Shown here: one piece after another, positions 1 through 47,515 of the stretch
Position numbering within the stretch: position 1 is the stretch's first letter
How the letters are laid out: every line of letters begins with the position of its first letter
Assembly (NCBI GenBank): GCA_028695495.1
Contig: JAQVIX010000009.1
Location: forward strand, 1 to 47,515
Source of the DNA: Candidatus Cloacimonadota bacterium
GTDB lineage: Bacteria; Cloacimonadota; Cloacimonadia; Cloacimonadales; Cloacimonadaceae
Direction: 5' to 3'
Length of the DNA stretch: 47,515 bases
Position numbers and translations under genes: made by a program
The notes under the pieces: generated by a model
What the model was told of the DNA's origin: nothing
Seen by the model: the letters and a program-made list of their open reading frames with translations, nothing else
Database searches by the model: none

Positions 1-698
1 TATTCTAGGTCAATGCCAGAACCGCCGGTATCGGCTCCGATTACAAAGTTATTGAGCTGCCCCTGAAAGAACGAAAATAGCAATTCATCCTGCATTTGGA
101 TAGTGATCTCGCCCACAGGCGTTCCCTCTGGCAGGCTGCTTTCGCTATAAAGCTGCACACTGAGATTTCCCAGCATTTCGCCGCTATTGTATTCGCCTAT
201 GTGAAAGCCCGCCAAATTGATAGTATGCAGCGCTTCATCCTCATAATTTAGCTTTAGAGGCTCGCCAGCGGCACTCCTAAAATCTGCCAATACCATGTAA
301 GCCATATTCACGGCAGGATTTATATTGCCAAATTGATAGCTCAGGCTGCCGCTTTTGATGCTGCCATAGCTCAGGTGCACGTCGTTATTTACATCGCTTA
401 CCGGCACTTCGGCATCGAGCATAATACCCGAAACCATGGGGACACTTTGATCAATATCGGGGTGCAGGCTTATCGCAAAGATTTCGCTGGTTTGCAGATG
501 CCCATTGGTAGTAAGGTGCAAAAGGTCATTTTGATCCGTTACAATATTCACCGTATCCAAGAGCTCAGATACATAATACTTTTCGTTGATAAGGGGAATG
601 GCAATATCTACATCCCATACCGGCAGGTTAAACTCGCGTATCTTACACGCCGGCAAGAGGAGCAGATACAGAATAAAAATCCAAAATATGCGCTTCAT
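1..698 (-). CDS. Lipoprotein, unknown function (C-terminus outside window)
   Basis: An open frame runs from an ATG at 698 to the window edge without a stop, so the 3' part is missing. The N-terminus is a lipoprotein signal (MKRIFWIF..LLLLPAC, lipobox LPAC, lipidated Cys about residue 19). The rest is beta-rich, polar and free of membrane segments, suggesting an exported envelope protein. An AGGAAG Shine-Dalgarno precedes the start. It begins 4 bases after the stop of the radical SAM gene, so it is probably the last-transcribed visible member of the hydrogenase/radical SAM operon. I do not recognise a family; function unknown. That it is coding rests on the unbroken 232-codon frame, lipobox and ribosome binding site. 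Confidence 0.8.
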   Translation of the reverse strand, partial: MKRIFWIFILYLLLLPACKIREFNLPVWDVDIAIPLINEKYYVSELLDTVNIVTDQNDLLHLTTNGHLQTSEIFAISLHPDIDQSVPMVSGIMLDAEVPVSDVNNDVHLSYGSIKSGSLSYQFGNINPAVNMAYMVLADFRSAAGEPLKLNYEDEALHTINLAGFHIGEYNSGEMLGNLSVQLYSESSLPEGTPVGEITIQMQDELLFSFFQGQLNNFVIGADTGGSGIDLE

Positions 699-702
699 CT
701 TG

Positions 703-1629
703 TCACTTCCTAAGGGGGCTGGCACAAGCTGGCAAAGCCTGAAGGTATTTGCCGCCATGCGCCGTTAAAAGTTGTTTTTGTTTGGCATCCAATTCCTGAT
801 AGGAATCGGGGTTAGTTTGTAATCTATCATATAATATTCTCTGTAAAACCAATTCCCCAAAAGCGGGGTGATAAGCGCCTGCTATTACTTCTTCAGTAGC
901 AATATTTGAGGGTAAACCGTATTTGATAATCCTGGTGCCTGTCTCTTGGCAAAGCGCATGATAGCAGGCACAAATCCCGATGGCAGCTTCCAGGCTGAGA
1001 GGCTTGTAGCAATGCTGCCGGTAAAGCTCTGCCAATGGAGTGCCGCGGATAACCACGGTGGGGTAAAGCCTGAGGTATTGGGGCTTTATCTGGGCAAGCT
1101 GGCGGAAGTTTTCTTGTAAGCTTTCGTTATCTGCACCCGGTAAACCCGGCATTAGCTGGATTCCCAGGCGAAAGCCCGCCTTTTGTACCAGGCTGATGGC
1201 TTTTTGGGCTTGGGCACTATTGTATCCTCTGCCTGTGGCTTGGAGCACCGTATCGTGGAAATCCTGAATGCCCAATTCAATGGTTTCTACGCGGTAGCTT
1301 TTTAGTAAGCTCAGGATTTGGGTATCGATGTATAAGGGGTGGGTGGAAATGCGCAGGCTGCTTCTGGCATCAAGCTCGGTAGATAGTGCGCTTAAGATTT
1401 CCTGCTGGCGGGTTATCTTGAGACCGGTAAAGCTGCCGCCATAGAGCGCTATTTCCTTTGTTTTGGAGGGGTTTCGCCGGATAAAAGCCCTTACTTCCGC
1501 TATTGCCTTCTCTAAATCAAAAGGCGCAGCACCGCTTATCTTTTGCTGATCACAATACAGGCAGCGCGCGGGGCAGCCCTGCATCGGGATAAAGAGCGGG
1601 TAAATCAGGCTTTTATCCGGCTTTTTCAT
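703..1629 (-). CDS. Radical SAM protein, Elp3/COG1243-like
   Basis: A 308-residue radical SAM enzyme. The [4Fe-4S]/SAM motif CxxxCxxC is at residues 19-26 (CPARCLYC), followed by the GGSFTGL glycine motif near 64-70 and the LGIQDFHDTVLQATGRG stretch typical of the Elp3/HemN-like group. It lacks the GNAT acetyltransferase domain of true Elp3, matching the short bacterial relatives often annotated only as radical SAM protein. The substrate is unknown; a tRNA or cofactor modification is a guess. It starts 4 bases after the hydrogenase stop and is followed after 4 bases by the lipoprotein gene, so the three are likely cotranscribed. Family is secure, reaction is not. Confidence 0.88.
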   Translation of the reverse strand: MKKPDKSLIYPLFIPMQGCPARCLYCDQQKISGAAPFDLEKAIAEVRAFIRRNPSKTKEIALYGGSFTGLKITRQQEILSALSTELDARSSLRISTHPLYIDTQILSLLKSYRVETIELGIQDFHDTVLQATGRGYNSAQAQKAISLVQKAGFRLGIQLMPGLPGADNESLQENFRQLAQIKPQYLRLYPTVVIRGTPLAELYRQHCYKPLSLEAAIGICACYHALCQETGTRIIKYGLPSNIATEEVIAGAYHPAFGELVLQRILYDRLQTNPDSYQELDAKQKQLLTAHGGKYLQALPACASPLRK

Positions 1630-1633
1630 ATTC

Positions 1634-3379
1634 TTACTTTTTTACTTTGATGGGGCGGGCGATATAGCTGGTATGTAGCAGCTTATGCGCTCTTTTGCTA
1701 TTGGGTGCGTCCAGGAACTCTTTGTAGAGCTTCTGGATGGATTCGTTATTGTGCGATTCACGGCGTTCGGCGGCTTCGTCTTCCTTGTACAAGCCTTTGG
1801 CGCGCTGTTTACGCACGCGGTTTGTGGAGCGATAGGGCTGTCCGCCACCGCCCACGCAACCGCCGGCGCATGCCATTACCTCTACAAAGTGGTAAGGCGG
1901 TTCCTTGCCTTCCGCTTGGGCACGACGGATTTCGTCCATCAGCTTGGTTACATTGCCCAAACCAGAAGCTACGCCGATGCGCACTTCTTTGCCCAAAACC
2001 TCAATCTTGCCTTTCTTGATGCCTTTGGAACCGCGTACAAAGTCGATCTTGGGATCCGGCAATTCGCTGCCGGTAGCCAGATAGTAGGCAGTTCTAAGAG
2101 CCGCTTCCATTACGCCGCCGGTAGCGCCAAAGATGGTGCCGGCACCGCTGTATTCGCCTAAGGGGCTATCCGCTTCGCCATCTTCCAATTCCGCCAGGTC
2201 GATGCCGCGGGTCTTTAGCATGCGGGCAAGCTCGCGGGTGGTAATGGTGAGATCCACGTCCTTATGCCCGGAGGCAAACATATCTTCCATGCGTTCAATC
2301 TCATATTTCTTGGCGGTGCAGGGCATTATAGACACCAGGAAGATCTTATTCGGGTCGATGCCCATCTTATCTGCCCAATAGGTTTTTACAATGCTGCCCA
2401 CCATCTGGTGCGGGCTTTTGGAAGAGGAGAAATGGGGAATCAGGTCGCTATCAAACTTCTCCAAAAAGTCCACCCAGGCGGGGCAACAGGTGGTAATCAG
2501 GGGGAAGCGTTCGGGATGCTTGCTAAAGATTTCCACAAACTCGCTGGCTTCTTCCATAATGGTAAGGTCGGCGCCAAAATTGGTATCAAATACATAGTGG
2601 AAGCCCAATTCGCGCAAGGCACTATACATCTTACCCTTTACGTTTGTGCCTACCTTGAAGCCAAACTCTTCGCCCAAAGCCACACGTACTGCGGGAGCCT
2701 CCTGAGCTACCAATACCAAATCCGGATTGTGCAGGGCATCCCATAGCGCATCGGAATCATCTGCTTCATAAATGGCGGCAACAGGGCAATAGGCGCTGCA
2801 TTGACCGCAACGGACGCATTCGCTATCGCCCAGGGGACGGTCGAAAGTGGGACCCACGTAGGTTTCAAAGCCGCGCTCGCTGCTTTGCAAAGCATGCACA
2901 TCTTGAATCTCGTTGCAAACATAGGTACAGCGACCGCAATTGATGCAATAGGAGGGGTCAAGCGTAATGGCATGGGAGCTTTCATCACGCCCTTTATACT
3001 TTCTTCTAATCTTTTTCAGGTTCATGTGCCGGATGGCGAGTTCTTGCGCCAGGGCTTGCAATTCGCAACGCCCGTTTTTGATACATTCCGGACAGTTATT
3101 GGGATGGTTGGAAAGAATAATCTCCAGCGCTTCCCGCCTCAGATCCAATAGTTTCTTGCCTGTGGTAACAATCTGCATCCCGTCCTCGCAAGGAGTGGAG
3201 CAAGCGCGAACCACTTTGCCATTTACCTCTACCATACACACACCGCAATTGCCAAAGGCGGGGAGGTCTTCATGGTAGCAAAGGTGAGGCACCTTGTATC
3301 CAGCTTTGGTGCAGGCATGTAACACCTTGGTGTTCTTCAGCACCTGCGTAGCTTTTCCGTTGATGTAAACAGTTATCAT
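1634..3379 (-). CDS. hydA: [FeFe] hydrogenase catalytic subunit, group A
   Basis: Catalyses reversible reduction of protons to H2 in the cytoplasm. Domain order over 581 residues: plant-type [2Fe-2S] ferredoxin domain (Cys34, 45, 48, 60), His-Cys [4Fe-4S] site (His92, Cys96, 99, 105), two [4Fe-4S] sites (Cys145/148/151/155 and 188/191/194/198), then the H-cluster domain with TTCCPAW (298-299), MPCTAKKYE (Cys354) and EVMACAGGCVGGGGQP (Cys504, 508), ending in the small-subunit-like tail RAKGLY..SHNN..LYKEFL..AHKLLHTSY. All H-cluster ligands are present; the first motif reads TTCCP rather than the common TSCCP. An AGGAG site lies 5-6 bases before the ATG. No HydB/HydC electron-bifurcation partners or HydEFG maturases are in the window. 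The gene is divergent from the Rrf2/isc operon. Confidence 0.96.
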   Translation of the reverse strand: MITVYINGKATQVLKNTKVLHACTKAGYKVPHLCYHEDLPAFGNCGVCMVEVNGKVVRACSTPCEDGMQIVTTGKKLLDLRREALEIILSNHPNNCPECIKNGRCELQALAQELAIRHMNLKKIRRKYKGRDESSHAITLDPSYCINCGRCTYVCNEIQDVHALQSSERGFETYVGPTFDRPLGDSECVRCGQCSAYCPVAAIYEADDSDALWDALHNPDLVLVAQEAPAVRVALGEEFGFKVGTNVKGKMYSALRELGFHYVFDTNFGADLTIMEEASEFVEIFSKHPERFPLITTCCPAWVDFLEKFDSDLIPHFSSSKSPHQMVGSIVKTYWADKMGIDPNKIFLVSIMPCTAKKYEIERMEDMFASGHKDVDLTITTRELARMLKTRGIDLAELEDGEADSPLGEYSGAGTIFGATGGVMEAALRTAYYLATGSELPDPKIDFVRGSKGIKKGKIEVLGKEVRIGVASGLGNVTKLMDEIRRAQAEGKEPPYHFVEVMACAGGCVGGGGQPYRSTNRVRKQRAKGLYKEDEAAERRESHNNESIQKLYKEFLDAPNSKRAHKLLHTSYIARPIKVKK

Positions 3380-3450
3380 ATTCGCTCCTGATACGTTTTT
3401 TTATACTTTCACCATCTCTCATGATAATAGATTTGTGTCAAGCTTTTTCA

Positions 3451-3521
3451 GGTGATAGGTGTTAGGTGTTAGGTGTTAGGGAAGGTGGCAGGTAGCAGGT
3501 GGCAGGTGGCAGCGCTTGCGC
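3451..3521. repeat. Heptamer array H1 (GGTGNNA, 8 units) plus GC word
   Basis: Four units GGTGATA, GGTGTTA x3 (3451-3478) are followed by GGGAA and four more units GGTGGCA, GGTAGCA, GGTGGCA, GGTGGCA (3484-3511), abutting GCGCTTGCGC (3512-3521). It is the longest and cleanest member of the heptamer family in this window. All other members are also intergenic. Confidence 0.9.
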
Positions 3522-3612
3522 CCGCACTGAACTTATAGCACTTTGCACTTAGCTCTCTGCCCCGCCGCTAATAGCAATTTACAGCCCATAACTGATAACA
3601 TCGAACCAAGGC

Positions 3613-3637
3613 TACCTGAAACCTGCCCCCTGCAACC
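3613..3637. repeat. Heptamer array H2, degenerate (TNNNACC)
   Basis: TACC followed by TGAAACC, TGCCCCC and TGCAACC in 7-bp phase. It has the opposite orientation to H1, about 90 bp away, so H1 and H2 form a loose inverted pair in the hydA/isc gap. Confidence 0.6.
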
Positions 3638-3704
3638 TAAAAAAGCATTTGCCATAATCCCCCAGCCGATTAGTATGTAATTAGAAAATAGTAATGGAGA
3701 AAAA

Positions 3705-4115
3705 ATGGCGCTTAATACACGTACCGAATATGCCCTCAGGGTCTTGCTGGAGCTGGCAGATGGCGATATGGTCTCTGCCCAAAAGATTTGCGACAGGCAA
3801 CAGCTTCCCAAGAAATATATCGAGCATCTTTTAGCCTTGCTCAAAAATGCCGGCATCGTAAAAAGCACCGCCGGCAGTAAAGGCGGCTATAGCCTTACGC
3901 GTCCGGCAGCAGAGATTACTTTTGCCCAGATTCTCAAAGCGGTAGAAGATTATAGCTTTAGCACCAGTTGCTTGCCGGATGATAAGCGCTTTTGCGTGGG
4001 TAAATACTGCAATCTCTCGCGCTTCTTTTCCAAATTGAACAGGCAATTGGAGCAGCTTTTTGGCTCTTACAACCTGGAAATGATCCATAAAATATACACA
4101 GAAGGAAATAAATAA
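3705..4115 (+). CDS. Rrf2-family transcriptional regulator (IscR-like)
   Basis: A 136-residue winged-helix regulator. The N-terminus MALNTRTEYALRVLLELA and the KGGYSLTRP wing are typical of Rrf2/IscR. Three cysteines, Cys89, Cys97 and Cys102, lie where IscR binds its [2Fe-2S] cluster; spacing is x7/x4 rather than IscR's x5/x5 and no His follows at +3, so the fourth ligand would differ. Stop and next start overlap by one base (TAATG), so it is cotranscribed with the IscS-like gene. By family knowledge it probably senses Fe-S status and controls this operon, and perhaps the divergent hydrogenase; no operator could be picked out. Confidence 0.92.
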   Translation: MALNTRTEYALRVLLELADGDMVSAQKICDRQQLPKKYIEHLLALLKNAGIVKSTAGSKGGYSLTRPAAEITFAQILKAVEDYSFSTSCLPDDKRFCVGKYCNLSRFFSKLNRQLEQLFGSYNLEMIHKIYTEGNK

Positions 4116-5302
4116 TGAAAGCAGGCAATATCTATCTGGATAATTGTGTAACCTCTGCCCTGGCGCCGGAAGTATTGGACGCCATGCTACCTTATTTCAG
4201 CAAAAGATTCTGGTTTCCCGGCTCTTTTATCAGCACCGGCGAGAGCGCCAATGTAGCGCTGGCGGGATTTCAGGAAACCCTTGCTAATTCCCTTGGTGCC
4301 AAAAGCGGGGAGATTCATTTCACATCCGGCGGCACTTTGGCAAATAACATCGCCATCAAAGGCTTGGCGGCATCGCTCAAAAAAGGGCACGTAATCGTAA
4401 GCGTGGTGGATTATCCAGACCTGCTTACCAATGCCGCCTATTTGGAAAAACAAGGCTTTGAGGTCACTTATCTCAGTGCCGATAGCGAGGCAAGAATAGA
4501 CTTGGCAGAGCTAAAAGCCGCTATCCGCCCGGATACGGTGCTCTTTATGACTACCATTGTAAACCATGTAGTGGGCACCATTCAGCCCATCAAAGAGATT
4601 TCGGAAATCCTTGCCAGTGCGGGACATAAGATATATTTCCATGCCGATGCCGGACAGGCTTATGGCAAGATTCCCCTAGATATGCGCGAACTCGCAATCG
4701 ATACCATGGCAATCTCGGCGCATAAGATTCATGGACCCCAGGGCATTGGTGCGCTCTATGTACGCAGCGGCACCAAGCTGGGGCAATATGTGCACGGCAT
4801 CAAGCGGGTGGACAATCTGCAAACGGGCGGGCTTTCGATCGCGCTCATTGCCGGCTTTGCCAAGGCGGTGGAGCTTACTTTCCGCGATTTTGACGCCAAT
4901 GTAAAGCACTTGCGCCAGCTTTCAGACTATCTGTATCAAAAGCTGCTGGAAAAGATACCCTATATCGAACTAAATGGCGCTGCGGGTGAAGGTCGCGCCC
5001 CGCATAATATCAATATTTCCATAGACTATATAGAGGGCGAAGCGATTACCATGATGCTGGATATGCATGGCATTACCGTGGCTACCGGCTCCGCTTGCGC
5101 CTCGCAGGGGCTTAAGGCAAATTACGTAATGATAGCAATCGGCAAAAACCATGTGCAAGCGCATGGTTCCATGAAGTTTACCCTCTCCCGCTATACCACG
5201 AAAGAGGATTTGGATTTCACCGTGGATAAGCTCGCCGAAATCACCGAAGAATTGCGTTCGCGCAGTCCCTTGTACAACTCCATAATAACTGAGGAGAAAT
5301 AA
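4115..5302 (+). CDS. IscS/NifS-like cysteine desulfurase, atypical active site
   Basis: A class V PLP enzyme of 395 residues, expected to take sulfur from cysteine for Fe-S assembly. Present are PLP Lys204 (SAHKIHGPQGIGALYVR), Asp178/Gln181 (HADAGQ) and the mobile-loop catalytic Cys328 (TGSACAS). Against E. coli IscS, however, the near-invariant His after the Glu (EH) is Tyr100 (VVDYPD), the VNNE PLP motif is VNHV (150-153), GTE is GTL (73-75) and the substrate-carboxylate Arg of RFSLGR is Lys354 (MKFTLSR). Order rrf2-iscS-iscU with 1-base overlaps supports an Fe-S role. It could be a divergent desulfurase or act on another substrate. Family sure, exact activity not. Confidence 0.85.
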   Translation: MKAGNIYLDNCVTSALAPEVLDAMLPYFSKRFWFPGSFISTGESANVALAGFQETLANSLGAKSGEIHFTSGGTLANNIAIKGLAASLKKGHVIVSVVDYPDLLTNAAYLEKQGFEVTYLSADSEARIDLAELKAAIRPDTVLFMTTIVNHVVGTIQPIKEISEILASAGHKIYFHADAGQAYGKIPLDMRELAIDTMAISAHKIHGPQGIGALYVRSGTKLGQYVHGIKRVDNLQTGGLSIALIAGFAKAVELTFRDFDANVKHLRQLSDYLYQKLLEKIPYIELNGAAGEGRAPHNINISIDYIEGEAITMMLDMHGITVATGSACASQGLKANYVMIAIGKNHVQAHGSMKFTLSRYTTKEDLDFTVDKLAEITEELRSRSPLYNSIITEEK

Positions 5303-5926
5303 ATGCAATACTCACAGAAGGTTTTAGACCATTTCATGCACCCCCACAATGTAGGGAAGATGGAAAATCCCGATGCCACCGCCACCGAGGGCAGCCCCTC
5401 CTGCGGAGACCAGGTAACCATTTTCCTCAAAATAGATGAAGATAGCAAGATTATCCAAGACGTAAGCTTCCTTTCCTACGGCTGCGCTTCCAATATCGCC
5501 ACCGCTTCTATTATCACCGATCTCGCCAAAGGCAAAACCCTGGACGAAGCCAAAGAAATAAGCTGGAAAGACGCCATGGAAGCCCTGGACGGACTCCCGC
5601 CGGTAAAAGTGCATTGCTCGGTGCTGGCGGCAGATACCCTGCAAACGGCGATTTCCAATTATGAAATAGCCCACGGACTGAAAGAAGTGCCCAATTTTGG
5701 TAAAGATACCATCATCGAAGAGCTGAAAAAGATCATCTACCCCAAAGTGGGCGAAGATATCGTAAGCCTCAAGATGGTGAAATATGTGGGCTTTAGCGAT
5801 GGCGAAGTACTGATCGACCTGAATATGCTCTCCTTCGACGATTGGCGTGAAAACGTAGCCGAAGAAATACGCGAACACCTCGCCAAATATCCGGAAGTGA
5901 AGAAGATCGATATCAATTTCCCATAA
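5303..5926 (+). CDS. IscU-like Fe-S scaffold fused to MIP18/DUF59-like domain
   Basis: A 207-residue protein directly after the IscS-like stop. Residues 1-125 are an IscU/NifU-N scaffold with all cluster ligands: Cys34 and Asp36 (SPSCGD), Cys61 (YGCASN), His104-Cys105 (VHCS). It assembles nascent Fe-S clusters on sulfur delivered by the preceding enzyme. Residues about 137-207 (LKKIIYPKVGEDIVSL.. to ..EVKKIDINFP) align by eye with the MIP18/DUF59 (SufT-type) fold, but the DPE and PGCP-type cysteine motifs are replaced (IYPKVG, SFDDW). It is not a NifU Nfu domain because no CxxC is present. The LPPVK loop is present rather than LPPVK-less SufU. Confidence 0.88.
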   Translation: MQYSQKVLDHFMHPHNVGKMENPDATATEGSPSCGDQVTIFLKIDEDSKIIQDVSFLSYGCASNIATASIITDLAKGKTLDEAKEISWKDAMEALDGLPPVKVHCSVLAADTLQTAISNYEIAHGLKEVPNFGKDTIIEELKKIIYPKVGEDIVSLKMVKYVGFSDGEVLIDLNMLSFDDWRENVAEEIREHLAKYPEVKKIDINFP

Positions 5927-6337
5927 TGGGAGCGAAGGGCTTGGATATATAAACCGCGGTTGTTCAATAGTTTATGCTTGAGGCTGTCCCGAAATGCCAA
6001 AATCAAGCACGATATCTGCCACATTGGGAGTGTAGGGGCGCAAGGCGCCAAAGCCCGCTTTTGACAAAGCATGCGCGCTGTACACACCGTAATAAACTGA
6101 TACTGAGTCCGTAATGATTACCTGTTGCGTGTAAATTTCGGAGGGTTCAATGCCTTGAACCCCTACATTTCAGGTGTGGACATTTCTTGTTGTTGTGTTG
6201 TTTGCGTATTTGGGGACAGCGTCTTCCAAAGCAAAGAACTAAGAAACCCGTGCCAGCGAAGTCACCCGCCACCTGACTCCTGAATTGGTATATTTCTTGC
6301 AAATGAAAAGGTTAAACAGCAGTTTCCTGGAGGAAAA
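5927..6337. other. Intergenic region iscU / C10 protease
   Basis: The 411-bp gap is mostly the MITE-like copy A (5980-6223). The remaining 110 bp before the protease gene ends with a strong GGAGG ribosome binding site at about 6329. No open frame looks real. If the isc operon has a terminator it is not an obvious stem plus T-run. Confidence 0.6.
5980..6223 (+). mobile_element. MITE-like element, copy A (244 bp)
   Basis: Begins GAGGCTGTCCCGAAAT and ends ATTTGGGGACAGCGTC, a 16-bp terminal inverted repeat with two mismatches. The interior matches copies B, D and E along its length, including the GTAGGGGC word, GTCCGTAATGATTA and the hairpin GGTTCAA-TGCC-TTGAACC. It encodes no protein. I see no clear target-site duplication. 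Confidence 0.85.
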
Positions 6338-8614
6338 ATGAGAGAATTATCTTCTCAAAAATGGCTTATCGCCCTGTGGGCTTTGCTTTTAATCTGCGGC
6401 GTTTTGCTGGCAGAACCCGTCTCCCCGTTTCAGGCGCAGCAGATTGCGCAAAACTGGCGAGGCTATTGGCAGGCGGATAGCAATTTAGCCTTAGACGCCA
6501 CTTATCTCGTAAAAGATGTAAAGTTACATAGATTGACCGATTTGCGCCAAATGCCCGATACCGGGCAGCTTTACCTGGTGCGTTTTCAGGATGGCGGCTG
6601 GGTCTTGGTGCCGGCAGATGATAACTTGCGCCCCGTTTTGGCATATTCTTCCGACAGCGATACAGATATCCACAATCTCCCGCCCGCTTTTCTGCTTTAT
6701 CTCAAAGCATACGCGCAAGATGTGGATTATGTGCGCAATCTGCGCAGCCCTGTAATGGAAAACCGCATCCAGTGGGAAAAGCTGCAAAATAACGATTTTA
6801 ACGACTATCACCAAAGCCGCGCCATCGTGCCGCTTTTACAAACAAAGTGGAATCAGGATTGGCCATACAATGAGCTTTGCCCGCTGGATACAAGCGGTCC
6901 CGGCGGTCGGGTATATGCCGGCTGCGTTGCCACCGCCATGGGGCAGGTAATGAAATACTGGAATAGCCCTATCAACGGCACCGGCTCGCATAGCTATTAC
7001 GCTTATGGCTACGGCTATCAGAGCGCAAACTTCGGAAACGCCACGTACCTTTGGGACGAAATGCCCAATAGCATCGGCTTTTCCAATATCCCCATCGCCA
7101 CCCTGCTGTATCATGCTGCGGTGTCTGTAGATATGGGCTTTTCCCCCAATGGCTCTGGCGCCAATGGCAATCGCGCTACACAGGCACTAAAAAACTACTT
7201 CAAATACCCCAATGCCTCTTATGCCCAACGCTGGGATTACAGCAGCAGCTCCTGGGAAAGCCTCATCCGCGGACAATTGGATAATGGAGTGCCCATGTAT
7301 TATAGCGGTTCGGATGAAGAGAGCGGACACGCCTTCAATTGCGATGGCTATCAGGGCACAAACTATTTTCATTTCAATTTTGGCTGGGGCGGTTCGGGGG
7401 ATGGATATTTTTATCTAAACGCCGTGAATCCCGGCAATTATACCTTCAATATGGGTCAGGCAGCCATTACAAATTGCATCCCGCAGGGCTACAATATCAA
7501 TAGCCCCAGAATAATGCTCTCTGGCAGTTCGGCTACTGCCGGCGATCCCTATAGCCTTGTTATCAATAGCTATCCCGTGCTAAGCAGCTGGAATATCAGT
7601 AACTTCGGCCTGGATATCTTTTACGAAGATAATGCCTTCGATTTTGAGAATGTGGAGATAAATGGCTGCATCTCCGAAGGGGGAAATCTCACGGTAAATA
7701 GCTCTATACCCGGACAATTACAGATTACCTGGAACCGCAATCAGGCACTCTTTGGCGGCGGCACCCTGATGAAACTAAACTTCCGCAGCAAGGAAGCTGG
7801 CACTTTTGCCTTCATCCCCATTAGTATGCACTACAACGGCAACAACCTGAACAACCTGGAAGAATATATGGTGCAGGTATCCCCGCCCGTGGCAAATATG
7901 GCAGATAGCCGCCTGCATCTCTCCAATGCGCTGCATATCGGCTATGGTGAAATGGCTACCGTAAACCTCAGCACCAGCTATCTTTTACCTTCCTGGAATA
8001 TCCGGCATTACGAGTTTGATTTAGGATACAATCCCAGCCTGGTGGAATACCACGGTTTGCTTACCGAGGGTACGCTTTCGCAGAATGTGCAAAATATTGA
8101 AGTAACGGAAGATACACCCGGCGTATTGCACATCTCTTTGGATAGCCAAAGTGCGATTACCGGCTATGAAAGCCTGCTGCTGGGCATGCAGTTTCTCGCC
8201 ATCGGCAATACCAGCGCCAATACCCCCTGCCACCTTAGTTTACGCAATTTCTATTTCAATAATACGCCTGTAAATGCCTCTTTGAATGCGATTATCGTGC
8301 TCTCGCCGGTGATGGCAAATGATGAGGAAGTGCAAAGCCCGCTGCTAAGGCTTTCAAACTACCCCAATCCCTTTAACCCCGAAACCAATATCAGCCTGAA
8401 TAATCCCAAAGCCGGCATGGTGGAACTAAGCGTTTACAACCTCAAAGGGCAGAAGGTGCAGCAGCTTCATAAAGGACAGCTTGCTGCTGGAAATCACCAC
8501 TTTGTGTTCCAGGCTGTAGATAGCGAAGGCAAGAGCCTGGGTAATGGCATCTATCTCTTGCGTTTGCAGGGCGATGGCTATAGCCTTACACGCAAGATGA
8601 GCCTCATGAAATGA
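6338..8614 (+). CDS. Secreted C10-family (streptopain-like) cysteine protease with C-terminal sorting domain
   Basis: A 758-residue exported peptidase. A signal peptide (to about LLAEP, residue 26) and a SpeB-type propeptide (LYLVRF..GGWVLVPAD) precede the C10 catalytic domain: Cys196 in YAGCVATAMGQVMKYW, His331 in SGHAFNCDGY and Trp350 in FGWGGSGDGYF. Residues about 390-650 form two related beta-sandwich repeats (PVLSSWNISNFGLDIFY and LLPSWNIRHYEFDLGY), cohesin-like by appearance. The last ~85 residues, from NYPNPFNPETNI to LTRKMSLMK, are a type A/FlgD-like C-terminal sorting domain, implying cell-surface delivery by a T9SS-like route. GGAGG lies 5 bases before the ATG. It appears monocistronic, between a MITE and tRNAs. 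Confidence 0.92.
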   Translation: MRELSSQKWLIALWALLLICGVLLAEPVSPFQAQQIAQNWRGYWQADSNLALDATYLVKDVKLHRLTDLRQMPDTGQLYLVRFQDGGWVLVPADDNLRPVLAYSSDSDTDIHNLPPAFLLYLKAYAQDVDYVRNLRSPVMENRIQWEKLQNNDFNDYHQSRAIVPLLQTKWNQDWPYNELCPLDTSGPGGRVYAGCVATAMGQVMKYWNSPINGTGSHSYYAYGYGYQSANFGNATYLWDEMPNSIGFSNIPIATLLYHAAVSVDMGFSPNGSGANGNRATQALKNYFKYPNASYAQRWDYSSSSWESLIRGQLDNGVPMYYSGSDEESGHAFNCDGYQGTNYFHFNFGWGGSGDGYFYLNAVNPGNYTFNMGQAAITNCIPQGYNINSPRIMLSGSSATAGDPYSLVINSYPVLSSWNISNFGLDIFYEDNAFDFENVEINGCISEGGNLTVNSSIPGQLQITWNRNQALFGGGTLMKLNFRSKEAGTFAFIPISMHYNGNNLNNLEEYMVQVSPPVANMADSRLHLSNALHIGYGEMATVNLSTSYLLPSWNIRHYEFDLGYNPSLVEYHGLLTEGTLSQNVQNIEVTEDTPGVLHISLDSQSAITGYESLLLGMQFLAIGNTSANTPCHLSLRNFYFNNTPVNASLNAIIVLSPVMANDEEVQSPLLRLSNYPNPFNPETNISLNNPKAGMVELSVYNLKGQKVQQLHKGQLAAGNHHFVFQAVDSEGKSLGNGIYLLRLQGDGYSLTRKMSLMK

Positions 8615-8622
8615 GGGGTTTT
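8602..8622 (+). terminator. Weak terminator at end of protease gene
   Basis: CCTCAT-GAA-ATGAGG followed by GGTTTTC. The stem overlaps the last codons of the protease gene and the T-run is short, so efficiency is doubtful. Confidence 0.35.
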
Positions 8623-8634
8623 CATAAGAATTGC

Positions 8635-8663
8635 TTGACAGAAATACGCCCCTGATTTTTAAG
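8635..8663 (+). promoter_or_regulatory. Possible sigma70 promoter of tRNA cluster
   Basis: A perfect TTGACA (8635-8640) with 17 bp to TTTAAG (8658-8663), ending 13 bases before the first tRNA. The -10 is poor, so only the -35 is persuasive. Confidence 0.4.
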
Positions 8664-8676
8664 GACAAAACCAAGT

Positions 8677-8762
8677 GGAGGATTAGTCCTAATTGGTAAG
8701 GCAGCGGTCTTGAAAACCGCCGGGTTCTGCCCATGGGGGTTCGAATCCCTCATCCTCCGCCA
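8677..8762 (+). tRNA. tRNA-Ser (TGA)
   Basis: The acceptor GGAGGAT pairs with ATCCTCC, with discriminator G and encoded CCA. The anticodon stem GCGGT/ACCGC encloses CTTGAAA, giving anticodon TGA. The long variable arm (GGG-TTCTG-CCC) is the class II feature expected of tRNA-Ser, and the T arm is GGGGG-TTCGAAT-CCCTC. Confidence 0.95.
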
Positions 8763-8806
8763 CTTTATATAGTAGTGAACCTAATACCAGTGTTTTTTAG
8801 TATTGG

Positions 8807-8897
8807 GGAGAGGTGACCGAGCTGGCTGAAGGTGCACGCCTGCTAAGCGTGTGTAGGAGAAATCTTACCCAGGGTTCGAATCCCTGCCTCTCCGCCA
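8807..8897 (+). tRNA. tRNA-Ser (GCT)
   Basis: The acceptor GGAGAGG pairs with CCTCTCC, with discriminator G and encoded CCA. The anticodon loop CTGCTAA gives GCT. The variable arm (TGTAGGAGAAATCTTACC) is long, as in class II tRNAs. It lies 44 bases after the other tRNA-Ser. Confidence 0.95.
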
Positions 8898-8914
8898 CTT
8901 TATACAATACGAGT

Positions 8915-8989
8915 TGGGCAGTCGCCAAGCGGTAAGGCTGCGGGTTTTGGTCCCGCCATACGGGGGTTCGAATCCTCCCTGCCCAGCCA
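8915..8989 (+). tRNA. tRNA-Gln (TTG)
   Basis: The acceptor TGGGCAG pairs with CTGCCCA, followed by G and encoded CCA. The anticodon stem GCGGG/CCCGC encloses TTTTGGT, anticodon TTG. The T arm is GGGGG-TTCGAAT-CCTCC. Confidence 0.95.
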
Positions 8990-9001
8990 CCTTATTTTGA
9001 T

Positions 9002-9075
9002 TGGGATGTCGTCTAATGGTAGGACAGCGGACTCTGGATCCGTATGTGAGGGTTCAAATCCTTCCATCCCAGCCA
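9002..9075 (+). tRNA. tRNA-Gln (CTG)
   Basis: The acceptor TGGGATG pairs with CATCCCA, with G and encoded CCA. The anticodon loop CTCTGGA gives CTG. It follows tRNA-Gln(TTG) after 12 bases, so the four tRNAs probably share one transcript. Confidence 0.95.
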
Positions 9076-9083
9076 CAGTAATT

Positions 9084-9108
9084 ACCCGGTGCAATGCCGG
9101 GTTTTTTT
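9084..9108 (+). terminator. Rho-independent terminator of tRNA operon
   Basis: The stem ACCCGG/CCGGGT with loop TGCAATG is followed directly by seven or eight T residues, 8 bases after the last tRNA. Confidence 0.9.
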
Positions 9109-9395
9109 GTATCCGCCTAAACGATGCTAAGCCTTTGTATTTGTATCATTTCTATTGTGGTTGCGCTGCTTCCCCGTCCCTTCCCCGTCCATCCGCCGAG
9201 TAAGCAACGGGAAATCAACGAGTTACGAAGGTTTTCCCTGTATCATGTTTTCTCCTCTCCGCCCTTGTGTAGCAAAATATCCTCAATTTGTGCCCTTCAG
9301 CCCTATCTTGCAGCGAAAAGTTCTTGACAGCATAAGCACCTTTGAAAGCATGACAAAAAGTATTAAATGCTATGTAATAAAGGAGTATTGGGAAT

Positions 9396-10928
9396 ATGTT
9401 AAAAGTGTCGATTGCTCCCGATGGACGGGAGTACCCGCTTCCTACTAATGAAGAAAATGTCAAAGAACGCGAGATTCTAAAGAAGATAACTGAAGAACAG
9501 CGTGCGATGGGTCGCAAGATAGTAGCAGTACAAGGTCTTGGCTTTGTGGGCTGTGTAATGGCGAGCGTAGTGGCAGATGCCGAAAATGAAAAGGGCGAGC
9601 CTGTTTACTATGTGCATGGGCATCAACGCCCCTCCAAACGTTCTTTCTGGAAAGTGCCGGTAATCAATAGCGGCGTGCCGCCGGTAAGCTCCTCCGATCC
9701 CGAAGTGCCGGCAATCTTCCATCGCACCGTGGTGGAAAAGAAGAACTTCCGCGCCACCAGCGAAGATAGCGTTTACTCCCTGGTAGATATTGTAGTGGTG
9801 GATATTCAGCTTGATGCCACCAAACCCGCTTTTGGTGAGGCAGAAAAAGGCTATTGCGATATCACCGCCTTTCGCGAAGGCATCCGCATGCTGGGGCAAC
9901 ATATCCGCCCCGACTGTATGGTTTTGGTAGAAACTACCGTGCCCCCCGGAACTTGCGAGAAGGTAGTTAAACCCATTTTGGAAGAAGAGTTTACCAAACG
10001 CGGCATAGATATCACTATCAACCCCCCGCTGGTAGCGCACTCGTATGAAAGGGTAATGCCCGGCTCCAAATACGTATCTTCCATTCGCGATTTTTGGCGT
10101 GTGTTCTCTGGCGTAAACCAAAAGAGTATCGAGCTTTGCCGCGAGTTTCTAAGCAATGTACTAAACGTAAAAGAATATCCGCTTACCCAGCTGGATAGTA
10201 CCAATGCCAGCGAATTGGCAAAGACCATGGAAAATAGCTATCGCGCTACCAATATAGCGCTTACCCTCGAATGGGCGAGTTTTGCCGAGCAGATTGGCGT
10301 GGATATCTTCAAAGTGCGCGATGCCATCCGCAAGCGTAAAGGCACTCACGATAACCTCTTGCGTCCTTCTTTGGGCGTGGGTGGCTATTGCCTTACCAAA
10401 GACCCCGTTTTGGCAAATTGGGCAATGGGTGCGCTCTTTGATGTACCCGGTCAGCTTTCGGTGGCAATTAGGAGCGTTAATATCAACGACACCATGCCCT
10501 TACACACTATAGAGATTATCAAACGCGAGGTGCAGGAGCTAAAGAACCTGCGCATCGCCGTATTGGGTGTATCTTACCTGGAAAACGTGGGTGATACCCG
10601 CCATAGCCCCTCCAAAACCCTGGTGGAGTTTTTGCGTAAAGACCTCGCCATCGTGCGCGCTCATGACCCCTACGTGGAGCATTGGGACGAGCTGGAAGAG
10701 GTAATAGTAGAGAAGGATATCGCCGGCACCCTGGAAGATGCAGACGTGGTAATCTTTGCCGTGGGGCACGATCAATATAAGAAGCTGGAACCGCAATTTG
10801 TGGTAGATAAGAGCAAAAAACGCCCCATGATCGTGGATTGCTCAAACTTCCTGAGCGATGAAACCATCAACAAATACAAAGGCTTGGGCTGCAAAGTACG
10901 CGGCGTGGGCAAGGGGCACATCGTCTAA
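9396..10928 (+). CDS. Nucleotide-sugar dehydrogenase (UDP-glucose/GDP-mannose dehydrogenase family)
   Basis: A 510-residue NAD-dependent four-electron dehydrogenase that oxidises C6 of a nucleotide sugar to the uronate for polysaccharide synthesis in the cytoplasm. The Rossmann motif GLGFVG is at 47-52 after an unusual 40-residue N-terminal extension. Also present are ETTVPPGT (180-187), the central ELAKTMENSYRATNIAL helix and the catalytic Cys332 in GVGGYCLTKDP. The C-terminal UDP-binding domain carries LGVSYLENVGDTRHSPS. The motif style is closer to the UDP-HexNAc (WecC/WbpA) than to the UDP-glucose branch, but substrate is not certain. AAAGGAG precedes the ATG by about 13 bases. A terminator follows. 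No glycosyltransferases are adjacent. Confidence 0.88.
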   Translation: MLKVSIAPDGREYPLPTNEENVKEREILKKITEEQRAMGRKIVAVQGLGFVGCVMASVVADAENEKGEPVYYVHGHQRPSKRSFWKVPVINSGVPPVSSSDPEVPAIFHRTVVEKKNFRATSEDSVYSLVDIVVVDIQLDATKPAFGEAEKGYCDITAFREGIRMLGQHIRPDCMVLVETTVPPGTCEKVVKPILEEEFTKRGIDITINPPLVAHSYERVMPGSKYVSSIRDFWRVFSGVNQKSIELCREFLSNVLNVKEYPLTQLDSTNASELAKTMENSYRATNIALTLEWASFAEQIGVDIFKVRDAIRKRKGTHDNLLRPSLGVGGYCLTKDPVLANWAMGALFDVPGQLSVAIRSVNINDTMPLHTIEIIKREVQELKNLRIAVLGVSYLENVGDTRHSPSKTLVEFLRKDLAIVRAHDPYVEHWDELEEVIVEKDIAGTLEDADVVIFAVGHDQYKKLEPQFVVDKSKKRPMIVDCSNFLSDETINKYKGLGCKVRGVGKGHIV

Positions 10929-10950
10929 ACAAACCTATCGAATATAATCC

Positions 10951-10978
10951 GGGGCGGAGATACACTTCGCCCCTTTTT
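10951..10978 (+). terminator. Terminator after nucleotide-sugar dehydrogenase
   Basis: GGGGCGGAG-ATACA-CTTCGCCCC (one G-T pair) followed by TTTTT. It ends just 11 bases before the next ATG, so the exonuclease gene may depend on readthrough or a promoter within this stretch. Confidence 0.85.
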
Positions 10979-10988
10979 CCCAAAAAAT

Positions 10989-12173
10989 ATGTCCATCGAT
11001 ACTCAGGAATATAAAGAGCTACTCAGGCTTGAGCTTTGCCGCAGGATAAAGGGCGAATATACCGCGCACGCTTGCGACCCCTGTTTTGTGGTAAAACACC
11101 GCTATCAAAAGACTTACTCCCCCGAATACAGCAATCTCGAACTAAAACTCTACCCCGATAGTATCCCCGAACTCCTGCTAAACTGGGCAAAGCTGGATAG
11201 CACCAAAATCCGCAACAAAGAAGATATCCTGGTAGTAGATCTGGAAACCAGCGGATTGGGGCACAAGCATTATGCCATCATGATCGGCGTGGGCTATTTT
11301 GAGGCTGAGAGCTTTGTAATCGAACAAATCTTTTTGCCGTATCCGGATTCTGAAGAGCACTCGCTGGAGCGGCTCAAGGAACTGCTGGATAGTCATAGCC
11401 TTATCCTTAGTTTCAATGGCAAAAGCTTCGACATCCCCTTGCTGGAAAGCCGCTATATCTATCTTCAAATGTGGCAAGATATCCGCGCTTTGGAGCACCT
11501 TGATCTCTTGCACATCGCGCGGCGTTTATGGAAGCAAAGGCTGGCATCCTGCGCTTTAGAAAGCCTTGAATACTATATTTTGGGGCAAATGCGGGATGCA
11601 GATAGCGATATTGAGGGACGCTATATTCCAGATAGCTATCTGGAGTATCTTACCAAGGGCGAAACCCACGCTATTGCGCGCATCTTTAAGCATAACGAGC
11701 TGGACATTTTGCACACCATGGCGCTCTTTAGCCTCATCTGCGAGGTTTGCACCTATCCGCCGGATCAGTATGATTATCGTATCGATTACCTCGCTTTAGC
11801 AAGGCTTTATATCAGCCAAAAGCACTCTGAAGCAGCCAAGGACATTCTCAAAGGCTATATAGAGCAGGGCTATCACGACCCTGTGGCGATCTATGAACTG
11901 GGTATGCTTTACAAGCGGGCGGGCGAACTGGCAAAGGCAAGAGAGTGCTTTGAGTGGGGCACAGAGCTAAGAGAAGAGCCTGCAATGTTGGAATATGCCA
12001 AGATACTGGAAAAGGAAAGGGATTTTGAGCAGGCAGCGGCACTCTGCGATAAGCTTTTGAAATTAGAATGCGAAGGCTGGGAGCCTAACAATCGCAAAAT
12101 AGAGGAATTGGAGCGCCGCTGCTTCCGCTTGCACAAGCGTTTGAATAAGAAGCAGGAAAAGGATAAAGCTTAG
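10989..12173 (+). CDS. YprB-like RNase H-fold 3'-5' exonuclease with TPR tail
   Basis: A 394-residue protein. Residues about 80-250 are a DEDD exonuclease of the YprB type (ribonuclease H-like): Asp84 and Glu86 (DLETSGL), Asp148 (SFNGKSFDIPLL), His235/Asp239 (FKHNELDILHTM), plus the diagnostic LDLLHIARRLWK..ALESLEYYILG stretch. The C-terminal third has TPR-like helical pairs (ALARLYISQKHSEAAKDIL; AIYELGMLYKRAGELAKARECF). It presumably degrades or trims nucleic acid; its substrate is not established in the family. The Shine-Dalgarno is weak; the ATG at 10989 follows a terminator closely. Its stop overlaps the stop of the convergent 5'-nucleotidase gene by 4 bases. Confidence 0.85.
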   Translation: MSIDTQEYKELLRLELCRRIKGEYTAHACDPCFVVKHRYQKTYSPEYSNLELKLYPDSIPELLLNWAKLDSTKIRNKEDILVVDLETSGLGHKHYAIMIGVGYFEAESFVIEQIFLPYPDSEEHSLERLKELLDSHSLILSFNGKSFDIPLLESRYIYLQMWQDIRALEHLDLLHIARRLWKQRLASCALESLEYYILGQMRDADSDIEGRYIPDSYLEYLTKGETHAIARIFKHNELDILHTMALFSLICEVCTYPPDQYDYRIDYLALARLYISQKHSEAAKDILKGYIEQGYHDPVAIYELGMLYKRAGELAKARECFEWGTELREEPAMLEYAKILEKERDFEQAAALCDKLLKLECEGWEPNNRKIEELERRCFRLHKRLNKKQEKDKA

Positions 12174-13588
12174 CGCTCTATCGGAAACTCCCGCTGCACT
12201 TGCCGGATGATGGCATCCAAAAAGAGTTCACCGCTATCGTAGCCTGCTTGCGGCTCAAAATCCAGATATTTCTCCCATTGGCTAAGGATATAGTCGTGGG
12301 TAACTACCTTGTAAAGCCTATCTTTATCTATCTTTTTACCGGCAATCTGTAAATCTCCCGTGCCCATCCAATTGCCCAGTGAAGAACTCATGATGTCGTA
12401 GGGCTTTTCGATGGCAAGCTGGCGGTTAAGCTCAAGCGCCTTATAGAGATCGCTGCCCTTGCACTGGAAAAACGCTACGGTATTGCCAAAGGGGATATAT
12501 TCGTGCAGCGTGCGCAGGCTTAACTCTCCCGCGGGTAAGTTCTTGCGCAAGCCGCCGTTATTGATAAACGCCAAATCCTGCTGGGGATACTCTTTCAGCA
12601 GCGCTTCCGCTACCCAACGCGAACCCGCCGTCTCCTGATATTTATTCACCTCAAAGGCAAAGGGCAGTATTCCCGCTGGCTTGGCAAGGGCACGCTCCAT
12701 CTCGCCAATGGTCTCTTGCATAAAGCCTTGCAGCTTGCTGGGATAGTCTGTGGGAGGAGCGGTTAGAGGTACTAAACGGCTGTTTAATTCCTTGATCTTC
12801 CCGCCCTCAATATCCAGATCGATAATGCCTAAGTTTTGCAGATGGCTGCCCGTGGAAAGGATGTATTTGCCATTTACCACCTGCGGCTCGTGGGTAGCAA
12901 TATGCGAGTGCCCGCCGATGATGAGGGGGATGCTATCATCCAGCACTTTTGCTAGTTCGATGTCTTCATCCAAACCGTTATGCGTAAGCAGGATAATAAG
13001 ATCGCATTTGCCCTTTAGCTCTGGCAATATGCGGTTCAAAGCTTCGGTATAGGGAAGGATATTCAAATCCTGCACGTTTTCGGATTTTACCCTTAGCGGC
13101 AGGCTCTCGATGGTAAGCCCGATTACGCCTACCTTTAGCCCGCCTTTCTTGAAGAGCATATAAGGCGCTCTGCCAAAGCTACTGCCGTCCTTTTCCAGGA
13201 GGTTAGCGCTCAGGAAGGGGAAACCGGCACGCTCCACCAAAGTTTTGGCGTGCGCATAGCTGATATCGAACTCATGATTACCCAAGGTTGCGGCATCCAA
13301 GCTCAGACGTTCAAATACTTCCAATATGGCACCGCCGCGTAAGCCTTTGTATTCCAAAGAGGAAAAGATGCTGCCAATCTGCATATCTCCGGCATCTAAA
13401 TATAGCGTGGGGATGCCTTCCACGCGCGCTGCTTCGAGGTGGTATTCCAGCGCCAGATAGCCGCCTTTGCCATCCCAGCCCGCCTGATAGGCTGCGTGGC
13501 TGTCGTTTGTATGCAATATCCTGAGCGGCAGGGCACTAAGCGCCAGCGCCACTACGAGAAAAAGGCTTAAGATATATAGCTTCTTCAT
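12170..13588 (-). CDS. Exported 5'-nucleotidase/metallophosphatase (UshA-like)
   Basis: A 472-residue periplasmic or surface nucleotidase. A signal peptide of about 20 residues (ALALSA-LPL) precedes a calcineurin-type metallophosphatase domain with HTNDSH (26-31), DAGD (65-68), GNHEFD (103-108), THNG and GGHSH. The C-terminal 5'-nucleotidase domain contains INNGGLRKNLPAG and the EYIPFGNTVA stretch. It likely dephosphorylates extracytoplasmic nucleotides or UDP-sugars for salvage. The start ATG overlaps the kdsB stop (ATGA), and GGAG lies 6 bases upstream, so it is translationally coupled and closes the queD-ysxC-mnmG-kdsB operon. Exact substrate range is not readable. Confidence 0.9.
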   Translation of the reverse strand: MKKLYILSLFLVVALALSALPLRILHTNDSHAAYQAGWDGKGGYLALEYHLEAARVEGIPTLYLDAGDMQIGSIFSSLEYKGLRGGAILEVFERLSLDAATLGNHEFDISYAHAKTLVERAGFPFLSANLLEKDGSSFGRAPYMLFKKGGLKVGVIGLTIESLPLRVKSENVQDLNILPYTEALNRILPELKGKCDLIILLTHNGLDEDIELAKVLDDSIPLIIGGHSHIATHEPQVVNGKYILSTGSHLQNLGIIDLDIEGGKIKELNSRLVPLTAPPTDYPSKLQGFMQETIGEMERALAKPAGILPFAFEVNKYQETAGSRWVAEALLKEYPQQDLAFINNGGLRKNLPAGELSLRTLHEYIPFGNTVAFFQCKGSDLYKALELNRQLAIEKPYDIMSSSLGNWMGTGDLQIAGKKIDKDRLYKVVTHDYILSQWEKYLDFEPQAGYDSGELFLDAIIRQVQREFPIER

Positions 13589-14319
13589 GATAACTCCTTT
13601 GCCATTATACTCTCTACCCGCTTCAAATCCTGCGGAGTATCGATGCCGGTGCCCTGATAACTGGACAGCACCATACGAATGGGGATGCCATTTTCCAAAG
13701 CGCGCAATTGCTCCAATTTCTCTATTCGCTCCAGTTTAGCTACGGGAAGCGCCACGAAATCCATCAGAGTATGATAACGAAATGCGTAAACACCGATGTG
13801 CCTGTATGCTGTGAAGCCACCTGCATTGTCCCGATCATAGGGTATCGCTTGCCGGGAGAAGTATAAGGCATTGGAAAAGCGGTCTATTACGAGCTTTACG
13901 ATATTGGGATTTGCCATATCCTCCGCACTTTCCAGCGACGTCATCAGGCTAGCCATCTGTACCCGATCATCCTCAAACTCTTTAAGTAAGCGCGCCAGCG
14001 GTTCTTTGGTAATCAGCGGTTCATCGCCCTGTATGTTTGCGATAACGCTATCCTCAGGCAAATCACGCGCCACCGCCGCCACGCGGTCTGTCCCGCTGGG
14101 GAGCGCTGGGTCGGTCATTACTGCTTCTGCGCCAAAGCTTTGGCTGATGGTCTGAATGCGCGCATCGTCTGTGGCTATTATTACCCGGTCAAAGAGCGCA
14201 CTCTCCGCCACCCTCTCATATACATGCTGGATGATGGGTTTGCCCTTTAATAGCGCTAAAGCCTTGCCCGGAAAGCGCTGCGACGCATAACGAGCGGGAA
14301 TGATGGCATAGTATTTCAT
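13585..14319 (-). CDS. kdsB: 3-deoxy-manno-octulosonate cytidylyltransferase
   Basis: A 244-residue CMP-Kdo synthetase, which couples CTP and Kdo to form CMP-Kdo for lipid A core synthesis in the cytoplasm. Its presence is the best marker here for a lipopolysaccharide-bearing outer membrane. Seen are the nucleotide-binding N-terminus IIPARYASQRFPGKAL, the VIIATDD strand, PSGTDRVAAV, the NIQGDEPLI motif with the metal-binding Asp, and SRQAIPYDR followed by HIGVYAFR. Length is normal. It starts 10 bases after the mnmG stop with a weak ribosome binding site and overlaps the nucleotidase start by 4 bases. Confidence 0.96.
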   Translation of the reverse strand: MKYYAIIPARYASQRFPGKALALLKGKPIIQHVYERVAESALFDRVIIATDDARIQTISQSFGAEAVMTDPALPSGTDRVAAVARDLPEDSVIANIQGDEPLITKEPLARLLKEFEDDRVQMASLMTSLESAEDMANPNIVKLVIDRFSNALYFSRQAIPYDRDNAGGFTAYRHIGVYAFRYHTLMDFVALPVAKLERIEKLEQLRALENGIPIRMVLSSYQGTGIDTPQDLKRVESIMAKELS

Positions 14320-14329
14320 AATCTAATAC

Positions 14330-16159
14330 CTATTTATAGTGTTTCTTGAGCCAGACCAAAAGCGCCGAGAGATCGGTGTAATTCACCCCCGGAATGCGCA
14401 TAGCCTGGGCAATGGTTTGCGGACGGATGCGGATGAGCTTTTCCCGCGCTTCGTAGGCTAAAGTGCTTATTTGATGATAGTCGGTATCTTCGGGGATGCG
14501 CTGATGCTCCGCCTTTTTATAGCGCAACAGTTCCTCATCCAAACGCTGCAAATAGCCGGAATACTTGATTTCCAGTTCCACCCGCTCCTGAATCTCCGGC
14601 GTAAAATCATCCGGAATACTGTAGCCATACTTTAGCAAGTCTTGCAGCTTCAGTTCCGGACGCTTCAAGAGGAGCGCCAGTTTGGCGGGTTCTTTCAAGT
14701 CCGGATGCACCTGGCTTTTGGTAGTTTCCAGCCGCACAATCTCGCGCTTTTTAATCTCCTGCATATTCCTAAATGCCTGCCAACGGGTATCTTCCACCAA
14801 CCCTAATTGCCGCCCCAAAGGCATCAGGCGTTCATCGGCATTGTCTTGCCTTAATAGCAAACGGTATTCGGCGCGCGAGGTAAACATCCGGTAAGGTTCA
14901 TTGGTGCCTTTGGTTACAAGGTCGTCTATCAATACTCCGATATAAGCTTCACTGCGCAGGAGACTTAGGGGTTCTTTGCCTTCCAAAGCGAGCGAGGCAT
15001 TCAGGCTGGCGATAAGCCCTTGTGCGGCAGCTTCTTCATAGCCGGAAGTGCCGTTGATTTGCCCCGCCAGATACAAGCCCGCGATCTTCTTGCTTTCCAG
15101 ACTGGCTTTTAGTTCACTGGGATCAATATAGTCGTATTCAATGGCGTAAGCATAGCGCATGATGCGCGCCTTTTCCAGCCCCGGAACGCTATGCACCACT
15201 TGCTCTTGCACCGCTGCCGGCAAACTGGTGGAGATACCATTTACATAGCCTTCGCCGCTACCCACGCCCTCCGGCTCGATAAATACCTGATGGCTTTCGC
15301 GCTGGGGAAACTTCACTATTTTATCTTCCACCGAAGGGCAATAGCGCGGCCCAATCCCTTGAATAATACCGGAATACAGTGCCGATTCCTGGAGGTGTTC
15401 CTGGATAATCCGGTGAGTTTCCAGTGTGGTACGCGTGATATAGCAATTCACCAGATTCTTGAGCGGAATACCCCGGTAATAGGAGAAACCGCTGGGGTTT
15501 GCATCACCCGGCTGCGCTTCGAGAACGCTATAATCCAAACTAGCGAGGTCCACCCGCGGCGGCGTTCCGGTTTTGAAGCGCAACACCTTAAAGTCCAGTT
15601 CTTTAAGCTGATCCGAAAGCCCCTCGGAAGCCGGCTCTCCGCTGCGCCCTCCACTATAGCTAATCTTGCCGATATGGATGGTGCCCTTTAGGAAGGTGCC
15701 ATTAGCGAGGATCACCTTGGGCGCATAATACTCTCTGCCAATGTGACTTATTACGCCCTTTACCGCACCATTATCGATTATCAGCGCCACGATATCCGCT
15801 TCGATTAAATGTAGATTGGGGGTAGTTTCCACCGCTTCAATCATCAGCTGGGAATAGAGGCTGCGGTCGTTTTGCGCGCGAGGTGCCCACACGGCGGGAC
15901 CTTTACTGCGGTTCAGCATGCGGAAATGGATGCCGGAGAGGTCTGCCACCCGCGCAATCTCGCCGCCCATCGCATCAATTTCCCTCGCCAAATGCCCTTT
16001 TGCCGGACCGCCAATGGATGGATTGCAGCTCAGGCGCCCGATAGCCTCCAGTTTAATGGTAAAAAGGGCGGTATTCAGCCCTCGCCGCGCTGCCGCCAAA
16101 GCCGCTTCGATGCCGGCATGCCCTGCCCCCACTACGATAATATCGTATTTATCTCGCAT
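14330..16159 (-). CDS. mnmG: tRNA uridine-5-carboxymethylaminomethyl modification enzyme MnmG (GidA)
   Basis: An FAD protein of 609 residues that, with MnmE, adds the carboxymethylaminomethyl group to the wobble uridine of several tRNAs. The FAD dinucleotide-binding [17 protein letters not shown] is at the N-terminus, followed by [36 protein letters not shown], the CPSVEDK motif and [14 protein letters not shown], and a C-terminal helical domain ending in [17 protein letters not shown] longer frame begins with TTG at 16162, but the ATG at 16159 is the more natural start. No Shine-Dalgarno precedes it, so coupling to ysxC (12-base gap) is likely. Confidence 0.96.
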
Positions 16160-16171
16160 CAAAGGAGTTAT

Positions 16172-16783
16172 TTAGTTCACGCGCTCTTGCAGGAACTGAT
16201 AAATCTGTTCCATACCGGTTTTATTCAGGCTGGAGGTGGGAAAGAGCGGGGTATTCCCCAAATTCAGCGCTTTCGCCAGCTCCTGCATGGTCTTTTTCAC
16301 CTTGGTTTTGGGCAGTTTATCCGTTTTAGTGGCAATTACACAATGGTCTATCTCCCGCAGCCGCAGTATTTCCAGCATCTGAATGTCCTTCTTATCCGCC
16401 GGATGCCGGCTATCCACCAATACCAGCATGGCGCGCAGTTGCTGCCGCTGCTCAAAGTATTTATTCACCATAATGCGCCAGTTTTCCTGCTCTTTTTGGC
16501 TCACTTCGGCAAAGCCATAGCCGGGCAAATCTGTAAACTGTAAAAAGCCCATCGTGTCGCTTTCATCGATCTTGTAGCGGATGAGAAAGAAGTTCAAGAG
16601 TCGCGTTTTTCCGGGAGTGCCGGAGGTTTTTGCCAAGCCGTGATGATCCGTTAAGAGATTGATAAGAGAGGATTTGCCCACATTACTGCGACCGGCAAAG
16701 GCAAATTCGGGGTATGCGCTGGCGGGATAATCTGCCGGCTCCACCGCGCTTTTTACATAAAAGGATTCCACGATTCTAAGCAT
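16172..16783 (-). CDS. ysxC: Ribosome biogenesis GTP-binding protein YsxC/EngB
   Basis: A TRAFAC-class GTPase of about 203 residues acting in late large-subunit assembly. The G motifs are P-loop GRSNVGKSSLIN, switch region TSGTPGKT, G3 DLPGYGFA, G4 ATKTDK and G5 TSS. I chose the ATG at 16783 (MLRIVESFY) instead of the upstream ATG at 16825 because family members begin close to this point and the longer form would add a 14-residue lysine-rich leader lying inside queD. The start overlaps the queD stop by 8 bases, implying coupled translation. Confidence 0.94.
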   Translation of the reverse strand: MLRIVESFYVKSAVEPADYPASAYPEFAFAGRSNVGKSSLINLLTDHHGLAKTSGTPGKTRLLNFFLIRYKIDESDTMGFLQFTDLPGYGFAEVSQKEQENWRIMVNKYFEQRQQLRAMLVLVDSRHPADKKDIQMLEILRLREIDHCVIATKTDKLPKTKVKKTMQELAKALNLGNTPLFPTSSLNKTGMEQIYQFLQERVN

Positions 16784-17147
16784 TTGTATATACCACGCTA
16801 CTTTTTTCGCTTTCGTAAATCTCAACCTCGCAAATCCGAGCAGGATATGGCTTTAAGCCTTCTGCCATCTCTTCAAAGATGATGCGCGCCAGGTTCTCGG
16901 AAGTGGGGTTTTGTCCTTTGAGTAGTGGCAAATCGTTCAGATAGGCATGGTCAAACATGGCTAAAATCTCGCCCAAAATGGATTTGATAATGCCGTAATC
17001 CAGCGCCATGCCGATCTCATCCAATTCGTTGCAGGCAATGCCCACCCGCACTTTCCAGTTATGCCCGTGCAGGTTTGAACACGCCCCTTCGTAGCCGCAA
17101 AGCCGGTGCGCCGCGGCAAAGCTATCTGTCACTTTTAGTAAATACAT
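16776..17147 (-). CDS. queD: 6-carboxytetrahydropterin synthase QueD / PTPS family
   Basis: A zinc enzyme of 123 residues in queuosine/7-deazaguanine synthesis. Seen are the zinc histidines His14 (AAAHRL) and His27/His29 (LHGHNW), the catalytic Cys23 (GACSNLHGH), the FDHAYLND motif and the terminal substrate-binding Glu region (VEIYES). I chose the ATG at 17147 because AGGAG lies 9 bases upstream; the ATG at 17168 lies upstream of that site and has none of its own. It heads the operon with ysxC, mnmG, kdsB and the nucleotidase. No preQ1 riboswitch is apparent upstream. No queC/queE is nearby. Confidence 0.92.
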   Translation of the reverse strand: MYLLKVTDSFAAAHRLCGYEGACSNLHGHNWKVRVGIACNELDEIGMALDYGIIKSILGEILAMFDHAYLNDLPLLKGQNPTSENLARIIFEEMAEGLKPYPARICEVEIYESEKSSVVYTNA

Positions 17148-17443
17148 GGGTCTATTCTCCTGATTCATAAACGCATTGTTTTATGTAAGACCTTGCCAGA
17201 GCAGGCAATAAGTCCTTAAAACCAGAGTTTCAAAAGGGGGGATTTATGGCAAGGAAATTATTAAGGGGGCGTCGCTGTGAGAGAGGCAAAGGGGGAGGCA
17301 AAGATGAGCACCCTGTTTTATGGGAAAAGGAAACCCAGAATTAGCCCTCTACAACGAAAAATAAACAGAGCCAAGATACTCCGAAGCGAGCGCAGCGCCT
17401 GACACCCGATACCTGAAAACCTGACACCTCTCGCAGCAACGCC
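17148..17443. other. Intergenic region queD / binding-protein gene
   Basis: About 300 bp between the head of the queD operon and the end of the dapA operon. It must hold the queD promoter; TTGCCT and CATAAA 17 bp apart on the minus strand (plus 17182-17210 region) is the best I can offer and is weak. It also holds heptamer array H3. No gene-like open frame is present. Confidence 0.45.
17382..17428. repeat. Heptamer array H3 with GC word
   Basis: CGAAGCGAGCGCAGCGCC (17382-17399) followed by TGACACC, CGATACC, TGAAAACC (one base longer) and TGACACC (17400-17428). It has the same order as the other arrays: GC word, then TNNCACC units. Confidence 0.8.
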
Positions 17444-18190
17444 CTAATAAGTATAATCCTGAATGATTTTGAGCACTTCCCCTTTGTCGATCAAATCTTG
17501 CAAGGCGGCTTTGATCTTGTGGTTCAGGTTGGATTCTTTGGGCATAGCGATGCCATAGCTCTCATGGGTTTCAACGGTATAGGCTTTTTTCACAGAGTTC
17601 AATTTGGTGAAGGCTTCGGCAGCGCTGGCGTCCAAAATAAGGTAATCCAGATTGCGGGCCAAGATGGCGGCAACCGCTTCATTATTGGTAGAATAGGTAA
17701 TGAGATTTTCGGGATTCATAAGCTGTTTATCTATAAGGTGTTCTTTGATATAGAGCATGCCGGTGGTGCCGTTTTGGGCGCCGATGCGGAATTCCGCCAA
17801 ATCCTGGGGATTCCTGATTACGGCGGGGTTATCATAGCGGGTAAGAACTTCCTGATTTGTTACATAATAGGGCTGGGAAAAATCTATTACCCGCGATCTT
17901 TCGGATGTAATGGTAATGGCAGAGATTGCCAGGTCCACTTCGCCGTTTTGCACCAGGGTAAGGAGTTTATCAAATTCGGTATCGCGAATCTTGTATTCCA
18001 TACCCATTTTATCGGCAATCTTTTTCCCGATTTCGATATCGATACCGCGGAAAGTCTCTTCATCCAAATATTCAAAAGGGGGATAATCAGCATGGGTTCC
18101 GATGTATAATACTTTGTTTCGTTGCTTTTCGCATCCGCCTATCAGGAGGATCAGGATCAGAAAGCTAATGTAGAATAATCTGCGATTCAT
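17444..18190 (-). CDS. Amino-acid ABC transporter substrate-binding lipoprotein (family 3)
   Basis: A 248-residue periplasmic binding lipoprotein. The lipobox LIGGC is at about residue 20. The mature part opens with YIGTHADYPPFEYLDEETFRG and continues with VDLAISAITITSERSRVIDFSQPYY, the signature of polar amino-acid binding proteins, and ends with an IKAALQDLIDKGEVLKII helix. No permease or ATPase gene is in the window, so its transporter partner is elsewhere, or it acts as a sensor. It is the last gene of the long dapA-led run, 32 bases after nfeD. The ligand is not predictable beyond an amino acid. Confidence 0.92.
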   Translation of the reverse strand: MNRRLFYISFLILILLIGGCEKQRNKVLYIGTHADYPPFEYLDEETFRGIDIEIGKKIADKMGMEYKIRDTEFDKLLTLVQNGEVDLAISAITITSERSRVIDFSQPYYVTNQEVLTRYDNPAVIRNPQDLAEFRIGAQNGTTGMLYIKEHLIDKQLMNPENLITYSTNNEAVAAILARNLDYLILDASAAEAFTKLNSVKKAYTVETHESYGIAMPKESNLNHKIKAALQDLIDKGEVLKIIQDYTY

Positions 18191-18222
18191 TGTAATAAAT
18201 ACCTACTTCTATTGTAATTCAT

Positions 18223-18666
18223 CTATGGAAAGGGTTTTACGATTAGTTTATTGCCATCGATATCCAATACTTCTACCTTGGTATCTTGCTCGATAGCTTC
18301 GCCATTTTGGCTAACGGCTACCCATTCTTCGCCGCCTACTTTTACATAGCCTTTGCCTTCCTTTTCAATGCTTTGGGTAACGCTGGCAGTTTTGCCTTTG
18401 AGCGCATAAACATTGGTTTCGCCGCCGGGATTGGCAAGTATCTTTTTGCCGAGGGGGCGCATTAAAAGAAAGGCGATAAAGCTAAATAAGGCAAAAAGAA
18501 AGATTTGCAAGGGGATAAGGCGCCCAATAAATGGCAAAAATGCCAAGAGGGCGGTAATGATAGCACCAATACCCAGCGAAATAAAGAAGAAAGCGGGGTC
18601 GAATATCTCTATTATTACGAAGACGATACCGAGTATCATCCAGATGTGCCAGGCATATAGTTGCAT
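18223..18666 (-). CDS. NfeD-like membrane protein
   Basis: A 147-residue protein with two or three N-terminal membrane helices (WMILGIVFVIIEIFDPAFFF; GAIITALLAFLPFI; LQIFLFALFSFIAFLLM) and a soluble C-terminal OB-fold (about 85-147) containing LKGKTASVTQSIE and GEEWVAVS, the NfeDC pattern. Members usually pair with stomatin/SPFH proteins and influence membrane domain quality control; no SPFH gene is adjacent here. AAAGGAG lies before the ATG. It follows the DUF4349 gene after 11 bases, and this two-gene pairing suggests a joint envelope role. Confidence 0.88.
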   Translation of the reverse strand: MQLYAWHIWMILGIVFVIIEIFDPAFFFISLGIGAIITALLAFLPFIGRLIPLQIFLFALFSFIAFLLMRPLGKKILANPGGETNVYALKGKTASVTQSIEKEGKGYVKVGGEEWVAVSQNGEAIEQDTKVEVLDIDGNKLIVKPFP

Positions 18667-18677
18667 GGTTTGCTCCT

Positions 18678-19559
18678 TTATTCTTCCTTGGGGGAAGAAT
18701 CGCTTTTGTCCTTGTAAATGCGTTTGGTTTTGCGGCGATTGCGACCATAAGAGGAAGAATAGCCGTCGTATTTGCTATAATAAGAACCGCTATAGTCGTA
18801 AGGACCCATGTTTTTAAGGCTTACGCCCCTGATTCCCAATAAGGAGAGGATATACATCAGAAGGCGGGTGCCAAAATAAACGATGATGGCGGCAAGGGTA
18901 AGGATGCCCAGCCATTTTACATAAGTAATCAGCCAGATTTTGACGAGCGAGAATATATTGGTATGCACTCTTACCGAGCTAAGAGCTATGTAAAGCAATA
19001 CGTTTTCACTCTCTTTCAGCTTTTCCAGGTTGATGCGGGATTGCTGGATGAGGGTATGCAGCGCTTCTTTGCGGCGGTTTTGCTGCTCGGAAGGGAAGCG
19101 GACTCCGCTAAGGGTGGTTTGTTCCTGTTCATACGAGAGCAGGCGTTTGTGTTCGCCCTCATAATCCAGATTTACCAGCGAGGTATCCACTTGCTCCACG
19201 TATGCGCCGATGCTGCCCAATTCGCCCAATTTCTGGTTGAGTTGGGATAAATCGCTTTGTTTAACGGTGAAAAGGAAGGCGCCATTTCCGCCGGAAACTT
19301 CGCGGCGAATAGTGCGTTTGGCATTGGCGGTGATGATTTCATCGATGGCTTTTAGTGCCTGGTCGGAATCTGTGGTATTTAGCGAGATCGACGCTTTATT
19401 GATGTATTTCAGGTCACGATATTCGTTCTGACTCTCTTTGTAGCTGAATCCTCTGCTTTTGCTTTCTTTCTTTTGCATCTGCATTATCGTGGCTGCCAGA
19501 GCCAGAAATACGATGAGGATGGATATTCCTCTTACTGCGCGTTTACTTGATCGTGCCAT
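18678..19559 (-). CDS. DUF4349-like membrane-anchored protein
   Basis: About 293 residues. An N-terminal hydrophobic anchor (ISILIVFLALAATIMQ) is followed by an extracytoplasmic region with the alternating beta and coiled-coil layout of DUF4349 (KASISLNTTDSDQALKAIDE; YVEQVDTSLVNLDYEGEHKRLLSYEQEQ; LIQQSRINLEKLKE), then a second membrane segment (WLGILTLAAIIVYFGTRLL) and a basic/tyrosine-serine-rich tail. I chose the ATG at 19559 because AGAGG sits 7 bases upstream; the frame extends to 19604 inside recN. It overlaps the recN 3' end by 17 bases. Family assignment is by pattern only; function unknown. Confidence 0.72.
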   Translation of the reverse strand: MARSSKRAVRGISILIVFLALAATIMQMQKKESKSRGFSYKESQNEYRDLKYINKASISLNTTDSDQALKAIDEIITANAKRTIRREVSGGNGAFLFTVKQSDLSQLNQKLGELGSIGAYVEQVDTSLVNLDYEGEHKRLLSYEQEQTTLSGVRFPSEQQNRRKEALHTLIQQSRINLEKLKESENVLLYIALSSVRVHTNIFSLVKIWLITYVKWLGILTLAAIIVYFGTRLLMYILSLLGIRGVSLKNMGPYDYSGSYYSKYDGYSSSYGRNRRKTKRIYKDKSDSSPKEE

Positions 19560-21264
19560 AACAATCCTCTTTCTTTTTATGTTTGTTTTGTAGTTCTTCG
19601 GCATGCTTTAGGGCATGCTGGGTAATATTTCCGGAAAGCATGCGCGCCAGCTCGTGGGTGCGACCACCGGCATCCAATACATTGAGCGATACCTCGCTGC
19701 GGGTGCCGGAAAGCTTTTCCACGGCTATATGCGTATCTGCTTTGGCAGCGATCTGTGCCAGATGCGTAATGCATAGCACAGGGTGCCGCCGGGCGATAAC
19801 GGAGATGGCATCTGCCATCAATTCCGCCGTTTTCCCACCCACTCCGCTGTCTATTTCGTCCAAAATGAGCAGACGGGGCGTCATTTTCTGGGCCAAGACC
19901 TGCTTGATACCCAGCAAGATGCGGCTTAGCTCTCCCCCGCTGGCTACCAATGCCAGAGGTTTTGCTTCGCTGCCGCAATTTGCTGCAAATAGTATCTCTA
20001 CGCTATCTTGACCGGTATCTGAATACGAGTCTATTTTATTATGCAATACTTTTTGGGATATGCTTTTTCTGTCAACTACTATTTGAATGCTCGCCTCTTT
20101 TAATGCCATAAAGCGGATGCTTTTCTGCAATTCGGCGCTAAGCTGGCGGGCTGCGTTGTTGCGCACTTCGCTTAAGCTATCTGCCTTATTATTAAGGGTA
20201 TTAAGGCGTTCTTCCAGTTCCTTTTGCAGGGTGTGGATTTGCTCATCGAGATCATCTGCCGCGGCAATCTCCCGCTCGCGGGTTTGAAAGATGCCAAAAA
20301 GCTCGTTTAAGTTCTGCGCTTTGTGCTTGTGCAGGAGTTCGTTGATTTGGTCTAAACGCTGGCTAATGCTCTCCAAAAGCGCGGGATCGAAGGAAAGGCT
20401 ATCCTGCAAGCCGGAAAGGTAAAACTGCACCGTGCGCAGGGCTTCTTTTGCTTCACCCAAGGCAGTGGAACTTTCTGCCAAAAGGGGGTTTAACGATTCA
20501 TAGCGGGAAAGCTGTGCCTGATAATTGCTAAGGATATCAAACACACTCGCTTCGCTATCAAAGAGTGCAGCAAGGGCGGCTGCTACAATCTCGCTAATCT
20601 CGCGGCTATGGCTTTGAAGCTGATACTCGCGCTCCAATTGCCGGTCTTCGTCCTCTTTGAGTTGGGCGCTTTCGAGTTCCGCATATTGATAGCGGTAAAG
20701 CTCCAGCTTTTGTTCGGCTTCCTTTTGCTTTTGGATAAGGCGGCTAAGCTCCTGGCTTTGGCGCTTGTATTCCCGATAGTTATGCCCAAAATCCTGGCAA
20801 AGCTCGGTGCTGCCGGCAAAGCTATCCAATAGTTCCAATTGATAGGCGGGGCTGAGGATTTTCTGCTGGTCGCGCTGGTGGTGAAAGTCGATCAAGGGCG
20901 GCTTCAAGGCTTTCATGGCGGCAGCGCCTATCTTTCTGCCATCCAAAAAGTAAGCGGATTTGCCGCTGGGGGAGATTTCGCGCGCCAAGATCAGCTCCTC
21001 TTCCGCTATGTGCCCATATTCCGTCAAAAGTGTTTGCAATTCAATATCTTCCGGTGGGATGAATGTGGCTTCGAGGTAGATGGGCGCATCCTGGGTATAA
21101 GGCTCAATGCCGGCAGCGCTTTCGCCAAAGATGAGGGAGATGCTGCCCGCCAGGATGGATTTGCCCGCACCGGTTTCGCCGGTAATCGCCGTAAGCCCTT
21201 TACCCAAAGGTAGCCGTAATTCGGGCACCAAAATGTAATTCTTTATGTATATTTCGCTTAGCAT
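19543..21264 (-). CDS. recN: DNA repair protein RecN
   Basis: A 573-residue SMC-like ATPase in recombinational repair of double-strand breaks. Walker A GETGAGKS is at 29-36 just after LGKGLTAIT. Two long coiled-coil segments occupy about 155-360. The C-terminal half has the ABC signature (ALVASGGELSRILLG), Walker B (RLLILDEIDSGVGGK) and the VLCITHLAQIAAKAD switch. The length matches RecN. Its ATG overlaps the nadK stop by one base (TAATG), so translation is coupled. Its position after nadK is a conserved bacterial pairing. Confidence 0.96.
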   Translation of the reverse strand: MLSEIYIKNYILVPELRLPLGKGLTAITGETGAGKSILAGSISLIFGESAAGIEPYTQDAPIYLEATFIPPEDIELQTLLTEYGHIAEEELILAREISPSGKSAYFLDGRKIGAAAMKALKPPLIDFHHQRDQQKILSPAYQLELLDSFAGSTELCQDFGHNYREYKRQSQELSRLIQKQKEAEQKLELYRYQYAELESAQLKEDEDRQLEREYQLQSHSREISEIVAAALAALFDSEASVFDILSNYQAQLSRYESLNPLLAESSTALGEAKEALRTVQFYLSGLQDSLSFDPALLESISQRLDQINELLHKHKAQNLNELFGIFQTREREIAAADDLDEQIHTLQKELEERLNTLNNKADSLSEVRNNAARQLSAELQKSIRFMALKEASIQIVVDRKSISQKVLHNKIDSYSDTGQDSVEILFAANCGSEAKPLALVASGGELSRILLGIKQVLAQKMTPRLLILDEIDSGVGGKTAELMADAISVIARRHPVLCITHLAQIAAKADTHIAVEKLSGTRSEVSLNVLDAGGRTHELARMLSGNITQHALKHAEELQNKHKKKEDCYGTIK

Positions 21265-22148
21265 TATTTGCCCAGGTGCATTTTGTTTCGCAGGATGCGG
21301 TAGAAGGTGCGTTTTGTAAGCTTGATAAACTTCACGCTGCGGCGGCTGGCGGCTACCACTATCTGGTCATCTTCTTCCAATGCCAGGCTATTGGCGCCAT
21401 CTATCTGCAACCAAGCGCTTTGCGAAAGCCCGTGCACCTTTAGCTTGAGTTTATCTGTAGCGGCAAATACCATGGGGCGAATGCCCAAAAGATGCGGATT
21501 GAGCGGGGTAAGCACCATTGCCTGCATGTGTGGGGCAAGGATGGGACCGCCCGCAGCAAGGGAATAGGCGGTGGAACCCGTGGGGCTGCTGGCTACAAAG
21601 CCATCGCAACGCGCATCAAATACATAAGCGCCATTGGCATATATCCTTACGCTGATGAGTCCGGGGTTTTCCCCTTTGTAGATTACGGCGTCGTTTAGCG
21701 CCTCGTCTTTCAGTATCTCCTGTCCATTGCGGATAACGCTGCAAGTGATGAGCATGCGGCTGAGAATCTGGTATTTACCGGCAATGAGATCGCGGATGGA
21801 GCCGCGGATTTCCGGCAAGGTGCTTTCGGATAAAAAGCCCAGATAGCCGAGATTGATGCCCAGGATGGGAGCGCTGGCTTTTAGCGCAAGTTCCTTTGCT
21901 TTCAGGATGGTGCCATCGCCGCCAAAAACCAGGATGCAGTCGATGCGGGGAACGCTGGATGAGGAATCAAAATCCACGATGCGCACCGGTTTTTGCAGGA
22001 TTTCCGCTTGTCCGAGATCACCAAAGAAGGAGATTTCGGATTTATCCTGATGCAGGGCGCGGTCTTCTTCCTGCAAGCTTTCCAAGAGCTTGAAGATGCT
22101 CTTCTTATCCGCAAAGAGGGGGTTGATAAAGATGGCAAAATTGGTCAT
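21264..22148 (-). CDS. nadK: NAD kinase
   Basis: A 294-residue enzyme phosphorylating NAD to NADP with ATP. The GGDGT motif with the catalytic Asp is at 76-80. NLGYLGFLSE, the LNDAVIYKG loop that binds NAD, and the conserved DGFVASSPTGSTAYSLAAGGPI follow. The length is normal. The start overlaps the rsgA stop by 4 bases (ATGA) and GAGGA lies upstream. It provides NADPH precursor and has no visible special regulation. Confidence 0.96.
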   Translation of the reverse strand: MTNFAIFINPLFADKKSIFKLLESLQEEDRALHQDKSEISFFGDLGQAEILQKPVRIVDFDSSSSVPRIDCILVFGGDGTILKAKELALKASAPILGINLGYLGFLSESTLPEIRGSIRDLIAGKYQILSRMLITCSVIRNGQEILKDEALNDAVIYKGENPGLISVRIYANGAYVFDARCDGFVASSPTGSTAYSLAAGGPILAPHMQAMVLTPLNPHLLGIRPMVFAATDKLKLKVHGLSQSAWLQIDGANSLALEEDDQIVVAASRRSVKFIKLTKRTFYRILRNKMHLGK

Positions 22149-23209
22149 GGTTCCTCAAGAATGGCGAGGTAGGATTCATAGCGGCTGGGATCGATCTCGC
22201 CGGCATTTAGGGCGCGGATTACGGCGCAATCCGTCTCGTGGGAATGAGTGCAATCGCGAAACTTGCAAAAGGGGTGGTAGCGCTCAAAACCGGGGAAGAG
22301 CCGGGGGATGATATCGCGGTCATTTTGGTGCAGGGTAATGGTTTTGATGCCGGGGGTATCCAAGAGGTGCCCGCCAAAGCTCCAGCGAATCAAAAGCGAA
22401 TAGGTGGTGGTATGCTTGCCCTTTTCGTTGTAATCGCTTACCTCGGCGGTTTCCAGGTCCAGCCCCGGTTCCAGGACGTTGATTAGCGAGCTTTTACCCG
22501 CTCCGGAATGCCCGGAAAATACGGAATCTCTATCTTGCAATAGCTCTTTTAGCTCTGCTATGCCTTCGCCGCTAATGATGCTGCTTAGCACCACTTTGCA
22601 GCCAATTTGGCGGAAATAGGCAATCTCCTCTTCCAGCTCCGCACGGTCTTCGCAGAGATCAATCTTATTTACTACGAGGATGGGTCTAATGCTGTGTTTG
22701 GCAGCTAATATGAGATAGCGGTCAACCAAGCCGGCTTTGAAGCGCGGCATCAGCCAGGAAGTGGTAATTACCAGGTTGTCGATATTGGCGGCAATCATAA
22801 TCTCTTTCTGGAAGCTGCCGGCGCCGAAGCGGGTAAGGAGGTTGTTGCGGGGTTCCAGCTTTTCAATGCGGTAATCCGGCTTTATGGAGCTATCTACCCA
22901 TACATAATCCCCCACGCTAAGGATATTGTGGCTGCTATAGAGAAATTGTTTCAGGCGTCCGCTGATAGAGGCAGTTATATCCTCCTCTGCCAGCTCCACC
23001 AGGCACTGGTAATTGCTCATAATGCGCAGGATACGCCCTTTTTCCAATATCGCATCGCTTTTGTAGCTATCGTCCAGCTTGCTGGAGGTGCGGGCGCTTT
23101 TGCTGCCATAAGTTTCGGGATTTTCATCCAGAATATTGATATCCGGCAGGCTGATATTGCGCAGCCTGCCTTTATATCTCAAATCCCGTTTCTTATCTCT
23201 TTGTCTCAC
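22145..23209 (-). CDS. rsgA: Ribosome small subunit-dependent GTPase A (RsgA/YjeQ)
   Basis: A circularly permuted GTPase of 354 residues that assists 30S maturation. An OB-fold region (about 60-125) precedes the GTPase with motifs in permuted order: G4 NKID 181-184, P-loop GHSGAGKSS 233-241, G3 DTPG 284-287. The zinc knuckle follows with Cys315, Cys320, His322, Cys328 (CKFRDCTHSHETDC). There is a basic N-terminal extension of about 55 residues. The start is GTG at 23209 overlapping the peptidase stop (GTGA) without a clear ribosome binding site, so expression is probably coupled to it. Confidence 0.95.
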   Translation of the reverse strand: MRQRDKKRDLRYKGRLRNISLPDINILDENPETYGSKSARTSSKLDDSYKSDAILEKGRILRIMSNYQCLVELAEEDITASISGRLKQFLYSSHNILSVGDYVWVDSSIKPDYRIEKLEPRNNLLTRFGAGSFQKEIMIAANIDNLVITTSWLMPRFKAGLVDRYLILAAKHSIRPILVVNKIDLCEDRAELEEEIAYFRQIGCKVVLSSIISGEGIAELKELLQDRDSVFSGHSGAGKSSLINVLEPGLDLETAEVSDYNEKGKHTTTYSLLIRWSFGGHLLDTPGIKTITLHQNDRDIIPRLFPGFERYHPFCKFRDCTHSHETDCAVIRALNAGEIDPSRYESYLAILEEP

Positions 23210-26130
23210 TTACGAATCACTTTGGTAATTACGTCAAAGAGTTCCTTATTTGCCAGTATGGCATCTTCGCCGCCAAATACGGCATAGTGGTTATGGGACA
23301 TCAGGTTTTGTACCATATCGGCATAAACGCGGAGGTCTTCCGGCGTGGTAGCCAATACTTCATCGCGGATTTGCTGGCGGTCTGCCTGCGTAAAGCCACG
23401 GATATAATCCATATCGCCTTGGGAACCCTTGGCTTCGGGGGTTTGCGGGTAGTCTTGAGCGGAGATATCGCCCAGGATGTATTTCTCCATCTCGCGACGG
23501 CTGCAATCGAACTTGCGAATGTAATCCGCCACGCCGTTATATACATCCAGGCTTTCTTTCAGGTTCGGATCGCGGTAGGAATAGAAGTATTGATAGCCGT
23601 CTGGCGTAAAGCTGGCTCCGCCGCCGTATGCTCCGCCTTTTACACGCAGCTCTTTGTAGAGGTATTCGGTGGATAGGATAATGCCCAAAACGCGCAGCTT
23701 GCCGGAATAGGGGAAGCCTTTACGGAAGAAGTTGCCGCCTTTTACCACATATTGCACCTTGATGGGTGCGGCGATGCCTTCATTCTTGTATTGGGTTTCA
23801 AAGCCGCGGCTTACCGGCTCGTATTCCTCATTTGGCATCTTATTAAGCAGGATGGGCAACGCAGAAACCAATTCCGGAATCTGGCTTTCATTTGCGGTAA
23901 TACTGATGATGGATTTATTCAGGTTGATAAAGCGCCCCTGAATCCACTTTAGCTCTTCCATGATGTTTTCCATCTCGCTCTCCAGACGCTCTTCCAATTC
24001 AGAGAGGAAGTGGTAATAGCCCAAAAGGTGGATATCGTCTTCCAGCTCGTGCAATTCCGAGAAGGGGGCAAACATGCGGCGGATGGCTACTTGCACGGCG
24101 CCCTGAATTATCTGCGCCTCTTTATTTGTCTTTAGCTCGCGGATAAGGGTCTTGAGGCGGGCGGGGTCGTCAAATAGCGCATTCATAGTGAACTCCGCAC
24201 TTAGCTCCAGCAGCTTATCCATCTTGGTGGTAAGCGCCTTGCCATGCAGGGTAAGCAGGGGGATCACCTCATCCGGCGTTTGGAAGCTATTCACCACATT
24301 CAGGTTCAGGGTAATGCCGCCGGTATGGGTTTGAATCTCGTTGTATAGCTCGCCATAGCTGTAGTTTTGGGTATTTACCATGCCCAAAAGCTGGGTATAG
24401 AGCATGATCCAGGGGAAGTTTTCCTTCTTGGCGTGTTCCAGATTGAAATACTGCTTGAAGTACACGATGCCATTGGTATTGATGGGGTGTTTTAGCAGCT
24501 TAAACTCTTTGAAGGCTTCCACTTCGGTGGGATTTTCCGGCGCCTTGACATCCACATCGCTCAGCTTTAGCAAGGGAATCTTGAGCAGGTCTAATTCGCT
24601 ATCCGGCTCTTCCTGCCAGGCTTTTAGCTCGGTATTTAGCTGGATTAGCTTGGTGATTTCCTTTTTGGAAAGCGCTGCCTTATGCTCTGCCAGCTCTGCT
24701 TTTACCGCTTCATCCTGACGCGCTATCAAACCGGGCACGGGGATGAAGTGAATCTCCGAAGCATGCGGATTATCGATAAAGCAGGCTTGGATAAGCTCTT
24801 CAAAGAGCGGCTTTTTGATGCCTTTCTTTAGCTCTTTGAGATAGCCTTCAAAGGCGAGCACCTGGGTGGGGTCGCCGCCATGATTCCACAAGCCAAAGGA
24901 AGAGAGGATATAAAAAAGCCCCTTGGGGAAGCGCTGCAACTGAGCCTCGCGCAGGAAAAACTCGCGGGCGTTGATAACGGCTTCCACCAGCTTCTTATCC
25001 AAACCCTCTTTTACGATGCGCTTTAGCTCGCTCTTGATCAGCTTGCTCAGCTTTGGCAAATCCTCTTTCCTGATTTGCTTGCAGATGAAGCTGATGGTGG
25101 GCTGCAGAATGTCGTCATTCACCATTATCTGCGAATCCTGACATAGCCCGGAATTGCGGATGGCGGTCTTGAGCGGCGAGGCGGGAGAGCGCATTAGCAG
25201 GTCTGCCAAAAGCCCCAGTTTGGGCACCAGATAGGGATCGGTAATCTGCCCGTAAGTGAAGTTCAGGCTCAGGTAATATTGCCCTTCGGGATCGGATTCT
25301 GCCCCCAAAGGATACTCATATTCCAGCTTCTTGGGCTTTTTGAAGGCAGGCTGTAGGGGAAACTGGTGCCGAATGCCCGGATCCTTGAACTGGCTAAGAT
25401 ATTCCTCATCAATGATCTTGAGCGTTGCCTCGATATCCATATCCCCATAGAGAAAGATTTTGCCGTTGGAAGGGTCGTAATACTTGGTATGAAACGCCAA
25501 AAAGGCTTCATTCGTAAGCTGTGGAATGGCTACTGGGTCTCCACCGCTTTCAAAGCCATAAGGGGTATCTGGAAATTGCGTTTGGTTGGAGAGGCGGGAA
25601 ATGATGGCATCCACCGAAGAGAAAGCGCCCTTCATCTCGTTATACACCACGCCGCGGTATTTAAGCTCGTCTTCGGCATTAAATAGCTCGTGGTGCCAGC
25701 CTTCCTGCGCCAGGATGCGGGGGTCATCGTAGATCAACGGAAAGAATACCGCATCCAGATACACACGCATCAGGTTGATAAAATCCTTATCATTTGTAGA
25801 GGCAATGGGATAGCTGGTCCAATCCGAAGAGGTCATGGCGTTGATGAAGGTATTTAAGCTGCCTTTGATTAGCTCCATAAAGGTGCCTTTGGCAGGGTAA
25901 TTTCTGGAGCCGTTTAATACCGAATGCTCCAGGATGTGCGGGCAGCCGCTATCATCTTCGGGGATGGTCTTAAAGGCGATATTGAAGACTTTGTTATTGT
26001 CATCACACTCTAAATGCAGCAATTCAGCGCCGCTCTTCTTATGCAGATAGCGGTGGGCAGTGGTCTTGATCTCTTTGATTTCCTGGCTTTGAATCAGTTC
26101 AAAACCGTGGATAGACTTTGCTTTCTTCAT
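23206..26130 (-). CDS. M16C zinc metallopeptidase (presequence protease/insulinase-like)
   Basis: A 974-residue single-chain M16 protease. The inverted zinc motif HxxEH is at His65-Glu68-His69 (PHILEHSVLNGS), with the distal Glu region GVVYNEMKGAF about 80 residues on. The long duplicated architecture, with a second inactive half carrying the RVKGGAYGGGA motif, corresponds to the PreP/Cym1 subfamily that degrades short unfolded peptides. No signal peptide is visible, so it is likely cytoplasmic. I chose the ATG at 26130 with AAGGA 9 bases upstream; the frame extends to 26166 inside dapA. It follows dapA after 22 bases and overlaps rsgA by 4. Confidence 0.93.
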   Translation of the reverse strand: MKKAKSIHGFELIQSQEIKEIKTTAHRYLHKKSGAELLHLECDDNNKVFNIAFKTIPEDDSGCPHILEHSVLNGSRNYPAKGTFMELIKGSLNTFINAMTSSDWTSYPIASTNDKDFINLMRVYLDAVFFPLIYDDPRILAQEGWHHELFNAEDELKYRGVVYNEMKGAFSSVDAIISRLSNQTQFPDTPYGFESGGDPVAIPQLTNEAFLAFHTKYYDPSNGKIFLYGDMDIEATLKIIDEEYLSQFKDPGIRHQFPLQPAFKKPKKLEYEYPLGAESDPEGQYYLSLNFTYGQITDPYLVPKLGLLADLLMRSPASPLKTAIRNSGLCQDSQIMVNDDILQPTISFICKQIRKEDLPKLSKLIKSELKRIVKEGLDKKLVEAVINAREFFLREAQLQRFPKGLFYILSSFGLWNHGGDPTQVLAFEGYLKELKKGIKKPLFEELIQACFIDNPHASEIHFIPVPGLIARQDEAVKAELAEHKAALSKKEITKLIQLNTELKAWQEEPDSELDLLKIPLLKLSDVDVKAPENPTEVEAFKEFKLLKHPINTNGIVYFKQYFNLEHAKKENFPWIMLYTQLLGMVNTQNYSYGELYNEIQTHTGGITLNLNVVNSFQTPDEVIPLLTLHGKALTTKMDKLLELSAEFTMNALFDDPARLKTLIRELKTNKEAQIIQGAVQVAIRRMFAPFSELHELEDDIHLLGYYHFLSELEERLESEMENIMEELKWIQGRFINLNKSIISITANESQIPELVSALPILLNKMPNEEYEPVSRGFETQYKNEGIAAPIKVQYVVKGGNFFRKGFPYSGKLRVLGIILSTEYLYKELRVKGGAYGGGASFTPDGYQYFYSYRDPNLKESLDVYNGVADYIRKFDCSRREMEKYILGDISAQDYPQTPEAKGSQGDMDYIRGFTQADRQQIRDEVLATTPEDLRVYADMVQNLMSHNHYAVFGGEDAILANKELFDVITKVIRK

Positions 26131-26152
26131 GTTTATATCCTTTTTCTTGTTC

Positions 26153-27028
26153 TCAGATAAGCCCATATTCCTTTAGCCCCTCTTTCAGAGTATCGCGGTT
26201 TTGCTCCAGCAAAGGGCAGATAGGCAGGCGGAATTCAGGGGAAATAAGTCCCATCAGCGCCAAAGCTTCCTTGGCAGGGATGGGATTGGTTTCGATAAAC
26301 ATCAGGTCGTTTAGCTTCGCCAGATACCGGTGTTGCTTAGCCGCATTGGCATAATCCCCCGCCAGGCAGGTGGCGATATGATCGTGCATTAGCCGCGGCA
26401 CTACATTGGCGGTAACGGAGATGCAGCCCTTGCCCCCGATTGCCATTAGCGGCAGATTCAGGGCATCTTCCCCGCTGAGGAGGCTAAAACCTTCCGGCGC
26501 ATCGCGGATTATCTGCGTGGCTTGCACCAGGCTGCCACTGGCTTCTTTGATGCCTCTGATCTGCGGAAACTCCTGCGCCAGCTTTACCACTGTGGCAGGC
26601 AGGATATTCCCTCCGGTGCGTCCGGGAACATTGTAAATCACGATGGGGATATCCACTTTGCGGCAAATCGCCTGATAGTATTCGTATAGTCCCTTTTGGG
26701 TGGGTTTTATATAATAAGGAGTGATAATGAGGACGCTGGCGGCTCCCAAATCCTTTGCTTTCTGGGTATTTACCAGGGTTTGCGAAAGGTTATTTGTGCC
26801 CGTGCCAATCATTACCGGCACTTTGCCATCGATCTTTTTCAAGGCAAAGCGTAAGAGCCTATCCTTTTCATCCGATGCCAGCCCGGCTGTCTCCGCCGTG
26901 GTGCCCAAAAGCAGGATGCCATCGGTTTTGTTTTCCAAATGAAAGTTTAGTAATGCCTCCAACGCATTCCAATCTATACTGCCATTTTTAAATGGCGTTA
27001 CCAGAGCAACGATTGAACCTTGCAGCAT
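26153..27028 (-). CDS. dapA: 4-hydroxy-tetrahydrodipicolinate synthase
   Basis: A 291-residue class I aldolase condensing pyruvate and aspartate semialdehyde in lysine/diaminopimelate synthesis. The Schiff-base Lys161 is in GIKEASGS; Thr43-Thr44 (GTTAE), Tyr106 (TPYY) and Tyr132 form the proton relay; Arg137 (YNVPGRTG) binds the aspartate semialdehyde carboxylate. This set favours DapA over the N-acetylneuraminate lyase or KDG aldolase relatives. The motif GTTAET differs slightly from the usual GTTGES. GGAGG lies 6 bases before the ATG. It heads the long operon running to 17444; no other lysine genes are nearby. Confidence 0.93.
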   Translation of the reverse strand: MLQGSIVALVTPFKNGSIDWNALEALLNFHLENKTDGILLLGTTAETAGLASDEKDRLLRFALKKIDGKVPVMIGTGTNNLSQTLVNTQKAKDLGAASVLIITPYYIKPTQKGLYEYYQAICRKVDIPIVIYNVPGRTGGNILPATVVKLAQEFPQIRGIKEASGSLVQATQIIRDAPEGFSLLSGEDALNLPLMAIGGKGCISVTANVVPRLMHDHIATCLAGDYANAAKQHRYLAKLNDLMFIETNPIPAKEALALMGLISPEFRLPICPLLEQNRDTLKEGLKEYGLI

Positions 27029-27135
27029 GGTGATCCTCCTGAATCCTTACTTATTGCAATATTATTTATTTTTTCATAAATACCAAGCTTATGAAGCGGC
27101 AAAATTAGTCAACTTAATTTATGCGCGCTTTGCGA

Positions 27136-27174
27136 GATGGCAGGTCGCAGGTCGCAGGTATTAGGCGCTGCGCC
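27136..27174. repeat. Heptamer array H4 with GC word
   Basis: GATGGCA, GGTCGCA, GGTCGCA, GGTATTA, then GGCGCTGCGCC (27164-27174). It is in the same order as H1 read on the plus strand. Confidence 0.85.
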
Positions 27175-27236
27175 TCTTTCGAGCTTGCCAGATATGGATA
27201 AAAGCATAGGGAATTGGAAGCTACCAGCTGCTCCTC

Positions 27237-27308
27237 GTCTCTCGGTCTCTCGGTCTCCCAGTCTCTTAGTCATATAGTCATAAAGTCTCTTATCCTCTTC
27301 GTCACTTA
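27237..27308. repeat. Octamer array O1 (GTCTCTNA, 9 units)
   Basis: Nine 8-bp units in phase: GTCTCTCG x2, GTCTCCCA, GTCTCTTA, GTCATATA, GTCATAAA, GTCTCTTA, TCCTCTTC, GTCACTTA. The invariant core is GTC at positions 1-3. It lies 63 bp from heptamer array H4. Confidence 0.88.
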
Positions 27309-27657
27309 ATCCTCGCCACATGCAAAGCAAAAACCCTGCTAAATATACATGTTACATCTATATTCTACATTTCCCCTCAAAGCGTGGAGCCAGCTTCGCC
27401 CCGTGGCTTAGGCACGCCACGCCTCACGCAGATACCTCCGCCGGATATTTATTTAGAAAATCCAAACCTGGGTATCCAAAACTACTATAGTGGACAAAAT
27501 GGTTTTTAGATCTTAGGTGATCGGTCTTAGTTGTTTGGTACTGCGTGGGTACCGAAGGTATTTATTTTTTTATTTAGCTCTCTTACAAGCTTGGTGGGTA
27601 GCCATCGAATATATTGGATGCGATTATTTCCCGAAATGATGGCATCCTACCTTTCTT

Positions 27658-27901
27658 GAGGATGTCCCGAAACACAATAAAACCCACAAAACAAGAAATG
27701 TCCACACCTGAAATGTAGGGGCTCAATGCCTTGAACCCGCCGAAATTTACACGCAACAGCTAATCATTACGGACTCAGTATCAATTTATTACGGTGTGCG
27801 CTGCGCGCACGCTTTGTTAAAAAGCGGACGCAAAGCCTTGCGCCCCTACATTCTCGTTTTGCTTGATATCGTGCCTGGTTTTGGCATTTCAGGACAGCCT
27901 C
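27658..27901 (-). mobile_element. MITE-like element, copy B (244 bp, reverse orientation)
   Basis: GAGGATGTCCCGAAAC at one end and ATTTCAGGACAGCCTC at the other. The inside matches copy D reversed, with the GGTTCAA stem degraded to CTCAATGCCTTGAACCC. Both ends are flanked by CTT outside the GAGG, as in the left ends of copies A and E, so the true terminus may be CTTGAGGCTGTCC. Confidence 0.85.
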
Positions 27902-28042
27902 AAGAGTGGCATTGCTCGCAAGCGCAGGTTGATCATAGCTACGCATGGAATGCATAATCTGGAAAAGTCTTTTGAACTCCTTGCTGCTTTGTAAGGCGTT
28001 TGTAGTGTGAAGGGCGGATAAGCGGCAGAAATCCAAAAACAT

Positions 28043-29413
28043 TCATTTGCAAGCTTGCGAGCACAACGCCGCCAGGCGTTCCATCACTTGCAGCCTTCTC
28101 AGCTTTGAAATACTATGCAACGGATAGCCCAGCTCTGTATGCAGGCGTTTGAGGGCAATGAGAAGTTGGCTAAAGCGGTGCTTTTGCAGGAGTTCATGCC
28201 ACAGCCCGGTGTATTCTTCCTTATTCCAATAGAGGCTTATGAGATGCGCATAATCATCAATTAGGGAAAGCTCGGCAAAGCTTAAGGCATCTGAACTTAA
28301 AACCTGATATGGTGCATCTTCCATCCAGAGATAGCCGCGCTCTCGGGCAATATCCTGCATGGGGGTATCTGGCAAAACTTTTAGCATCCCCAGCTGCACC
28401 GCCGCCGGTTCGCAGGCACAAAGCTCATCCAGCGAGTGAAGTACCGACGCCAAATCCTCTGTGGGCAGCCCGGCTAAAAGATCGGCATGCACGCGGATCT
28501 TGGTTTCATCTCTTAGGCGCAGGAGATTGGTCTTTACCACCTGCCAATCCGAATCCCTGCCCGAAGCTTTGGTTACTTCCGGATTCACGCTCTGCACCCC
28601 CACCTCAAAGCGAATCTTGCCCGCCGGCGCCTCTTTCAAAACGGCAAAATCCGCATCATCCAATAGCTCCGGATAGATTTCAAAATGAAAATCCGTAGTG
28701 CTTTTATCCGCAATGGCATAGCGCCAGATATAATGCGCCAAATCTTTGGAGATATTGAAGCTGCGATCGATAAACTTCAAAGTGCGGGGCTTGAGCGCTA
28801 CTAAAAGGTCAAGCTCCGCCTTCAGCTTTTCCCGCTCGGACTTTAAGCTCATATCAAAACGCGGCTCATTACGCCGGTCACTGGCAGAAAGGCAATACAC
28901 ACAGCCATAAGGGCAGCCCCGATAGCACTCGTAATAAACCAAATGGTCTGCCAAAACCTCTATGTCTTCAGCATGATAGGGGAAGGGGACATCCTTGAGC
29001 GGAATCTGCGGGGGATTCTGGGGCAAAGCCCTAAAACCGCTTTCTGCCAGCGCCCGGAAGGCTCCTTCACCCGCTCCTTTGATGATAAAAGTATGCGCAT
29101 CTTCCTCAAAAGACGCCGCTTCGGGTCCGCCGATTACGAAGCTAGCCTGCGGCATAAGTTGCTTTAACACATCCAATAAACGCCTGAGAAATCTCTTATT
29201 CCAGATATAGGCAGAAAAGAGAAGCACTTCCGCCTGCACACTATAAATCTGCTGCGCCACCTGCAAGAGCGGCTCATTTACCGTAGGCTCCAGTATTTGG
29301 CTGGAGTAAGGATAATCCTTAAGGATTTCGCGCATATAGTAAAGCGCCAGGTTGGATTGGCTCCAACTGCTATTTAGCGCCACCATCAGCACTTTCTTTA
29401 CACTCTGTTTCAT
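28043..29413 (-). CDS. B12-binding-domain radical SAM protein, DUF4080 type
   Basis: A 456-residue radical SAM protein. The N-terminal ~130 residues resemble a cobalamin-binding Rossmann domain (VLMVALNSSWSQSNLAL; ASFVIGGPEAASF). The cluster motif CxxxCxxC is at CPYGCVYC, preceded by YYECYRG. The middle has KFIDRSFN and FEVGVQSVNPEV, and the C-terminus has the WMEDAPYQVLSSDALSF pattern of DUF4080. The substrate is unknown for the family. I chose the ATG at 29413, which has GGAG 6 bases upstream; the ATG at 29425 precedes that site. It is separated from the serpin gene by a strong terminator, so it is transcribed independently. Confidence 0.85.
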   Translation of the reverse strand: MKQSVKKVLMVALNSSWSQSNLALYYMREILKDYPYSSQILEPTVNEPLLQVAQQIYSVQAEVLLFSAYIWNKRFLRRLLDVLKQLMPQASFVIGGPEAASFEEDAHTFIIKGAGEGAFRALAESGFRALPQNPPQIPLKDVPFPYHAEDIEVLADHLVYYECYRGCPYGCVYCLSASDRRNEPRFDMSLKSEREKLKAELDLLVALKPRTLKFIDRSFNISKDLAHYIWRYAIADKSTTDFHFEIYPELLDDADFAVLKEAPAGKIRFEVGVQSVNPEVTKASGRDSDWQVVKTNLLRLRDETKIRVHADLLAGLPTEDLASVLHSLDELCACEPAAVQLGMLKVLPDTPMQDIARERGYLWMEDAPYQVLSSDALSFAELSLIDDYAHLISLYWNKEEYTGLWHELLQKHRFSQLLIALKRLHTELGYPLHSISKLRRLQVMERLAALCSQACK

Positions 29414-29433
29414 CTTTCTCTCCATAAAAAGAC

Positions 29434-29475
29434 AAAAATACCTGAGAACTTGCTCCCGCCTGCCCTCAGGTATTT
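29434..29475 (-). terminator. Terminator after the serpin gene
   Basis: On the minus strand AAATACCTGAG pairs with CTCAGGTATTT across an 18-base loop, followed by TTTTT. It lies 25 bases after the serpin stop and just upstream of the radical SAM start. Confidence 0.88.
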
Positions 29476-29499
29476 CCTTGCTAAATTAGTTGTTTTTCT

Positions 29500-30777
29500 T
29501 TACTCTTTTGCGGCTTCGGGCTTTATCACCTTGGCTACAAAGAGGATTTCATCGCTTTGTTTATTTAGGATTGCCAGGAAAAAGGGTTTATCCACGCGGA
29601 ATACGGGGATGGGCTGCTGCTCCGGCGTATAGGACATCTTGGCAATGCCCACCTGAGTGGCGGCAGCAGCTTCGGTGCCTTCTTCCAATACCTCCAAAAA
29701 TGCCTTATGCACGATATCGGAGATATAGAGATTCTCTTTGCCCAGGCGCATGATACCGCTCAGGTCTGCCTTGCCGGCATCGAAGGCATCTACCATACCC
29801 ATCTTGCGGAAGGTTTCGGGTAGTTTATCCAGCGTGCTTTCCAGGCGGAAGCGCGGCAAGAATACCTCCACTTTGCGGGGCTTCCCCAGTGAATCCATCC
29901 ACTGATGCCAGTTTTTGTCGTCAAACTCCAGCTTATCAATTTCTTTGGGCAATACTATTACCATGCTAAGTTCGCTTTCCTCAAAGGGCATTTCCAATAC
30001 CTGCGCCGCTTCCGCTTCCCCATAAAGGTAGTTTTCCACAATGTGCATCAGAGGCAGGGTAATGAAATCCTTGCGGGAAGAGCTGGTATAAAACTTATCT
30101 TCGCGCGTTTCTTTGCGGTTAAATTGATAGCGCCAGGGGGATTTGAAATAGATGCTATTTACCAATACCAAGCCATCTCCGCTGCTGGCAATCTGGCGTT
30201 CGCTTACGATATCGCGAATGCGCTCTTTGGTGTTCTTTTCCACCCATTGATTGATATATTCGGCGCTCTCGCGGGCTTTACCAAAATCCAGATAAGTGAT
30301 TTCGCTATCAAAAGACTTCTGCAATATATTCAGATAATCTTGGTTCATCTGCGCCTTATTTGAATCTGCGCTAAAGAGTCCATTGGCGGTAAAAAGCTCT
30401 GCCACCTTGCGGCTGCCGATATCCTGAATGCTTTCGATGGATTTGGCAAAGCTCTCGTGCTGCTCTTTGGGGTTGGCTTTGTAGCCCATTACTTTTGCCA
30501 TCTCGTCGGCGGTATTGCCGCGGGCGCCGGTATATACCATGCCCATGGCGGTATTGATGCTAAAGGGTGAATACAGCAGGTTTTGCTCGGGGGCATTTTC
30601 ATATTCCCAGAGGCGGAAACCAAAGCTATTTTTACATACATGCGGGGTTTGCGGTTTTTCGGAAGCGCCGGGCTGGGGAGCTTCCGGTTTGGGCGTCTCG
30701 GCTACTTTGTTCTTGCTACAGGCTGCGGCAAAGAGCATTAGCGCCAGGATGCTGATAATAATAAAGCTTCGTTTCAT
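29500..30777 (-). CDS. Serpin lipoprotein (protease inhibitor)
   Basis: A 425-residue serpin with a lipoprotein signal (lipobox FAAAC, Cys about residue 20) and a Pro/Glu linker, so it is tethered to the envelope. Serpin signatures: YSPFSINTAMGMVYTGARGNTADEM, NSIYFKSPW, VLEMPF..LSMVIVLP, and DIVHKAFLEVLEEGTEAAAAT followed by FRVDKPFFLAIL. The hinge EEGTEAAAAT is the small-residue type of inhibitory serpins. Counting from P17 Glu, P1-P1' is Met-Ser (IAKM-SYTP), as in alpha-1-antitrypsin, predicting elastase-like targets. I chose the ATG at 30777 with GGAG 7 bases upstream. It lies 22 bases after yifB, with its own terminator. Confidence 0.94.
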   Translation of the reverse strand: MKRSFIIISILALMLFAAACSKNKVAETPKPEAPQPGASEKPQTPHVCKNSFGFRLWEYENAPEQNLLYSPFSINTAMGMVYTGARGNTADEMAKVMGYKANPKEQHESFAKSIESIQDIGSRKVAELFTANGLFSADSNKAQMNQDYLNILQKSFDSEITYLDFGKARESAEYINQWVEKNTKERIRDIVSERQIASSGDGLVLVNSIYFKSPWRYQFNRKETREDKFYTSSSRKDFITLPLMHIVENYLYGEAEAAQVLEMPFEESELSMVIVLPKEIDKLEFDDKNWHQWMDSLGKPRKVEVFLPRFRLESTLDKLPETFRKMGMVDAFDAGKADLSGIMRLGKENLYISDIVHKAFLEVLEEGTEAAAATQVGIAKMSYTPEQQPIPVFRVDKPFFLAILNKQSDEILFVAKVIKPEAAKE

Positions 30778-30799
30778 TAGATTCTCCATTTTTATGTAA

Positions 30800-32344
30800 T
30801 TAATTCCAATATTTACGGTCTAAACTGCGGTATTGAATGGCTTCGGAAATATGATCGCTTTGGATACTTTCCATATTTTCCAAATCCGCAATGGTGCGCG
30901 CCACTTTCAGGATGCGGTCAAATACCCGCGCCGAATAACCCATTTTGTCGATCGCCTGCTGCAAAAGGGCATGGCTATCATCGTCCAGAACGCAGTATTT
31001 ACGCAGCATTTTGCTATTCATCTGGCTATTATTAAATATCCCCTGCCCTTCAAAACGGAGGTGTTGCAGCTCCCGCGCCTTATTCACCCGTGCCCGGATG
31101 GTGGCGCTGGTATCCCCAGTGGGCAAGGCAGAGAGGTCTTTATATTGCACCATCGGCACTTCCACGTGGATATCGATTCTATCCAAAAGCGGACCCGATA
31201 TTCTGCCGCGGTAGCGATTGATGGTGCCAGGTTCGCATTTGCATTCATGATTTGGGATATTGGAGCCATGATAACCGCAGGGGCAAGGATTCATCGAGGC
31301 GATCAGCATAAACTCCGCCGGAAAGGTAAGGCTGCTACTGGCACGCGAGATGGTAACCACCCCATCTTCCAAGGGCTGGCGTAATACCTCCAATACGCCG
31401 CGCTTAAACTCCGGCAATTCGTCCAAAAAGAGCACGCCACGATGCGAAAGGCTTACCTCGCCGGGCTTGGGAAAAGCGCCGCCGCCGATAAGCGCTACAT
31501 CGCTGATGGTATGGTGCGGACTGCGAAAGGCGCGGGTGGTAAGGATGCCATTACGAAAATCCTTGGAAAAGCCTGCTACCGAGTGGATTTTGGTGGCTTC
31601 CAAAGCTTCGTCCAGCGTTAGCTCCGGTAGGATGGTGGGCACGCGCCGCGCCAGCATGGTTTTTCCGCTGCCGGGAGGGCCTATCATCAGGAGGTTATGT
31701 CCCCCCGCAGCAGCCACTTCCAGAGCACGCTTTACCTGATATTGCCCCTTTACATCGTGCATATCCAAAGGGAAGTCGTTTAATACCTGAAAGATCTTAT
31801 CCCGATCAACCTTAGCAACCGGAATCTCCCTTTGCCCCATCAGATAGCCCACGGTTTCATTCAGCGAGGTCACCGGTATCACCTCGATTTCCTCGATAAT
31901 CGCCGCTTCTTCGGCATTTTCCCAGGGAACGATCAGAACCTCGATGCCATCCCGCTTTGCCGCAATGCTAATGGGGAGAACGCCATCCACCGCCCGCACG
32001 TTGCCATCCAGCGAAAGCTCGCCAATCATGGCAATTTTCTTTAGCGGCGGCATATACATCTCGTCGTTATTGATCAGTAGCGAAACCGCCAAAGGCAAAT
32101 CCAGCGCAGAAGAATCCTTTTTCATATCCGCCGGCGCCAAATTGAAGGTATAACGCCCCGATGGCGGCATATAGCCACTATTGCGCACAGCCGCAAAGAC
32201 CCGGTCTTTACTCTCTTTAACGGCGCTGGAAGCCATGCCTACGATGTTGATCGCGTCTTGCATGCTGCCCGTACGGTCACACTCTACCGTCACCTGCACA
32301 GCATCTATGCCTAAAGTGGTATAGGTAATTGCAATACCAACCAT
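30800..32344 (-). CDS. YifB/ComM-family Mg-chelatase-like AAA+ ATPase
   Basis: A 514-residue ATPase. The N-terminal Lon-S5-like domain (VECDRTGSMQDAINIVGMASSAVKESKDRV; NLAPADMKKDSSALDLPLA) precedes an AAA+ core: Walker A GPPGSGKT at 222-229, Walker B GVLFLDELPEF, and a cysteine-bearing insert MNPCPCGYHG..HECKC. The C-terminal Mg-chelatase helical domain has YSARVFDRILKVARTIADLE. ComM relatives drive branch migration during natural transformation; whether this organism is competent is unknown. I chose the ATG at 32344 (MVGIAIT), where AAGGAT lies 8 bases upstream and family proteins begin; a longer frame starts at 32392. Confidence 0.93.
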   Translation of the reverse strand: MVGIAITYTTLGIDAVQVTVECDRTGSMQDAINIVGMASSAVKESKDRVFAAVRNSGYMPPSGRYTFNLAPADMKKDSSALDLPLAVSLLINNDEMYMPPLKKIAMIGELSLDGNVRAVDGVLPISIAAKRDGIEVLIVPWENAEEAAIIEEIEVIPVTSLNETVGYLMGQREIPVAKVDRDKIFQVLNDFPLDMHDVKGQYQVKRALEVAAAGGHNLLMIGPPGSGKTMLARRVPTILPELTLDEALEATKIHSVAGFSKDFRNGILTTRAFRSPHHTISDVALIGGGAFPKPGEVSLSHRGVLFLDELPEFKRGVLEVLRQPLEDGVVTISRASSSLTFPAEFMLIASMNPCPCGYHGSNIPNHECKCEPGTINRYRGRISGPLLDRIDIHVEVPMVQYKDLSALPTGDTSATIRARVNKARELQHLRFEGQGIFNNSQMNSKMLRKYCVLDDDSHALLQQAIDKMGYSARVFDRILKVARTIADLENMESIQSDHISEAIQYRSLDRKYWN

Positions 32345-32380
32345 TAAGAGATCCTTTTTGTGTTTATTTTTATATATATC

Positions 32381-32409
32381 AAGATATTTCAAGGGGAGCG
32401 GGGAGTCAA
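32381..32409 (-). promoter_or_regulatory. Sigma70-type promoter of yifB-serpin
   Basis: On the minus strand TTGACT (plus 32404-32409), 17-bp spacer, TATCTT (plus 32381-32386). It lies 37 bases before the yifB ATG. The -35 is in the context AGCTTGACT, similar to other -35 boxes here. Confidence 0.7.
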
Positions 32410-32531
32410 GCTTTTTTTATCTGCCGGATGTTTTTTGCGTTGAAACTATCTGCGCTTTTTATGCGTAGCTATAGATTCGTTTCAGGGTAAAGATGCTTTT
32501 CTATTGTACAAGCTCCCTTTAGCTAAGATAA

Positions 32532-32567
32532 TGCTGACGCCTGGGTGCTAAAACCCCGGCGTCAGCA
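32532..32567. terminator. Strong hairpin, possible terminator of the lipoprotein/barrel operon
   Basis: TGCTGACGCC pairs with GGCGTCAGCA (10 bp) with an inner GGG/CCC. On the minus strand it is followed by TTATCTT, only a weak T-run. It is about 90 bases downstream of the barrel gene stop. Confidence 0.5.
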
Positions 32568-32655
32568 ATTCGCAGGTAAAACTGCTCTCTTACAGAAGGC
32601 GTTTCCGCTTTTGTGCAGCAATGCTATCCTGCTTTTTTTAAGCAGAATATTCTAT

Positions 32656-34371
32656 TTAGAATACCAGTGAAAAAGACAGCTTTAGATTCTTGATAAAATT
32701 GGCATTCCAGATGTCTGAAGAAGTATTTTCAAACATATTAATCAGTTCAATTTTCAGGTTTTTATTTGCCTTAAAACAAAGCCCATAGCTCAGCTCGGTT
32801 TCATTTACTATGTCTCTGCGACTGGTGTTTTCCATCACACTTTCGCTTGTCGTATAAGACACGTAATGAGAACCATCAGTATCGATTTGTTCCATTCTTG
32901 CAGGTTCTATAAGGGTGGGAGCATAAATAGTTTTTTCGATACTCATTGTGCGGGTAAAGCGAGAGCCGCAGCGCAGCGCCCATTTCATATTGTTTGTAAA
33001 CCAATATTCCAGCCCCACCGGCACGGTGAATTTGCTGCTGCTTTGTTCGATTTGGATGTCGCCGAGTTCCTTAAAGGTTCCCAATACTGCGGAATTCCAA
33101 TCGTCCTCAGTATGATAGTAATATTCCTTGTAATCGATAGTTGTGGAATAATCGCCTTTTTGAGTTGATTTATCCGCTTCAAAGAAAGCGCCCAAGCCTA
33201 TGATGGTGCTATTATTGAGAGGATAATTCAGCTTGATATCGGCATTAAATCCCAAGCCATTAGAATCTGCCGTGTAATTGTATTCATCTGTATTTGTTTC
33301 TTGAATTCGTTCAACGGCGGTATTATAATCAATAACCTTTTCAAAGGTTTTTTCTTTGGCATCGATCTTTAGTAAGCTGTGTTTTACACCAATACCCAAT
33401 GCCAGAAATCCTGTTTTTTGAAAATCAACATTCTGGATAAACTCACGTTTTACACGGGCATAGAGCTTATTATCTATGCCATTGGATTTGTTCTGATTGA
33501 AATACTCTTCCGTATCATCATATTGGGGTACAGAATCATCTTTTCGGCTAAGATTTAGTTTGTCATTTATCAGCCTTTCATCTTGCAGCAAGTTCAGAGT
33601 GTAATACGCAGCAAGATTCCACTTGTCACCAGTTTTGTTTAGCACAATTTGGTTTTGAATCTTTCTTTGGGTAAACTCATTGGAATATTGCGCATTCTCT
33701 TTGGTTTCCCGCTTGTATGGCGGTACGGAAGGGTCCATTTCCGGCTGGTTTTCGATGATCGCGATGCTTTCACCAGAAGCATCTCCTTCCGTTATATTAG
33801 AACCGGAATATGTAGCGGCAGACCCGCTTTCCTGCGTTTGAATCAGCCCCAGTTTATAACCCATCAGGAAGCTGGGCGAAAAGGCTTTGGAAAGCACCAG
33901 AAAGAGATCAGAGCCATTTTCCGTTTCCACATTGCGATATTTTTGGTATAAGGAATTGTGGCGATCATACAAGCCGTTGTTGTTTGAATCATAGTATTGA
34001 TCTACACGGTATTCAAGGTTGCCAAAAGCGGTTCCGTTATAATAGCTAATCGGCATAGGTGTTTCGCTATCCACATACTTAAAGAGCAGTGCCGCTTTTA
34101 GATTGCGGATAAAAGCGCGGTCTGTGGAAACACCCAAAAGCAGGTAGTTTTCGCCGCTATTATCAAATAGTTTATCCTTTGCATAAAGATTGCTGAGTCC
34201 GCTAAAAAGGTGAACTCCGCTTAGATAATTCAAATCCGCTGGATTAAAAGCGTATTCCAATTCGCCATCCAAAGCGCCGGCGCTGCCAAGATTTCTGAAG
34301 GAATTGATGTCTTGGGCAAATAATGCACCAATAATCAAGAGCAAGATAAGGGCTATAGTATATCGTTTCAT
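32656..34371 (-). CDS. Predicted outer-membrane beta-barrel protein
   Basis: A 571-residue exported protein. A Sec signal peptide ends at about ALFA-QD (residue 20). The mature part opens with FRNLGSAGALDGELEYAFNPADLNYLSG, like the opening of many FadL/PorV-like barrels, and continues as alternating amphipathic strands rich in Tyr, Asn and Asp. The C-terminal residues LKLSFSLVF end in Phe, the usual signal for barrel assembly. No enzymatic motif is seen. Its ATG overlaps the stop of the upstream lipoprotein gene by 4 bases and AAGGAG lies inside that gene, so the two are translationally coupled and probably act together. The family is not recognised. Confidence 0.75.
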   Translation of the reverse strand: MKRYTIALILLLIIGALFAQDINSFRNLGSAGALDGELEYAFNPADLNYLSGVHLFSGLSNLYAKDKLFDNSGENYLLLGVSTDRAFIRNLKAALLFKYVDSETPMPISYYNGTAFGNLEYRVDQYYDSNNNGLYDRHNSLYQKYRNVETENGSDLFLVLSKAFSPSFLMGYKLGLIQTQESGSAATYSGSNITEGDASGESIAIIENQPEMDPSVPPYKRETKENAQYSNEFTQRKIQNQIVLNKTGDKWNLAAYYTLNLLQDERLINDKLNLSRKDDSVPQYDDTEEYFNQNKSNGIDNKLYARVKREFIQNVDFQKTGFLALGIGVKHSLLKIDAKEKTFEKVIDYNTAVERIQETNTDEYNYTADSNGLGFNADIKLNYPLNNSTIIGLGAFFEADKSTQKGDYSTTIDYKEYYYHTEDDWNSAVLGTFKELGDIQIEQSSSKFTVPVGLEYWFTNNMKWALRCGSRFTRTMSIEKTIYAPTLIEPARMEQIDTDGSHYVSYTTSESVMENTSRRDIVNETELSYGLCFKANKNLKIELINMFENTSSDIWNANFIKNLKLSFSLVF

Positions 34372-35714
34372 TGGGAACTCCTTTGGTTGCTTTTTCCTGC
34401 CAATTGCTTACCGTTTAGGTTTACTGTCCAGGAGATGTTGCCTGGGATTGTTTGACCTGGGTCATACCAGGTTCCGCCGGATTCTGCCAATCTATTATTA
34501 TTGTGATCTATGAGTGCATAGTAGTTTTCATCAGACCAATAATCGTAATCATAATAGTATATTTGCAAAAAATCCCCATTTTTGACGTCGAAATCATAGT
34601 ACTCTGGTCCAGCACCATTATTCATATAAATGTAATCTTTCAATGCACCGTTAATCCTCAAAGAGAGAAAGCTGTCCCCCCAGCCGTCTCCGTAAGAATC
34701 TTTAAGCGCGATTCTCCAGGTAACCGTGCTATTATCGCTAATGGTAATTTGCATTGTTGCTGAGTTATTGCTTTCTGATGTCTGAGGAGCATCGCTATCA
34801 ATCGCAGTTACATAGTACAGATATGTGGAGCCTACCCGCAGAGCGCTGGATTGATCAATAAATTCTTCCTGATCAAATATGCTTGTACTGTAGATCAAAC
34901 TATAATTCATATCCTCAAGTTTTTTGCGATAGATTCTGAAGGCAGTTTCGCCAGAGCTATTATCACGCCAACTTACACGCACATTTGTGCTTCCTGCAAT
35001 CTGTGTAAGGCTAAGCAAAGTGGGAGCATTCAAATTGTAAGATACTGTCATGCCTCGGTTTGTAACACTGGTTGAATCATATATTCCCTTTTTATAAAGG
35101 CTGTAACCATAGTAACTATAAGGATTTACATTGCTATCAATATAGTTGTAGTAATTATTCGGATTGGGCGGGAATATGCCTTCTACATTGTGTATTTCTT
35201 CATTATCGCGCTTGAGAATGAACTTTCCTAGGATTTCGCTATTATCTTTCCAATAAAACACTACCTTATTTTGCTGGTTAATCCGGGCAAGGAGCGTTGG
35301 CGAAGCAAGAGAAGGAGTTTTTATAGTAAGAGTATCTGATTTGCTCATGCCGCTTCTAATTTTGCTGGCTATTGAATAACGATAGAAGGTGTTGGACGTT
35401 AGGAGGGTATCAGTGAAGCTAAGTTGATTGGCATCCCTGAATTCACGAATAAAAGAATTGTTTCTATAGAGCCGGTAACACTCAAAATCGCTATCAGTGC
35501 ACTTTTCCCAGCTTAGATTTACACGGTCTCTACGGATGTTGAAATTGCTGTAGCCAGTAAAAAACTTTCCATTGGCATCCATTAAGTGGCTACGCTCAAA
35601 TATGGGTGCCTTGTTTGGATATTTGGGAACGAATTCTGTTGGCTTTAATAGCTTGTCGTCGCAAGCGGACAGAAGCAAAAAGACCAACAGAAACAATAAC
35701 GCGTATTTGCGCAT
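34368..35714 (-). CDS. Lipoprotein with fibronectin type III-like repeats
   Basis: A 448-residue lipoprotein: lipobox LLSAC at about residue 19, then at least two fibronectin type III-like modules (RVNLSWEKC..YRLYRNNSFIREF; NVRVSWRDNSSGETAFRIYRKK..YYVTAIDSD) with a third, weaker one between. The C-terminal domain (about 335-435) has the DSYGDGWGDSFLSLRING signature of secreted and adhesive proteins. I chose the ATG at 35714 because AAGGAGG lies 6 bases upstream; the frame continues to 35873 without support. A good promoter precedes it. It is coupled by a 4-base overlap to the barrel gene, so it may be the surface partner of that barrel. Confidence 0.82.
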   Translation of the reverse strand: MRKYALLFLLVFLLLSACDDKLLKPTEFVPKYPNKAPIFERSHLMDANGKFFTGYSNFNIRRDRVNLSWEKCTDSDFECYRLYRNNSFIREFRDANQLSFTDTLLTSNTFYRYSIASKIRSGMSKSDTLTIKTPSLASPTLLARINQQNKVVFYWKDNSEILGKFILKRDNEEIHNVEGIFPPNPNNYYNYIDSNVNPYSYYGYSLYKKGIYDSTSVTNRGMTVSYNLNAPTLLSLTQIAGSTNVRVSWRDNSSGETAFRIYRKKLEDMNYSLIYSTSIFDQEEFIDQSSALRVGSTYLYYVTAIDSDAPQTSESNNSATMQITISDNSTVTWRIALKDSYGDGWGDSFLSLRINGALKDYIYMNNGAGPEYYDFDVKNGDFLQIYYYDYDYWSDENYYALIDHNNNRLAESGGTWYDPGQTIPGNISWTVNLNGKQLAGKSNQRSSQ

Positions 35715-35741
35715 TGTTACCTCCTTATCTATTTTGTTTTC

Positions 35742-35770
35742 AACATAAATAGATATTGAAAAATTGTCAA
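35742..35770 (-). promoter_or_regulatory. Sigma70-type promoter of the lipoprotein/barrel operon
   Basis: On the minus strand TTGACA (plus 35765-35770), 17-bp AT-rich spacer, TATGTT (plus 35742-35747). It lies 27 bases before the ATG at 35714. Confidence 0.75.
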
Positions 35771-35892
35771 GCTTTTTTTGAAAATATTTGTGATATTTTA
35801 AAGCTATCTTATCAGGGGCTTTGAGCGAAGAGCGGAAGCGGAGGATAAAGACGACATAACATATTGATAACATGATTGCTACCTAAATTACC

Positions 35893-36033
35893 GAGGCTGT
35901 CCCGAAATGCCAAAACCAAGCACGATGTCTAACGAAATGGAATTGTAGGGGCAGACCAATGTGCCTGCCCAATGGCTGGGCAGGGGTGAAAAGCGCACAC
36001 CGTAATAAATTGACACACAATCCATAATGATTC
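35893..36033 (+). mobile_element. MITE-like element, copy C (left part only)
   Basis: Starts GAGGCTGTCCCGAAATGCC and matches copy D to about AATGATT, then diverges; the right half and right terminus are missing. The first hairpin is a different sequence from that in copies D and E (GGGCAGACC.. and CCTGCCCA-ATGG-CTGGGCAGG instead of GGGCGCAA-GGTT-TTGCGCCC), although the flanks match. Confidence 0.75.
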
Positions 36034-36400
36034 CTAATTTGGTCAATCAATATCAGTGCAAGCCCTTGGAGTTAATGCCGCTTACCCGCCTTTTACCCGA
36101 TCAACGCCTTTCACAAGCGACATTGATTTCAAGTGGCGGCAGATAACAATGATAAAGTTCGTGAAGTCTATGCTTGGTGTTTTTTGTTCCAGTTTCAAGT
36201 TCCATTTTGTACCATTTTTAAGTTCCATCGACATTAGGTTTAAGACTTTTATTTGTAGCGTATTCGCGCAAATTAGCGGTGCTTTGTTTTCACATACAGG
36301 TAATCCACAACCCAAAATCGATAACCCCGCCACGAGCGCAGCTTAATTCTACATTTTACACTCTACTTTCTACATTTGCGAGCGCGCACCCCGTTAACCT

Positions 36401-36461
36401 CCCTCGCAATGCCCTCGCCTCGACCGGCAAATTCTGGGTAGAGGTGAGGGCATTGCGAGGG
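36401..36461. repeat. 21-bp inverted repeat (cruciform-capable)
   Basis: 36401-36421 and 36441-36461 are reverse complements except for one G-T position (core CCTCGCAATGCCCTC and GAGGGCATTGCGAGG), separated by 19 bases. There is no T-run, so it is not an intrinsic terminator. Confidence 0.85.
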
Positions 36462-36615
36462 AAAGAGACGGGTGAGCGGCGGTTGGGGTGTCCTGATACA
36501 AAAATGAACAACATAACAAGGAATATCGGGACATTATTTGTTGCGGTGTTCATTTTGGCAGAATGCCCCGAAATGCCATACCTATCCGATATTTTCAACA
36601 TGCCTGCCGAGCGGA

Positions 36616-36858
36616 GAGGCTGTCCCGAAATGCCAAAACCAAGCACGATATCCAACGAAACGAGAATGTAGGGGCGCAAGGTTTTGCGCCCGCTTTTAAT
36701 AAAGCGTGCGCGAAGCGCACACCGTAATAAATTGATATTGAGTCCGTAATGATTAGCTGTTGGGTATAAATTTCGGCGGGTTCAAGGCATTGAACCCCTA
36801 CATTTCTGAGGGGTACATTTCTTGTTGTTGTGTTGTTTGCGTATTTCGGGACAGCCTC
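36616..36858 (+). mobile_element. MITE-like element, copy D (243 bp, best preserved)
   Basis: Ends GAGGCTGTCCCGAAAT and ATTTCGGGACAGCCTC are perfect 16-bp inverted repeats. Internal hairpins: GGGCGCAA-GGTT-TTGCGCCC (36672-36691), GTGCGC-GAA-GCGCAC (about 36708-36722) and GGGTTCAA-GGCA-TTGAACCC (36778-36797). The first and third sit inside an inner TGTAGGGG...CCCCTACA inverted repeat. The flanks extend the symmetry outward (GAGCGGA / TCTGCTC). Confidence 0.9.
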
Positions 36859-36973
36859 TCTGCTCGCTTGTATGTTTTAGCATTTCTTGAGGGTACCAAA
36901 TTCCGAACTTATCTGATAATGGCAAAATGAATAGCACAACAAGGAATATTCACACCTGAAATGTTCCGCTACT

Positions 36974-37140
36974 TGAAGTCAATGTCGCTTGTGCACCGTG
37001 GAGTTTATAGCGACAAGATGTCGCTTTTACAATCAAACGGCAAGATGCCGTTTCCACGATAAAATAATCCGTGGTATCCGTCAAAATCCGCTCAATCCGT
37101 GTAGCCATTGGGCAGACACACTGGTCTGCCCCTACAATTC
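36974..37140. repeat. Nested-hairpin repeat, copy 1
   Basis: The unit contains CGTGGA ... TCCACG enclosing GCGACA-AGA-TGTCGC and ACGGCA-AGA-TGCCGT, followed by ATCCGTG-type words and GGGCAGA-CACACTGG-TCTGCCC-CTACA. It is nearly identical to 37208-37364 over its first 95 bases. Confidence 0.88.
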
Positions 37141-37207
37141 TGAGGTGTAATTCGTGCTAATTTGTGCTAATTCGTGGACAAAATATAGTTTAAGGCATTG
37201 CAGTTCG

Positions 37208-37364
37208 TGAAGTCAATGTCGCTTGTGCACCGTGGAGTTTATAGCGACAAGATGTCGCTTTTACAATCAAACGGCAAGATGCCGTTTCCACGATAAAAAA
37301 TCCGTATATATCCGTCAAATCCGTGTAGCCATTGGGCAGACACATTGGTCTGCCCCTACAATTC
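37208..37364. repeat. Nested-hairpin repeat, copy 2
   Basis: Direct repeat of 36974-37140 with about 10 bases deleted in the ATCCGT stretch and one change in the last hairpin loop (CACATTGG). The copies are separated by 67 bases containing TTCGTGCTAA, TTTGTGCTAA, TTCGTGGAC (a 10-mer repeat). Confidence 0.88.
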
Positions 37365-37370
37365 CAGTGC

Positions 37371-37410
37371 GTGCGCAGCGCCTAACACCTAAAACCTATC
37401 ACCTAACACC
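37371..37410. repeat. Heptamer array H5 with GC word
   Basis: GTGCGCAGCGCC (37371-37382) followed by TAACACC, TAAAACC, TATCACC, TAACACC in perfect 7-bp phase. Confidence 0.9.
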
Positions 37411-37473
37411 TGCTAAAGGATTCATGACCGGCATAGACTTCACGAACTATTATCGTTGTTAGCTGCCGCCATA

Positions 37474-37492
37474 TTCATCATTCATTTGCGAG
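37474..37492. repeat. Short TTCATNA array with GCGAG word
   Basis: TTCATCA, TTCATTT, then GCGAG. The same order occurs at 41690-41722. Confidence 0.6.
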
Positions 37493-37517
37493 TTTACGAG
37501 CTTCAAGCATAATAATC

Positions 37518-37545
37518 TTGACAAAATCCTCTTTTCTTTTACAAT
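37518..37545 (+). promoter_or_regulatory. Sigma70-type promoter of the gerW-like gene
   Basis: TTGACA (37518-37523), 16-bp spacer, TACAAT (37540-37545). It lies 64 bases before the ATG at 37610. Confidence 0.78.
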
Positions 37546-37609
37546 GGATAAAACTATCCAAAATGCTTTGCCATAAAGCCTTAGAGCCTTGCAGAGCGAA
37601 GGAGCAAGC

Positions 37610-38011
37610 ATGGATCTCAGCAAGATTTATGATCAGATCAAGAGTGTGCTGCGCGCCAATGCCGGAGCAGAACTTGCCTTTGGCAAGGCATCCCGCGTGG
37701 GCGATGCGCATATTGTTCCCGTTGCCCGGGTTTCGTTTGCCTTTGGCGTGGGTGGCGGCAATTCCCAAAAGGTGTCCAAGAAAAAAGCAAAAGCCACACC
37801 GGAAGGCGAAGAACCAATAGAAGAGCCTAAGCCCAAGCAAGAAGAGGGTTTTGGCGGAGGTGGCAATCTCAAAACCGAGCCTGTGGGCTTGTATCTTATC
37901 ACTGGCGAAAAACTGCGCTATCTGCCGGTAATTTCCACAAAAGAGATCTTTGCCGTTGGTGCCTTTCTTTGCCTCTTATTTTATCGCATCCAGCGTTTGA
38001 AACGCAAATAA
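37610..38011 (+). CDS. GerW/YtfJ-family protein
   Basis: A 133-residue protein of the family named for spore protein YtfJ/GerW but common in non-sporulating bacteria. Seen are LSKIYDQIKSVLRANAGAELAFGKA, the RVGDAHIVPVARVSFAFGVGGG strand with its glycine run, a charged KKKAKATPEGEEP linker, GFGGGGNLKTEPVGLYLI, and a hydrophobic C-terminal segment (FAVGAFLCLLFYRIQ) that may anchor it. The ATG at 37610 has AAGGAG 6 bases upstream; the in-frame ATG at 37589 precedes that site. Molecular function is unknown. It lies just upstream of lplA (26-base gap) and is probably cotranscribed. Confidence 0.82.
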   Translation: MDLSKIYDQIKSVLRANAGAELAFGKASRVGDAHIVPVARVSFAFGVGGGNSQKVSKKKAKATPEGEEPIEEPKPKQEEGFGGGGNLKTEPVGLYLITGEKLRYLPVISTKEIFAVGAFLCLLFYRIQRLKRK

Positions 38012-38037
38012 TTTGAAGGGGAGTTTTGCCAGAAAAG

Positions 38038-39015
38038 ATGCTGAATATCTTTAGTCCCTTGCATTTTGCGCCTTTTAATATCGCCCTAGAGGAGTATATC
38101 CTCCGGCACTTTGAAGAGGATGTATTCCTGCTGTATATAAACGACCCCTGCATCATTGTGGGGCGCTTTCAAAATACTTTGGGCGAAATCAATTACCCCT
38201 GGGTGCAGGAGCACAAAATCCCCGTGGTACGGCGTCTTACCGGCGGGGGAACGGTGTTTCACGATAGCGGAAATCTGAACTTCAGTTTTCTGATGAATGG
38301 CGCGGACGATGCCGCCGGTTTTGCCAAATATACGCTTCCGGTGCTGGAAGTTTTGAATGATCTCGGAGTGCCCGCCGTCTTGCAGGGGCGCAATGATCTT
38401 ACCATCCATGGCATGAAGTTTTCTGGCAATGCCAAATTGGTGCAAAATGGTAAAACCCTGCAACACGGTACCATCCTCTTTTCCAGCAATGTAAACCACC
38501 TGCAGGAAGCGCTAAAGGTAAACCCCATCAAGTTTGCCGATAAGGCAGTAAAATCTGTGCGGGCACGGGTAACGAACGTAAGCGAACATCTCTTGCAACC
38601 CATACAGCTGCAAGATTTTATCGGACTCGTGCGCAGCAAAATCCATAGCCTTTATCCCAATTGCCGGGATTATTTCCTTAGCGCCGAGGATAAAACCGAG
38701 GTGCAAAATCTGGTGGAAAGCAAATACGATACCTGGGACTGGAACTTTGGCAAAAGCCCAAACTACAATCTTTCCCATCAGTTTCGCAGCGCTGCCGGCA
38801 CTATCGAGCTTTATCTGGATGTGGATAAGGGCTTTATCCGCCAGCTCAAAATCTTTGGCGATTTCTTTGCACATCGCGAGCTTGTTGAATTGGAGTGCGC
38901 GTTTCAGGGCGTCCCCCACGACCTGAAGGCAGTGCGCAAGGTGCTGGATAATATAGATTTGCCCAGTTTTATCCAGGGGCTGAAAGTAGAGGAATTAGCA
39001 CAAGCTATGTTCTAA
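38038..39015 (+). CDS. lplA: Lipoate-protein ligase A
   Basis: A ~325-residue ligase that adenylates free lipoate and attaches it to lipoyl domains of 2-oxoacid dehydrogenases or glycine cleavage H protein. Motifs: NIALEEYIL, VVRRLTGGGTVFHDSGNLNFSF, MKFSGNAKLVQNGKTLQHGTILFS with the catalytic Lys, and the C-terminal accessory domain (WDWNFGKSPNYN onward), so it is the full-length type. The start is uncertain: the ATG at 38038 has only AGAAAAG upstream, while a TTG at 38026 follows GGGGAG very closely. Ligase presence suggests lipoate salvage rather than de novo synthesis. Confidence 0.93.
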   Translation: MLNIFSPLHFAPFNIALEEYILRHFEEDVFLLYINDPCIIVGRFQNTLGEINYPWVQEHKIPVVRRLTGGGTVFHDSGNLNFSFLMNGADDAAGFAKYTLPVLEVLNDLGVPAVLQGRNDLTIHGMKFSGNAKLVQNGKTLQHGTILFSSNVNHLQEALKVNPIKFADKAVKSVRARVTNVSEHLLQPIQLQDFIGLVRSKIHSLYPNCRDYFLSAEDKTEVQNLVESKYDTWDWNFGKSPNYNLSHQFRSAAGTIELYLDVDKGFIRQLKIFGDFFAHRELVELECAFQGVPHDLKAVRKVLDNIDLPSFIQGLKVEELAQAMF

Positions 39016-39088
39016 AAAAGAGGCACTTTTGCTAAAATGAGAAATAACACTATCCTATAAAATAAAATGAATCCCATAAGGAGAGAAA

Positions 39089-39769
39089 ATGAAAAGATAC
39101 TTACCGATACTACTGGCGCTGCTAATACTGCTAAGTGCGTTTGGCTGCTCCATCCTGGGCACCGGCAGCGAAAAGAACATTGTAAAATATGACATCGAAC
39201 TGAGCATGGTGCGCAAAGCCAGCGATATCAATCAACGCTATCGCGCCCCCGTAGCCGATACTAGCTTAGGCGGCGTTACCCGCTATGCCTATGAAGATGA
39301 CCTCTTCCGCAGCATCTGGAGCGCCACCGAAGCCGGTTGGGAGCTTGTACTCAATAATAAGAGCGAAAAACCCATCGTAATCGATTGGGACGATGTAGTT
39401 TATTACGATATCGACAACATGTCGCACAAAGTACTTTCAAACAAAACCAAATTTGCAGATAAAGGCAACGAACAAGAGCCTACCCTCGTAGCCAAAAGAG
39501 GAACCATCGACGAAAAGCTAAGCTCCGCCACACACATCTACCAATCCCCCGTGTATGGCTTTACAAAGCGCCCCCTCTTCCCCATCGACTTTTCGGAAGC
39601 AATCCGCTACAAAAACAAAGAGTTCAAGCTCATGATCCCCTTTACCGTGGATGGTCTTTCCGCCCAATATGAGTTTGTATTTACCATCAAAGATGTAACA
39701 CAAGAGCTTTCCGCCAGCGACCCCTGGAGTGCTTATCTTACAGATAGAGCGCTGGGAACAAACTTCTAA
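39089..39769 (+). CDS. Lipoprotein of unknown function
   Basis: A 226-residue lipoprotein with signal peptide and lipobox LSAFGC (Cys about residue 20). The mature domain is beta-rich (WELVLNNKSEKPIVIDWDDVVYYDIDNMSHKVL; EFKLMIPFTVDGLSAQYEFVFTIKD), resembling small immunoglobulin-like domains found in bacterial envelope lipoproteins. No catalytic residues can be named. GGAGAG lies 7 bases before the ATG. It is followed by a strong terminator and preceded by a 73-base gap with a TATCCTATAAAAT stretch that could supply a -10, so it may be a single-gene transcript. Confidence 0.8.
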   Translation: MKRYLPILLALLILLSAFGCSILGTGSEKNIVKYDIELSMVRKASDINQRYRAPVADTSLGGVTRYAYEDDLFRSIWSATEAGWELVLNNKSEKPIVIDWDDVVYYDIDNMSHKVLSNKTKFADKGNEQEPTLVAKRGTIDEKLSSATHIYQSPVYGFTKRPLFPIDFSEAIRYKNKEFKLMIPFTVDGLSAQYEFVFTIKDVTQELSASDPWSAYLTDRALGTNF

Positions 39770-39802
39770 TGTAGAATGTAAAGTGTAAAATGTAGAATTA
39801 TC

Positions 39803-39836
39803 AAGGACTTATGTTCGAGGGCATAAGTCCTTTTTT
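39803..39836 (+). terminator. Terminator after the lipoprotein gene
   Basis: AAGGACTTATG pairs with CATAAGTCCTT (11 bp) around TTCGAGGG, followed by TTTTTT. Confidence 0.93.
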
Positions 39837-39844
39837 AGCTTATA

Positions 39845-39867
39845 GGTGTTAGGTGATAGGGCTGCGC
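39845..39867. repeat. Heptamer array H6 with GC word
   Basis: GGTGTTA, GGTGATA, then GGGCTGCGC. It is a short array, reading on the plus strand like H1. Confidence 0.75.
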
Positions 39868-39935
39868 AAAGGGCAAAGATGCAGTGTTGTTTTGTTCTTT
39901 AATTCCTTAGTTGATTTGTTACCCTCCCTCTCTTG

Positions 39936-39967
39936 GTCTCTAAGTCTCTTTGTCCTAAAGCTCTATT
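39936..39967. repeat. Octamer array O2
   Basis: GTCTCTAA, GTCTCTTT, GTCCTAAA, GCTCTATT; ends 5 bases before MITE copy E. Confidence 0.75.
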
Positions 39968-39972
39968 CACTT

Positions 39973-40215
39973 GAGGCTGTCCAGAAATGCCAAAATCAAG
40001 CACGATATCTAACGAAATGAGAGTGTAGGGGCGCAATGCGTTGCGCCCGCTTTTGACAAAGCGTGCACAACGCTTACATTGTAATTAATTGATACTGCGT
40101 TCGTAATGGTTACTTGTTGCGTGTAAATTTCGGCGGGTTCAATGCCTTGAACCCCTACATTTCAGGTGTGGACATTTCTTGATGTTGTGTTGTTTGCGTA
40201 TTTCGGGACAGCCTC
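39973..40215 (+). mobile_element. MITE-like element, copy E (243 bp)
   Basis: GAGGCTGTCCAGAAAT and ATTTCGGGACAGCCTC (one mismatch). The first hairpin is GGGCGCAA-TGCG-TTGCGCCC and the last is GGGTTCAA-TGCC-TTGAACCC, both perfect 8-bp stems. Confidence 0.9.
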
Positions 40216-40252
40216 GGAATGAACATATCGGCTACCGGTGACTGAAGAGGAC

Positions 40253-40284
40253 ATTAAGACTAAGAGACTATGAGACTTAGAGAA
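40253..40284. repeat. Octamer array O3 (opposite orientation)
   Basis: ATTAAGAC, TAAGAGAC, TATGAGAC, TTAGAGAA in 8-bp phase, the reverse complement of the GTCTCTNA unit. Confidence 0.75.
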
Positions 40285-40315
40285 AGAAAAATAAAAACCA
40301 AGTAATTCCACCCTT

Positions 40316-40368
40316 AGCGCAGCGCCTAACACCTAACCCCTATCACCTAACACCTTGCGAAGCGCAGC
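40316..40368. repeat. Heptamer array H7 with GC words on both sides
   Basis: AGCGCAGCGCC (40316-40326), then TAACACC, TAACCCC, TATCACC, TAACACC (40327-40354), then TTGCGAAGCGCAGC. Confidence 0.9.
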
Positions 40369-40441
40369 AAAGCGTTTTGCTTGACATAATACGCCCCGCC
40401 ATAAAAAATGCATCCAGATTATTTATTTATTGGAGTGAGAT

Positions 40442-41476
40442 ATGTTTCCCATTAGTTTTGGTAGTGATAACCACAGCGGGATTCACTATACCGTAATCTC
40501 TGCATTACAAAAGGTAAACGTGGGCTTTTGTCCCGCTTATGGAGATGATCCGCTTACCGCTGCGGTGCTTGCGCAATTGGAAGCGCTTTTTGGCGGAGAT
40601 GCTGCTGCCACTTTTGTAATGACCGGCACGGGTGCGAATATCCTGGCACTGCAATCCGTATTGAGTAGCTTTCATGCCGTAATCTGCGCCGATACTGCGC
40701 ACATCAATGTGGACGAATGTGGAGCCTTGCAAAAGTGCATCGGCGCGCGTTTAATGCCCATCAAAACGCCGGATGGCAAGCTTACGCCAAAGCTGATTGC
40801 ACCGCTCTTTCTTTTGGATAGAGACCAACACCACTCTCAATATAAAGTAATCTCCATCTCCCAAAGCACCGAATACGGCACGCTTTATACTCTGGAGGAA
40901 ATCCGCGCTTTGGCAGACTTTGCGCACGAGCATGGGCTGCTACTGCATATCGATGGGGCGCGCCTGGCAAATGCCGCCGCGGCGCTAAATTGCAGTCTTA
41001 AAGAGCTTACCAAAGATGCCGGTGCCGATATCATCAGCTTTGGGGGCACCAAAAACGGCTTGCTTTTCGGTGAAGCCATCATTAGCTTTGTGCCAGAGCT
41101 TTCGCAGGATATCCGCTTTTACCGCAAGCAGATTACGCAGCTCTTTTCCAAGATGCGCTTTATCTCTGCGCAATATGAGGCTTACCTTACCCGCGATCTC
41201 TGGCTGGAATGCGCCCGGCATGCAAACGCCATGGCAGGTCTTTTAGCAGAAAAGCTCGCCGAATTTCCCCAAATCAAGCTGGTAAATAAGGTGGAAGTTA
41301 ATTCCCTCTTTGTAAAGATGCCCGCCGCCTGGATCCCCATCCTGCAAGAGAAATACCTCTTTTACACCTGGGACGAAGCTAAGCATATCGTAAGGCTGAT
41401 GTGTTCGTTCAATACCCTGGAAGAACACATTGAGGAGTTTGTCGAAAGCGTGAGGGAGTTGGCGCATTCTAAATGA
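40442..41476 (+). CDS. Low-specificity threonine aldolase
   Basis: A 344-residue fold type I PLP lyase that cleaves threonine or allo-threonine to glycine and acetaldehyde. Motifs: FGSDNHSGIHYTVI at the N-terminus, TGTGANILAL, DTAHINVDECGAL, LHIDGARLANA (Asp171, Arg174) and the PLP Lys204 in SFGGTKNG. The length is right for LtaE-type enzymes. GGAG lies 7 bases before the ATG. It stands alone between repeat islands, so it is probably monocistronic. It could supply glycine for one-carbon metabolism together with FolC further on, which is inference. Confidence 0.93.
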   Translation: MFPISFGSDNHSGIHYTVISALQKVNVGFCPAYGDDPLTAAVLAQLEALFGGDAAATFVMTGTGANILALQSVLSSFHAVICADTAHINVDECGALQKCIGARLMPIKTPDGKLTPKLIAPLFLLDRDQHHSQYKVISISQSTEYGTLYTLEEIRALADFAHEHGLLLHIDGARLANAAAALNCSLKELTKDAGADIISFGGTKNGLLFGEAIISFVPELSQDIRFYRKQITQLFSKMRFISAQYEAYLTRDLWLECARHANAMAGLLAEKLAEFPQIKLVNKVEVNSLFVKMPAAWIPILQEKYLFYTWDEAKHIVRLMCSFNTLEEHIEEFVESVRELAHSK

Positions 41477-41501
41477 ATGATGAATGATGAATGATGAATG
41501 A
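41474..41501. repeat. TGAATGA array (4 units)
   Basis: Four perfect TGAATGA heptamers begin over the last codon of the threonine aldolase gene and continue beyond it. It is followed by the palindrome ATGCGC-AA-GCGCAT (41509-41522). Confidence 0.88.
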
Positions 41502-41815
41502 TGGCGGTATGCGCAAGCGCATGCTAATTTGATGCTTACGCATGGTTAGTCGCTTCGCTTAACAAAAGAATATGAGTGAAGTGATTAATTCACCGTTAAT
41601 ATCCGGTATATGCATAATACAACCCTATAAACTATAAGCTGTTCTCTATTACCAAATTAGGTTTGCGAGCTTGCGAAGCAAACAATGCCTTCATTATTCA
41701 TCATTCATTATTCATTTGCGAGCTTGCAAGCCTGCGCCCAATCCCCCAAAACAACTTGCGAATTATCCCTTTCTCATTATCTTAGACAATAGATACTAAA
41801 AAAGAAGGAGAAACC
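41502..41815. other. Intergenic region threonine aldolase / wrbA
   Basis: About 310 bp bounded by inverted TGAATGA and TTCATNA arrays, with GCGC palindromes and two related GCGAGCTTGC words. The last 60 bases should contain the wrbA promoter; no well-spaced boxes were found. No gene-like frame is present. Confidence 0.5.
41690..41731. repeat. TTCATNA array (4 units) with GCGAGCTTGC word
   Basis: TTCATTA, TTCATCA, TTCATTA, TTCATTT, then GCGAGCTTGCAAGC. It is inverted relative to 41474-41501, about 190 bp away. Confidence 0.85.
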
Positions 41816-42415
41816 ATGAAAGTACTGGTCTTATTTTACTCAGCCTATGGGCACACTTATCAATTGGCAAAAGCCGTTGCTGAGGGTGCCAAAACTATAG
41901 ATAACATAGAAGTTGCGCTGAAGCGTGTGCCGGAAACCTTGCCGGAAGAGCTTCAGAAAAGCATCGGGATATATGAAGCGCAGAAGGCATTTGCGGATAT
42001 CCCCATTGCCACAATAGAGGAGCTTCCCGAATATGACGCCATCATCTTTGGCACGCCTACCCGTTTCGGCATGATGGCATCGCAGATGAAAGCCTTTTTG
42101 GATGGCACAGGCGGACTTTGGGCAAAAGGCGCGCTCATCGGCAAGATTGGCAGTGTATTTACCTCTACCGCCACTCAGCACGGTGGGCAAGAAACTACCA
42201 TCTTCTCTTTTTACAGCGTGCTACTACATCACGGCATGCTGGTAGCGGGTTTGCCCTATAGTTTTGCCGGTCAATCCACGATGGATGAGATTTCTGGCGG
42301 CTCTCCCTATGGTGCCAGCACCATTACTGGTCCCAATGGCAAGCGCATGCCTTCTCAAAACGAATTAGACGCCGCCTATTATCAGGGCACACATATCGCT
42401 AAACTATTAAAATAA
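41816..42415 (+). CDS. wrbA: NAD(P)H:quinone oxidoreductase WrbA
   Basis: A flavodoxin-like FMN protein of 199 residues performing two-electron quinone reduction, thought to protect against oxidative or quinone stress. Seen are the FMN phosphate loop [55 protein letters not shown] and the [10 protein letters not shown] motif specific to WrbA. Length matches the family (about 198). AAGGAG lies 6 bases before the ATG. A terminator follows; the next gene is rubrerythrin-like, giving a two-gene neighbourhood with an oxygen-stress theme in an anaerobe. Confidence 0.96.
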
Positions 42416-42424
42416 CCCAAGATT

Positions 42425-42494
42425 AAGCAGCCTGAAAAGAGTCAGTCGAGAGCCTCAAACAAGATTTTGATTGACTGTTTTAGGCTGCTTTTTC
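42425..42494 (+). terminator. Long-stem terminator after wrbA
   Basis: AAGCAGCCT pairs with AGGCTGCTT, and the inner arms GAAAAGAGTCAGTC / GATTGACTGTTTT extend the pairing with mismatches. A run of T follows (42489-42493). Confidence 0.85.
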
Positions 42495-42525
42495 ATATTG
42501 GATAAAACGAAGAAAGGAGCTAACC

Positions 42526-43011
42526 ATGGCAATTTATTCTGTAAACGAAATCGTGGAATTTGCCGTTCAAATCGAGCAAAACGGCTATGCCTTTTACAAC
42601 GAAGCCAGCAAGCGCAAGGGTTTAGACCCTGAGGCTAAGAAGTTTATCGAGTTCCTAAGGGATCAGGAGCTGGACCACGAAAAGACCTTTTTGGCACTGC
42701 GCGATGAAATCGACCAGCAAGAGCTGGGGCTTACCCAAGATTGGGAGCTTATCGCCCAGTACCTCAAAAGCATCATCGATGGCCGCATCTTCGATAGCAA
42801 AGATAGCGCCATCGCCAAAGCCACCGCCGCCAAAGACCTCAAAGAAATAGTGGACCATGCCATTGCCTTTGAAAAGGATACCCTTTTATATTTCCATGCC
42901 ATTATGGACAATGTGGAATTGCCCAAGAGCAGACAGGCTTTGCGCCGCATCATTCACGAAGAAGCCAGCCACGTGCTGCGTTTATCGGATTTTAGAAAGA
43001 CCTTAGCCTAA
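42526..43011 (+). CDS. Rubrerythrin-like ferritin-fold diiron protein
   Basis: A 161-residue four-helix diiron protein without a rubredoxin domain. Candidate ligands are in IEQNGYAFY (helix 1), DQELDHEKTF (ExxH, helix 2), FEKDTLLYFH (helix 3) and HEEASHVLRL (ExxH, helix 4), which is the rubrerythrin pattern. It probably reduces peroxide or handles iron, but without the rubredoxin tail it would need an external electron donor. AAGGAG lies 6-7 bases upstream of the ATG. It is preceded by the wrbA terminator and followed after 29 bases by the transglycosylase gene. Confidence 0.88.
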   Translation: MAIYSVNEIVEFAVQIEQNGYAFYNEASKRKGLDPEAKKFIEFLRDQELDHEKTFLALRDEIDQQELGLTQDWELIAQYLKSIIDGRIFDSKDSAIAKATAAKDLKEIVDHAIAFEKDTLLYFHAIMDNVELPKSRQALRRIIHEEASHVLRLSDFRKTLA

Positions 43012-43040
43012 GACAATACGAAGCAATATGGACGGGGCAG

Positions 43041-43556
43041 ATGGCAAGAAAAGCGCGTAAGAAACGAAATATCCTGCGCCTTATTGCCCTCTGCCTGGTC
43101 TTGCTGGTAGTTCTTACTTACAACCCCATCTCTGTAAGGCTTTTCACCCTGGGGGTGGCGGTTTATTACGACCTCGATCCCGGCATCTTCTATAGGCTGG
43201 TGCGCGCCGAAAGCGCCTTCCGCAGCTTTGCCGTATCTTCCAAACAGGCGATCGGGCTGGGGCAAATCCAGGAAGAAACCGCCCGCTACATCCACGCTTC
43301 CCACAAAAAGGGCATGCTCTACCTTCCGCTATACAATCTCCAGCTTAGCGCCCGCTATCTGCACTATTTGCATGATAAATACAGTGGAAATTGGAGCCTG
43401 GTACTGGCGGCATACAATTGGGGCGAAACGAATGTATCCAAACGCATCTCCGATAGGCAGATAGAGCCGGAAAAGGATTACCGCGAGCTCTTTAAAGACA
43501 TCCCCGAAACCTATAAATATATCGGGAAAATACTGCCCGCAAGAAAAAAGGCTTGA
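43041..43556 (+). CDS. Membrane-anchored lytic transglycosylase (SLT domain)
   Basis: A 171-residue peptidoglycan-cleaving enzyme. A basic N-terminus (MARKARKKRN) and hydrophobic segment (LIALCLVLLVVLTY) act as an uncleaved anchor or signal. The goose-type SLT domain has catalytic Glu57 in RAESAFRSFAVSSKQAIGLGQI, then YNLQLSARYLHYLHDKY and WSLVLAAYNWGETNV. It makes 1,6-anhydro-MurNAc ends in the periplasm during wall turnover. The length is that of a minimal SLT protein. The ribosome binding site is weak. It may share a transcript with the rubrerythrin-like gene. Confidence 0.92.
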   Translation: MARKARKKRNILRLIALCLVLLVVLTYNPISVRLFTLGVAVYYDLDPGIFYRLVRAESAFRSFAVSSKQAIGLGQIQEETARYIHASHKKGMLYLPLYNLQLSARYLHYLHDKYSGNWSLVLAAYNWGETNVSKRISDRQIEPEKDYRELFKDIPETYKYIGKILPARKKA

Positions 43557-43608
43557 CGAAAATAGCCGATAAAACATCTTTACTTTAGAAATCATTTAGG
43601 AGCTTGAA

Positions 43609-44253
43609 ATGCTGCGTAACCAAAATGGAATCTCAGTTTATGCGATTATCAGCATAATACTATTTGCCGCCTTGATCTTTGTCCTGGCACTACCGAACTT
43701 CTATAACCTGGATAAAGAGCAAAATATAGAAGATTGCACCAATAATATGAAAGAAATCTGGGTGGCTGCCTCGGACTATGTGCGCGATACCGAAGCGGAT
43801 TTTGCCGGAGATTTGGAGCTTTTGCGCAAAACTCCCAAAGCCCGCGGTCCCAAAAATACCTATTTAGGTTCGCATAACCACTGCCCGGAAGCTTCCCGCC
43901 AAAAGACCGAATACATCGTATTTGGCAAGTATGTGGCGGATAAGATTGGCGATGAAATAAAGCACAACTACGGCGTTATCGTCTATTGCCCGAATCTGGC
44001 ACAATATCCCAAACACTTTATTCCCAAAGCTTTCTATGAGAATATGGATCCCACCCAGCTGCAGAATTATATGATCGACGATATGGATTATATCAATGAA
44101 GAAACGGGTTCAAACGGCGCCCGCAAGCTGGAGATGATGACCAAATACGTGGAAATCTGGAAGAACGACCCCGAAGCCTTTAACAAGCGCAAAGGCAATA
44201 CCACCGCACTGCGCGCCATGCTCTTCCCCGAAAAGTTTGGTCTTACAAATTGA
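43609..44253 (+). CDS. Hypothetical protein with N-terminal membrane helix, pseudopilin-like
   Basis: A 214-residue protein. One hydrophobic helix near the N-terminus (AIISIILFAALIFVLALPNF) is followed by an extracytoplasmic domain with CTNNMKEIWVAASDYVRDTEADFAG, the same arrangement as type II secretion/type IV pseudopilins, but the classic GFTLIE cleavage site is absent (GISVYAI instead), so processing is doubtful. Cys44, Cys88 and Cys127 lie in the exported part. AGGAG is 6 bases upstream of the ATG. A terminator follows. No pilus genes are nearby and I do not recognise the family. Confidence 0.72.
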   Translation: MLRNQNGISVYAIISIILFAALIFVLALPNFYNLDKEQNIEDCTNNMKEIWVAASDYVRDTEADFAGDLELLRKTPKARGPKNTYLGSHNHCPEASRQKTEYIVFGKYVADKIGDEIKHNYGVIVYCPNLAQYPKHFIPKAFYENMDPTQLQNYMIDDMDYINEETGSNGARKLEMMTKYVEIWKNDPEAFNKRKGNTTALRAMLFPEKFGLTN

Positions 44254-44276
44254 TGCCCTTATACCATATTCCTTTT

Positions 44277-44304
44277 AGCGGATATCTTTATATCCGCTTT
44301 TTCT
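44277..44304 (+). terminator. Terminator before folC
   Basis: AGCGGATAT-CTTT-ATATCCGCT (9-bp stem) followed by TTTTTCTTTT. Confidence 0.92.
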
Positions 44305-44327
44305 TTTGCCATATTTAGGCAGGAATT

Positions 44328-45614
44328 ATGCAATATCAGGACTTTCTGAACCACATCTATCAACGCTATTCCGGCAATGTAAAGCTCGGTCTTGAGCGCA
44401 TGGAAGGGCTGCTACAAGACATAGGCTCTCCCGAAAAGCGGCTCAATGGCTTTCATGTGGCGGGCACCAACGGCAAAGGCAGCGTTTGCGCTACTCTCGA
44501 AGCCCTCGCGCTGGCGCACGGCAAAAGCGTGGGGCTAAATACCTCGCCGCATTTGGTGAATTATACCGAGCGCTTCCGCTTAAATGGCAAGGAATTAGCC
44601 TTAGATACCCTCATCAATCTCTTCAAGGAATACGAAAGCCTCTTTGAGAAGTGGGAAGCCTCCTTTTTTGAAATCAGCACCGCTTTGGCATTTGCGCTAT
44701 TTGTGCGCAAGCAACCGGATATCGCCATCTTTGAAGTAGGCTTGGGCGGCAGGCTGGACGCCACCAATCTTTACACTCCGGATATTGGGATTATTACCAA
44801 TATCGGGCTTGACCATGTAAAGACCTTAGGCGGCAGCCTCGCCGAAATAGCCCGCGAAAAAGCCGGTATCATAAAGCAGGGTATCCCCATGGTATTGGGG
44901 CAGATGGAAGCCGAAGCGCTACAGGTAATCCAAAGCATAAGCGCCGCACTGGCCGCACCCAATTATCTATGCGGCAGAGACTGGCAGGTAACCCCCGCAA
45001 CAGATAGCATCGCCGGTATCACTTTTGACTATCACTTTGGTGATGTATGCTTTAAAGCGCTACAGGGCAATCTGATGGGCGAGCATCAGGCATTCAATTT
45101 AGGCGCCGCACTTACCGCCTTCATCCTTTATTGCCAGAAGCATGAAATCCCCTTTAGCGAAGCCGCCATCCGCCAGGCTTTGGGGCAGATCAATTGGGCA
45201 GGACGCATGCAGATTATCCGCAGCGAACCGCTCTGCATAGTTGACGGAGCGCATAACGTGCATGGCGTAAGAGCTTTGCTTAAGAGCTTAAGCCAGGTAT
45301 TTGGCGAAAAGAAGCTGATCTTTGTGCTCTCCATATTGGGAGATAAAGACTATAGCGAAATGCTGCATTTACTGAGCGCTAAAGCCGCCAAAGTATATGT
45401 AGCGCAAAATAATAGCGATCGCGCCGCAAGCGTTCAAGAACAGCAGGAAGCGCTGGCAAAATACGACATCCAAGCCATCCCCTGCGCCAGCGTTGCCGCC
45501 GCTTACCACTCCGCCATCGCCCAAGCCGCCAAAGATGACGTAATCATAGCCGGCGGTTCGCTCTTTACCGTGGGCGAAGTAATTGCCGCAAATCAGGAAA
45601 CCCCCAATCCCTAA
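44328..45614 (+). CDS. folC: Folylpolyglutamate synthase / dihydrofolate synthase
   Basis: A 428-residue Mur-ligase-type enzyme adding glutamate to folates, and to dihydropteroate if bifunctional. The P-loop GTNGKGS is at 46-52 (FHVAGTNGKGSVCATLEA); also TSPHL, EVGLGGRLDATN, NIGLDHVKTLGGSLAEIAREKAGIIK and the C-terminal AGRMQII..VDGAHNVHGVRAL. The full length and both domains are present. An AGGA-type site lies close to the ATG. It is followed after 5 bases by rnhC, so these two are cotranscribed. Confidence 0.95.
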   Translation: MQYQDFLNHIYQRYSGNVKLGLERMEGLLQDIGSPEKRLNGFHVAGTNGKGSVCATLEALALAHGKSVGLNTSPHLVNYTERFRLNGKELALDTLINLFKEYESLFEKWEASFFEISTALAFALFVRKQPDIAIFEVGLGGRLDATNLYTPDIGIITNIGLDHVKTLGGSLAEIAREKAGIIKQGIPMVLGQMEAEALQVIQSISAALAAPNYLCGRDWQVTPATDSIAGITFDYHFGDVCFKALQGNLMGEHQAFNLGAALTAFILYCQKHEIPFSEAAIRQALGQINWAGRMQIIRSEPLCIVDGAHNVHGVRALLKSLSQVFGEKKLIFVLSILGDKDYSEMLHLLSAKAAKVYVAQNNSDRAASVQEQQEALAKYDIQAIPCASVAAAYHSAIAQAAKDDVIIAGGSLFTVGEVIAANQETPNP

Positions 45615-45619
45615 GGCAG

Positions 45620-46537
45620 ATGCATCCCGAAATAGAAAACTATCTTTCCCACCTCTATCCGCTTTTGGCACAACGCGGTATCGAAATCCTCTGGCACAAA
45701 GAAATCGCCTACGGCATTCAACTCAAGCTAAGCCGCGATATAGATAGCGCAAACCTGAATATCTATTACGGCAAAAAGGGACTGAGCACCCTCGTAGGCG
45801 GCAGCAAAGATAGCGCCCTAAAGCAGGAAATCGGGCGTTTGGTAGGAAATATCCATAGCGAACCGGCAAGCCCCGCCCTGCACCACTGGCACTATTGGAT
45901 TGGCAGCGATGAATGCGGCAAAGGGGATTACTTTGGTCCTCTGGTACTAAGCGCTTTTTACCTGAAACAGGAGCAGGTGCCAGAGCTAAGACAACTGGGC
46001 ACTGTGGATAGCAAACGCTTAAACGATACCAAACTAAAGACCATCGCCGAAAGCATTTACCGCAGCTTTCCCGGACAATGCCAGGCGCTTATCATCAGCC
46101 CCCGCCGCTATAACGAACTGATCAGCGATTTCAAGCGGCAAAACCTCAATCTTAACGACCTTTTAGCCTGGGCGCATAGCAAGGTGATTAGCGAACTGAT
46201 CGCCAAAAGCCAGCCCCTGGAAGGCGTAATCATAGACCAATTTTCCAAAGCCCAAAAAGCCAGAGCACGCCTGATTGCTAAATATCCGAGACTCAATATC
46301 ATCGAGCGTACCGCCGCTGAGCGCGACCCCGCCGTTGCCGCCGCCTCCATCCTGGCGCGCTACCAATTCCTCATCGCCAAAAAGAATATGGAAAAGAGCT
46401 TTGGCTTCAATTTCCCCTTAGGTGCCGGAGCGAATGTAAAGAAAGCTGCGCAAACCTTTGTAACGGAACAGGGTATGAACAAGCTTGGAGAAGTGGCGAA
46501 GCTGCACTTCAAGACTACGCTGGCGCTACGCTCCTAA
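45620..46537 (+). CDS. rnhC: Ribonuclease HIII
   Basis: A 305-residue RNase H type 2 enzyme cleaving RNA in RNA-DNA hybrids. The N-terminal ~80 residues form the TBP-like substrate-binding domain special to RNase HIII (YYGKKGLSTLVGGSKDSALKQEI). The catalytic domain begins GSDECGKGDYFGPLV (Asp97, Glu98), continues with TVDSKRLNDTK and has the active-site Asp in VIIDQF, then ERTAAERDPAVAAASILAR. The N-terminal domain and GKGDYFGP separate it from RNase HII. It follows folC after 5 bases. RNase HIII has a patchy distribution, so its presence is mildly informative about the lineage. Confidence 0.95.
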   Translation: MHPEIENYLSHLYPLLAQRGIEILWHKEIAYGIQLKLSRDIDSANLNIYYGKKGLSTLVGGSKDSALKQEIGRLVGNIHSEPASPALHHWHYWIGSDECGKGDYFGPLVLSAFYLKQEQVPELRQLGTVDSKRLNDTKLKTIAESIYRSFPGQCQALIISPRRYNELISDFKRQNLNLNDLLAWAHSKVISELIAKSQPLEGVIIDQFSKAQKARARLIAKYPRLNIIERTAAERDPAVAAASILARYQFLIAKKNMEKSFGFNFPLGAGANVKKAAQTFVTEQGMNKLGEVAKLHFKTTLALRS

Positions 46538-46540
46538 CAA

Positions 46541-46572
46541 GGTGATAGGTTTTAGGTGTTAGGCGCTGACGC
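46541..46572. repeat. Heptamer array H8 with GC word
   Basis: GGTGATA, GGTTTTA, GGTGTTA, then GGCGCTGACGC. It starts 4 bases after the rnhC stop. Confidence 0.85.
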
Positions 46573-46625
46573 TCGCGGATAAGTTACTTTGTTGTTATAT
46601 TCTTAGTCCATTCCGGTATCCCTTG

Positions 46626-46664
46626 GTCTCTAAGTCTCTCCGTGTTAAAATCTTAAAGTCCATA
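46626..46664. repeat. Octamer array O4, decayed
   Basis: GTCTCTAA, GTCTCTCC, GTGTTAAA, ATCTTAAA, then GTCCATA (7 bases) before another GTC. Phase is kept for four units. Confidence 0.65.
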
Positions 46665-46702
46665 GTCTGCTCTTCTTTTTTTTGCCTTCGCTGATTTCGA
46701 TT

Positions 46703-46749
46703 AGCGCAGCGCCTGCCACCTGAAACCTGCTTCCTTACGCCTGCGAAGC
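46703..46749. repeat. Heptamer array H9 with GC words
   Basis: AGCGCAGCGCC (46703-46713), TGCCACC, TGAAACC, TGCTTCC, TTACGCC (46714-46741), then TGCGAAGC. Confidence 0.8.
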
Positions 46750-46758
46750 AAAAAGTTC

Positions 46759-46786
46759 TTGACAGAAAACACCACTCCTGCATAAT
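46759..46786 (+). promoter_or_regulatory. Candidate promoter P1 of the last gene
   Basis: TTGACA (46759-46764), 16-bp spacer, CATAAT (46781-46786). Confidence 0.65.
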
Positions 46787-46831
46787 AGCAACAGCATTAG
46801 CGTTCATCAATCCCAAATGCCCCCAGGCAAT

Positions 46832-46859
46832 TTGAAACCGGATAGATATTTAATATAAT
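46832..46859 (+). promoter_or_regulatory. Candidate promoter P2 of the last gene
   Basis: TTGAAA (46832-46837), 16-bp AT-rich spacer, perfect TATAAT (46854-46859). It would give a leader of about 80 bases. Confidence 0.65.
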
Positions 46860-46883
46860 ATGGCGTTTTGCAACAAGAATATC

Positions 46884-46930
46884 GGGTTCACAAACCCAAA
46901 CTTATGATAAGCATGGCTTTTGTGCCATGC
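46884..46930 (+). promoter_or_regulatory. Two leader hairpins before the last gene
   Basis: GGGTT-CACA-AACCC (46884-46897) and GCATGGC-TTTTGT-GCCATGC (46911-46930). The second ends 2 bases before the GGAG ribosome binding site, so it could influence initiation. Confidence 0.5.
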
Positions 46931-46944
46931 GTGGAGAACATGAC

Positions 46945-47515
46945 ATGATCAAAGAAGTTGGACGTCTGAACATTGACGACTACAAGATCTTGGATGCGCA
47001 AGTAGAGAAAATATTTCGCAATCTGGATAGGGAAAAAGAGGCTCTGGCGATCAAGCAAATTACCGATATCGGCAATACCGCCAATTACTTTGTGCGCGAA
47101 GAGCTAGGTAAGCGGCTGGCTACTTATAGCGGCGAAGGCAATTTAGACCAGATTTGTGGCGACCTTTTGGAGGATTTCCTCTACGGTTTGCGCGCCACCG
47201 GTCTCTTTTACTTTTACTACAAATATCAGGACGACCCCATCCGGATCATCCACACCTTGGGCAAAACCTTTGAAAGCGTCCCCTGGGAGAGCGAAACGAT
47301 CTGTTTTGAGCTTTGGAAGCGCTTTCCGGAAGCCATGCGAGACGAAATGCCGCTTTGGGCAGAAAGCGATAACGAAAATAAGCGCGCCATGTCTATGCAC
47401 GGCATGGAAAATATCGCCGCCAAAAACCCGCAATATGTGCTCGCCTTTCTTTCCCGCCTTTTGGACGACGAAAGCGAAGAAGTGCAAAAGAAAATCTCGC
47501 ATATCCTTACTCAAG
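46945..47515 (+). CDS. HEAT-repeat protein, DNA-alkylation-repair-like (3' end outside window)
   Basis: An open frame from ATG 46945 to the window edge, 190 codons, with GGAG 8 bases upstream. The product is all-helical with HEAT-like repeats: KEALAIKQITDIGNTANYFV, and near the break KRAMSMHGMENIAAKNPQYV then LAFLSRLLDDESEEVQKKIS, which resembles the repeats of AlkD-type DNA alkylation repair and related HEAT proteins. No catalytic residue can be identified in the visible part, and other HEAT proteins remain possible. A short leader with hairpins and two candidate promoters precede it. Confidence 0.72.
   Translation, partial: MIKEVGRLNIDDYKILDAQVEKIFRNLDREKEALAIKQITDIGNTANYFVREELGKRLATYSGEGNLDQICGDLLEDFLYGLRATGLFYFYYKYQDDPIRIIHTLGKTFESVPWESETICFELWKRFPEAMRDEMPLWAESDNENKRAMSMHGMENIAAKNPQYVLAFLSRLLDDESEEVQKKISHILTQ

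Follow-up and report, generated by a model that had tools for sequence, protein, structure and literature searches.

The window, that is, the whole stretch of 47,515 nucleotides analysed here, comes from a contig (JAQVIX010000009.1) of a Candidatus Cloacimonadota bacterium. Its spacers carry short tandem arrays of a 7-bp unit with a fixed AGGT core (Table 1). All nine arrays listed in an earlier note on this DNA were found at their positions; however, the array that the note placed at 3451 proved to be two abutting arrays of different class, and the one at 17400 was present but did not keep the 7-bp phase, which was broken by one 8-bp step. An Rfam scan of the window returned only four tRNAs.

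Table 1. Arrays, other repeats and tRNA genes in the window (letters in brackets, NNN of the units; GC words are given where present)
Feature	Position	Strand	Context
AGGT array, T-type (GAT GTT GTT GTT)	3450-3481	+	begins after a T-run; the gene starting at 3379 has its TTGACA in the gene-side flank (about 3441-3436, minus strand)
Second AGGT array, C-type (GGC AGC GGC GGC)	3483-3510	+	abuts the first; followed by GC word AGCGCTTGCGCC
AGGT array, C-type (TGC GGC TTC AGC)	3611-3638	-	without GC word; upstream of the gene at 3705
AGGT array, one 8-bp step, with GC word GAGCGCAGCGCC	17390-17430	-	beside the 3' end of gene 17444-18190 (-)
AGGT array (GGC CGC CGC ATT) with GGCGCTGCGC	27135-27173	+	upstream side of the gene starting at 27028 (-); gene side with TTGACT at a distance of about 22 bp
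AGGT array (GTT GAT TTT GTT, the commonest four-unit word) with GGCGCTGCGCAC	37373-37411	-	
AGGT array (GTT GAT) with GGGCTGCGC	39837-39868	+	right behind the hairpin/T-run terminator (about 39803-39836) of gene 39089-39769 (+)
AGGT array (GTT GAT ggggtt GTT) with GGCGCTGCGCTAAG	40317-40355	-	TTGACA of the next gene at about 40381-40386
AGGT array (GAT TTT GTT) with GGCGCTGACGCTCG	46540-46576	+	immediately 3' of the stop of gene 45620-46537 (+)
AGGT array (degenerate unit, AGC, TTC, GGC) with GGCGCTGCGCTAA	46704-46742	-	TTGACA at about 46759-46764
Period-8 arrays GTCTCTNN	27237-27271, 39928-39964, 40256-40284, 46618-46646		
MITE-like repeat, about 240 bp	about 39974-40216 and 27655-27906		
Heptamer arrays ATGAATG / TTCATTA	41473-41503, 41690-41716		
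Period-10/11 array (TAATTCGTGT)	37148-37176		also at the ends of contigs L169 and L170
Four consecutive tRNA genes	8677-9072		

Several other repeats were observed in the same DNA. The period-8 arrays (8 matches vs 0 expected in shuffles) form an in-phase, variable and unpolarised family that often lies within spacers behind AGGT arrays. The MITE-like repeat occurs in several spacers; its ends, GAGGCTGTCC...GGACAGCCTC (or a near variant), are inverted, and GTAGGGGC/TTGAACCC words lie inside it. The ends of contigs L169 and L170 carry tandem composite blocks of several hundred bp that are built of arrays, and these blocks probably break the assembly.

Abundance, unit and element

The arrays were far more frequent than expected by chance. 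Allowing up to one mismatch, AGGTNNNAGGTNNNAGG had 24 matches in the window versus 0.33 +/- 0.55 expected from dinucleotide shuffles, and none of 100 shuffles reached 24. A genome-wide search with the three-unit pattern AGGTNNNAGGTNNNAGGT gave 161 matches (86 + 75) in the whole 2.72-Mb genome, whereas the reversed pattern, used as a composition control, gave 0 + 0. The arrays were also noncoding, as had been claimed: 129 matches were noncoding and 11 lay in ORFs, in a sample that is itself 84.5% ORF, and 3 of 122 arrays fell within ORFs longer than 700 nt. Both a frequency at the level of shuffled sequence and an equal occurrence inside coding regions are thus excluded. The genome sample comprised 660 kb of stretches picked for carrying arrays, which should not bias orientation. 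Genes were taken as simple longest ORFs, and therefore start sites are uncertain.

The unit had previously been described as TNNCACC/GGTGNNA. Its 7-bp length and fixed ACC/GGT hold, but the fixed core is AGGT/ACCT, and G follows GGT in only about 30-83% in an unbiased alignment; the true unit is therefore AGGTNNN (reverse NNNACCT). In this alignment, which was anchored on noncoding CGCTGCGCTCG words and did not require AGGT, the bases A, G, G and T were each conserved at 0.63-0.97 in all four heptamers upstream of the anchor, whereas most NNN positions reached 0.30-0.63, the exception being the first N of the last unit (0.83 G). Conservation stopped sharply at -31 from the anchor, which is a fixed array start four units upstream, and faded at about +28 on the downstream side. 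These bounds give an element of about 59 bp with the array as its head; its usual layout is four AGGTNNN units and AGG, followed by CGCTGCGCTCG and about 17 bp of tail. Four units were the modal size (50 of the 88 arrays with a GC word), with AGGTGTTAGGTGATAGGTTTTAGGTGTTAGGCGCTGCGCTCG as the modal array sequence. A GC-rich word on one side of eight of the nine arrays, reported before, was borne out: on the AGGT strand it stands 3' of the array in all cases except that at 3613, and the combination of array and GC word occurred 130 times genome-wide versus 11 times for the control. A sequence model of the element, with which 48 candidates were scored in each genome so that its full-copy counts are lower bounds, matched the array at 40317-40355 (match G000:C22:40300-40355, E 3.5e-14). 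No RNA fold was conserved across the element (RNAalifold: 6 pairs, zero compensatory changes).

The variation among units was structured. Each unit ends in T or C, and this base rarely changed between neighbouring units of an array (identical in 232 of 248 adjacent pairs, compared with 130 expected), whereas adjacent units of T-type arrays differed or alternated at bases 5 and 6 more than in shuffles. The number of units varied between near-identical copies in L169 and L170 (four vs five). At L165:13498 and L166:4407, the downstream blocks were 94.8% identical over 135 bp while the array types were wholly different (T-type vs C-type), which suggests that the GC word is a point at which arrays are swapped or rewritten in the manner of cassettes.

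Polarity and position at gene borders

In 79 of 92 arrays, we found the AGGT strand pointing away from the gene closest to it (p=1.1e-12). This outward polarity was equal at 5' and 3' gene ends, and it was retained when each spacer edge was counted once (66 of 76). When AGGT words were counted in spacer halves, 251 read away from the gene and 17 toward it. Most other intergenic repeat words were unpolarised, with GTCTCT, TTGTTG, TTCGTG, CCGTG and AAGGGC near 1:1, and a strand bias common to all spacers was therefore rejected as the source of the polarity. Weaker polarity was seen for ATGAATG (45 away vs 18 toward) and GTAGGGGC (26 vs 8). The frequency of arrays per edge was 0.18 at 5' divergent, 0.21 at 3' tandem, 0.26 at 5' tandem and 0.23 at 3' convergent edges.

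The two flanks of the arrays differed in content. Within 80 bp, the gene side was repetitive in 20 of 57 cases and the far side in 43-49 of 57, so the array is often a boundary between a unique gene flank (promoter or terminator) and a repeat-filled spacer. The gene side often carried a terminator T-run or an A/T-tract, and a T5 run was found within 20 nt on this side in 21% of arrays versus 3.7% in the control (p=1e-9). A TTGAC box lay within 70 nt on the gene side in 13 of the 30 upstream arrays that read away.

Most array-bearing spacers held arrays of a single orientation; paired-array spacers of the genome included 14 of '+-' type and no simple '-+'. The NNN bases of the two arrays of a pair matched at 0.35 versus 0.45 when shuffled, and hairpin pairing between the two arrays of a spacer was therefore rejected. 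Spacer interiors varied in content and in length (87-471 bp). The polarity with respect to genes, the four-unit size and the element of about 59 bp headed by the array had all been missed in the earlier note.

Occurrence in relatives and in other phyla

The element had a patchy distribution. At least 49 full copies were present in this genome (G000) and at least 51 full matches in G013, a species of a sister genus, with a few copies in G021 and G031. Most other relatives that matched the element model did so in the array part only, the element was largely absent from congeners, and the three-unit array pattern was likewise patchy among relatives. In two genomes of the same order, G065 and G067, the reversed control pattern TGGANNNTGGANNNTGGA was itself abundant (46 + 199 and 56 + 44), perhaps as another heptamer vocabulary. 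Polarity in G013 was weaker than in the present genome (35 of 57 arrays; 29 of 42 edges, p=0.02). None of 23 comparable edges was shared with G013, an underpowered comparison of distant relatives, and at two orthologous sites none of 22 loci in congeners, which are also distant relatives, bore an array. In the congener G002, the spacer upstream of an aldolase-like gene consists of a terminator followed almost directly by a promoter.

Five-unit AGGT arrays in GTDB genomes belonged, among the matches listed, to many phyla with many different NNN vocabularies, and AGGTNNN arrays also occur in cyanobacteria. Among the matches listed, the AGGT strand was directed away from the nearest gene at 53 of 69 loci in other phyla, whose NNN are unrelated (p=9e-6); control motifs gave 0.49-0.55. 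The fraction fell to 42 of 59 loci under stricter gene calls (p=1.5e-3, again among the matches listed), and polarity was lost if, in addition, every array dropped as coding was counted against it. Because of this weakening and the loss in the worst-case count, we regard it as likely, rather than proven, that the polarity rule holds, more weakly, for AGGT arrays across phyla. Tight pairs of arrays within 60 bp, some of them on viral and other-phylum contigs, were convergent only (12 '+-' vs 0 '-+'). The viral contigs L041, L050, L052 and L054 carried such tight convergent pairs of heptamer arrays, hairpin-like in form, between genes.

Precedents, origin and possible role

The earlier note had compared the arrays with cyanobacterial STRRs, heptamers for which it gave the words as different, but the closest precedent is the G-rich heptamer repeats of Xanthomonas (GGGAATC) and Nostoc (GGGGA(T/C)T), which are intergenic, prefer four units and have their G-rich strand near the 5' side of an ORF, reading away whatever the strand of the ORF (Rehm et al., 2015; PMC4692102). 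Inverted pairs of these repeats occur, no tie to gene function and no mobile genes were found, and quadruplex formation was proposed from their GGG tracts (PMC4692102). Like them, the AGGT arrays are 7-bp tandem and intergenic, prefer four units with a sharp start at -31, and have the AGGT strand pointing away from the near ORF regardless of its strand. Unlike them, the AGGT consensus has only GG tracts and none of three or more G, its units carry three variable letters, and the arrays bear a fixed GC-rich tail that extends them to a dispersed element. For the Xanthomonas and Nostoc repeats, related species are described as having most repeat sites in common (PMC4692102); the comparisons above, which involved distant relatives, revealed no shared sites. 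The best reading of the arrays is that they are a new GG-type variant of the polarised, four-unit heptamer repeats of gene borders, given their border position and the G-richer strand reading away at both gene ends.

Two other systems are more distant than the Xanthomonas and Nostoc repeats. The TAACTGA direct repeats of Beggiatoaceae, some Cyanobacteria and Bacteroidetes have a fixed unit, lie mostly within several nucleotides upstream of start codons and were proposed as translational sites (MacGregor, 2015; PMC4679880). The AGGT arrays resemble them as intergenic heptamers in short sets that are patchy over phyla, but have variable units, occur equally at both gene ends and are often outside the promoter. 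In Geobacter metallireducens, hepta- and octanucleotide tandem repeats are present in multiple copies, often as opposite-strand pairs, and are described as putative regulator binding sites (PMC2700814). They share with the AGGT arrays the tandem 7/8-mers, the many sites, some opposite-strand pairs and the variable distance, but the words differ, and the Geobacter repeats are not known to follow an orientation rule. Nothing closer to these heptamer words was found in the later literature searched.

We tentatively favour a border role for the arrays towards transcription leaving the gene, or an origin of the arrays driven by it. The copies flank transcription units beyond the promoter or terminator, and at both ends the G-richer AGGT strand reads outward. 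The polarity would be tied to transcription running out of the gene, past its 3' end as read-through or from its 5' end as divergent transcription. At both gene ends the AGGT strand is the non-template strand for such transcription, and the array could be a border that stalls or ends it. Several considerations point in this direction. First, arrays are about equally frequent at the four edge types (18-26%), which does not look like protection against incoming transcription and is expected if outward transcription is disliked at every edge. Second, outward transcription meets the G-richer strand as non-template at all edges. Finally, the polarity is common to unrelated words, and descent from one mobile element cannot explain everything. 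Also in favour are the strong polarity compared with other repeat words, the sharp element limits with A, G, G and T conserved alike, the modal four units, the repetitive far side and the T-runs on the gene side, the solely convergent tight pairs, and the published rule for the Xanthomonas and Nostoc heptamers. Counted against a border role are the lack of shared sites in the comparisons with relatives, the weaker polarity in G013, the sensitivity of the cross-phylum test to gene calls, the lack of a conserved fold, and the fact that much of the polarity would also be expected of a mobile element with inverted ends. Both the effect on transcription and the copying route are what we infer from the observed anatomy, number, polarity, border position and patchy spread of the arrays.

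REP/BIME sequences, which are associated with RAYT transposases, are small intergenic repeats present in many copies and in alternating orientation. The AGGT elements are also small, intergenic and many-copy, but they have no palindromic unit or conserved fold, and counts of Y1 transposase do not track the arrays. The main rival explanation, which is possible although we consider it rather doubtful, is that composite mobile elements without a host function fill the spacers, the arrays being their inverted ends; polarity would then arise because the ends of an insert are alike and inserts fall between terminator and promoter. The patchy high copy number, the convergent pairs without a simple '-+', the repetitive far-side flanks, some preference for T-tracts, and the nearly direct succession of terminator and promoter in G002 are consistent with such inserts. 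On the other hand, most array-bearing spacers are of single orientation, the NNN of paired arrays do not match, spacer interiors differ, array counts are unlinked to those of Y1 transposase or reverse transcriptase, and unrelated heptamers in other phyla are similarly polarised (PMC4692102). RAYT or reverse transcriptase as the copying enzyme was rejected, since enzyme counts do not track array counts.

A quadruplex element, as proposed for the Xanthomonas and Nostoc heptamers, in which four or five GG tracts at gene borders would fold into a quadruplex of DNA or RNA, appears unlikely. The modal array does have five GG tracts, its GG core is kept while loops vary, and four units are modal as in PMC4692102; however, a quadruplex of only two-G tracts with 5-nt loops would be weak, and the flanking A and T, unneeded for a quadruplex, are about as conserved as GG. 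Still less probable are Rho loading sites, in which incoming transcription would make C-rich, G-poor (NNNACCU)n and Rho would insulate genes. Rho is encoded in the genome and, in T-type arrays, the incoming strand is rich in C and has no G, but array frequency is independent of the incoming transcription expected at each edge type, and insulation by Rho was rejected on this ground. Ordinary growth as a microsatellite, through polymerase slippage in intergenic DNA under no constraint, is very improbable and largely refuted: the four- and five-unit copies, the homogeneous seventh base and the over-abundance of heptamers in some bacteria (PMC4692102) would suit it, but slippage alone was rejected on the fixed four-unit size with its sharp start, the T-type neighbours that are less alike than in shuffles, the strong polarity and fixed GC tail, and the single downstream block found with wholly different array types. 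The suggestion that a phase kept while the unit varies implies function or a copying mechanism is supported in part, namely by AGGT being kept in every unit, by the fixed four-unit start and by slippage being disfavoured.

Bacterial spacers have repeatedly been found to contain heptamers, for which no role is accepted. In this genome, a sharp and countable polarity rule distinguishes the AGGT arrays from the majority of the other intergenic repeats, and the rule is seen again, with other words, in other phyla. Polarised G-rich heptamers might even be a general and repeatedly re-invented gene-border device of bacteria, with lineage-specific words (AGGTNNN, GGGAATC, GGGGAYT), about four units and the G-rich strand outward at both ends, that limits transcription out of the gene, although we regard this extension as speculative and on the whole unlikely. 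The polarity leads to a testable question, whether transcription leaving genes or transcription-dependent repeat growth is involved, and the Xanthomonas and Nostoc precedent supplies culturable systems for testing it. The gene-border heptamer of this bacterium thus looks like a variant of a poorly understood kind of repeat rather than a one-off oddity.
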